A DNA stretch of 36,765 nucleotides from Ammonifex sp. (lineage in GTDB: Bacteria > Bacillota > Desulfotomaculia > Desulfotomaculales > Ammonificaceae). Below, in pieces: positions 1-36,765 of the stretch. Location: NCBI GenBank assembly GCA_003604985.1, contig QZIW01000085.1:1-36765 (forward strand), written 5' to 3'. The notes under the pieces were generated by a model. That model saw nothing but the letters and a program-made list of their open reading frames with translations. It was not told the origin of the DNA and did no database searches. Numbering within the stretch: position 1 is the first letter of the stretch; the number at the start of each line of letters is the position of its first letter. A program made the position numbers and the translations under genes.

Positions 1-509
1 CCAGATGTATAAATGCGTGTATAGTTGCGCAAACCTTGGATAAAAACAACATCTTCTGTATTTACCAACAGGATTCTATCGCCTTTAAAAACAGGAATCT
101 TGATCAGTTGTATCACCGAATTTTCTCTTCTATCACTTGAGACAGTTTCTTCAGTAAGATCGCGAAGCGTCATCACTACACCAAGAGGGATTCCTTTTTC
201 ATCCCTGAAAGCGGTTAACCTAACTGAGAGCACTACATCGGGACCATCGATTATTTTTATAAGAGGAGCCGCGCTATCGCTCTCAAGAGTGCTTTTTATT
301 AAAGTTGCAACTTGCTCTCTATGATCAGGATGATGACAATCAAGAACACTTAAGCCGATAATCCGCTCACTTGACCGGCCCAAAATGCTCTCAGCAAGAG
401 AATTTATTAAAACAACCTGTCCATCAGCACTAACCACTACCACACCTTCACCCAATGAAGAAAGCATTCTTTTCGTCTCTTCACCGAGTCTCCATTCTCT
501 CCTCTTCAT
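1..509 (-). CDS. PAS-LytTR transcriptional regulator, RcoM-like (C-terminus off window)
   Basis: Reading leftwards from the ATG at 509 there is an open frame of 169 codons that runs off the window edge, so the protein is partial. An AGGTGAT ribosome site lies just upstream of the ATG. Residues about 10-125 read as a PAS domain (GEGVVVVSADGQVVLIN, then LDCHHPDH at 57-63). Residues about 135-169 match the start of a LytTR DNA-binding domain (IPVFKGDRILLV, then a YTRIYT strand). PAS followed by LytTR is the architecture of RcoM, the haem-based CO sensor; the His of its CHHP-like segment (H59 or H60) lies where RcoM has its haem-ligating His, but I see no Met at the position of the second ligand. 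CO or redox sensing is therefore inference. The codon use is AT-rich, unlike the genes from 1436 on, which hints at separate ancestry. No partner gene is visible. Confidence 0.8.
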   Translation of the reverse strand, partial: MKRREWRLGEETKRMLSSLGEGVVVVSADGQVVLINSLAESILGRSSERIIGLSVLDCHHPDHREQVATLIKSTLESDSAAPLIKIIDGPDVVLSVRLTAFRDEKGIPLGVVMTLRDLTEETVSSDRRENSVIQLIKIPVFKGDRILLVNTEDVVFIQGLRNYTRIYTS

Positions 510-536
510 TCTCGATCACCTGTTAGTAATCATCTG

Positions 537-714
537 GGGTCAGGCTTTACTTTGTGAATTTGTTCTGGTATTGCATTACGTATTAAGTAGTTACGTAGTT
601 TCCTATCTTTCTATCTTTGCACACATATTCCACATATTCGACTAATTTTCCATTCTTCCTGCTATGGGTCACCAGGGTCTGGGTCACCAGGGTCAGGCTT
701 TACTTTGTGGATTT
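537..714. repeat. Direct repeat pair and tandem 15-mer
   Basis: A 25-base unit beginning GGGTCAGGCTTTACTTTGTG occurs at 537-561 and again at 690-714 with one mismatch. Directly before the second copy, a 15-base unit (GGGTCACCAGGGTC plus T or A) is repeated in tandem at 666-695. Such units resemble dispersed intergenic repeats. No transposase is nearby. Confidence 0.75.
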
Positions 715-725
715 GGTGTACGTGT

Positions 726-742
726 CAGGGGACAGTCCCCTG
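726..742. repeat. REP-like palindrome
   Basis: CAGGGGAC, one base, then GTCCCCTG: perfect 8-base arms forming a compact hairpin. It follows the direct repeat at 690-714 and sits 6 bases before the point where hisF similarity begins, so it probably marks the recombination edge (inference). Confidence 0.7.
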
Positions 743-748
743 TCACAC

Positions 749-904
749 TCCGGCGGCGCCGGCAAACTCGAGCATTTTCTCGAAGCGGCGCGGGACGGCG
801 GCGCGGACATCCTCCTCGCCGCTTCGGTCTTCCATTTCGGCGAGATCACGATCCGGGACCTGAAGGCGTACCTGGCCGCCAACGGCATCCCGGTCACCGT
901 TTGA
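749..904 (+). pseudogene. hisF: hisF 3' remnant (imidazole glycerol phosphate synthase cyclase subunit)
   Basis: The 51 codons ending at the TGA at 902-904 read as the C-terminal end of His[14 protein letters not shown], then [17 protein letters not shown], then a final [13 protein letters not shown]. These are the last phosphate-binding loops and helix of the (beta/alpha)8 barrel. HisF is normally about 250 residues, so roughly 200 N-terminal residues are missing. Upstream, the frame continues only into repeat sequence without similarity. hisI/hisE, the usual downstream neighbours, are absent. It is most simply a relic left by rearrangement at the repeats; a short chimeric peptide could in principle still be made from upstream ATGs. 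Confidence 0.85.
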
Positions 905-960
905 AACGGCGCGAAATTAATCAGGAAAAGTCCTGCTTGTGCGGTTATGTAAACTAAGAA

Positions 961-986
961 ACGGGGCAAGGGTGGCCTTGCCCCGT
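961..986 (+). terminator. GC-rich hairpin after the hisF remnant
   Basis: ACGGGGCAAGG, loop GTGG, CCTTGCCCCGT: an 11-bp perfect stem 56 bases after the hisF stop. No U-run follows, so it is either a terminator of the former his operon or just a stable hairpin. Confidence 0.35.
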
Positions 987-1296
987 CTCCGGAGGATGAA
1001 GAAAGATACAATAGGCAGACGGTGGGAACCGTCTTGGACGGAAGCCTTTTTTCTTGGTTACGTGTATTATTTCGCTGACCACCGGAGTTAACCTTTATGT
1101 AAATCATGGTCTTTAAAGAAAATAATCTCTCTTTTAGAGACCCTCTAACCGCTGCGCCGCAACGGAAACGATATCCTCCTCGAATTCATCCCGCAACTAA
1201 TCCCCCAGGGACGCATTGCACACGCGGATGCCTTCTCCCGGCGGCCTCCGCAGAGCGCCCTCAACGTCAATGAGCCAACAATAAATCTTGCAAACC

Positions 1297-1328
1297 TTTG
1301 TCGTAAAAAGAGGAAATGGCACGACAAA
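1297..1328. promoter_or_regulatory. Inverted repeat upstream of the formate dehydrogenase genes
   Basis: TTTGTCGT (1297-1304) and ACGACAAA (1321-1328) are perfect 8-base arms separated by 16 bases, about 110 bases before the nuoE-like start and just before a TATAAA (1346-1351). It may be a dimeric-regulator operator. It does not match the Rex or sigma-54 consensus. Confidence 0.35.
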
Positions 1329-1435
1329 TATCGAATGCTTCCGTGTATAAAGAAATGGATAGAGTTTAAAACTCGGTTGCAGGAAGGGTACGGAAAAAAC
1401 TTTCCGGTCCTTACCCTAACAGGGGGCGACGAGAT

Positions 1436-2050
1436 ATGCATAGAGAATGCCTGAGGCAACTGGACGACATCCTTTCCCGGCACGATAAGAACCGGAGTGC
1501 GTTGATCCCCGTTATCCAGGAAGCTCAAGAGCTGTTTGGCTACCTGCCGCGGGAGGCTTTGCTAAAAGTGGCCGCCCACCTGGGCGTGCCGGCAAGCGCT
1601 GTTTATGGTGTGGCGACGTTCTATGCCCAGTTTTACCTGACCCCCCGGGGACGGCACCGGGTAAAGGTGTGTCAGGGCACCGCCTGCCACGTCCGCGGTG
1701 GAAGATCCGTGCTGGAAGCGGTGAAAAAGCAACTCGGCGTCGGTCCGGGAGAGACGACTCCCGACCAGAAGTTCACCCTCGAACGCGTAGCCTGCGTCGG
1801 CTCCTGTTCACTAGCCCCCGTCGTATTGGTCGACGAGAAGATTCTCGGGGGGATGACGCCGGACAAAGTCTCCAGGTTGACAAAGGCCTCCACCGTCAAA
1901 GAACGTATGCGCGGCAGGGCGTTTAAAATCAAAATGGTCTTTAAAATACCCGCCGCTCACACGGCCCTGTTCAAGGAAACACCGGCGCATGCCGGAAAAC
2001 CAATGCCGCAACCGGCCTTCTATTCCGCCATCGGGCAAAAACAACTTTAA
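1436..2050 (+). CDS. NuoE-like [2Fe-2S] subunit of NAD-dependent formate dehydrogenase
   Basis: A 204-residue member of the NuoE/HndA/HydC family: an N-terminal helical part (QEAQELFGYLP, then VYGVATFYAQF) and a thioredoxin-like [2Fe-2S] domain with the ligands C79 and C84 (CQGTAC) plus C120 and C124 (CVGSC). It relays electrons between the flavin subunit and the rest of the complex in the cytoplasm. The family is normally about 150-165 residues. Here roughly 40 extra residues (about 165-204, Lys/Ala/Pro-rich) follow the expected end, with no recognised domain. The ATG at 1436 has an AGGGGG site about 10 bases upstream. The NuoF-like gene starts 12 bases after the stop, so they are cotranscribed. 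The family call is firm; the formate assignment comes from the FdhA gene downstream. Confidence 0.9.
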   Translation: MHRECLRQLDDILSRHDKNRSALIPVIQEAQELFGYLPREALLKVAAHLGVPASAVYGVATFYAQFYLTPRGRHRVKVCQGTACHVRGGRSVLEAVKKQLGVGPGETTPDQKFTLERVACVGSCSLAPVVLVDEKILGGMTPDKVSRLTKASTVKERMRGRAFKIKMVFKIPAAHTALFKETPAHAGKPMPQPAFYSAIGQKQL

Positions 2051-2061
2051 AAGGAGTGCGT

Positions 2062-3939
2062 ATGGGGAAACTTACCTCGGTCGAAGAACTGGCCTCCCTG
2101 CGCGCAAAGATTCAATCCTCCCAGGATTCCAACCGCATGCGCATTACCGTGTGCGGGGATACCGGCTGCCGCGCCAACGGAAGCATCGAAGTCGCCAGGG
2201 AACTCGCGCGGGAACTGGCCAAGTGCCGACCGCAAACCGCAGTAGAACTCAAGATCAGCGGCTGCCCTGGATTTTGCCAGAAGGGGCCGGTGGTGCTGGT
2301 CCACCCGCCCGGGATATTCTACCGGGAGGTGGGACGGGAAAACCGGCGCCGGGATGCTTACGACATTATCGACAAAACAGTCATTGGCGGCGGGGTTGTA
2401 GAGCGCTTGCTTTACACGGACCCGCATACCAAGAAAACAATAGCCAACTACGACGATGTCCCTTTCCGCGCCAGGCAGATGCGCATCGCCCTGCAAAATA
2501 ACGGCCGGGTAAACCCGGACAGCATTGAGGACTACATCGCCGTCGGCGGTTATGCCGCCTTAGCCAGGGTACTGACCATGGACCCGGAAGAGGTAATCGA
2601 CCAGGTCAAGCGTTCGGGGCTGCGGGGGCGCGGCGGGGCCGGCTTCCCCACCGGCGTAAAATGGGCACTTTGCCGGAAGGCGGAAGACCGCTCGATGCGG
2701 TACGTCATCTGCAACGGCGACGAAGGAGACCCGGGGGCCTTTATGGACCGCTCGCTGATGGAAGGCGACCCCCACTCGCTGGTAGAAGGCTTGACTATCG
2801 GCGCTTACGCCATCGCCCGGGGCATCTGCCCGGCGGAAGGCCACTTCTACATCAGGGCCGAGTACCCGTTCGCGGTTCAAACCATCCGTTGCGCGTTAAA
2901 ACAAGCGGAAAATATGGGCCTGCTCGGCGATAACATCATAGGCACCGACTTCAGTTTTCACGTCCGGGTAAAGGAAGGCGCCGGCGCCTTCGTTTGCGGG
3001 GAAGAAACGGCTTTGATCGCTTCCATCGAAGGAAGGCGCGGCATGCCGCGGACACGCCCTCCCTTCCCCGCGCAGTCCGGGCTCTGGGGTAAACCCACCA
3101 ACATCAACAACGTCGAGACCTGGGCCAATATCCCGAGGATCATTAACAACGGCCCCGAATGGTACGCCGGCATCGGCACGGAAAAAAGCAAGGGCACGAA
3201 GGTGTTCAGCCTGGCAGGCAAAGTCCGCAACTGCGGCTTGATCGAGGTGCCCATGGGCACCACCCTCCGGGAGATCGTGTTCGACATCGGCGGGGGTATC
3301 CCCGACGGTAAAGAGGTAAAGGCGGTACAGACAGGAGGGCCTTCCGGGGGATGCATCCCCGCTGAACTGCTTGACCTGCCCGTCGACTACGAGAAACTCG
3401 CCGAAGCGGGCTCGATCATGGGTTCGGGCGGGCTTGTGGTACTGGACGAGGAAACGTGTATGGTCGACATTGCGCGGTACTTCCTCGAATTCACCAGGAG
3501 CGAGTCCTGCGGTAAGTGCAATCCGTGCAGGCTCGGCATCCGCCAGATGCACAGGATCGTCGAAGACATCTGCGCGGGTAAAGGCCGGCCCGGCGATATC
3601 GAACTCCTCGAAGAACTGGCCGTGGCGGTAAAGAAAGGTTCCCTGTGCGGGCTGGGACAAACGGCGCCGAACCCCGTACTGACCACCATCAAGTACTTCC
3701 GCGACGAATACGAGGAACACGTCTTAAGGCGCCGGTGCCCGGCCAAGAAGTGCCCGGGGCTGTTCGGATACGAAATAAATGAGGAAACGTGCAAGGGCTG
3801 CGGGCTTTGTTTAAAACACTGCCCGGCAGGGGCCGTTACCGGCGAGCTGAAACAACCGCACGTGATTGACACGGAGAAGTGCACCGGCTGCGGCGCCTGC
3901 TTTGAAAAGTGCGCCTTTAAAGCAATACGGAAAGTTTAG
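2062..3939 (+). CDS. NuoF-like NADH-binding FMN/Fe-S subunit of formate dehydrogenase
   Basis: A 625-residue protein. Domains in order: thioredoxin-like [2Fe-2S] domain (C31, C36, C68, C72); NuoF core with the glycine-rich flavin loop GLRGRGGAGFPTG (186-198) and the NAD-site segment CNGDEGDPGAFMDR (217-230); N3-type [4Fe-4S] ligands C483, C486, C489 and C529; and a C-terminal 2[4Fe-4S] ferredoxin domain (C577/580/583/587 and C607/610/613/617). This layout is typical of HydB/HndC-type subunits of soluble NAD(P)-linked hydrogenases and formate dehydrogenases. It exchanges electrons with NAD(H). I chose the ATG at 2062, 5 bases after AAGGAG; a GTG at 2056 overlaps that ribosome site and is unlikely to be the start. 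Electron bifurcation with ferredoxin is possible for this architecture but cannot be read from the sequence. Confidence 0.93.
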   Translation: MGKLTSVEELASLRAKIQSSQDSNRMRITVCGDTGCRANGSIEVARELARELAKCRPQTAVELKISGCPGFCQKGPVVLVHPPGIFYREVGRENRRRDAYDIIDKTVIGGGVVERLLYTDPHTKKTIANYDDVPFRARQMRIALQNNGRVNPDSIEDYIAVGGYAALARVLTMDPEEVIDQVKRSGLRGRGGAGFPTGVKWALCRKAEDRSMRYVICNGDEGDPGAFMDRSLMEGDPHSLVEGLTIGAYAIARGICPAEGHFYIRAEYPFAVQTIRCALKQAENMGLLGDNIIGTDFSFHVRVKEGAGAFVCGEETALIASIEGRRGMPRTRPPFPAQSGLWGKPTNINNVETWANIPRIINNGPEWYAGIGTEKSKGTKVFSLAGKVRNCGLIEVPMGTTLREIVFDIGGGIPDGKEVKAVQTGGPSGGCIPAELLDLPVDYEKLAEAGSIMGSGGLVVLDEETCMVDIARYFLEFTRSESCGKCNPCRLGIRQMHRIVEDICAGKGRPGDIELLEELAVAVKKGSLCGLGQTAPNPVLTTIKYFRDEYEEHVLRRRCPAKKCPGLFGYEINEETCKGCGLCLKHCPAGAVTGELKQPHVIDTEKCTGCGACFEKCAFKAIRKV

Positions 3940-3962
3940 GCCTAAGAAGCACTACATCTCAG

Positions 3963-4053
3963 GGTCAGAAGTCAGAAGACAGAAGTCAGAATGTTTCGGG
4001 ATGTCAAAAATTCTGAATTCTGTATTCTACATTCTATATTCTAACTTCTGACC
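3963..4053. repeat. Imperfect palindromic intergenic repeat inside the fdh operon
   Basis: GGTCAGAAGT (3963-3972) is complementary to ACTTCTGACC (4044-4053). Between them lie runs of CAGAAG-type units and then ATTCT-type units that are roughly complementary, so about 90 bases could fold on themselves. Repetitive A/T/C-rich sequence (ATTCTACATTCTAT and similar) continues to about 4120. It has no coding potential and occupies the 203-base gap between the NuoF-like gene and fdhA. Confidence 0.65.
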
Positions 4054-4142
4054 AATTTAGCCACTCAGAAGAGGTCATTCTACATTCTATTATTTGAACT
4101 TAGAACTTAGAACTTTGAACTTTTGAAGAAAGGAGCGTCCCC

Positions 4143-6812
4143 ATGCCTCTCATTACCATAGACGGGCGTCCCATCGAGGCGGACCCGGGCTCCACCGTGC
4201 TTGAAGCGGCTCTGAAGGCGGGTATTTACGTGCCGCACCTCTGCTTTATGCCCGACCTTGCCCCTTACGGCGGCTGCAGGCTTTGCGTGGTGGAGATCGA
4301 GGGCATGAGGGGCCTGCCCGCCGCCTGCACCACCCCGGTCTCCGAAGGCATGGTGGTCCACAGCGACGTTCCTGCCGTGAACCACGTCCGCCGCGTTACC
4401 GCTGAACTGATAATCGCCGACCACCAGGCTTCCTGCCTGAGCTGTACATCAAACCAGCGCTGCGAACTCCAGCGCGTGGCCGCCCACCTGGGTATCGGCC
4501 AGGCGCGGCTGAGACCGGGAAGCCGGCGGGCCGTTAAAGACGCCAGCAACCCCTTTTTTGAACGGGACATGTCGAAATGCGTTTTGTGCACGCGCTGCGT
4601 CCGGTTGTGCCACGAGGTTCGGGGCGTGGGAGCGATCGATGTGATTTCGCGGGGCTATGACAGCAGGGTCGCCCCCTTCTGGGAAACCCCCATTGTCGAA
4701 TCGACCTGCGAGTCCTGCGGCATGTGCGTGGACGCGTGCCCGGTGGGGGCACTGCGCCCGAAAAGCGAAACGCTTCCGCCCGCCGAGTGGGTGCGTACCA
4801 TTTGCCCCTATTGCGGGTGCGGGTGCGGCTTGGTATTGGGCGTACGCGGCAAAAGTATCGTCCAGGTGCGAGGCGACCGGTTGAATCCCAGCAACCATGC
4901 GCAGCTTTGCGTTAAAGGGCGGTTCGGGCTCGACTTCGTCTCTTCCCCGGAACGGCTTACTTCCCCGTTGATCAGGCGCAACGGCAAACTCGAACCGGCT
5001 GCGTGGGACGAGGCGCTGGCGCTCGTAGCCGGTCAGTTTTCCCGGATACGAGACACGTTCGGGCCGGACGCACTCGCGGGTTTTTCTTCCGCCAAGTGCA
5101 CCAACGAGGAGAACTTCATTTTTCAGAAGTTCATGCGCGCCGGCATCGGCACAAACAACGTCGACCACTGCGCGCGGCTGTGCCACGCATCAACGGTTGC
5201 CGGTCTTACCAGGGCCTTCGGTTCGGGGGCGATGACCAACTCCGCTATGGAACTTGAAAACGCCGACTGCATCCTCGTCACCGGATCGAACACGACCGAG
5301 GCGCACCCTGTCGTCGCCCTGCGCATAAAAGCGGCGGTGGCGAGGCGCGGCGCGGACCTGATCGTCGCCGATCCCCGGCGGATAGACCTCACCCGCTTCG
5401 CGCGGCTGCACCTGCGACACCGCTGCGGCACCGACGTCATGCTCCTCAACGCCATGATGCACGTTATCGTTACGGAAGGCCTCGAAGACCGTGATTTCAT
5501 CGCCGAACGTACCGAGAATTTTGCCTCGGCCTGGGAGGTTATCCGGCACTGTCCCCCCGAGGCCGCCGAAGCGGTTACAGGCGTTCCGGCAGGAGACATC
5601 CGCGAAGCTGCCGTAATTTTCGCGCGGGCCGGGAGGGCCGCTATCGTCTACAGTATGGGCATTACTCAGCATACCACGGGCACGGACAACGTCCTGGCGC
5701 TTGCCAATCTTGCCATGCTTACCGGGAACGTCGGCCTCGAGTCCGGAGGCGTTTACCCTCTCCGCGGGCAGAACAACGTTCAGGGCGCCTGCGACATGGG
5801 AGCGCTTCCGGACTCGCTTCCCGGTTACCAGAAGTTGGCAGCTCCCGGGGTCAGAAGAAGGTTTCAACAGGCGTGGGGCCGCAACCTCCCGGAAAAACCG
5901 GGGCTTACCGCAATGGAGACCCTTGACGCGGTGCTTGAAGGCCGAATCCGCAGCCTGTATATCATGGGCGAGAACCCCGCTTTGTCGGACCCCAACGTCA
6001 GCCGGACCAGACGCGCGCTTGAGAAACTCGACTTCCTGGTGGTCCAGGACATCTTCCTTACCGAGACCGCCGAACACGCGGACGTGGTATTGCCGGGGGC
6101 CTCTTTTGCGGAGAAGGACGGGACGTTTACAAGCACCGAGCGCCGCGTGCAGCGGGTAAGAAAGGCGCTTCCCGCCCCCGGCGAAGCGAAAGAAGACCTT
6201 TGGATAATCTGCGCGTTATCCGGCCGTATGGGCTACCCCATGCGCTACTCCGGCGCCGCTCAGGTAATGGCGGAAATAGCCGCCCTGACACCGATTTACG
6301 GGGGAATCTCCTACGAGCGGCTCGATGGCGGCGGATTGCAGTGGCCTTGTCCGGACGGTTCCCACCCCGGTACGCCATATCTCCACCGGGATAGTTTCAG
6401 CCACGGACGCGGCAGGTTCCACCCGACGCCGTTCCGCGAGGCGGCAGAGCTTCCGGACGAGGAATACCCTTTGCTTCTTTCCACGGGGAGATTGCTTCAT
6501 CACTTTCACACGGGGACGCTCTCGCGTAAGACCGGCGGGCTCGAAACCCTCTCTACACCGGGGCTGGTAGAGGTTAACCCGGAGGACGCCAAAGGACTTG
6601 GGATAGTGGACGGGGACAAGGTGCTTATCGAATCGCGGCGCGGGCGGGTACAAGCACGGGCGGCAGTGACCGGGCGGGCCCGGCGGGGGATGGTCTTCCT
6701 GCCCTTTCACTTCCGGGAAACCCCCGCCAACGCCCTGACGAACGACGCCCTCGACCCGTCAGCCAAAATCCCCGAGTTCAAAGTATGCGCCGTACGGGTG
6801 CGTCAGATTTAG
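4143..6812 (+). CDS. fdhA: Formate dehydrogenase catalytic subunit, Cys type, with NuoG-like N-terminus
   Basis: An 889-residue molybdopterin oxidoreductase. The N-terminal NuoG-like part carries a [2Fe-2S] site (C34, C45, C48, C62), a His-Cys3 [4Fe-4S] site (H94, C98, C101, C107) and two ferredoxin clusters (C146/149/152/156, C189/192/195/199). The catalytic part begins with its own [4Fe-4S] ligands (C221, C224, C228, C256). The active-site segment DHCARLCHAS puts Cys at 347 next to H348; this is the position of selenocysteine in many formate dehydrogenases, so the enzyme is the Cys form and needs no UGA recoding. The C-terminal molybdopterin-binding domain contains STGRLLHHFHTGTLSRK. With the NuoE/NuoF-like partners it would interconvert formate and CO2 with NAD(H) in the cytoplasm. 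AGGAG precedes the ATG at 4143. No fdhD or cofactor gene is in the window. W versus Mo cannot be told. Confidence 0.93.
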   Translation: MPLITIDGRPIEADPGSTVLEAALKAGIYVPHLCFMPDLAPYGGCRLCVVEIEGMRGLPAACTTPVSEGMVVHSDVPAVNHVRRVTAELIIADHQASCLSCTSNQRCELQRVAAHLGIGQARLRPGSRRAVKDASNPFFERDMSKCVLCTRCVRLCHEVRGVGAIDVISRGYDSRVAPFWETPIVESTCESCGMCVDACPVGALRPKSETLPPAEWVRTICPYCGCGCGLVLGVRGKSIVQVRGDRLNPSNHAQLCVKGRFGLDFVSSPERLTSPLIRRNGKLEPAAWDEALALVAGQFSRIRDTFGPDALAGFSSAKCTNEENFIFQKFMRAGIGTNNVDHCARLCHASTVAGLTRAFGSGAMTNSAMELENADCILVTGSNTTEAHPVVALRIKAAVARRGADLIVADPRRIDLTRFARLHLRHRCGTDVMLLNAMMHVIVTEGLEDRDFIAERTENFASAWEVIRHCPPEAAEAVTGVPAGDIREAAVIFARAGRAAIVYSMGITQHTTGTDNVLALANLAMLTGNVGLESGGVYPLRGQNNVQGACDMGALPDSLPGYQKLAAPGVRRRFQQAWGRNLPEKPGLTAMETLDAVLEGRIRSLYIMGENPALSDPNVSRTRRALEKLDFLVVQDIFLTETAEHADVVLPGASFAEKDGTFTSTERRVQRVRKALPAPGEAKEDLWIICALSGRMGYPMRYSGAAQVMAEIAALTPIYGGISYERLDGGGLQWPCPDGSHPGTPYLHRDSFSHGRGRFHPTPFREAAELPDEEYPLLLSTGRLLHHFHTGTLSRKTGGLETLSTPGLVEVNPEDAKGLGIVDGDKVLIESRRGRVQARAAVTGRARRGMVFLPFHFRETPANALTNDALDPSAKIPEFKVCAVRVRQI

Positions 6813-7146
6813 GTCTTTCATAACCGTAGCACAATATGATTAAAAGTTTGGTGCCGGGAGCGGGACAGACACAGCCCAGACGCCGACGGTTCCGCCCCGG
6901 TACCGCAATATATCGATTTAAGACGCCTTAGAATTGCCGGTCTCCCTACTCTTCGCACATCACGAACATGGCCGCTCGCGCTTATTCTGCACCCCTCCAA
7001 CGCCCGGAAATGAAAGCCGGTTTGCCACAGCTTTACCGCTTGACAAGCCAAATTTGGGCTTGCCAGTGAAAACGTATGCTCCTTTTACCTTTTATGTTAT
7101 AATTATTAACTGGCTAATCAGACTTAATGGGGAATGGTGCCTTATC
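6813..7146. other. Intergenic region between fdhA and paaK
   Basis: No gene is recognised here. The paaK frame runs open through part of it, but with no family similarity before about 7147. A short inverted repeat CAAGCC/GGCTTG lies around 7044-7062 and a promoter-like extended -10 at 7095-7103. Confidence 0.5.
7095..7103 (+). promoter_or_regulatory. Extended -10 promoter for the paaK-ior operon
   Basis: TGT followed by TATAAT (7098-7103) is a consensus -10 hexamer with a TGn extension. The hexamer 17 bases upstream (TATGCT) is a poor -35, as is common for extended -10 promoters. Transcription would begin near 7110, which matters for the start of the following gene. Confidence 0.5.
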
Positions 7147-8451
7147 ATTTGGGACAGGCCGAACGAGACTCTCCCCCGCAAAGACATCGAAGCGCTGCAG
7201 CTAAGGCGGTTGCAAGAACTGGTAGCGCGGGTTTACAGGACGGTGCCGCACTACCGCCGCTGTTTCGACGCCGCCGGCGTAACGCCCGGTGATATCAAAT
7301 CCCTTGCGGACGTCCGGCGCCTGCCCTTCACCACCAAAAACGAACTGCGGGACAACTACCCGTTCGGCTTGTTTGCCGTCCCCCTGAAACGCGTCGTCCG
7401 AATTCACGCTTCCTCCGGCACCACCGGGAAACCGACCGTCGCCGGTTATACGAAAAAGGACCTTCGCACCTGGGCCGAGCTTATCGCCAGAATCGTCACC
7501 ATGGCCGGCGTCGGGCGGGGGGACGTGGCCCAGATCTGCTTCTCCTACGGGCTCTTCACCGGCGGTTTCGGGCTTCACTACGGGCTGGAGCGCGCCGGTG
7601 TCACCATCGTACCGGCGGCGGCCGGCAACACTGAAAGACACGTGCAGCTCATGCAGGACTTCGGCACCACCGTAATCGTAGGCACTCCCTCTTACGCCCT
7701 CTACATCGCGGAGGTCGCCCAGAGAATGGGGGTTGATCCGCGCGCGCTCAAAGTGCGCGTTGGGTTGTTCGGCGCTGAACCCTGGGGAGAAGGAATACGG
7801 GCCGAAATTGAAAAAGCGTGGGGCATCGACGCGTACGACAACTACGGACTGAGTGAGGTGATCGGCCCGGGCGTCGCCGGCGAATGCCGCGTGAAGGACG
7901 GGCTGCACGTCAGCGAAGACCACTTCCTTGTGGAAGTTATCGATCCGGAAACCGGACACCCGATGCCGCCTGGGGAAAAGGGAGAAATCGTTTTCACCGC
8001 GCTTACCAAGGAGGCGTTCCCGGTGCTCCGGTACCGGACCCGCGACCTCACCCGCTTGATCACCGAACCCTGCTCCTGCGGCAGAACGACCGTCCGCATG
8101 GAAAAGGTCACCGGGCGCACGGACGACCTGCTCATCATCCGTGGCGTCAATATATTCCCATCCCAGATCGAAGAGGTCTTGACGAGCATTCCCGGCCTGG
8201 CACCGCACTACCGGATCATCCTTGAAAAAAAGGGTTATCTTGACGACATCCAGGTAGAAGTGGAGCTTGCAAGCGAGGGCTTCACCGGGAGGTTCGAAGA
8301 CCTCGCCGTCCTGGAGGACCACATCCGAACACGGCTCCATACAGTGATTACGCTGATGCCGAAGGTGAAGCTGCTCGAGTTCGGCTCGCTCGAAAGGACG
8401 TCGGGTAAGTCGAAACGGGTTGTGGACCGGCGCGGGGAGAAGAGGCGATGA
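7147..8451 (+). CDS. paaK: Phenylacetate-CoA ligase family protein (first copy)
   Basis: About 434 residues of the PaaK adenylate-forming family, which makes aryl-acetyl-CoA from an aryl acetate, ATP and CoA (or runs in reverse). Motifs: P-loop SSGTTGKP (89-96), [11 protein letters not shown], and YRTRDLT, with the C-terminal GRTDDLLIIRGVNIFP hinge. The start is odd. The second copy at 10881 begins MWNPE with ATG; the matching position here reads ATT TGG GAC (ATT at 7147), preceded by ATC. No ATG, GTG or TTG lies in frame between the -10 box at 7098 and this point. In-frame TTG/GTG codons farther upstream (6934, 7066) would add non-homologous sequence and precede the probable transcription start. 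I therefore place the start at 7147 as a likely AUU (or AUC at 7144) codon. The gene overlaps iorA by ATGA. Confidence 0.88.
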   Translation: MWDRPNETLPRKDIEALQLRRLQELVARVYRTVPHYRRCFDAAGVTPGDIKSLADVRRLPFTTKNELRDNYPFGLFAVPLKRVVRIHASSGTTGKPTVAGYTKKDLRTWAELIARIVTMAGVGRGDVAQICFSYGLFTGGFGLHYGLERAGVTIVPAAAGNTERHVQLMQDFGTTVIVGTPSYALYIAEVAQRMGVDPRALKVRVGLFGAEPWGEGIRAEIEKAWGIDAYDNYGLSEVIGPGVAGECRVKDGLHVSEDHFLVEVIDPETGHPMPPGEKGEIVFTALTKEAFPVLRYRTRDLTRLITEPCSCGRTTVRMEKVTGRTDDLLIIRGVNIFPSQIEEVLTSIPGLAPHYRIILEKKGYLDDIQVEVELASEGFTGRFEDLAVLEDHIRTRLHTVITLMPKVKLLEFGSLERTSGKSKRVVDRRGEKRR

Positions 8452-10265
8452 AACTCTTAAGCGGTAATGAAGCCATCGCCCGGGGCGCATACGAAGCCGG
8501 CGTCAGGGTCGCAACGGCATATCCGGGCACACCGAGTACCGAAATTCTTCAAAACATCGCCCGTTACTACCCCGAAATGTACGCGGAGTGGGCACCAAAC
8601 GAAAAAGTCGCGCTCGAAGTAGGCATCGGCGCTTCACTGGGCGGCGCGCGGACGCTTGTGGCCATGAAGCACGTGGGCGTGAACGTAGCCGCCGACCCGC
8701 TGGTAACCCTTGCTTACACCGGGGTGAAGGCCGGTCTCGTGCTGTTGTCTGCCGACGACCCGGGCATGCACAGTTCGCAAAACGAGCAGGACAACCGGCT
8801 GTATGCGCGGCTGGCCAGGATACCGCTCCTGGAACCGGCGGACAGCCAGGAAGCCAAAGATTTTGTCCGCACCGCGCTCGAAATCAGCGAAACTTTTGAT
8901 ACGCCGGTACTCCTGCGCACGACGACAAGAGTTGCCCATTCAAAGAGCCTGGTACGGGAAGGCCCGCCGGCGCAACCGGAACTTAAGCCCTACGCAAAGG
9001 ATTTTACAAAGTACCTGATGGTGCCCGCCAACGCCCGCAAACGCCATGTTTCCCTTGAGGACCGGCAAGAAGGGTTGCGACGGTACGCTGAAAAAACACC
9101 GCTCACCCGCATGGAGCCGGGCGACCGCCGGATCGGCATCGTAACCGGCGGCGTTGCTTACTATTACGTCAAAGAGGCCTGCCCATGGGCGTCTGTACTG
9201 AAGCTCGGTATGAGCTACCCCTTCCCTTACGGGGTGGTCGAAGCTTTCGCCGCGACAGTCGACGACCTTTACGTGGTTGAGGAACTCGAACCGTTCCTCG
9301 AGGAACTGATTGCCGCCAGGGGTATAAGCGTTCATGGAAAAGGCTTGATACCCAGGACCGGAGAACTTTCACCGGCCGTGATTCTACGCTCCCTTATGAA
9401 AAGCCCCGCCTTTGTGTCGGCGGCGCACGCACACGGCAGCGCCGAACCCGTACGCCAGGGGAATAATAGTCGCCACGCTCCGGGACCTTCACCGGAAGCC
9501 GCGGTCGGCGTCCCCGTGCCGCCCCTGCCGGCGCGTCCTCCCGTGCTGTGTCCGGGCTGCCCGCACCGCGGATTGTTCTACGTTCTAAAGAAGCTGAAAC
9601 TCAGAGTAATGGGGGACATCGGCTGCTATACTCTCGGCGGCCTACCGCCCCTTTCCGCCATGGACACCTGCATTTGCATGGGCGCCGGTGTCGGCATGGC
9701 ACACGGCATGGCCAAGGTTGACCCGGAAAGCGCTGAAAAAACGGTGGCGATAATCGGAGACTCCACTTTTGTGCACTCCGGCATCACGGGCCTGATAGAC
9801 ATCGTTTACAACCAGGGGACAAGCACCGTAATCATCGCCGATAACCGCACCACGGCAATGACCGGCCACCAGGATCATCCCGGAACCGGCCGTACCTTGC
9901 GGCGGGACCCCACTAGGGCCCTCGACTTCGCCAAGCTCGCGCGCGCCGTCGGGGTGCCGCACGTCTGGGTGGTGGACCCTAACAACCTCGCCGCCACCAG
10001 GAAGACGATCGCTAAAGCGATAAGAACGCCCGCACCGGTGCTCGTTATCGCCAGCCGCCCCTGCGTGCTCCTCAGCCCCGCGGCACCGGACCCTGTTGCC
10101 ATTAACCCCGAAGTATGCCGCGGCTGCAAGCTGTGCCTGGAACTCGGCTGCCCGGCGCTGTCCCTCCGCGACCGGCCGCGGGTGAACCCGCAGCTTTGCG
10201 TCGGTTGCGGACTTTGCAGCCAGGTTTGCCGGAAAGGGGCCATCGGCAAGGAGGTGGCCGAATGA
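8448..10265 (+). CDS. iorA: Indolepyruvate:ferredoxin oxidoreductase alpha subunit
   Basis: A 605-residue IorA, the usual length. The N-terminal pyruvate-oxidoreductase-like domain contains GNEAIARGAYEAGV and AYPGTPSTEI. The thiamine diphosphate site is in the second half (CPGCPHRG at 368-375, GDIGCYTLG at 389-397, GDST at 437-440). Two C-terminal [4Fe-4S] motifs follow (C557/560/563/568 and C584/587/590/594). With IorB it oxidatively decarboxylates indolepyruvate, phenylpyruvate and related aryl-2-oxoacids to aryl-acetyl-CoA, reducing ferredoxin. A Pro/Ala-rich linker at about 322-366 separates the two halves. It is translationally coupled on both sides (ATGA overlaps with paaK and iorB). 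Confidence 0.96.
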   Translation: MKLLSGNEAIARGAYEAGVRVATAYPGTPSTEILQNIARYYPEMYAEWAPNEKVALEVGIGASLGGARTLVAMKHVGVNVAADPLVTLAYTGVKAGLVLLSADDPGMHSSQNEQDNRLYARLARIPLLEPADSQEAKDFVRTALEISETFDTPVLLRTTTRVAHSKSLVREGPPAQPELKPYAKDFTKYLMVPANARKRHVSLEDRQEGLRRYAEKTPLTRMEPGDRRIGIVTGGVAYYYVKEACPWASVLKLGMSYPFPYGVVEAFAATVDDLYVVEELEPFLEELIAARGISVHGKGLIPRTGELSPAVILRSLMKSPAFVSAAHAHGSAEPVRQGNNSRHAPGPSPEAAVGVPVPPLPARPPVLCPGCPHRGLFYVLKKLKLRVMGDIGCYTLGGLPPLSAMDTCICMGAGVGMAHGMAKVDPESAEKTVAIIGDSTFVHSGITGLIDIVYNQGTSTVIIADNRTTAMTGHQDHPGTGRTLRRDPTRALDFAKLARAVGVPHVWVVDPNNLAATRKTIAKAIRTPAPVLVIASRPCVLLSPAAPDPVAINPEVCRGCKLCLELGCPALSLRDRPRVNPQLCVGCGLCSQVCRKGAIGKEVAE

Positions 10266-10858
10266 GCGCAGTTATCAACGTGCTGATCGCCGGCGTCGGG
10301 GGCCAGGGCATCATTCTGGCGGGCAAACTAATCGCCCGGGCGGCTATCGCTTCGGGGCTCGACGTGAAAACTTCCGAGATCCACGGGATGGCCCAGCGCG
10401 GCGGGAGCGTCACCACCCACGTCCGCTTCGGCGAGAAGGTTTTAGCGCCGGTGATCGACCCGGGGGGCGCCGATTTCCTGCTGGCGTTTGAAAAGCTCGA
10501 GGGGCTTAGATACCTGGATTTTCTCAAGCCGGGCGGAACGGTGGTCCTGAACAACCAGGTAATAGACCCCCTGCCGGTAGCTGTCGGGGCGGAAACGTAT
10601 CCCGAAGCCGCTGAGAGCATCATTGCAGCAAGGTTCCCGCTCGTATTCGTGGACGCGGTCCCGGAAGCAGAAAACCTGGGCAACCTCCGGGTGTCAAACA
10701 TGGTGATGATCGGCGCGCTTGCGCGCCTTCTCCCCTTGCCCGACTCGGCATGGGCCGAGGCAATCGACGCCGCCGTTCCCCCCCGTTTTCACGAGCTGAA
10801 CCGGCGGGCCTTCGCCCGGGGCTTTGAGTTAGCTGAAAGAGCTTCAATTTCGGGATAG
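10262..10858 (+). CDS. iorB: Indolepyruvate:ferredoxin oxidoreductase beta subunit
   Basis: 198 residues of the gamma-type 2-oxoacid oxidoreductase family: [19 protein letters not shown] at the N-terminus and [17 protein letters not shown], which are signature segments of IorB/PorG. It is the partner of IorA. The ATG at 10262 overlaps the iorA stop (ATGA) and is preceded by GGAGGTG within iorA. The frame extends upstream of this ATG, but that part is out-of-frame iorA sequence. Confidence 0.95.
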
Positions 10859-10880
10859 ATTTGCCTTAGGAGGTTTGTCT

Positions 10881-12194
10881 ATGTGGAACCCAGAGATCGA
10901 AAGCATGCCACGTGAAAAGCTCCGCGAACTGCAACTTAAACGGCTTAAAGAAACGGTCGACCTTGCTTACCAAAACGTGCCCCACTACAGGCAGAAGTTT
11001 GACCAGATGGGACTGAAGCCGCAGGACGTCAAATCCCTCGACGACCTTGCGCACCTGCCGTTTACGGTTAAAACCGACCTGCGCGACCACTACCCGTTCG
11101 GGCTTTTCGCCGCGCCGCTGAAGGATATAGTCCGGGTGCACGCTTCCTCCGGCACTACGGGAAAGCCGATCGTAGTCGGGTACACCCGCGAGGACATCAG
11201 CACCTGGGCCGAGGTAATGGCACGCACCATCGGCATGGTAAATACGACCTTCGAGGACGTCGTACAGGTGGCCTACGGTTACGGCCTGTTCACCGGCGGT
11301 CTGGGTCTCCATTACGGCGCCGAATACATGGGCGCAACGGTGGTACCCATGTCCGGCGGCAATACCAAGCGCCAGATCATGCTCATGCAGGATTTCGGTA
11401 CTACGGTGCTGTGCTGCACACCCTCCTACGCCCTGTACATCGCGGAAGTTTTCGCCGAGATCGGCGTCCCGCGCGAGAGCCTCAAACTGCGTGCCGGCCT
11501 TTTAGGCGCGGAACCGTGGTCCGATGCCATGCGCAGAGAAATCGAGGAGAAGCTTAAGATAGACGCTGTCGACATATACGGCCTGAGCGAAGTAATCGGG
11601 CCGGGAGTGGCAAGCGAGTGCCTCTGCAAGGAAGGACTCCACATATGCGAGGACCACTTCATTCCGGAAATCATCGACCCGGAAACCGGCACGGTCCTGC
11701 CGCCCGGCCGGCCCGGCGAACTGGTCTTCACGACCATTACCAAAAAGGGGTCGCCTGTCCTCCGCTACCGGACCCGCGACATCACGCTGCTCATCGACGT
11801 CCCCTGCGCCTGCGGCCGGACTCACATCCGTATGGCCCGGGTGATGGGGCGTTCAGACGATATGCTCATCATCCGGGGCGTAAACGTCTTCCCGTCGCAG
11901 ATCGAAAGCGTGCTGCTGTCTATCAGCCATACCGAGCCCCATTATCTGATCGTGGTGGACCGGGAAAAAGCGCTTGATACCCTGGAGGTCTGGATCGAAG
12001 TCTCCGAAGACCTTTTCCGGGATGAAATCAAAGGGCTCGAGGAGCTGGAACGCTGCATTCACAACGAGATTGAAAGCGTACTCGGCATATCGGTTAAAGT
12101 AAAACTGGTGGAACCAAAGACGATCCAGCGCAGCGAAGGAAAGGCGAAACGCGTGGTAGACAAGCGGGATCTCCCCAAGAAACAGGAGGGATAA
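10881..12194 (+). CDS. paaK: Phenylacetate-CoA ligase family protein (second copy)
   Basis: 437 residues, aligned end to end with the first PaaK of the cluster (same [30 protein letters not shown] and [19 protein letters not shown] segments) but clearly diverged, so it is not a recent duplication. The ATG at 10881 is 7 bases after a consensus AGGAGG. A TTG at 10875 lies too close to that site. Paralogues flanking iorAB suggest either different aryl-acid specificities or opposite directions: CoA activation versus ATP recovery from aryl-acetyl-CoA (inference). Confidence 0.94.
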
Positions 12195-12196
12195 AA

Positions 12197-12628
12197 ATGG
12201 CCGTTAAGCAAATCTCGGTTTTCCTTGAGAACAAAAGCGGCCGACTGGCCGCCGTGACGAAACTTCTGGGTGAAAAACAGGTTAACATCAGGGCGCTGTC
12301 AATTGCCGACACCTCGGACTTCGGCATCCTGCGCCTGATCGTCAACGACCCTGATAAGGCCCACAAGGCCCTGAAAGAAGGTGGTTTCACCGTTTCCGCC
12401 ACCGACGTCCTGGCCGTAGCGGTGCCCGATACGCCGGGAGGTCTTGCCCCCGCGCTTGCGGTACTCGAAGACGCCGGCGTGAACATCGAATATCTTTACG
12501 CCTTCGTGGCGCAGCGCGCCGGAATGGCAATGGTCTTGTTTAAAGTCAACGACACTGAACGCGCCGCAGCCGCGCTCACAAAGGCCGGCTTCAGCGTGCC
12601 GAAGCCCGAAGAAGTCTACTCAGTTTAA
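12197..12628 (+). CDS. Tandem ACT-domain protein
   Basis: 143 residues with two ACT domains: the first begins KQISVFLENKSGRLAAVTKLL (about 4-70), the second AVAVPDTPGGLAPALAVLEDAGVNIEY (about 75-140). ACT domains bind small ligands, usually amino acids. AGGAGG precedes the ATG, and only 2 bases separate it from the paaK stop, so it is cotranscribed. Single proteins of this type commonly follow paaK/ior genes. The context suggests sensing of an aromatic amino acid or its oxoacid, but the ligand cannot be read from the sequence. Confidence 0.92.
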   Translation: MAVKQISVFLENKSGRLAAVTKLLGEKQVNIRALSIADTSDFGILRLIVNDPDKAHKALKEGGFTVSATDVLAVAVPDTPGGLAPALAVLEDAGVNIEYLYAFVAQRAGMAMVLFKVNDTERAAAALTKAGFSVPKPEEVYSV

Positions 12629-12671
12629 TAAAACACCCTGACCCCGAAAAACGAAAACCCGGGGAAAGCTC

Positions 12672-13496
12672 CTACCCGTGTTTTGTAATTTCCTTTTTCC
12701 TGCATATGGAACAGCCGCTACATTCCTTGAAGTAAAAGATCGTACGGAGGATTGTCAAGGCCGGTCCCGAGGGACTGTAACCGTGAACCGTTATCTTGCG
12801 CACCCCCATGGCGAGCAGGGTGCCTATCAAAATATCCTCGTTTCCCAGGTCGTCGACGGGGATTCTTTCCGGCAAACCGTGCCGGAGTTTCGCTCCCCGC
12901 TTGTCGCACAGAACAAAGCCCCCTCCGGCTTCCGGAAGGCAGTGGACCTGTTTCACTCCCGGTCCCCGGTTTTGGCGGAAACGCCGGAAGAACGTGACAA
13001 GCCGCGACCATTCTTGTTCCAGCAGCGCCTGGTCCGCCAGGCGCCAGATCAACTGCGTCACGAAAGAATCGAGATTTTTCAACCGAAACCGCAGGAACCC
13101 CTTAAGGTCAACCCAATCCTCCGTTGAAAGGTGTTCATTCAACCTCGATACAATTTCCGACTTGAGCGGCAGCAGAAAGTCGCGCGCCTGCTGCAGTTGC
13201 TTCTTCACCGACTGCTGAACCTTCGCGTCCCATAAACCCTTCCGGTTGAAAAAATCCTCGGCCCGGATGTCGAGCGCACGCATGGTCAAAAAAGCCCCCA
13301 CAACACGCGTAAGGCGCAGGCGCACGTAACGGCTTTCGTTATCGCTGGCGACCGCTACCTTGACGTGGAATACCCCGCCGCCGAATGAAACCAGTCTACA
13401 CTGAAAGCGCTCGCGCCGGAGCAGCCTTATCTCCTGGCGCAAAGCGGTTACGAAATCCCGGCCGGCGATGCTGCCCACATGAAACGTCAGTTCCAA
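12672..13496 (-). CDS. ytxC: Sporulation protein YtxC-like
   Basis: A 274-residue protein matching the YtxC sporulation family by length and by central segments (DLKGFLRFRLKNLDSF, VTFFRRFRQNRGPGVKQVHCL) and by its ending, in which a cysteine cluster (KECSGCSICRK) closes the protein. Its biochemical role is unknown. The start is a TTG at 13496 behind GGGGGTG. A short inverted repeat (CCGTAAG/CTTACGG, 13507-13526) lies immediately upstream in the leader. It converges with the ACT gene; the 43-base gap holds only weak, non-convincing hairpins. Confidence 0.8.
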   Translation of the reverse strand: MELTFHVGSIAGRDFVTALRQEIRLLRRERFQCRLVSFGGGVFHVKVAVASDNESRYVRLRLTRVVGAFLTMRALDIRAEDFFNRKGLWDAKVQQSVKKQLQQARDFLLPLKSEIVSRLNEHLSTEDWVDLKGFLRFRLKNLDSFVTQLIWRLADQALLEQEWSRLVTFFRRFRQNRGPGVKQVHCLPEAGGGFVLCDKRGAKLRHGLPERIPVDDLGNEDILIGTLLAMGVRKITVHGYSPSGPALTILRTIFYFKECSGCSICRKKEITKHG

Positions 13497-13609
13497 ACGC
13501 GCACCCCCGTAAGACTAAGCTTACGGCGTAACTTATGCGCAAAAGCCTTAGATTATGTATGCCGCGGCAAGTGCCTTCCCGCCGCCGGGGGACCGGAAAT
13601 CTCCGGGAG

Positions 13610-14188
13610 TTAACAGTGTTTCTTGTACGCTTCCGTAAACAGGGCCAGGTGGTGCTGCTCGTCAAGTATTATCCGTTCCAGCAGGGCCACGATGTGCGGG
13701 TCCTTGATCATTGCCTGGTGGGCCCGGTACTGCTTTATCGCTCCCTCTTCGGCCTCGATGTCGGCAGCCAACCTGTCGCAAACGTTGGTCCCGTAATAGG
13801 GGAAGGAAGCGTCCCAATAGACGTAACGGTTCTTGCGGACGTACCAGAACCGGGGGTCGACACCGAGCAGAAGGATCGTCTCGGCCAGCAGTTCCAGGTG
13901 CTTCATCTCGACGATGGCGATGCACTCTTCGAGTTCAGCAAGCTCCGGATATCGTTCGTGAAAAGTGAAATCGTGGTAAATGTACTGGTGCACGGCGGTG
14001 AGTTCACTGGTTGGACCGGCATAGTCGTCCAGAAGCAGTTCGGCGTAAAAGCGATTGGGCGCAGTGACCCTGGGCTCCGGGTAGGGAATGTCCAATTCAC
14101 AAAACCGCCTGGGCTTTTCTGTTTGCCTGGGGCCAGAGTTGCCCGGCGGCGGAAAAACGAATCGGAGTTTATTCGAGTTTTCTGACAT
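13610..14188 (-). CDS. Ferritin-like di-iron/manganese domain protein
   Basis: 192 residues from the ATG at 14188, which has a GGGGGG site 7 bases upstream; an ATG 30 bases earlier has no ribosome site. After a Pro-rich N-terminal stretch of about 45 residues comes a four-helix ferritin-like domain: E62 (SELTAVHQY), E94-x2-H97 (EMKH), E145/E147-E148 (ADIEAEEGA) and E177-x2-H180 (DEQHH). These are the expected carboxylate/ExxH metal ligands. The family is widespread in anaerobic Firmicutes and resembles rubrerythrin/Mn-catalase folds without a rubredoxin domain. Oxidative-stress defence or a spore-coat role is inference. No dedicated partner gene is adjacent. Confidence 0.8.
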   Translation of the reverse strand: MSENSNKLRFVFPPPGNSGPRQTEKPRRFCELDIPYPEPRVTAPNRFYAELLLDDYAGPTSELTAVHQYIYHDFTFHERYPELAELEECIAIVEMKHLELLAETILLLGVDPRFWYVRKNRYVYWDASFPYYGTNVCDRLAADIEAEEGAIKQYRAHQAMIKDPHIVALLERIILDEQHHLALFTEAYKKHC

Positions 14189-14271
14189 TGTGTAACCCCC
14201 CGTAGGATTTACTTGCATCTTATGTGGGAAAATTTACAAGCGTGATTAGGTTTCGCCTTCAATCATCCTGT

Positions 14272-14508
14272 TTAATGATGAACTTCAATAATATGGCAGG
14301 TTTCGCAGGATAATTCATTCGAACGTTGAATAAAATACAATATATTCCTACAACCTCTGACGGGTGGTGATGGTATGGCCACGAGATCCTCGATAAGTTG
14401 TCGGGAGGACAAGACTTGTCGCCGGAACTCGAATTCCTTGCGGAAACCGCGATCGAGTTTGTTGCGCTCCCTTTCGAGGAAGATGTAGCGGTTCAGGACC
14501 AGGGCCAA
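14272..14508 (-). CDS. Possible diverged Spo0E-like aspartyl-phosphate phosphatase
   Basis: A 78-codon frame from a TTG at 14508. Residues about 12-35 fit the Spo0E helical hairpin pattern in both residues and spacing: ERERNKL, then 13 residues, then VLSSRQLIEDLV, compared with the family signature VLxxSQxLDxLI. The Ser of the SQxxxD signature is Arg here and the Asp is Glu, so activity is doubtful. No good ribosome site is seen and the tail after about residue 40 has no similarity. Spo0E-like proteins dephosphorylate Spo0A~P and delay sporulation. It lies opposite a kinase relic and its promoter, so it may be a chance frame or another relic. Confidence 0.35.
   Translation of the reverse strand: MALVLNRYIFLERERNKLDRGFRKEFEFRRQVLSSRQLIEDLVAIPSPPVRGCRNILYFIQRSNELSCETCHIIEVHH
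14307..14331 (+). promoter_or_regulatory. Sigma-H-type promoter before the kinase relic
   Basis: AGGATAA (14307-14313), 11 bases, then GTTGAAT (14325-14331) fits the Spo0H consensus AGGAwww-N11/12-RnnGAAT. A second CAGG lies at 14297-14300. It points toward the histidine-kinase remnant at 14482-14682. Sigma-H drives sporulation-initiation genes in Bacillus. Confidence 0.5.
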
Positions 14509-14682
14509 GGAATTGCACGGCGATTATCTCGATAGACTGGGCACGCCTTTCTTTACCACAAAGGAACACGGGACCGGCCTGGGGCTGGCGGTTTGTTAGA
14601 GACCGCCTTCAGACACAACGCCGCCGTTTCGGTAGCCACCGGCGCCGGCGGCATCACCTTTTTCGTGAAGTTTAAGATTTAA
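14482..14682 (+). pseudogene. Histidine kinase C-terminal (ATPase) remnant, frameshifted
   Basis: Three short pieces in shifting frames together read as the end of a sensor kinase: VQDQGQGIA (G1-type box), then DYLDRLGTPFFTTKEHGTGLGLAVC (F and G2 boxes), then RHNAAVSVATGAGGITFFV and a stop at 14680-14682. At least two frameshifts and in-frame stops interrupt it, and the N-terminal sensor and His-phosphotransfer domains are missing. The G-box wording resembles the NtrB/KinB-type kinases that feed the sporulation phosphorelay. Decay by deletion is the simplest reading; sequencing error alone could not remove the missing N-terminus. Confidence 0.8.
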
Positions 14683-14722
14683 GAAGCCGTCTTAGAGGAG
14701 AGGAGTAAAAAACCAAAGGGAA

Positions 14723-14747
14723 AAGGCTTCCGGTTGCCGGAAGCCTT
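14723..14747 (-). terminator. Terminator of tRNA-Val
   Basis: An 11-bp stem (AAGGCTTCCGG / CCGGAAGCCTT) with a 3-base loop; on the minus strand it continues into TTCCC and then, after GG, a run of six T residues. It lies 10 bases beyond the tRNA CCA end. Confidence 0.75.
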
Positions 14748-14756
14748 CATTCTCTA

Positions 14757-14831
14757 TGGTGGGCGGGATAGGAGTTGAACCTACCACCTTCTGCGTGTCA
14801 AGCAGACGTTCTCCCGCTGAACTACCCGCCC
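14757..14831 (-). tRNA. tRNA-Val (anticodon GAC)
   Basis: A cloverleaf on the minus strand: acceptor GGGCGGG (14831-14825) pairs with CCCGCCC (14767-14761), followed by discriminator A and an encoded CCA (14759-14757). The anticodon stem is GTCTGC/GCAGAA-type with the loop TTGACAC, giving anticodon GAC, which reads GUC/GUU valine codons. The T-arm shows GGTTCAACTCC. It has its own promoter and terminator, so it is a single-tRNA transcription unit. Confidence 0.96.
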
Positions 14832-14851
14832 GTGGTTGATGAGCAAGTTTA

Positions 14852-14880
14852 ATTATCGCTTAAACCGGCCGGTTTGTCAA
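14852..14880 (-). promoter_or_regulatory. Sigma-A promoter of tRNA-Val
   Basis: On the minus strand TTGACA (14880-14875), a 17-base spacer and GATAAT (14857-14852): near-consensus. Initiation is expected about 14845, 14 bases before the tRNA 5' end. A palindrome AAACCGGCCGGTTT fills much of the spacer. Confidence 0.85.
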
Positions 14881-14921
14881 GAAGTCGCGCGAACGGAAGC
14901 TGCGAGTTCCAATTGTCTAAG

Positions 14922-16034
14922 TTAGAAGTAACGCCGGCCCAGCGCCGAGTACCAGGGCCGCTCTTTTACTTCCCGCCCGGCGATCAGGTTCGTGCGGCCC
15001 AGCTCCTGCCCCCGCCAGGTAAAGACAACTTCTCCCAGGCGTTCCCCCAACCTTACCGGCGCAACCGGCGGCGGGTGGATATCGACCACCTTGCATAATA
15101 AGTCCTTCTCTTCCCGCGGTACCGTCACCACCAGTTCGTGCTCTGTCTCCAGCGGTACGTCCGGCAACTGCCCTTGTTTGACTCTCAGCCGGGTAAAATA
15201 CTCGCCGCAGCCGCAGGCAAGTTGCCCCTCTGTTTCCTTCATCCCCCAATTAAGCAGTTGAGTTGTGTCCCAGTACCTGCCGCCGCTGCGCAGCACCACC
15301 GTAATCATGTTCCGCCCGTCGTGGGATACAGAGGCGATGAGACACTGGCCGGCCGCATCCGTGGTGCCGGTTTTGACGCCGGTGATTCCGGGAAACCCGT
15401 CGTGGAGCAACTGGTTCGTGTTCTCGATCCACTCTTTCCTATCCGGTTCCAGCCAGTACACCGTTGTCCGCTTGGTGCGGACCAACCGGGCGAAGTCCGG
15501 GTTCCTCAAGGCGTAACCGGCCAGAACAGCCATGTCCCTGGCGGTGCTGTAGTGGCTCGGATGGGTGTAACCGTTTGTGTTGGCGAAGCGGGTCTTGGTC
15601 ATCCCGAGCAAAAGCGCCTTGGCGTTCATCCAGCGGATAAACGTATCGTGGTCCCCGGCCACCCCTTCCGCAATCGCCACCGTGGAGTCATTGGCGGAAC
15701 AGACCAGGGCGGCTTTAACAAGCTCGCCCAGCGTGATCAACTCACCGGCCCGGATGTCGATGATGGAACCGACCGACACCCCCGCCGCTTCCGGGCTGAT
15801 CTCCACCACCTCTTTCGGGTTGGCAAGCTCCTCGGCAAGGATGCAGGTCATCACTTTGGTGAGGCTTGCTATGTCCCGGCGCTCCGTGGCGTTTTTTGCG
15901 TAGTAAAACACGCCGCTGTCGGCGTCCATCAAAGCGGCCGCTCCCGCCGTAACGTCAGGCTGGGCCTGCGCCGGTGCGGGCCATACCATGGCCGCTGCGA
16001 TCAGGAAAGAAAAAAAGGCAAGTTTTGCTTGCAT
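14922..16034 (-). CDS. dac: D-alanyl-D-alanine carboxypeptidase (peptidase S11, DacB/DacF-like)
   Basis: A 370-residue low-molecular-weight penicillin-binding protein. An N-terminal signal peptide (hydrophobic core AFFSFLIAAAMVW, cleavage near AQAQ) is followed by the catalytic motifs S57-LT-K60 (ASLTK), S113-A-N115 (CSAND) and K221-T-G (GVKTGTTDAAG). A C-terminal PBP5-type beta domain spans about 275-360. It removes the terminal D-Ala from peptidoglycan stem peptides outside the membrane. In sporulating relatives such enzymes are DacA, DacB or DacF; which one this is cannot be decided, though the neighbouring spore genes favour a DacB/DacF role. The ATG at 16034 is preceded by AAGGGG. No membrane-anchoring C-terminal helix is obvious. 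Confidence 0.93.
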   Translation of the reverse strand: MQAKLAFFSFLIAAAMVWPAPAQAQPDVTAGAAALMDADSGVFYYAKNATERRDIASLTKVMTCILAEELANPKEVVEISPEAAGVSVGSIIDIRAGELITLGELVKAALVCSANDSTVAIAEGVAGDHDTFIRWMNAKALLLGMTKTRFANTNGYTHPSHYSTARDMAVLAGYALRNPDFARLVRTKRTTVYWLEPDRKEWIENTNQLLHDGFPGITGVKTGTTDAAGQCLIASVSHDGRNMITVVLRSGGRYWDTTQLLNWGMKETEGQLACGCGEYFTRLRVKQGQLPDVPLETEHELVVTVPREEKDLLCKVVDIHPPPVAPVRLGERLGEVVFTWRGQELGRTNLIAGREVKERPWYSALGRRYF

Positions 16035-16051
16035 TGTTCAATCCCCTTGAC

Positions 16052-16087
16052 TTATTGTCTCCGCTGCTTTTATTGTCTCCGCTGCTT
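16052..16087. repeat. 18-bp tandem duplication between dac and pdaB
   Basis: TTATTGTCTCCGCTGCTT occurs twice in immediate succession without mismatch, in the divergent intergenic region. On the minus strand it places two AGCGGAGAC units in the dac leader. Confidence 0.85.
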
Positions 16088-16108
16088 TGCCTTTTATTTC
16101 GTCGCGGA

Positions 16109-16136
16109 TTGCATATTTAAACGCCTTTGATAATAG
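16109..16136 (+). promoter_or_regulatory. Possible pdaB promoter
   Basis: TTGCAT (16109-16114), a 16-base spacer and TAATAG (16131-16136). A perfect hairpin (AGCTTTTT-AGGG-AAAAAGCT, 16135-16154) starts at its -10 and ends 8 bases before the ribosome site. A sporulation sigma factor cannot be excluded. Confidence 0.35.
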
Positions 16137-16174
16137 CTTTTTAGGGAAAAAGCTTATCCCCCGGAGGTATGAAA

Positions 16175-16927
16175 ATGCGGGTGTTTTATGTAAACTTCAA
16201 CTCCTGGCGGCAGGTTATTTTGCTTGCTTTTTGCGTGTTGGGGACAGCGGGACTTTTTACCCTGGCCATGCTCCGAGAGCCTGCGGCATCCCCGGTCAGC
16301 ACCAAACACAGTCCCATAATTTACCGCGTAAAAACGGATAAAAAACTTGTCGCCCTTACTTTTGACATAAGCTGGGGGACTAAAACACCCGGCCCCGTCC
16401 TGGACATCTTGAAGAAAGAAAAACTCCGGTGTACTTTCTTTCTCTCGGGGCCGTGGGTGAAAAAGTACCCGGACATCGCCAAAAGAATCGCGGCTGACGG
16501 CCACGAGATCGCCAGCCACGGCCACAGGCACATCAACCTCAGTCAATTGCCGGAAGAAGAGATTAAAAACGAGATCAAGCTGGCGCACCAAAACATCCTT
16601 GCTGTTACCGGAAAAGAGCCGAACTTAATCCGCACCCCGAACGGTGACTACGACGCTAAGGTTCTGCAAGCCGCAGCGGCGGTTGGGTACTCGGTAATCC
16701 AGTGGGACGCGGATTCCCTTGATTGGAAAAATCCCGGGGTCGACACGATTATTAGGAGGGTAACGACACTTACACGACCCGGCAGCATAGTCCTGCTGCA
16801 CGCCAGCGATAGCTGCCAACAGACCGACGCGGCCTTACCGGCGGTGATTTCGGAACTGAGGAAGCAAGGTTACAAAATGGTCACGGTATCGGAACTTCTG
16901 CGTCACGGCCCCGGGGTAATAGAATAG
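16175..16927 (+). CDS. pdaB: Polysaccharide deacetylase family sporulation protein, PdaB-like
   Basis: 250 residues from the ATG at 16175, 7 bases after GGAGG; the ATG at 16169 is too close to it. The start MRVFYVNFNSWRQ followed by a transmembrane/signal helix (about 12-32) is the typical PdaB beginning. The NodB fold follows: TFDISWG (62-68), with D64 but without the usual second Asp of the metal triad, which is normal in this subfamily; SHGHRH (114-119) with H115 and H119; RTPNGDYD; and a C-terminal LLHASDS. In Bacillus PdaB is needed to keep spores viable after their formation; its enzymatic activity is uncertain. It would act outside the membrane in the forespore or mother-cell envelope. 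Confidence 0.9.
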   Translation: MRVFYVNFNSWRQVILLAFCVLGTAGLFTLAMLREPAASPVSTKHSPIIYRVKTDKKLVALTFDISWGTKTPGPVLDILKKEKLRCTFFLSGPWVKKYPDIAKRIAADGHEIASHGHRHINLSQLPEEEIKNEIKLAHQNILAVTGKEPNLIRTPNGDYDAKVLQAAAAVGYSVIQWDADSLDWKNPGVDTIIRRVTTLTRPGSIVLLHASDSCQQTDAALPAVISELRKQGYKMVTVSELLRHGPGVIE

Positions 16928-16955
16928 CAGGGAGGTCGCTCCTCCCTGCTATCTT
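16925..16955 (+). terminator. Terminator after pdaB, overlapping the convergent gene end
   Basis: TAGCAGGGAGG, loop TCGCT, CCTCCCTGCTA (11-bp perfect stem) followed by TCTTTT. The stop codons of both convergent genes fall in this hairpin, so it may serve both strands. Confidence 0.8.
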
Positions 16956-17455
16956 TTCACAGGTGTCATGCGCCGGTTGATTTCGCCCAACTCTCGGGTA
17001 AAGGCGGAAATGGGCCGGCCTTGTTTGAGTCCGTCGGCAATTCGCTTGAGCCTGGTGAAGACATCGGCATCCGTACTCACCATGACCCGCGTTAACCGGG
17101 GCTCTGTTTTTTTCAGCCTTTCCGCCACTTCCTCCATTATCCTGTTTGTCTCCTTGCGCTCAACGCCGTCTCTGATGTCGAGGCCGACATAGCACGTGTT
17201 TCCCGCCAGAACCACAGTGGCCCTCTCCACGCCCTCAACCCGTTTGGCCTCCGTGGCCAGGCGGTCCGCCAGCCGGCCGGTCTCTCTCGGGTCCGTGGGC
17301 ATCGGTTTCCTCGCGGGCGCCGGGGTAACCGGACTCGTCGGCGCTCCCGGGGACGGCGCCGGTTTACGTTCGGCACGGCAGCCTCCCCCGGCAAGGCAAA
17401 GGCTTGCCACGAAGAACAAAACAACAATCCCAAACAGAACGCTGGTTCGTTTCAT
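16949..17455 (-). CDS. YhcN/YlaJ-family sporulation lipoprotein
   Basis: 168 residues from the ATG at 17455, 8 bases after GGGAGG; a GTG three codons earlier overlaps that site. A hydrophobic signal (about 5-22) ends in LAGGGC with a candidate lipid-attached Cys at 26, although the residues before it are a weak lipobox. A Pro/Ala-rich linker (about 30-55) follows, then the YhcN/YlaJ domain: ADRLATEAKRVEGVERATVVLAGNTCYVGLDI, with a helical end. Family members are spore inner-membrane or coat-associated lipoproteins that influence germination and outgrowth. Its position beside pdaB and dac fits an envelope role in sporulation. Confidence 0.85.
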   Translation of the reverse strand: MKRTSVLFGIVVLFFVASLCLAGGGCRAERKPAPSPGAPTSPVTPAPARKPMPTDPRETGRLADRLATEAKRVEGVERATVVLAGNTCYVGLDIRDGVERKETNRIMEEVAERLKKTEPRLTRVMVSTDADVFTRLKRIADGLKQGRPISAFTRELGEINRRMTPVKR

Positions 17456-17761
17456 GTACCTCACCTCCCTTTAAAACGTTTCCTGGATGTTGCTTGACAT
17501 TGATTATGGAGTTTCCTTTGTAGTATCCCTTGCCGGTTACCGGCTATTCCAGGACGATACTGGCAGATGAGGACTTCAATTGAAATACCTGGTCGTGGTG
17601 AAATGTCTTTTTAACCAGAACCGGTAAAGTATCGGAATGGTCTCAAATAAGAGTAGAGGCGTCTATCGAAAAGCGGACGTGCGGGGATTTTGGGAAGGAA
17701 CCGGCCCTCATGTCGGCCGGCGGTGTTGCCTCTTAACGCTCCGGCGGTTTTGTACTCCGGT
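17456..17761. other. Intergenic region between DedA and the YhcN-type gene
   Basis: No gene, tRNA or strong terminator is seen. TTGACA at about 17493 has no -10 at the right spacing. Confidence 0.4.
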
Positions 17762-18355
17762 CTACCGGCGCCGCCACCAGAGGAAAAAGACCAGCGCCAG
17801 GACAAGGGCGGCTATGATGGCCACGTCGAAATCGCGGAACCACACACGGAGAACCTCCCAGTGGGTTCCGAGTTTAAACCCCAGGTAGGTTAGGAAGAGG
17901 CTCCACGGCAGCGAACCTAAAAAGGTATAAACCACGAAGCGCCGGAAGTTCATCCGCGATATTCCCGCGGGAAGTGAAATGAAGGTGCGAATTACAGGCA
18001 GAAGTCTGGTGAAGAAAACGGTAGCGTCTCCCCACCGGGCAAACCACCTGTCGGCCAAAGCCAGTTCACGCTGGGAAATCCCCAAATATCGCCCGTATCT
18101 TTCGATAAACGGGCGCCCGCCTTTGGCCCCGATATAGTAAGACGCCATCGAACCAACCGTCCCGCCTACGTTTCCGGCCAATACGGCCAGGAGAAAATTC
18201 AGTTTGCCCTGAGCGACGAGAAATCCCCCGAAGGGAAGGATGACTTCACTGGGAAGAGGGATGTTGCAGCTTTCGATCGCCATGCCCAGCGCAATGCCCC
18301 AGTAACCCAAGGAGGCGATGTATTCGGTTGTCAGGCTAACTATTTTCTCTAACAT
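17762..18355 (-). CDS. DedA family membrane protein
   Basis: 197 residues with the DedA (SNARE-associated/VTT) pattern: an N-terminal re-entrant region with ESCNIPLPSEVILPFGGFL (about 28-46), AGNVGGTVGSMASYYIGAKGG (about 60-80), and FFTRLLPVIRTFISLPAGISRM, the conserved F/RxxP...R...aG motif. At least one C-terminal transmembrane helix (about 172-192) ends in WWRRR. Bacterial DedA proteins include undecaprenyl-phosphate and phospholipid flippases or transporters; the substrate here is unknown. It appears monocistronic. Confidence 0.92.
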   Translation of the reverse strand: MLEKIVSLTTEYIASLGYWGIALGMAIESCNIPLPSEVILPFGGFLVAQGKLNFLLAVLAGNVGGTVGSMASYYIGAKGGRPFIERYGRYLGISQRELALADRWFARWGDATVFFTRLLPVIRTFISLPAGISRMNFRRFVVYTFLGSLPWSLFLTYLGFKLGTHWEVLRVWFRDFDVAIIAALVLALVFFLWWRRR

Positions 18356-18383
18356 GCACTATTCCCCCCCAACCCAAAGCGCA

Positions 18384-18407
18384 TAAAAAAACCCCTTAAA
18401 CGGGGTT
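18384..18407 (-). terminator. Terminator after the SEC-C gene
   Basis: On the minus strand AACCCC, loop GTTTAA, GGGGTT followed by TTTTT, starting 22 bases after the stop at 18429. Confidence 0.75.
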
Positions 18408-18428
18408 ATGTGGGTTAACTGAAATTTA

Positions 18429-19679
18429 TTACAAACCCAGAGACCGGCACAAAAGACGGTACTTTACCGAAACGGCGGACACGGAGACGCCGTATTCCGC
18501 TGCCAGCCGCTCCTGTTTGACCGTACGGTTCCCCTCCAGGCGCGCAATTGCGTAGACGACCGCGGCGGCCCAAACCGCAACCTTTCTCACCGCAGGCGCG
18601 TTCAGGGTGCAGAACCTGTACCATAACTTCAGGCCCTCGCCCACCTGTTTGGCCTTCCCGCGTTTTTTAAGGTCTTTGGCCACAAGCCTTGCTACTTCAG
18701 CATATTCCGGGCACGGCCAACTAAACCCTTCAAAGCCCGCTTGCCTCCCCCTGTCCCCGGTTGTACCGGATACGTCGTCGCCGTTGGTCTCCCGTATCAC
18801 CCTGCCGAAGAATTCTTTCCACCGTTCGCGCCGCACCCGGCTGCGGATAATTTCGCGGAGGATGTGTTCTTCAAGAAGGAAAATCAGGGTGTTAAGTCTC
18901 TCACCCCATATGTCTTCACTCTTGCCGCCGGCCGGCCCCCCTGCCCCTAAGGTGGCGGCCCATGCGGTAATGCGGTGCGCGCGCTGCCTGAAATATATGT
19001 TCCAGTCGGCCTTCTTCCGGCCCGCCAACCGCTTGAAAGCAGTGAAGTCCCTTTTCAACCAGGACAACAGCGTTTCCTTGACTTCCGCGGGAAGGGAAAT
19101 ACCGGTGGTGGAAAACTCGAACTCCTCACCGACCCGGAGCAATCGTAGGTAGAGTACGCTGCCGGGGGTCACGTCCGCAAGGTTCTCAAAACCCCGCACG
19201 TGAAAGGTATTTAAGGTCAAAACGTCTTCCAGAAGAACGGCCTGATCGCCCACCGCCTTGACCTCGTAAAAGGCGCTGGGCGCATCCCGCCACCATTCCA
19301 GCAGCGCAACTTCCTGCTCGTTCAAACCGCTGGCCGCCTGACGGAAAATCTCGATGATGGTCTCTTTCCCGGCAACCGGAAAATCAAAAATAAACCACTC
19401 GAAGCAACGCTCGCTGATAAATTCGTCGTCCAGCGAAAAAAGGCTCCCGGCCATACCGCTGAGGTAAAGGTGCTGGGCCCAAATCGCCGCTTCGTTGAAC
19501 GCGGGCTGCTGCGCGAAAGAGCCGAGTTTTCTTTTAAGTTCCCGGGCTGTAACGCGCCACCGCATCTGCCCGAGGGTTATGACCTTGCCGGCGCAACAGC
19601 CATAAAAATTACGGCCGCTGCCGCAAGGACAAAGTTGGGAATTCGGGGTTTCTATTGGACAAACCTCCTTGAGCACCAT
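18429..19679 (-). CDS. SEC-C metal-binding protein with C-terminal helix-turn-helix
   Basis: 416 residues if started at the ATG at 19679. CPCGSGRNFYGCC (residues 17-29) is a SEC-C zinc motif. A long middle part (about 40-300) shows no recognised catalytic residues. The end (about 340-416; WAAAVVYAIARLEG and QERLAAEYGVSVSAVSVKYR) resembles the helix-turn-helix of DUF6398-type SEC-C proteins. Function unknown; nucleic-acid binding is suggested by the fold. Start: no ribosome site precedes 19679. A perfect AAGGAGGT (19670-19663) lies inside the reading frame, 8 bases before an in-frame ATA at 19655, which would start the protein just before the SEC-C motif as in its relatives. The true start may therefore be ATA. 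A -35-like TTGACA lies upstream at 19746-19741 on this strand without a clear -10. Confidence 0.75.
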   Translation of the reverse strand: MVLKEVCPIETPNSQLCPCGSGRNFYGCCAGKVITLGQMRWRVTARELKRKLGSFAQQPAFNEAAIWAQHLYLSGMAGSLFSLDDEFISERCFEWFIFDFPVAGKETIIEIFRQAASGLNEQEVALLEWWRDAPSAFYEVKAVGDQAVLLEDVLTLNTFHVRGFENLADVTPGSVLYLRLLRVGEEFEFSTTGISLPAEVKETLLSWLKRDFTAFKRLAGRKKADWNIYFRQRAHRITAWAATLGAGGPAGGKSEDIWGERLNTLIFLLEEHILREIIRSRVRRERWKEFFGRVIRETNGDDVSGTTGDRGRQAGFEGFSWPCPEYAEVARLVAKDLKKRGKAKQVGEGLKLWYRFCTLNAPAVRKVAVWAAAVVYAIARLEGNRTVKQERLAAEYGVSVSAVSVKYRLLCRSLGL

Positions 19680-19796
19680 CTATTGGTCTTATTAATATAT
19701 TCCCCGCCCTGTTTGTTTTTCCTTCATCCGTCTCGATTTTTGTCAACCATCACCAAGAAGGTATTCTGCTCTTTTTGGTGAAATACTACCCAGAAA

Positions 19797-19830
19797 ATAG
19801 AGGTGAGAAGTTGAAAGTTAGAGGCAGGAA
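19797..19830. repeat. Copy of a dispersed intergenic repeat
   Basis: AGAGGTGAGAAGTTGAAAGT followed by TAGAGGCAGGAA resembles AGAGGTGAGAGGTTGGAGGT...GAGGCAGGAA near 29630-29665 in the ileS leader. The surrounding 19680-19887 otherwise holds only a possible + promoter (TTGTCA at 19740, TATTCT at 19762). Confidence 0.5.
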
Positions 19831-19881
19831 AGGTTGCAGGGGGACCGGCAAGGACATTGTTGAAAGAATGGCGGTTGGGGT

Positions 19882-19903
19882 GGAATATTGCGCAAAATAT
19901 TCC
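19882..19903. promoter_or_regulatory. Inverted repeat across the polA start codon
   Basis: GGAATATT (19882-19889), 6 bases, AATATTCC (19896-19903). The TTG start of polA (19888-19890) lies at the end of the left arm, so an RNA hairpin would partly bury the start codon; alternatively it is an operator. Confidence 0.45.
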
Positions 19904-22473
19904 TGATTGACGCCAACAGCCTGGCGCACCGGGCCTTTCACGCCATCCCGCCGCTCACCACCAGGGAAGGGCTTCCCACCAACGCAGTCTTCGGGTTCAC
20001 CAGTATGCTGATCAAGCTGCTGAAGGAATTCCGGCCCGATGCTGTAATTGCCGCTTTCGACAAGGGAAAGTTTACTTTCCGCCACAACCTGGCGGACTCC
20101 TATAAAGCACACCGGCCTGAAACGCCGGACGACCTCCGGCCCCAGTTCCCACTCATCAAAGAGGTCCTCAGCGCCCTGAGAATCCCGGTGGTTGAAGTGG
20201 ATGACTTCGAAGCCGACGATATCATCGGCACCCTTGCCTCTCGGGCCGAAGCGGAAGGCTTTTGCACGCTGATCGTGACCGGGGACCTGGACACGCTGCA
20301 GTTTGTGTCCCCCAGGACTTCGGTCCTTCACACCAAGAAGGGTATATCAGAAATCGCCACCTACGACGTGGAAGCCGTCAGGGAACGCTTCGGGATCGAC
20401 CCGGAAAAATTACCTGACTATAAGGGCCTGGTCGGGGACAGTTCGGACAACATCCCCGGCGTACCCGGCGTCGGGCCCAAGACTGCCGCCGCGCTGCTGC
20501 GCAAATACGGCAGCCTGGAGGAGATTCTTGCACACACCGCGGACCTCCCCGAAAAACTCAAGGGGACACTCGCCCGCTATAGTAAACAGGCCCTTCTGTC
20601 AAAACGTTTGGCCGTCCTGGAACAAAACGCGCCGCTGCCGTTGAACGTGGATTTTACCTGGCCCGGACCGGATACCGCCGCCTCAAACGAGATTTTTCAC
20701 CGCCTGCAGTTCCGCTCGCTCCTCAAGAAGCTGTACGACCTGGGATACGCGACTACGCCTGCAGGGGTGCAGGTCTCAAGTGCGCCGGCGCTTGCCGGGG
20801 CCCGGCCCTTCCCCGACGACACCGACCAGTTCGCCGCGCACCTAAAAGAAACCGAAACGGCAGCCGTCTACCTGGAGGCCAAACAGCACGCGGCCTGTGC
20901 GCTCTGCACCGGTGCGGAAACAGTGTTTTGCGCGGAAGGGGCGGAAAGTACAGCGGCTCTTCTTAAAGCCATAGCTTCGGTTCCGGAACTGAAGCTGACC
21001 ACTTTCGACGTAAAACAGGCGCTTCACCTTATGGGGCCGTGCGGTCTGGAGCCCGAAAGATTTTACTTTGACGTGATGCTGGCCGCCTATCTGCTCAACC
21101 CGGGGATTCCCAATCGCCTTGGGGACATTGCCTTTGAGCACGCCGGTGTGCACCTTTCGGAAGAAGCAAGCCCGGCGGAGAGGGCCCTTATCATTTACCA
21201 ACTGACACCGTTGCTCGACACCAAGCTCCGGCTTCAGGGACTGGATCACCTGTTTCGGGAGGTGGAACTTCCCCTCGCGGCGGTGCTCCGAGCGATGGAA
21301 AGCGCCGGGGTGGCTGTTGAACCCGCGGAACTGGCCGCTATCTCGGCCGAACTGGGGGAGCGGATCAGTCTCCTCTCGGACGAAATCTGCGGCCTCGCCG
21401 GCCGGAGCTTCAACCTTAACTCACCGCGCCAGCTCGGGTCAATCCTTTTTGATGAAATGGGGCTTAAGCCCGTTAAAAAGACCAAGACGGGGTACTCTAC
21501 GGACGCTTCCGTGCTGGAAAAATTAACAGAGCACGAAATTGTGGCCAAAATTCTACTATACCGCCAACTGGTCAAGTTTAAGGGCACGTATACCGACGCC
21601 TTGATGAGGCTCATCAACCCCGCGACCGGGCGCCTGCATACTACTTTATACCAGACGGTGACGGCTACCGGGCGGCTCTCCTCCGCCGACCCGAACTTGC
21701 AGAACATCCCGATACGGGATCCCCTGGGCCGTCGAATCCGGCGCGCGTTCGTGGCCGGCCTGCCGAAAAGCGTCCTGCTCAGCGCCGATTACTCGCAAAT
21801 AGAACTCCGGATCCTCGCCCACCTTTCGGGTGATCCGCTTCTCCTCGACGCGTTCCGGACAGGCGAAGACATACATGTCCGGACGGCCGCCGAGGTAGCG
21901 GGTGTCGAACCCGCCGCGGTAACGCCCGAAATGCGCTCGCGCGCCAAAGTAATTAATTTCGGTATCATCTACGGGATGAGTGACTACGGCCTGGCGCAGG
22001 AACTGAAAATCGAACCGGGCGAGGCCCACCGGTACATCCAAAGTTACTTTGACCGCTACAGGTCCGTCAAAGTGTTTATCCAGAATACCATCCGGAGAGC
22101 GCGGGACAAGGGTTATGTTACTACGATCCTCAACCGCTGCCGTAACATTCCGGAACTCCTCAGCCCAAACCGCATGCAGCGGCAACTGGGCGAGCGCCTC
22201 GCAGTGAATACGGTTATTCAGGGAAGCGCGGCCGACCTGATCAAAAAAGCCATGGTCGACATTCACCGCGAGCTTCTGCGACGGAAGTTTGAGACCCGTA
22301 TGGTGCTCCAGGTGCACGACGAACTTCTTTTCGAGGTCCCGGAAAAGGAGCTTGGTGCAGTCGCCCCCGTGATCAAAGCGAAAATGGAAGGGGCCCTGGA
22401 ACTGGATGTCACGCTGACGGTGGCGCTTAAAGCGGGACCTAACTGGCACGACGTGGAAAGGATTGAGGTTTAA
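19888..22473 (+). CDS. polA: DNA polymerase I
   Basis: 861 residues in three parts. The 5'-3' exonuclease (1 to about 290) has FLIDANSLAHRAF, EADDIIGTLA, TGDLDTLQ and the GVPGVGPKTA helix-hairpin-helix. The 3'-5' exonuclease-like domain (about 300-470) lacks the DxE metal motif (it reads AAVYLEAKQHA), so proofreading is lost, as in many Gram-positive and thermophilic relatives. The polymerase (about 470-861) carries motif A DYSQIELRILAH (from about 634), motif B RSRAKVINFGIIYG (about 680) and motif C VHDELLFEV (about 810). It fills gaps and removes RNA primers in replication and repair. The start is TTG at 19888 behind GGGGTGG. mutM follows two bases after the stop, so both repair genes are coexpressed. 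Confidence 0.97.
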   Translation: MRKIFLIDANSLAHRAFHAIPPLTTREGLPTNAVFGFTSMLIKLLKEFRPDAVIAAFDKGKFTFRHNLADSYKAHRPETPDDLRPQFPLIKEVLSALRIPVVEVDDFEADDIIGTLASRAEAEGFCTLIVTGDLDTLQFVSPRTSVLHTKKGISEIATYDVEAVRERFGIDPEKLPDYKGLVGDSSDNIPGVPGVGPKTAAALLRKYGSLEEILAHTADLPEKLKGTLARYSKQALLSKRLAVLEQNAPLPLNVDFTWPGPDTAASNEIFHRLQFRSLLKKLYDLGYATTPAGVQVSSAPALAGARPFPDDTDQFAAHLKETETAAVYLEAKQHAACALCTGAETVFCAEGAESTAALLKAIASVPELKLTTFDVKQALHLMGPCGLEPERFYFDVMLAAYLLNPGIPNRLGDIAFEHAGVHLSEEASPAERALIIYQLTPLLDTKLRLQGLDHLFREVELPLAAVLRAMESAGVAVEPAELAAISAELGERISLLSDEICGLAGRSFNLNSPRQLGSILFDEMGLKPVKKTKTGYSTDASVLEKLTEHEIVAKILLYRQLVKFKGTYTDALMRLINPATGRLHTTLYQTVTATGRLSSADPNLQNIPIRDPLGRRIRRAFVAGLPKSVLLSADYSQIELRILAHLSGDPLLLDAFRTGEDIHVRTAAEVAGVEPAAVTPEMRSRAKVINFGIIYGMSDYGLAQELKIEPGEAHRYIQSYFDRYRSVKVFIQNTIRRARDKGYVTTILNRCRNIPELLSPNRMQRQLGERLAVNTVIQGSAADLIKKAMVDIHRELLRRKFETRMVLQVHDELLFEVPEKELGAVAPVIKAKMEGALELDVTLTVALKAGPNWHDVERIEV

Positions 22474-22475
22474 GC

Positions 22476-23306
22476 TTGCCTGAACTACCAGAGGTTGAAA
22501 CCATCAGACAGCAGCTTGAGGCCTTGGTTTCCGGCGCCAGAATCCTCGACAGCACCGTTTACCTGCCGAAAGTAATCAGTGAGCCCTCCCCCGAAGTTTT
22601 TGCCGGCCTGATCCGGGGCCGTCAAATCCTCTCCGTCACGCGACGCGGGAAATACCTTGTCTTCGGCCTGAGCGGCGGTTACACCCTTGTGATCCACCTC
22701 CGGATGACGGGCCAACTCATCTACGAGGAAGAAGGCGCAACACCACGCCATACCCACCTTATCCTGCACCTCGAGCGGGACCGCCGGCTGCGGTTTACGG
22801 ATCTGCGGCAGTTTGGCAGGGTGTGGTTGTTTCCTTCGGCGGATACAAGGAGTCAGGCCGGAATGGAGAAATTAGGACCGGAACCCCTATCGCCCGAGTT
22901 CACTGAAACCTACTTCGCGACACGCCTCAGGAATTCCCGCCGCAGCCTCAAGCCGTTGCTGCTCGACCAGCAGGTTGTGGCCGGCATTGGGAACATATAC
23001 GCCGACGAATCGCTGTACCGCGCGGGCCTGCACCCCAACCGCCGGGCAAACAGCCTGAACGACCGGGAAGCAAAAGCCCTGTACCGCGCGGTGAAAGAAG
23101 TGCTGCACGCAGGCGTCTCGCACCGCGGCACCAGCATCCGCAACTACCTGGACGCCGAGGGCCGCGCGGGGAGTCACCAGGACTTCCTCAAGGTGCACAA
23201 CCGTGCAGGGCGACCATGTCCCCGCTGTGGGAGCGCAATTGAGAAAACAAAGCTCGGGGGACGGGGAACGTATTTCTGCCCTTCGTGCCAGCGTGACGCG
23301 CGTTGA
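22476..23306 (+). CDS. mutM: Formamidopyrimidine-DNA glycosylase
   Basis: 276 residues, normal for MutM/Fpg. The start is TTG at 22476, forced because the catalytic Pro must follow the initiator (PELPEVE): P2 is the Schiff-base nucleophile and E3 the general acid. K59 (RRGKY) is the conserved beta-hairpin lysine, VVAGIGNIYADE the helix-two-turn-helix, and C248/C251/C268/C271 the zinc finger. It excises 8-oxoguanine and formamidopyrimidines and nicks the abasic site. The ribosome site is GAGG inside the polA end. Confidence 0.96.
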   Translation: MPELPEVETIRQQLEALVSGARILDSTVYLPKVISEPSPEVFAGLIRGRQILSVTRRGKYLVFGLSGGYTLVIHLRMTGQLIYEEEGATPRHTHLILHLERDRRLRFTDLRQFGRVWLFPSADTRSQAGMEKLGPEPLSPEFTETYFATRLRNSRRSLKPLLLDQQVVAGIGNIYADESLYRAGLHPNRRANSLNDREAKALYRAVKEVLHAGVSHRGTSIRNYLDAEGRAGSHQDFLKVHNRAGRPCPRCGSAIEKTKLGGRGTYFCPSCQRDAR

Positions 23307-23343
23307 CGCACACTTTGAGTTTTTCACAAACCAGGAGGCATTT

Positions 23344-23964
23344 ATGAAAGTTATCGGGCTCACAGGGAGTGCAGGAACAGGCAAGACAAGCGTGGCGAGA
23401 TGCCTGAAATCCCTCGGCGCCGAATTGATCGAGGCCGATGACGTAGCAAGGAAACTCACGGCGCCCGGCCAGCCGCTTTTGACGGGGATCCTCAGCGTTT
23501 TTGGGGCGGATATGGTACTCCCCGACGGTTCGCTTGACCGGGCGGCGCTCCGGCAGCTAATATTCAGCGACCCGGACGCCAGAAAACGCCTCGAAGCGAT
23601 TACCCACCCGGAAATTATTGCCGCAATCGAAACCTGGCTTGCGGGAATGCGCCAGCGAACCCCCCCGCCGGAGGTGGCGGTCGTCGAGGCCCCCCTTCTT
23701 CTGGAAACCGGTCTTGAGCGCCTGGTAGACGAGGTCTGGGTGGTGATAGCCGAGCCGGAAGCCGTGGTCCGGAGGCTCGTTGCCCGGGACAGGATAACGC
23801 CCGAACAGGCCCAGGCGATGATCGCCGTCCAAATGCCGCAGGAAGAAAAAATCCGCCGCGCGAACCGCGTGATCGATAACAGCGCCGGTTTTAATCATAC
23901 CCGCGACCAAACCGCATACTTTTACAGAAAACTACTTGAGGAACGAAATGAAGGACAGCAGTGA
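23344..23964 (+). CDS. coaE: Dephospho-CoA kinase
   Basis: 206 residues from the ATG at 23344 behind CAGGAGG. The P-loop is GSAGTGKTS (8-16), followed by ADDVARKL, THPEI and EAPLLLETGLE, all CoaE signatures. It phosphorylates the 3'-OH of dephospho-CoA, the last step of CoA synthesis. The open frame extends upstream to 23203, but that is mutM sequence in another frame. polA-mutM-coaE is a common Firmicute order. Confidence 0.96.
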   Translation: MKVIGLTGSAGTGKTSVARCLKSLGAELIEADDVARKLTAPGQPLLTGILSVFGADMVLPDGSLDRAALRQLIFSDPDARKRLEAITHPEIIAAIETWLAGMRQRTPPPEVAVVEAPLLLETGLERLVDEVWVVIAEPEAVVRRLVARDRITPEQAQAMIAVQMPQEEKIRRANRVIDNSAGFNHTRDQTAYFYRKLLEERNEGQQ

Positions 23965-24512
23965 AAATTAGAGCCAACCCCGTATTAGTGGCATTTCTCA
24001 TCCTTGTGGTCCTTTTTCTCGCAGGCCACAAACAGGCAGGCAGGCATTTGTACCCGCTTAAGTACAGGGAACACATCTTCCGCCACGCCGCCGCCAACGG
24101 CCTTGATCCTTTTCTGGTGACCGCGATCATCAAGGTAGAAAGCGGTTTTCAGAGCGACGCTCTTTCCGCGCGCGGCGCAGTGGGGCTGATGCAGCTCATG
24201 CCCCAGACGGGCCAATGGGTGGCCGCAAAGAGAGGCGAGACTTACTCCGCGGCACTGCTTTTGGACCCGGAGACGAACATCCGCTTCGGCACGTGGTATC
24301 TGGCGCACCTCAACCGCGAGTTCGACGACGCGGTCGTCGCCCTTGCCGCGTATAACGGCGGGCGGGGAAACGTCAAAAAATGGCTCTCGGACCGGACCTG
24401 GACCGGTGCTCCGACTGACCTCGACCAGATACCCTTCGCGGAGACCAGGCAATTCGTACGGAAAACAGTATGGACCCATAGGGTTTACACTTATCTTTAC
24501 CTGGAACGCTGA
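23961..24512 (+). CDS. Membrane-anchored lytic transglycosylase (SLT domain)
   Basis: 183 residues from a GTG at 23961 overlapping the coaE stop (GTGA). An N-terminal membrane helix (about 7-22) is followed by an SLT/goose-lysozyme-like domain: catalytic E60 in IIKVESGF, then GAVGLMQLMPQTG, DPETNIRFGTWYL and ALAAYNGGRGNVKKWL. It cleaves peptidoglycan between MurNAc and GlcNAc with formation of the 1,6-anhydro end. This type (YjbJ-like) follows coaE in many clostridia. Confidence 0.94.
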   Translation: MKIRANPVLVAFLILVVLFLAGHKQAGRHLYPLKYREHIFRHAAANGLDPFLVTAIIKVESGFQSDALSARGAVGLMQLMPQTGQWVAAKRGETYSAALLLDPETNIRFGTWYLAHLNREFDDAVVALAAYNGGRGNVKKWLSDRTWTGAPTDLDQIPFAETRQFVRKTVWTHRVYTYLYLER

Positions 24513-24669
24513 CCGCAAACCCCGGTGACACTCACCGGCGCCGGTGTTCCTACCTCAGGCGGCGACAACTCCTCCCCTTTCCACCCGGGCGGCATTGGAG
24601 GGCCAGCCCTTTTTACTTCCCCGCATAGCGTTTCCATCCCTCGGTTTTTACATGGATATACTAAGAAGT

Positions 24670-24697
24670 GCAAAACAAGCTGTGCGGTTTTGCTTTT
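24670..24697 (+). terminator. Possible terminator of the polA operon
   Basis: GCAAAAC, loop of 10, GTTTTGC followed by TTTT. A weaker alternative (AGGGC/GCCCT then TTT) lies near 24598-24617. The region 24513-24752 holds nothing else recognised. Confidence 0.5.
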
Positions 24698-24752
24698 AAG
24701 TAATTCGGCGCCGCTAAGCCACGCACACCTTGCAAGATAAGGGCTGAGAAAA

Positions 24753-24971
24753 ATGAGAATGAAAAGTAAAACCCGGTCTTTTCTGGTGACCGCAACTTCT
24801 ACAAGGGATGTTAAAAAAGCCGAAGGGGTCGCCGCCGTCCGGTCGCCGATGGAAAAACTTGCTATGCGGTTTGACCTGTCGGTTTTCGATCTCTGGATGG
24901 TGATTTTAACAGTACTTTCTCTGGCATGCATTTATGTCATTGCGGGGATTGCGGCGCGGTTACCCCGATAA
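24753..24971 (+). CDS. Small single-helix membrane protein, unknown
   Basis: 72 residues. The N-terminal half is basic and hydrophilic; the C-terminal part has a strong transmembrane helix (about 46-66, WMVILTVLSLACIYVIAGIA) ending in ARLPR. A GGCTGAG site lies 8-10 bases before the ATG at 24753. No family is recognised. Codon use looks similar to that of its GC-rich neighbours, which favours a real gene, but length and lack of similarity keep this tentative. Confidence 0.45.
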   Translation: MRMKSKTRSFLVTATSTRDVKKAEGVAAVRSPMEKLAMRFDLSVFDLWMVILTVLSLACIYVIAGIAARLPR

Positions 24972-25399
24972 TTCCGTTCATAAGCAAGAAAAACCGACAT
25001 TCACAGCGTTTCTTTTCTCCCAAAGGAACCACTATTCCCGTTGAATCGATAAAGAAATTGCTACGGCTTGAGTTACAAATAGTTCTTCCGAAAAATAAGC
25101 ACTTCGTCAACTTGACAAAGTACGACTTGAACCTTACTATTTAACGGCGTACCGCTTGCAGACCGAAAATCACGCGCTAATAGGCTTGTACCTAACTATT
25201 GTTCTCCTTCGGAACTTCCCAGCCTTCCAAAGTACTTGGATGAGACATGTATAGTGTGTTTCACTTATAAAAGACGAAGTATTAAGTGTTCTTTTTGTCG
25301 ACAGTTACAGGATTAATTTGTCAGATAATCGTATTATTGATTGAAATAATAACACTATCGTCGAAATAATTAGATTAAGGGCTGGGGGAAAGTATCAAC
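24972..25399. other. AT-rich gene-free leader of the XRE gene
   Basis: 428 bases clearly lower in GC than the flanks, with no open frame of note. The last 80 bases hold the putative promoter/operator at 25318-25347. The rest shows no hairpin or repeat that I can defend. The base shift suggests imported DNA. Confidence 0.5.
25318..25347 (+). promoter_or_regulatory. Putative promoter with dyad operator for the XRE regulator
   Basis: TTGTCA (25318-25323), 18 bases, TGAAAT (25342-25347). The spacer contains the dyad ATAAT-CGT-ATTAT (25325-25337), and GAAATAAT occurs twice nearby (25343-25350 and again about 25364). A dyad between -35 and -10 is where a Cro/CI-type autorepressor would bind (inference). 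Confidence 0.35.
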
Positions 25400-25873
25400 A
25401 TGACCAAAACGGAGCGCCAAAAGGCAAAGAATATTTTCAAAGTAAGGCTGAAGACCTTAAGAAAACAAAGCAACTGGACACAGAAAGACCTGTCAAAAGT
25501 CCTGAACGTGGCAAGGTCAACAGTTGCCGGGTGGGAAGCCCTCAGTAAGGAGAATTTCCCGGACAGAGAAAGCCTCCTTTGCCTGGCAAGAATTTTCGGA
25601 ACTTCCGTAGATTATTTGATTGGCAAAACTGACAACCCCTCACCTCGTAACGGACAGCAAAAGCAGGGGCATCCCGACGTCGAGACGTATATCGAAAAAG
25701 TTCTTTCCGGCGAAATCCCGCTCCATTTTCGAAGAACCGAGGTTGGAGAGGCGGTTAGAGCCGGTTTTAAAGCAATATTGAGCATCATCCAGGCAGAAAA
25801 AACCGGTGGAAGAAAGACCCGGCCAGGATTAACGAAGGCCTGTAAAAACCGCAAGGATCGCCGCGAGAGTTAG
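25400..25873 (+). CDS. XRE-family helix-turn-helix regulator
   Basis: 157 residues. Residues about 12-68 form a Cro/CI-type HTH: RLKTLRKQSNWTQKDLSKVL, then ARSTVAGWEA, then PDRESLLCLARIFGTSVDYLIGK. The C-terminal 85 residues are hydrophilic with a predicted helix (VGEAVRAGFKAILSIIQAEK) and a basic tail; no peptidase or sensor domain is recognised. It likely represses its own AT-rich promoter and perhaps the YodL gene 25 bases downstream. Such regulators are common on small mobile or accessory segments. Confidence 0.88.
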   Translation: MTKTERQKAKNIFKVRLKTLRKQSNWTQKDLSKVLNVARSTVAGWEALSKENFPDRESLLCLARIFGTSVDYLIGKTDNPSPRNGQQKQGHPDVETYIEKVLSGEIPLHFRRTEVGEAVRAGFKAILSIIQAEKTGGRKTRPGLTKACKNRKDRRES

Positions 25874-25898
25874 CATAGCGGGAGTAGGGGAAAAGTTT

Positions 25899-26240
25899 TT
25901 GAAAAATAATGAAGCACATAGGTTGATTCGGTATGAGATCTATCAGCTTCCGGCTGGTCACCCCGATGCCTTTCTGGGCCTCTTTCCCAGGCACGGGCAG
26001 CGTATATATGTTAAACGTACTGGTTACGAACTGGTGTATGCCGGCAAGACTGAGACAGCCGCACCGCCAGGTGAGTTTTTAGACATATTGGAAAGGATCT
26101 TTGTCAAATTCAACCTTAAGCCGCCCGTAGATTACCGGGGTCGCTCCCTGGGGGTAAGCGACATCATTAGCCTCAACGGACAACCGTTTTTCTACGACAA
26201 CTTCGGCTGGTTTCAGGTTTTATGGCAGGAGGAGCATTGA
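25899..26240 (+). CDS. YodL-domain protein
   Basis: 113 residues from a TTG at 25899, with GGAGTAGGGG just upstream. The pattern RIYVKRTGYELVYAGK, ILERIFVKFN, PPVDYRGRSLGVSDII and FFYDNFGWFQVL matches the YodL domain, a small domain of unknown function known from Bacillus YodL and from proteins of integrative elements in Clostridia. It probably forms an operon with the XRE gene 25 bases upstream. Overexpressed Bacillus YodL interferes with cell shape, so a cell-envelope target is conceivable but not shown here. Confidence 0.75.
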   Translation: MKNNEAHRLIRYEIYQLPAGHPDAFLGLFPRHGQRIYVKRTGYELVYAGKTETAAPPGEFLDILERIFVKFNLKPPVDYRGRSLGVSDIISLNGQPFFYDNFGWFQVLWQEEH

Positions 26241-26359
26241 GCCCGCAACCCGTCCTCCTGGGTTTAAAAAAGGAGACCGAAAGAAGCGCTAAATTAGCGG
26301 GTTGGACAACACGCCGGCGAAGTTCGGTTGGTTCCGCCACCGTCAAAGGAGGCCAATGG

Positions 26360-26452
26360 GTGGGCAAGACGAAACTTTACCTTCTAATCATTATGGCTTC
26401 GGTTTACACACTTGCTTTAGCTCTTTTCTTAATCCTGACGCACGGCCACTGA
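26360..26452 (+). CDS. 30-residue hydrophobic membrane peptide, unknown
   Basis: A GTG at 26360 lies 7 bases after a perfect AAAGGAGG and opens a 30-codon frame that is almost entirely one transmembrane helix (LYLLIIMASVYTLALALFLIL) between a basic start and an HGH end. The frame can be extended upstream to an ATG at 26222 (76 codons) overlapping the YodL gene, but that part has no ribosome site as good. Function unknown; a small membrane regulator or toxin-like peptide are possibilities. Confidence 0.5.
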   Translation: MGKTKLYLLIIMASVYTLALALFLILTHGH

Positions 26453-26552
26453 TGTCTGATTTAAGCCGACCCATTTTAATCTGGTCAAGACAGGGTTTGG
26501 CCGCTGCGCAAAGGGCCCAAACGCATTATTAAGCACAACGCTTTACGTTTCC

Positions 26553-29336
26553 CTATGTCTGGTTGGAAGCAACGACTCCCGCACAGCGCGGACACAGTTC
26601 GGGGTGTTCGGCGTCATGCGCTGTCTCTTCGCTGTAGATCCAGCACCGGGCACACTTGACTCCCAACGCCCGCGTGACGGAAACCGATAAATCGCCTTGC
26701 GTCAGCGCCCCGGCAGGAGCGCTAAAGCCTTCGGGCGCCACGACCAACCGGGAGACGATGGTTATCGTCCTCAGTTCATCCGCCAGAGCCTGCACAAACC
26801 CGTGCGTTTCCCCGGCGGTGTATAGCCCAACCTGCGCCTCCAGGGAGTCCCCGATTATCTTGGCCTGCCGTGCCTGCTCGAGGGCTTCCAGAACAACGTC
26901 CCTGACCCGCAGCAACCTTTCCCAGCGGGCCTCAAGCGCTTCGTCCTCAAGGTACTTGTCCTCGAGCGGGGGCATGTCAAGCAACTGCACGCTTACGGGT
27001 TTCTCCCCGGCTACCGGTACGTACCGCCAGATTTCCTCGGAAGTGAAGGCCAAAACGGGAACGAGGAGGCGCAAAAGCGTATCCTGAATTTCCTGCAGCA
27101 CCGTCTGCGCCGCGCGGCGCTTCAGCGAATCCTGGGCCTCGCAGTAGAGTCTGTCCTTGAGGACGTTAAGGTAAAAAGCGCTCAGGTCTACGACGCAAAA
27201 AGAATGGACCGCATGATGGACAACGTGAAACTCAAAATCCCTGTACGCGCTAAGAACGCGGCGTTTCAACCTTTCCAGCCGCAAAAGGGTAAAACGGTCG
27301 ATCTCGGGAAGCTCCCGGTAAGCAACGGCGCGCTCAGCGTCAAAATCGTAAAGGTTGCCCAGCAGGAAGCGAAACGTGTTCCTGATTTTCCGGTAGGCTT
27401 CGGCGATTTGCTTCAGTATGTTCTCGGAAGCCGCGAGGTCCCCCCGGTAATCCGCGGAGCAAACCCAGAGACGGAGAATGTCCGCCCCCAACTGCTTGAT
27501 CACCTTCTGCGGCTCAACCACGTTTCCGAGCGACTTGGACATCTTGCGCCCCTGTTCGTCGACGAGAAAACCGTGGGTAAGCACCGCCCGATAGGGCGGC
27601 TTTCCGGTTACCGCCACGGCCGTGGAAAGAGACGAGTTAAACCAACCCCTGTGCTGGTCGCTCCCTTCGAGGTAAAGGTCCGCGGGCCAACTCTGTTCCG
27701 GCCACGGTGAGGGCTGGCGGATTACCGCCCAGTGGCTCGAACCGGAGTCAAACCAGACATCCATGGTGTCATTTTCCTTCGTAATGCCGCCGGCGCCGCA
27801 CTCAGGACAGACAAAACCCGGCGGCAACAACTCTTCAACCGGAGCGCTGTACCAGATGTCGGAACCGTGCTCCCTGATGAGCCGCTTGAGGTGTTCAATC
27901 GTTTCGTCGTTGATGATCTCTTTGCCGCAGTTGGTACAGAGGAAGATTGTCAGCGGCACGCCCCACAAGCGCTGGCGTGAGATACACCAGTCCCCCCGGG
28001 CGGCAACCATATTGTAAATGCGTTCCTCGCCCCATGCCGGAATCCACTTAACCTGGCGGATAGCCCGCAGGGCAGCCTCCCTGAAGCCGTCGATGGAAGC
28101 GAACCACTGCTCGGTCGCCCGGAAAAACACTGGGTTCTTACAGCGCCAGCAGTGGGGGTACTGGTGCCGGACCCGGTCCGCGGCAAGCAGCCCTGCCCGC
28201 TGCTTCAGTTCTTCTATGATCGCGCTGTTAGCCTTCGTGTAGAACATACCTGCGAAGGGGCCGCCCTCAGCAGTGAAAAAGCCGCGCCCGTCTACGGGGG
28301 ACAAAACCGGGAGCCTGTATTTTCTACATGTTATAAAATCCTCGTGGCCGTGCCCGGGAGCGTTATGCACACACCCGGTGCCCTGTTCCAGAGACACGTA
28401 ATCGCCCAGGACTACCAGCGAGTCCCGTTCGGCGAAGGGGTGGCGGCAGATTACGCCCTCCAAATCCCGTCCCGCGTATTCGGCTTCTACGTTGCCCGTC
28501 CCGGCCCCTATTGCATGAAGAAAGGGAGTCAGCAGTTCCTTAGCCACTACGTAAACAACTCCGCCTACCCGCACGGCGCTGTACACGAAGTCGGGGTGCA
28601 GACAGATTGCAACGTTTGCGGGAAGCGTCCACGGAGTGGTTGTCCAAATTACGAAATACGTATCCGGCGGCAACAAACCCTTCCCGTCAACCACCTTGAA
28701 CCGGACGTAAACCGAGGGGGATTCCTGCTCCCCGTATTCCACTTCGGCTTCCGCCAGCGCCGTTTCACAAGTTGCGCACCAGTACACGGGCTTCAGCCCT
28801 TTATAGATATATCCCTTTTTGGCCATTTCGCCGAAAACCTCGATCTGCCGCGCCTCGTATTCCGGCTTTAACGTGAGGTACGGGTTTTCCCAGTCACCCC
28901 GAACCCCGAGCCGCTTGAACTCGTCCCGCTGGACATCGACAAACTTGAGGGCGTAACCCTTGCAGTGCCGTCTGAACTCCACCGGGTTCATCGCGTGGCG
29001 GTTAATGCCGAGGCTTTTAATGGCCTGCTGCTCGATGGGCAGGCCGTGCGTATCCCACCCCGGGACGTACGGCGCGTTAAAACCACTCATTGAATGGTAC
29101 TTGACGATAATGTCCTTGAGCACTTTGTTGAGCGCGTGCCCCAAATGGATGTGCCCGTTGGCGTAAGGCGGTCCGTCGTGGAGAATGAACCGGGGTCGCC
29201 CGGCCGTCTTTTGCTGAACCAGGTGATAGAGGTTAATGCTTTCCCAATACGCCAGAATTTCGGGTTCCTTTTGGGGCAGGTTGGCCCGCATCGGAAATTC
29301 CGTCTTGGGAAGGTTGAGCGTCTTGCTCCAGTCCAT
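26553..29336 (-). CDS. ileS: Isoleucyl-tRNA synthetase
   Basis: 927 residues, the bacterial zinc-containing IleRS type. The class I signature HLGH (64-67, after PPYANGHI), a CP1 editing domain with TTTPWTLPAN and GTGCVHNAPGHGHEDF, GRKMSKSLGNVV at about 596-607, and a C-terminal zinc finger (CARCWIYS...CPRCAG) are all present. It charges tRNA-Ile and hydrolyses mis-charged Val. GGAGG lies 10 bases before the ATG at 29336. It is controlled by the T-box leader immediately upstream. Confidence 0.98.
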   Translation of the reverse strand: MDWSKTLNLPKTEFPMRANLPQKEPEILAYWESINLYHLVQQKTAGRPRFILHDGPPYANGHIHLGHALNKVLKDIIVKYHSMSGFNAPYVPGWDTHGLPIEQQAIKSLGINRHAMNPVEFRRHCKGYALKFVDVQRDEFKRLGVRGDWENPYLTLKPEYEARQIEVFGEMAKKGYIYKGLKPVYWCATCETALAEAEVEYGEQESPSVYVRFKVVDGKGLLPPDTYFVIWTTTPWTLPANVAICLHPDFVYSAVRVGGVVYVVAKELLTPFLHAIGAGTGNVEAEYAGRDLEGVICRHPFAERDSLVVLGDYVSLEQGTGCVHNAPGHGHEDFITCRKYRLPVLSPVDGRGFFTAEGGPFAGMFYTKANSAIIEELKQRAGLLAADRVRHQYPHCWRCKNPVFFRATEQWFASIDGFREAALRAIRQVKWIPAWGEERIYNMVAARGDWCISRQRLWGVPLTIFLCTNCGKEIINDETIEHLKRLIREHGSDIWYSAPVEELLPPGFVCPECGAGGITKENDTMDVWFDSGSSHWAVIRQPSPWPEQSWPADLYLEGSDQHRGWFNSSLSTAVAVTGKPPYRAVLTHGFLVDEQGRKMSKSLGNVVEPQKVIKQLGADILRLWVCSADYRGDLAASENILKQIAEAYRKIRNTFRFLLGNLYDFDAERAVAYRELPEIDRFTLLRLERLKRRVLSAYRDFEFHVVHHAVHSFCVVDLSAFYLNVLKDRLYCEAQDSLKRRAAQTVLQEIQDTLLRLLVPVLAFTSEEIWRYVPVAGEKPVSVQLLDMPPLEDKYLEDEALEARWERLLRVRDVVLEALEQARQAKIIGDSLEAQVGLYTAGETHGFVQALADELRTITIVSRLVVAPEGFSAPAGALTQGDLSVSVTRALGVKCARCWIYSEETAHDAEHPELCPRCAGVVASNQT

Positions 29337-29411
29337 TCCTCTTCCTCCAACTGGGATATGTACTGAGTGCCGGGTCGTTTCTGAACGGCCTCCGGTCTAC
29401 TCAGGTCCCCC

Positions 29412-29450
29412 AATAATTATTAAACCTCTCATCGCAAGGGACGAGAGGTT
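29412..29450 (-). terminator. T-box transcription terminator of ileS
   Basis: On the minus strand AACCTCTCGTC, loop CCTTGC, GATGAGAGGTT (11 bp with one G-U), then TTAATAATTATT. The 5' arm overlaps the region downstream of the T-box sequence that the antiterminator would use. Confidence 0.85.
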
Positions 29451-29629
29451 CTTCCCGTGGTACCACCCTAATAACCCAGCACTCAACTTACCCAACTCTA
29501 CCAGAAGGAAACTGGCTCCTCAAACCAACACATGTTCGTTTTAGCGTCACCGTAAACTTCAAGTTGAGTGCCGAGATTGAGTGCTGGATGCTCTTTGCCT
29601 GTAACGCGGCAAACCGCCCTGACTTATTA

Positions 29630-29720
29630 GAGGTGAGAGGTTGGAGGTCAGATCTGAGGCAGGAATTTGCACAGGGGAATTCCTACCTTATTCCCACTTC
29701 TAACTTCTCAGACTTCCCGC
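29630..29720. repeat. Dispersed repeat inserted in the T-box leader
   Basis: AGAGGTGAGAGGTTGGAGGT...GAGGCAGGAATT, then a GGAATTCC segment and CACTTCTAACTTCTCAGA. The first part resembles 19797-19830, and the ACTTCT/AACTTCTGA words resemble the palindrome at 3963-4053. It separates stem I from the remaining T-box structure. Confidence 0.55.
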
Positions 29721-29839
29721 TTCTGTTCAGTCCGGGGCCTCCCGGGTGATCTTCGCGCGGTTCCGCCGCCCGGCTCCCACCATCCCAGGCTCGCTTTGGG
29801 CCGGTCAACCGCCTACCTCCCGTTCATCGGTAATATGCA

Positions 29840-29863
29840 AAACAGGCTGACTCCGGCCTGTTT
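29840..29863 (-). other. 5'-leader hairpin upstream of stem I
   Basis: AAACAGGC and GCCTGTTT arms (8 bp) with an 8-base loop, followed on the minus strand by TTTTGC. It lies between the ileS promoter and stem I. It could be a weak terminator for DUF167 readthrough or a stabilising 5' hairpin. Confidence 0.45.
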
Positions 29864-29884
29864 GGTTGATGGCACCTGACCTTT

Positions 29885-29913
29885 ATTATATCCGTACCGA
29901 AAAGCCTTGACCA
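29885..29913 (-). promoter_or_regulatory. Sigma-A promoter of ileS
   Basis: On the minus strand TGGTCA (29913-29908), 17 bases, TATAAT (29890-29885). It begins just after the DUF167 stop at 29917 and would start the ileS leader near 29878. Confidence 0.7.
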
Positions 29914-29916
29914 TAG

Positions 29917-30246
29917 TTACTTTTTCAAGGCCCGCCGGATGCGTTCCGCCGCAACGGCCGCCGGGAGCCCCTCTACCCGGACCGCTTTTTCGCGGGATGA
30001 CTCACCGCGCAATATGGAAAGCCGGCTTACGGGCACCGACAGGACATCGCCCAGGTATTTTAACAGAGCACGGTTTGCCCTGCCGTTCACGGGTGGAGCG
30101 CTTACCCGAACCCGGAGAACACCTTCGCTCAAACCCTCCACGCTGCTGGCCGACGCCCGCGGTGTGACGCGCACGTGAAGAACGACCGCGCCTTTATCCT
30201 CGCGCAGGAACGAAGTAAGGTCCTCGTCCGGAGCCGCCGCGACCAT
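29917..30246 (-). CDS. DUF167 (YggU-family) protein
   Basis: 109 residues. The C-terminal 85 match the DUF167 fold: VVLHVRVTPRASASSVEG, RVRVSAPPVNGRANRALLKYLG and SILRGESSREKAVRVEG. Function unknown in bacteria. It starts 3 bases after the yggT stop, so both are cotranscribed, as is usual. Confidence 0.93.
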   Translation of the reverse strand: MVAAAPDEDLTSFLREDKGAVVLHVRVTPRASASSVEGLSEGVLRVRVSAPPVNGRANRALLKYLGDVLSVPVSRLSILRGESSREKAVRVEGLPAAVAAERIRRALKK

Positions 30247-30249
30247 CGC

Positions 30250-30522
30250 CTAAAGCAATCCCACCAGCCGGAAAAGTGACCAGAAAACCACCCGCTGCAA
30301 TAAATCGAGCACAAACAGCGCCACTATGGGAGACAAGTCTATCATACCTACCGGCGGTATGAACCGGCGGAAAAAATTAAGGTACGGGTCGGTAACCTCG
30401 TACACAAACCTGAGAGCCGGCTGGTACGGGTTGTGCCTTACCCACGAAAGTACCACACGAATAATAATTAGTGCGCCGTAAACCCAAAAAGCAATGTTGA
30501 CTGCCCTAAACAGAAATTCCAT
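30250..30522 (-). CDS. yggT: YggT family membrane protein (YlmG-like)
   Basis: 90 residues with two transmembrane helices (about 6-28 and 65-85) flanking the conserved segment YEVTDPYLNFFRRFIPPVGMIDLSPIVAL. YlmG/YggT proteins sit beside sepF and are implicated in division and nucleoid or membrane organisation. The 59-base gap to proC holds no terminator. Confidence 0.93.
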   Translation of the reverse strand: MEFLFRAVNIAFWVYGALIIIRVVLSWVRHNPYQPALRFVYEVTDPYLNFFRRFIPPVGMIDLSPIVALFVLDLLQRVVFWSLFRLVGLL

Positions 30523-30581
30523 GCTGAAAGTTAGCCCAACCTTTTAATTTTAATTTCCGTAGCAGATGTTCTCGTACACTT

Positions 30582-31400
30582 TTAACGGGAACTTAATTCG
30601 CGCGCGCGCGCCGTCGCCGCGCTGACCGCTTCAGAAAGCGCCGCTCTCAAACCCCTGTCTTCCAGCGCAAAGAGACCGGCGGCTGTAGTGCCTCCCGGTG
30701 TCGTTACCCGGTCCCTCAATGTTGCAGGGTGCTCGCCGGACTCCAGGACCATCCTGGCCCCGCCCAGAACTGTCTGCGCTGCAAGCATCACCGCCGCTTC
30801 CCGCGGCAATCCCATCCTCACGCCGCCGTCGGCGAGGGCTTCGATCACCATGTAAACGTACGCGGGCCCGCTTCCACTCAGTCCGGTAACGGCGTCAAGA
30901 AGCGATTCCTTGACTTCCAGCGCCAGCCCTACGGAAGCAAAAATAGCCTGGGTCCGCACGGCGTCCCGCGGCCCGGCATGGGTCCCGAGGGCGTAAGCGC
31001 TGGCCCCCGCTCCTACCAGGCAGGGGGTGTTCGGCATAACCCTGACCACCGGGACCGTCCCGGGGATCTGCTTTTCCAGCGTTCGCAGGGTCGTCCCGGC
31101 GGCTATCGAGACGAGTGTTTGCCCGGCACGAAACAACGGGCCGGTCTCCGCGAGCACCGGCGCCACCATATCGGGTTTAACCGCCAGGATTATTACGTCC
31201 GCTTCGCTGACCAGACGCTTGTTTTCCTCAAGCGTCCTGACGCCGAGGGTTGCCCCAAGCCGCTCCAGGCACCGGCCGTCGACGTCGCTGACCAGAACGG
31301 CGTCGGGGGTGATGTGCCCGCTTTTGACCAGCCCGGTCGCCAGTGCCCCACCCATGGCTCCGGCACCGATCAGTCCGACTTTCAGCCCGGTCAGCGGCAT
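30582..31400 (-). CDS. proC: Pyrroline-5-carboxylate reductase
   Basis: 272 residues. NAD(P)-binding GLIGAGAMGGALATGL (9-24), VKPDMVAPVL, VVRVMPNTPCLVGAGASAY and the C-terminal helical dimer domain with SGSGPAYVYMVIEAL and TTPGGTTAAGL are diagnostic. It reduces 1-pyrroline-5-carboxylate to L-proline. It sits inside the sepF-yggT cluster, as in many clostridia and actinobacteria. Confidence 0.96.
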   Translation of the reverse strand: MPLTGLKVGLIGAGAMGGALATGLVKSGHITPDAVLVSDVDGRCLERLGATLGVRTLEENKRLVSEADVIILAVKPDMVAPVLAETGPLFRAGQTLVSIAAGTTLRTLEKQIPGTVPVVRVMPNTPCLVGAGASAYALGTHAGPRDAVRTQAIFASVGLALEVKESLLDAVTGLSGSGPAYVYMVIEALADGGVRMGLPREAAVMLAAQTVLGGARMVLESGEHPATLRDRVTTPGGTTAAGLFALEDRGLRAALSEAVSAATARARELSSR

Positions 31401-31416
31401 TCGGTTAAGCCTCCCT

Positions 31417-31836
31417 TTACCCGCGCATCCACGGGAAAAGGCTCTTTTCGGTTTCTTTCAACTCGCTGGTGATGTCCACGTTATTGGGCGCGAAGAGGAA
31501 GATGCCGCCGCCGACTTTCTGCACGTTGCCGCCGAGGGCGTAGACGGCCCCGCTGACGAAGTCCACCACCCGCCGGGCCAGTTCCGTTTCCACGTACTCG
31601 AGATTGACTACGACAGGGCGGCGGTTTTTCAAGTGGTCGGCGATCTCCTGGGCGTCGTCGAAGGAACGAGGCTCCGCCACGACCACCCGGAGCTGCCGCT
31701 GGGAGTGGATACTCACCACCGCTCCCTTTTTCGCCCGGAAAAGACTATCCTGCGATTCCGCCGCGACCTGTTCCTCTTCCTGCTCATCTTCAAAACCGAT
31801 GAACCCGAGAACCTTATCCACCAGTTTCTTGGTCAT
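31417..31836 (-). CDS. sepF: Cell division protein SepF
   Basis: 139 residues: an N-terminal amphipathic membrane-targeting segment (KKLVDKVLGFIGF), an acidic linker and the SepF domain (about 50-130; EPRSFDDAQEIADHLKNRRPVVVNLE, RRVVDFVSGAVYAL, GGGIFLFAPNNV). It forms rings that anchor FtsZ to the membrane. Its start lies 23 bases inside yggS, indicating translational coupling. Confidence 0.96.
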   Translation of the reverse strand: MTKKLVDKVLGFIGFEDEQEEEQVAAESQDSLFRAKKGAVVSIHSQRQLRVVVAEPRSFDDAQEIADHLKNRRPVVVNLEYVETELARRVVDFVSGAVYALGGNVQKVGGGIFLFAPNNVDITSELKETEKSLFPWMRG

Positions 31837-32539
31837 GGTCCTTCCCCTTTCCCTCCCGTTGTAAGCCGAAAATTGCAGTACCGATGCGCACTATATTTGA
31901 TCCCTCTTCCACCGCAACCGTAAAATCCTGTGTCATTCCCATGGAGAGAAAATCTATCTTCAGACCCGGAATTGCTTGGTGCTTCGCGGCCAACTGTCGG
32001 AGCCCTCTAAAGAAAGGGCGGACTTCCTCCGGGTTTTCCGCATAAGGAGCGATGGTCATCAGTCCGCGTACCCGCAGACCCGGCAGCCCGGCAGCCGCCG
32101 TAAGAAAGTCCCGCACCTCCTCCTCGTACAGTCCGTGCTTGGACTTTTCCCGCGCCATATTTACCTGGACCAACGTATCAAAGAACGCGCCTTCTTGGAG
32201 TGCCCACCGGTCTAATTCCACCGCCAGCTCCCACCGGTCAAGGCTGTGAATCAATTTTATCTTGTTGACAAGCCGGCGCACCTTGTTTCGCTGCAGGTGC
32301 CCCACGAAGTGCCACTCTACTTCCGGGCCTATGTCCCGGTACTTGCGGAGGAACTCTTGAACCCTGTTTTCGCCGAAGGCCCGGATTCCAGCCGCCTTCG
32401 CCGAACGTATGGCGGCTGTCTGGGCCCCTTTTGAGACTGCAACAATTTGAACCGAAACCGGGTCCCGCCCTGACCGCCGTGCCGCCCTGTCAATTTCCGT
32501 TTTGACGCGCTCCAAATTCTCTGGTATAAAACGGTTCAT
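31814..32539 (-). CDS. yggS: PLP homeostasis protein, YggS/YlmE family
   Basis: 241 residues of the alanine-racemase-like barrel family without racemase activity. K37 (IVAVSKG) binds pyridoxal phosphate; GENRVQEFLRKY, WHFVGHLQRNKVR, VNMAREKSKHG and FLSMGMTQDFTVAVEEGSNIVRIGTAIFG are signatures. It buffers PLP and affects amino-acid pools. It is first in the division cluster; no clear ribosome site was found upstream of the ATG at 32539. Confidence 0.95.
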   Translation of the reverse strand: MNRFIPENLERVKTEIDRAARRSGRDPVSVQIVAVSKGAQTAAIRSAKAAGIRAFGENRVQEFLRKYRDIGPEVEWHFVGHLQRNKVRRLVNKIKLIHSLDRWELAVELDRWALQEGAFFDTLVQVNMAREKSKHGLYEEEVRDFLTAAAGLPGLRVRGLMTIAPYAENPEEVRPFFRGLRQLAAKHQAIPGLKIDFLSMGMTQDFTVAVEEGSNIVRIGTAIFGLQREGKGKDHDQETGG

Positions 32540-32596
32540 TAGAAGTTTTTTCGCCGAAAAGCTCCTTGACTCCTCCCCGGAGCGTTAAAAAAGTGG

Positions 32597-33268
32597 CTAA
32601 TTCAACTCCTCCCATTCCCCTGTAACGAGGTAGACCACGTCCTCCCCGATGTTGGTGGCCCGGTCGGCCACCCGCTCGAGCCTCAGCGCGGCAAGCAGCA
32701 AAAACACGTAACACCGGATGTTTTCCGGTTCTTTCTCCATTAAATCCAAAATGGCCTTAAAAGTCCTGTTGTAAAGATGGTCCACTTCGTCGTCGGCGTT
32801 GCACATCTGGCGCGCCCGTTCCACGTCGTCGTTTACGTAGGCATCCAGCCCCTCTTTAACCATTTGCTGGACCAGGCCGCCGATCTTGGAGATGCCCTGA
32901 ACGGCGACATCGGCAACGGTCGCGCTGTAGCAGATAATCAAATTGAGGGCGGAGCGGGCGATGTCCACGGCGTGGTCAGCCATACGCTCAAGGTTGATGA
33001 TAATTTTAATTCCGGTGATAATAACCCGCAGGTCGCGCGCGATAGGCTGCTGGGTCGCAATCAACCGCACGCACCGGTTCTCAACCTCCTCGCACAGCAT
33101 GTCGACCTGGTCGTCGTTCATGATTACCTGCTTGGCAAGCACCTCATCCTGGGTAACGAGTGCCTGCACCGCATTGAAGACAGCTTCCTCAACCATGCTG
33201 CCCATGCGCAGGATATCCCTCTGCAGCGCCGCCAGCTCTTTCTCTAACGACGCTCGCTGACTTATCAC
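32597..33268 (-). CDS. phoU: Phosphate-specific transport regulator PhoU
   Basis: 223 residues from a GTG at 33268 (ISQRASLEKELAALQRDILRMG); the frame extends 11 codons to a TTG at 33301 without a ribosome site, and that extra part is unlike PhoU. Two three-helix repeats contain the metal-binding ExxxD motifs (NLERMADHAVDIA and RLERVADRATNIGEDV). PhoU couples Pst transport to PhoR signalling and limits phosphate uptake. It is last in the pst operon, about 105 bases after pstB. Confidence 0.94.
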   Translation of the reverse strand: MISQRASLEKELAALQRDILRMGSMVEEAVFNAVQALVTQDEVLAKQVIMNDDQVDMLCEEVENRCVRLIATQQPIARDLRVIITGIKIIINLERMADHAVDIARSALNLIICYSATVADVAVQGISKIGGLVQQMVKEGLDAYVNDDVERARQMCNADDEVDHLYNRTFKAILDLMEKEPENIRCYVFLLLAALRLERVADRATNIGEDVVYLVTGEWEELN

Positions 33269-33373
33269 TTGTAAACCAACTCCCCATACACTACTTGACA
33301 AATACTGCAGATTTACAGAAGTTTACCAGAAAAAAGCCTCTTTTGCAAGGAAAATGGCCCCAATGGCGCTTTT

Positions 33374-34129
33374 TTAACCGAAACGCCCCGTGATATAATC
33401 CTCCGTCCGCCGGTCTTTCGGGCGGGTGAAGATCGCCCCCGTTTCCCCGTATTCGATGAGCTCACCCATCAGGAAAAAGGCGGTGGTGTTCGATACCCTC
33501 GCGGCCTGCTGCATGTTGTGCGTGACAATAACGATGGTGTACCACTGTTTCAAGTCCTGCAACAACTCCTCGATCTTCATTGTAGAAACAGGGTCAAGCG
33601 CGGACGTCGGCTCGTCCATAAGCAGGACTTCGGGTTCCACGGCCAGGAGCCGGGCAATGCAAAGCCGCTGCTGCTGTCCTCCGGACAAGCCGAGTGCGGA
33701 CCGGTGGAGCCTGTCGCGCACCTCGTCCCACAGCGCCGCACCCCGCAGGCTCACCTCCACAATCCCGTCGAGCCGCCGCCTCTCTTTGATGCCGTGGACC
33801 CGCGGCCCAAAAGCAACGTTATCATAAATGGACATCGGAAAAGGATTGGGCCTTTGAAAAACCATCCCTACCCGTTTCCGCAACTTTACTACGTCTACCT
33901 GCGGCGCATAAATATCTTCGCCGTCAAGCAGGACTTCCCCTTCCACCCTGGCCCCCTCGATCAAATCGTTCATCCGGTTCAAGACCCTCAGAAAAGAAGT
34001 CTTCCCGCACCCCGAAGGACCGATCAGGGCCGTAATCTCGTTCGCCTTAATGTCGATGTTTACGTCCTTCAGGGCTTGCTCGCCGCGGTAGTAAAGGTTT
34101 AGACGGTTAACCTTTATCCTCGTATCCAT
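33374..34129 (-). CDS. pstB: Phosphate ABC transporter ATP-binding protein
   Basis: 251 residues. Walker [11 protein letters not shown]-loop [19 protein letters not shown], signature LSGGQQQRL, Walker [15 protein letters not shown], and H-switch [12 protein letters not shown]. The [12 protein letters not shown] segment is diagnostic of PstB. It powers phosphate import through PstCA at the inner face of the membrane. Confidence 0.97.
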
Positions 34130-34149
34130 CTTCTTCTCCCCGCGCCATA

Positions 34150-35010
34150 TTAAACGGTTTTACCACCCAATCGTTTTTGGAGCGTCCTGGTCAACGAACC
34201 TAAAAACAAATTAAAGAACAGGACAATGATAATCATCAGCGCCGCCGTCCCGGCGGCAATCCGGGGCGCGTCGGGCACCAGCGCCTCCGCGTTGACGTAC
34301 CAGAGATGTACCGCAAGCGTTTCCCCGGCGGCAAGGGGATTGAGGTCGGGAAAATAACGGCTTACGCTGGTCCCGGCCGTGAATATCAGCACAGCCGCTT
34401 CACCGAAAGCCCGGCCGGTGACCAGGGTAACTCCCGTAGCCAGACTGAGCAGGGCGCTCGGCAGAACCACCTTGCGCACCGTCTGCCACCGCGTCGCCCC
34501 GAGTGCGAGCGCCGCTTCCCGGTAGGCGCGCGGCACCGCCCGGAGCGCCTCTTCCGTAACCCTCACCAGGACGGGAAGGTTCAAAACGGCAAGCGCGGCC
34601 GCTCCGCCGATAATACTGAACCCCAGGCCGAAAGCATTCACGAAGAGGATCATCCCGAAGAGTCCGATCACGATGGAAGGGACGGTCGCCAGGCATTCGG
34701 TCGCCAGGCGGAAGACGTACGTCAGGCGTCCGGCCCTGGCGTATTCGGCCATGTAAATACCCGCTCCCACACCGACCGGAAGCGAAAACAGAAGCGACAG
34801 CCCCAGTACGTAAAAGGTGTTGAAGAGCTGCGGCCCGACACCGCCACCGGCCGCAACTTCGCTTGGCCTCCCGAAAATGAAGTCCGGCGTCAGGACCGGC
34901 AGACCCCGCCCCAGGATAAACAGCAGAAAAAACAGCAGGATGCCGACTATTACCGCTCCTGTAACGTACAGAACCACCGTCGCCAGCCTGTCCAAAGCAT
35001 GTTTATTCAT
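34150..35010 (-). CDS. pstA: Phosphate ABC transporter permease PstA
   Basis: 286 residues with about six transmembrane helices and the permease coupling loop [32 protein letters not shown]. It pairs with PstC. The ATG at 35010 overlaps the pstC stop (ATGA). Confidence 0.95.
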
Positions 35011-35882
35011 TCAGCCGTCACTCTCCGTTGGACTACCAGTCTGATGAGCAGGATCATCCCCAGGGAAATGGCGAGCAGGATAAAGGCCATATAGAAAAGA
35101 GCGTTGTTCCATGGGCTGCCGAAGGGAGTGTTCCCCATTTCCAAGACGATCTCGGTGGTCAGGGTCGCCGTCGGCGTAAAAAGTGATTTCGGCATCTGGG
35201 GGGCGTTGCCGATGAGCATCGCCACCGCCATCGTCTCGCCGATGGCCCTTGCCATGGCCAGGATAAACGCCGTAACGATGCCCGGAAGCGCCGCCGGAAC
35301 CAAGACTCTGGCGATCGTCTGCAACCGGGTGGCTCCCAAGGCGTAACTTGCCATTTCCAGCCGCCGCGGCACCGACCTGATCGCGTCTTCCGAGATGCTG
35401 ATTACCGTGGGAAGGATCATGATCCCCAGAATGAGCCCGGCGAGTAGAAGACCGAAACCGCTGCCGCCGAAGATCTTTTGCAGCACCGGTTTTAACACCG
35501 TCAACCCGATGAACCCGTATACCACCGAGGGGATCCCCACGAACAAGTCGGTCGCCGGCCGCATTACCTGCCGCACCGATTGCGGCGCCACCTTGGCAAG
35601 AAAGATAGCTCCGGCAAGACCGAGAGGCCCGCCCAGGACTATCGCCAAAAAGGTGATCGCCAGCGAACCGACGATAAAAGATAGAGCGCCGAAATGTTCG
35701 GGCGGCGCCCAATTGGTCGAAAAGTGAAGCTCCAAGGGGTTTACGGAGCCAAACGTCTGAAATCCCTGTTTGGCCACGATAGCGATAATCGCCATTACAA
35801 CGGCGGCCACGAGCACCGCCGCCACGACAAATAACCACAAGAAGAAACGGTCGTAGAACTGGCTTCTTGAGCCCGGCTTCAC
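35007..35882 (-). CDS. pstC: Phosphate ABC transporter permease PstC
   Basis: 291 residues with about six transmembrane helices, a large early periplasmic loop (FGSVNPLEL...STNWAPPEHFGAL) and the coupling loop EDAIRSVPRRLEMASYALGATRLQTIARVLVP. The start is given as GTG at 35882, but a GGAGG overlaps that codon, leaving no spacer; later in-frame TTG/GTG codons would cut into the first helix. The true initiation arrangement is uncertain. Confidence 0.93.
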   Translation of the reverse strand: MKPGSRSQFYDRFFLWLFVVAAVLVAAVVMAIIAIVAKQGFQTFGSVNPLELHFSTNWAPPEHFGALSFIVGSLAITFLAIVLGGPLGLAGAIFLAKVAPQSVRQVMRPATDLFVGIPSVVYGFIGLTVLKPVLQKIFGGSGFGLLLAGLILGIMILPTVISISEDAIRSVPRRLEMASYALGATRLQTIARVLVPAALPGIVTAFILAMARAIGETMAVAMLIGNAPQMPKSLFTPTATLTTEIVLEMGNTPFGSPWNNALFYMAFILLAISLGMILLIRLVVQRRVTAE

Positions 35883-35891
35883 CTCCGGCCC

Positions 35892-36731
35892 CTACCTTTG
35901 CAGCACCGAAACCGGCAGGAACCCCATTTTTTCGATGTCAGCCTGGAACGGCGCACCAAGCACAAAATCTATGTAAGCCTTGGCGGCCCCTTTGGGGTTG
36001 CCTTTAGTGTACATGTGCTCAAGGGAATAAATAGGGTAGGAGCCGTCGGCAACATTTTCCGCGGTGTACGCCGAGCCGTTGAATTTCAAAGCCTTTACCG
36101 AATCGTTGAGGTAAGCCGCGTCCATGTACCCGATCGATCCCGGGGTATTTGCCACGGCCTGCCGTACTTCACCGTTCGAGTTCATGACCGTAGCGTCGCC
36201 CGTAAACTCCTGCCCGCCGAGGACGGTGTCCTTAATCACCTGGCGTGAACCGGAAGATTTGGGCCTGTGGATGATGGTGATCACGCTGTTCTTACCGCCG
36301 ACCTCCCGCCAGTTCTTGATTTTGCCGGTGAAAATGTCGACCGCCTGCTCCCGGGTGAGGTTATCCACCCCAACCTCCGGGTGCACGATAAGCAAAAAAG
36401 GGGCCACCGCCACCACATGGTCCACCAGTTCCCGGTAGGCAGGGTCGCCCGCCGGCGGCTCCACGTCTGAGGTGCCGATGTCAACCGCACCCGCCGCCAC
36501 CTGCTGCAAACCCGTGAACGAACCGCCGCCGGAAACGTTGACCGTCACCCCATGGTTTTGTTCCATGAACTTAATCGCGGCGTCTTTTGCCAGGGGTAAA
36601 AGGGCCGTCGAACCCATGACCGTAACCTTGCCGGTCACTCCCCGGCCGGAATCCGGCGCGGTTTTATCCCCGCCGCCGCAGCCGCCCACAACCATGCCCA
36701 ACGCCAGAATCAGGAACAGCATCCACCGCAT
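35892..36731 (-). CDS. pstS: Phosphate-binding lipoprotein PstS
   Basis: 279 residues. The signal peptide ends in a lipobox VVGGC (Cys 18); the binding protein follows with VTVMGSTALLPLAKDAAIKF, the phosphate-loop GGGSFTGLQQVAAGAVDIGTSD, and HRPKSSGSRQVIKDTVLGG. It captures phosphate outside the membrane for PstCAB. GGAGGG lies 6 bases before the ATG. Only 34 bases upstream remain in the window and no Pho box can be judged there. Confidence 0.96.
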   Translation of the reverse strand: MRWMLFLILALGMVVGGCGGGDKTAPDSGRGVTGKVTVMGSTALLPLAKDAAIKFMEQNHGVTVNVSGGGSFTGLQQVAAGAVDIGTSDVEPPAGDPAYRELVDHVVAVAPFLLIVHPEVGVDNLTREQAVDIFTGKIKNWREVGGKNSVITIIHRPKSSGSRQVIKDTVLGGQEFTGDATVMNSNGEVRQAVANTPGSIGYMDAAYLNDSVKALKFNGSAYTAENVADGSYPIYSLEHMYTKGNPKGAAKAYIDFVLGAPFQADIEKMGFLPVSVLQR

Positions 36732-36765
36732 ACTTCACCCTCCTTTTATTTCGTTCGACGTTCAA

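Follow-up and report, generated by a model that had tools for sequence, protein, structure and literature searches.

Dispersed repeats as the outer stem II arm and, very probably, stem III of an ileS T-box leader in Ammonifex sp.

Can the leader RNA of a tRNA-sensing gene accommodate dispersed genomic repeats among its structured parts and still work? This question was raised by the region upstream of ileS in Ammonifex sp., an uncultured bacterium, within a window of 36,765 nucleotides (the whole stretch of DNA analysed here), where the original prediction had seen the stem I of a T-box as set apart from its decision hairpin by a dispersed repeat. With good confidence, and judging from the sequence, we regard this leader as a tRNA-Ile-sensing, transcription-attenuating T-box that has received two unrelated elements, hereafter A and B, the former in the outer part of stem II and the latter, very probably, in stem III.

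The ileS leader and its core parts

The ileS leader was recognised as a transcriptional T-box extending from 29836 to 29412 on the minus strand (Table 1). A covariance-model search, the route initially proposed for placing the stems, aligned it with RF00230 over all model positions (1-219) at 71.8 bits (E 1.7e-15). This alignment and folding confirmed the T-box, its ATC specifier, the antiterminator and the terminator as they had been predicted. At the gathering threshold of Rfam, which is 93 bits for RF00230, no T-box was called anywhere in the window. This score is a curation cut-off and no defining trait of T-box RNA, and that of the ileS T-box was probably lowered by long insertions; the distance between specifier region and T-box amounted to about 287 nt, versus a median of 116 nt in 54 relatives.

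Likewise, the working parts of such leaders were all recognisable in the sequence, namely a putative S-turn, IIA/B, stem III and the discriminator elements. The codon-anticodon duplex finds support in the S-turn of stem II, the IIA/B pseudoknot serves as a hub, and stem III belongs with its flanking purines to the T-box discriminator (PMC7583486). Antiterminator and terminator overlapped, as in transcriptional T-boxes, and the UGGU of the T-box bulge at 29465 is able to pair with the NCCA end of the tRNA. The leader thus resembles the ileS-type T-boxes of RF00230 in its stem I with specifier, S-turn-like stem II, IIA/B, stem III, UGGN bulge and antiterminator/terminator, and differs from them in that copies of dispersed genomic repeats make up its outer stem II and, very probably, its stem III.

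Some further features were recorded in the window. The hairpin located between promoter and T-box could be an RNA-stabilising or terminator-like element. A possible second hairpin (CTGAGT..ACTCAG, 29363-29404, minus strand), conserved in the nearest relative, occurred between the terminator and the ileS start. Far from the leader, two 26-nt direct repeats GGGTCAGGCTTTACTTTGTG.ATTTG (537-562 and 690-715) were 96% identical and 153 nt apart, and two paralogous coding stretches (7295-8172 and 11029-11906), about 3.7 kb apart, displayed 70-75% identity.

Table 1. Features of the ileS leader and copies of element A in the window. G002 is the nearest relative, G001 a further congener.
Feature	Position	Strand	Basis or remark
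ileS, isoleucyl-tRNA synthetase, 927 aa	26553..29336	-	Pfam: class I synthetase and zinc finger of IleRS
Sigma-70-type promoter TGGTCA-17-TATAAT	29885..29913	-	Kept in G002
5' hairpin AAACAGGC..GCCTGTTTT, between promoter and T-box	29840..29863	-	Conserved in G002
Stem I with AG-bulge/distal-loop motifs	29738..29830	-	RF00230 alignment
AUC (Ile) specifier	29748..29750	-	Rfam alignment; ileS downstream matches codon
Stem II lower helix, 5' strand CCCGGACU	29729..29736	-	Folding; pairing possible in G002 and G001 too
Putative S-turn, 5' side GAAC	29725..29728	-	Compared with GAA/AGUA of relatives
Element A, dispersed imperfect palindrome, outer arm of stem II	29629..29724	-	BLAST, covariance models
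Putative S-turn, 3' side AAUA	29625..29628	-	Comparison with relatives
Stem II lower helix, 3' strand AGUCAGGG	29617..29624	-	Folding
Stem IIA/B motif CGGUUUGCCGCGUUA, CGG..CCG CGUUA	29602..29616	-	Rfam alignment, relatives
Stem III base, 5' strand, outer CCAGCACUCAA, putative element B end	29577..29589	-	Pattern matches, congener pairing
Inner copy GCACUCAACUU, local duplicate	29561..29571	-	Without counterpart in relatives
Stem III base, 3' strand UUGAGUGCUGGGU, putative element B end	29474..29486	-	Pattern matches, congener pairing
Element B filling stem III (very probably)	29474..29589	-	End patterns, length
Antiterminator, T-box bulge UGGUACC at 29465-29459	29436..29469	-	-8.9 kcal/mol
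Intrinsic terminator (12-pair hairpin at 29451-29422)	29412..29449	-	-15.0 kcal/mol
Another element A copy	3963..4059		Covariance model
Degenerate element A copy	19798..19959		BLAST

Element A in the outer arm of stem II

The insert is 96 nt long and lies just beyond the putative S-turn; the Rfam alignment assigned 95 extra nucleotides to the loop of stem II. In comparison with the ileS T-boxes of relatives, the lower helix of stem II, IIA/B, stem III and the discriminator were intact around it. As read from these alignments, the insert takes the place of the outer arm in stem II and leaves the core uninterrupted, with no free linker between the domains. The repeat between stem I and decision hairpin was therefore found, but inside outer stem II and not in a structureless linker. 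The lower helix of this stem (29736-29729 with 29624-29617) displayed seven standard pairs out of eight and one G.A mismatch; its probability ranged from 0 to 0.56 in free-energy folding of the leader, a model that ignores tertiary contacts. Element A might thus weaken stem II.

The proposed resemblance of the insert to dispersed intergenic repeats was borne out. BLAST matched it to 12 other places of the genome (best E 5e-5), and the copies shared purine-rich arms and a common centre GGAATTCGC..GCGAATTCC. A covariance model made from nine copies yielded 51 two-strand matches in this genome, i.e. about 26 copies, as well as 141 in G001, 43 in G002, 17 in G003, 65 in G004 and 96 in G005; it had no match in the Ammonifex-type genomes G006 and G007. 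Since a model built from eight other copies, the ileS copy being left out, scored the latter at 54.4 bits (E 5e-11), the resemblance is independent of training.

Among relatives this arm was the changing part of the stem. The nearest one (G002, locus L049, 91% IleS identity) displayed at the same site an arm of 55 nt, which was 58% identical where aligned and matched the element A model weakly (14 bits, E 0.25), and G001 carried there an unrelated sequence, likewise longer than usual. The repeat region might have been a conserved part of stem II, as the original prediction had itself considered; it does lie in stem II, yet its outer arm was not conserved. As far as the sequence goes, with its conserved core, the further idea of an insertion-tolerant T-box stands. 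Since the insert extends stem II outward, and not between the domains that contact the tRNA, it is a test of distal arm tolerance more than of tRNA bridging.

Element B in stem III and in other T-boxes

Element B is delimited by CCCAGCACTCA[A/G] ... TGAGTGCTGGG and mostly measures about 91-101 nt. Its ends are conserved and its length is near-constant, and its interiors vary strongly, are often self-complementary and form several subfamilies in one genome. In the genome studied here, CCAGCACTCAA had 47 matches versus 16 for the reversed control. The paired-end pattern gave 10+10 matches in this genome, 27+27 in G001 and 22+24 in G005, the reversed pattern giving none. In the order as a whole, this pattern occurred in 24 of 113 genomes with up to 66 copies (control 0), and three copies from separate contigs of G069 were identical over the 80 bases compared. 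No consistent target-site duplication was seen when the flanks of B copies were read by eye.

Elements A and B recall prokaryotic MITEs (PMC10969869): both are short, non-coding and palindromic with inverted repeats, have many dispersed copies that are largely intergenic where inspected, and are patchily distributed across species. Unlike in MITEs, the interiors of B are strongly variable at near-constant length. An integron attC identity, suggested by the GTTRRRY-like ends of some copies, was dropped upon sequence inspection as other copies were devoid of them.

Stem II of the ilvE T-box of G001 (L189 1501-1935, G001 C8) contained a third element, about 200 nt long (GCAAGGAAGA..CCGGAG..GGAAGTAC..GCTGACGCAGC), to which a sequence separating the terminator from ileS in the same genome (L171) is related. 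One B subfamily of G001 always occupied the same spot inside this third element (L221, L222, L224, L232 and L234). For the large insert of the ilvE T-box, an omega-RNA/HEARO identity was considered and dropped, no Rfam match being found.

In the ileS leader, the outer GCACUCAA copy and the single TTGAGTGC form the 13-bp base of stem III. All 13 pairs were kept in this genome (G000), G002 and G001; six of them varied and two had changed on both sides, a covariation among three sequences for which the shuffle control is weak (reached by 115 of 500 shuffles) and slid controls gave no double change. Because B interiors vary, the origin of this stem was judged on ends and length. Its counterpart in G002 displayed exact CCCAGCACTCAA...TTGAGTGCTGGG ends at the usual B length (101 nt), and the distance from CGTTA to the T-box was 126-139 nt in this genus versus a median of 53 nt in the ileS T-boxes of relatives. 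Both observations argue against an ordinary long stem that would resemble the ends of B by coincidence. Such a stem would agree with the diverged ends found in G001 and with B interiors that cannot be aligned, and we consider it unlikely. Stem III of the ileS leader is thus, very probably, a copy of element B.

Five T-boxes were detected in this genome, none of which passed the Rfam cut-off. Three of them carried B, the one of ileS also containing A. In the T-boxes of aroF (DAHP synthase, UUC specifier; L001) and thrS (L005), B constitutes outer stem II. For aroF, this arrangement was shared with G001 and G005, was more diverged in G002 and degenerate in G003; the aroF T-boxes of G006 and G007 displayed a short ordinary arm (CCCGGGA..UCCCGGG). 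For thrS, it was shared with G004 and G005, was shortened in G002 and degenerate in G003 and G001.

Three of about 14 B copies of this genome lying in T-boxes corresponds to a chance of 6e-5, a value that assumes even placement over 219 kb of intergenic DNA, for a pattern noticed post hoc and copies shared by descent. This figure, and the fact that some B copies are nested in other dispersed repeats, could suggest an element that aims for T-boxes or, more broadly, for hairpin tips. Yet general T-box targeting was rejected, as the B pair was displayed by none of 29 T-boxes from five other B-carrying genomes (31-66 B copies each), in a survey of those T-boxes that had a retrieved locus and were recognised by the pattern. 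Hairpin-tip targeting was likewise rejected, as the complementarity of the flanks of 41 B insertions was no higher than that of permuted flanks. Moreover, the T-box copies were common to relatives, which points to few old events. Directed insertion of either kind is therefore improbable: considering their absence elsewhere and their shared descent, B is probably not attracted to T-boxes, and the copies found there probably represent a few old insertions that were kept.

Function of the leader and meaning of its arms

A marked difference between core and arms appeared when the leader was compared with that of G002: the core was 90-99% identical, versus 58% for the A arm and 44% for the B interior. 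The simplest reading would be a functional T-box with outer arms at liberty to vary, in which mobile-type hairpins have come to reside. Both elements, B very probably, lie beyond the conserved core, each capping a helix already present, and each would fold outward as a self-contained hairpin. The specifier-anticodon contact, the S-turn, the IIA/B pseudoknot and the contact between antiterminator and acceptor should then stay unchanged. We infer that the element arms point away from the tRNA and that uncharged tRNA-Ile is still sensed by this leader.

Alternatively, the T-box could be decaying, the insertions having disabled tRNA control of ileS and left a leader that constitutively terminates or is read through. 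The Rfam score below the cut-off and the predicted weakness of lower stem II would be in line with such decay, as would the T-box signature not being found in front of ileS in several relatives, namely G003 and Ammonifex-type genomes (L022, L023, L024 and L050), where L022 of G003 retains a terminator-like remnant. Decay is nonetheless hard to reconcile with a core that remained nearly identical while the arms drifted, with an intact specifier, T-box bulge, antiterminator, terminator and promoter, or with the compensatory changes in stem III, and we give it little chance. The alternative folds initially proposed for the GCACTCAA copies (29577-29587 and 29564-29574) and the single TTGAGTGC (29476-29486) were rejected as a two-way switch, which is very improbable: the three segments exist and the outer and inner pairings both comprise 11-13 bp, perfect or nearly so, but the inner fold is 7-9 kcal/mol less stable and has a near-zero probability, G002 and G001 lack the inner copy, and it is the outer pairing, conserved with compensation, that makes the base of stem III.

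Insertions into T-boxes, encountered in every domain, were listed as an unexplained, open question in a 2020 review (PMC7583486); what distinguishes the present case is their source, dispersed repeats of mobile type. T-box-like motifs within pneumococcal BOX elements have been mentioned, while insertion into a T-box has not (PMC10969869), and no mobile element inserted into a T-box was found in the open-access literature searched. The ileS T-box itself is ordinary; its arms made of dispersed repeats are, within that literature, the new aspect.

The working T-box with repeat-filled arms would provide one concrete source for T-box insertions, dispersed mobile-type hairpins, and would indicate places where they are tolerated in the RNA, the tips of stems II and III. 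Leaders of this kind escape the standard Rfam thresholds. Sister species offer natural constructs of differing arm length, from which the limits of arm variation before tRNA sensing fails may be approached. It is conceivable, though we hold this tentatively and with some doubt, that mobile hairpins were adopted as working arms of three T-boxes (ileS, aroF and thrS) in this family, their ends being under selection as outer helices of stems II and III while their interiors drift. If so, mobile elements would have repeatedly rebuilt a tRNA-sensing RNA.
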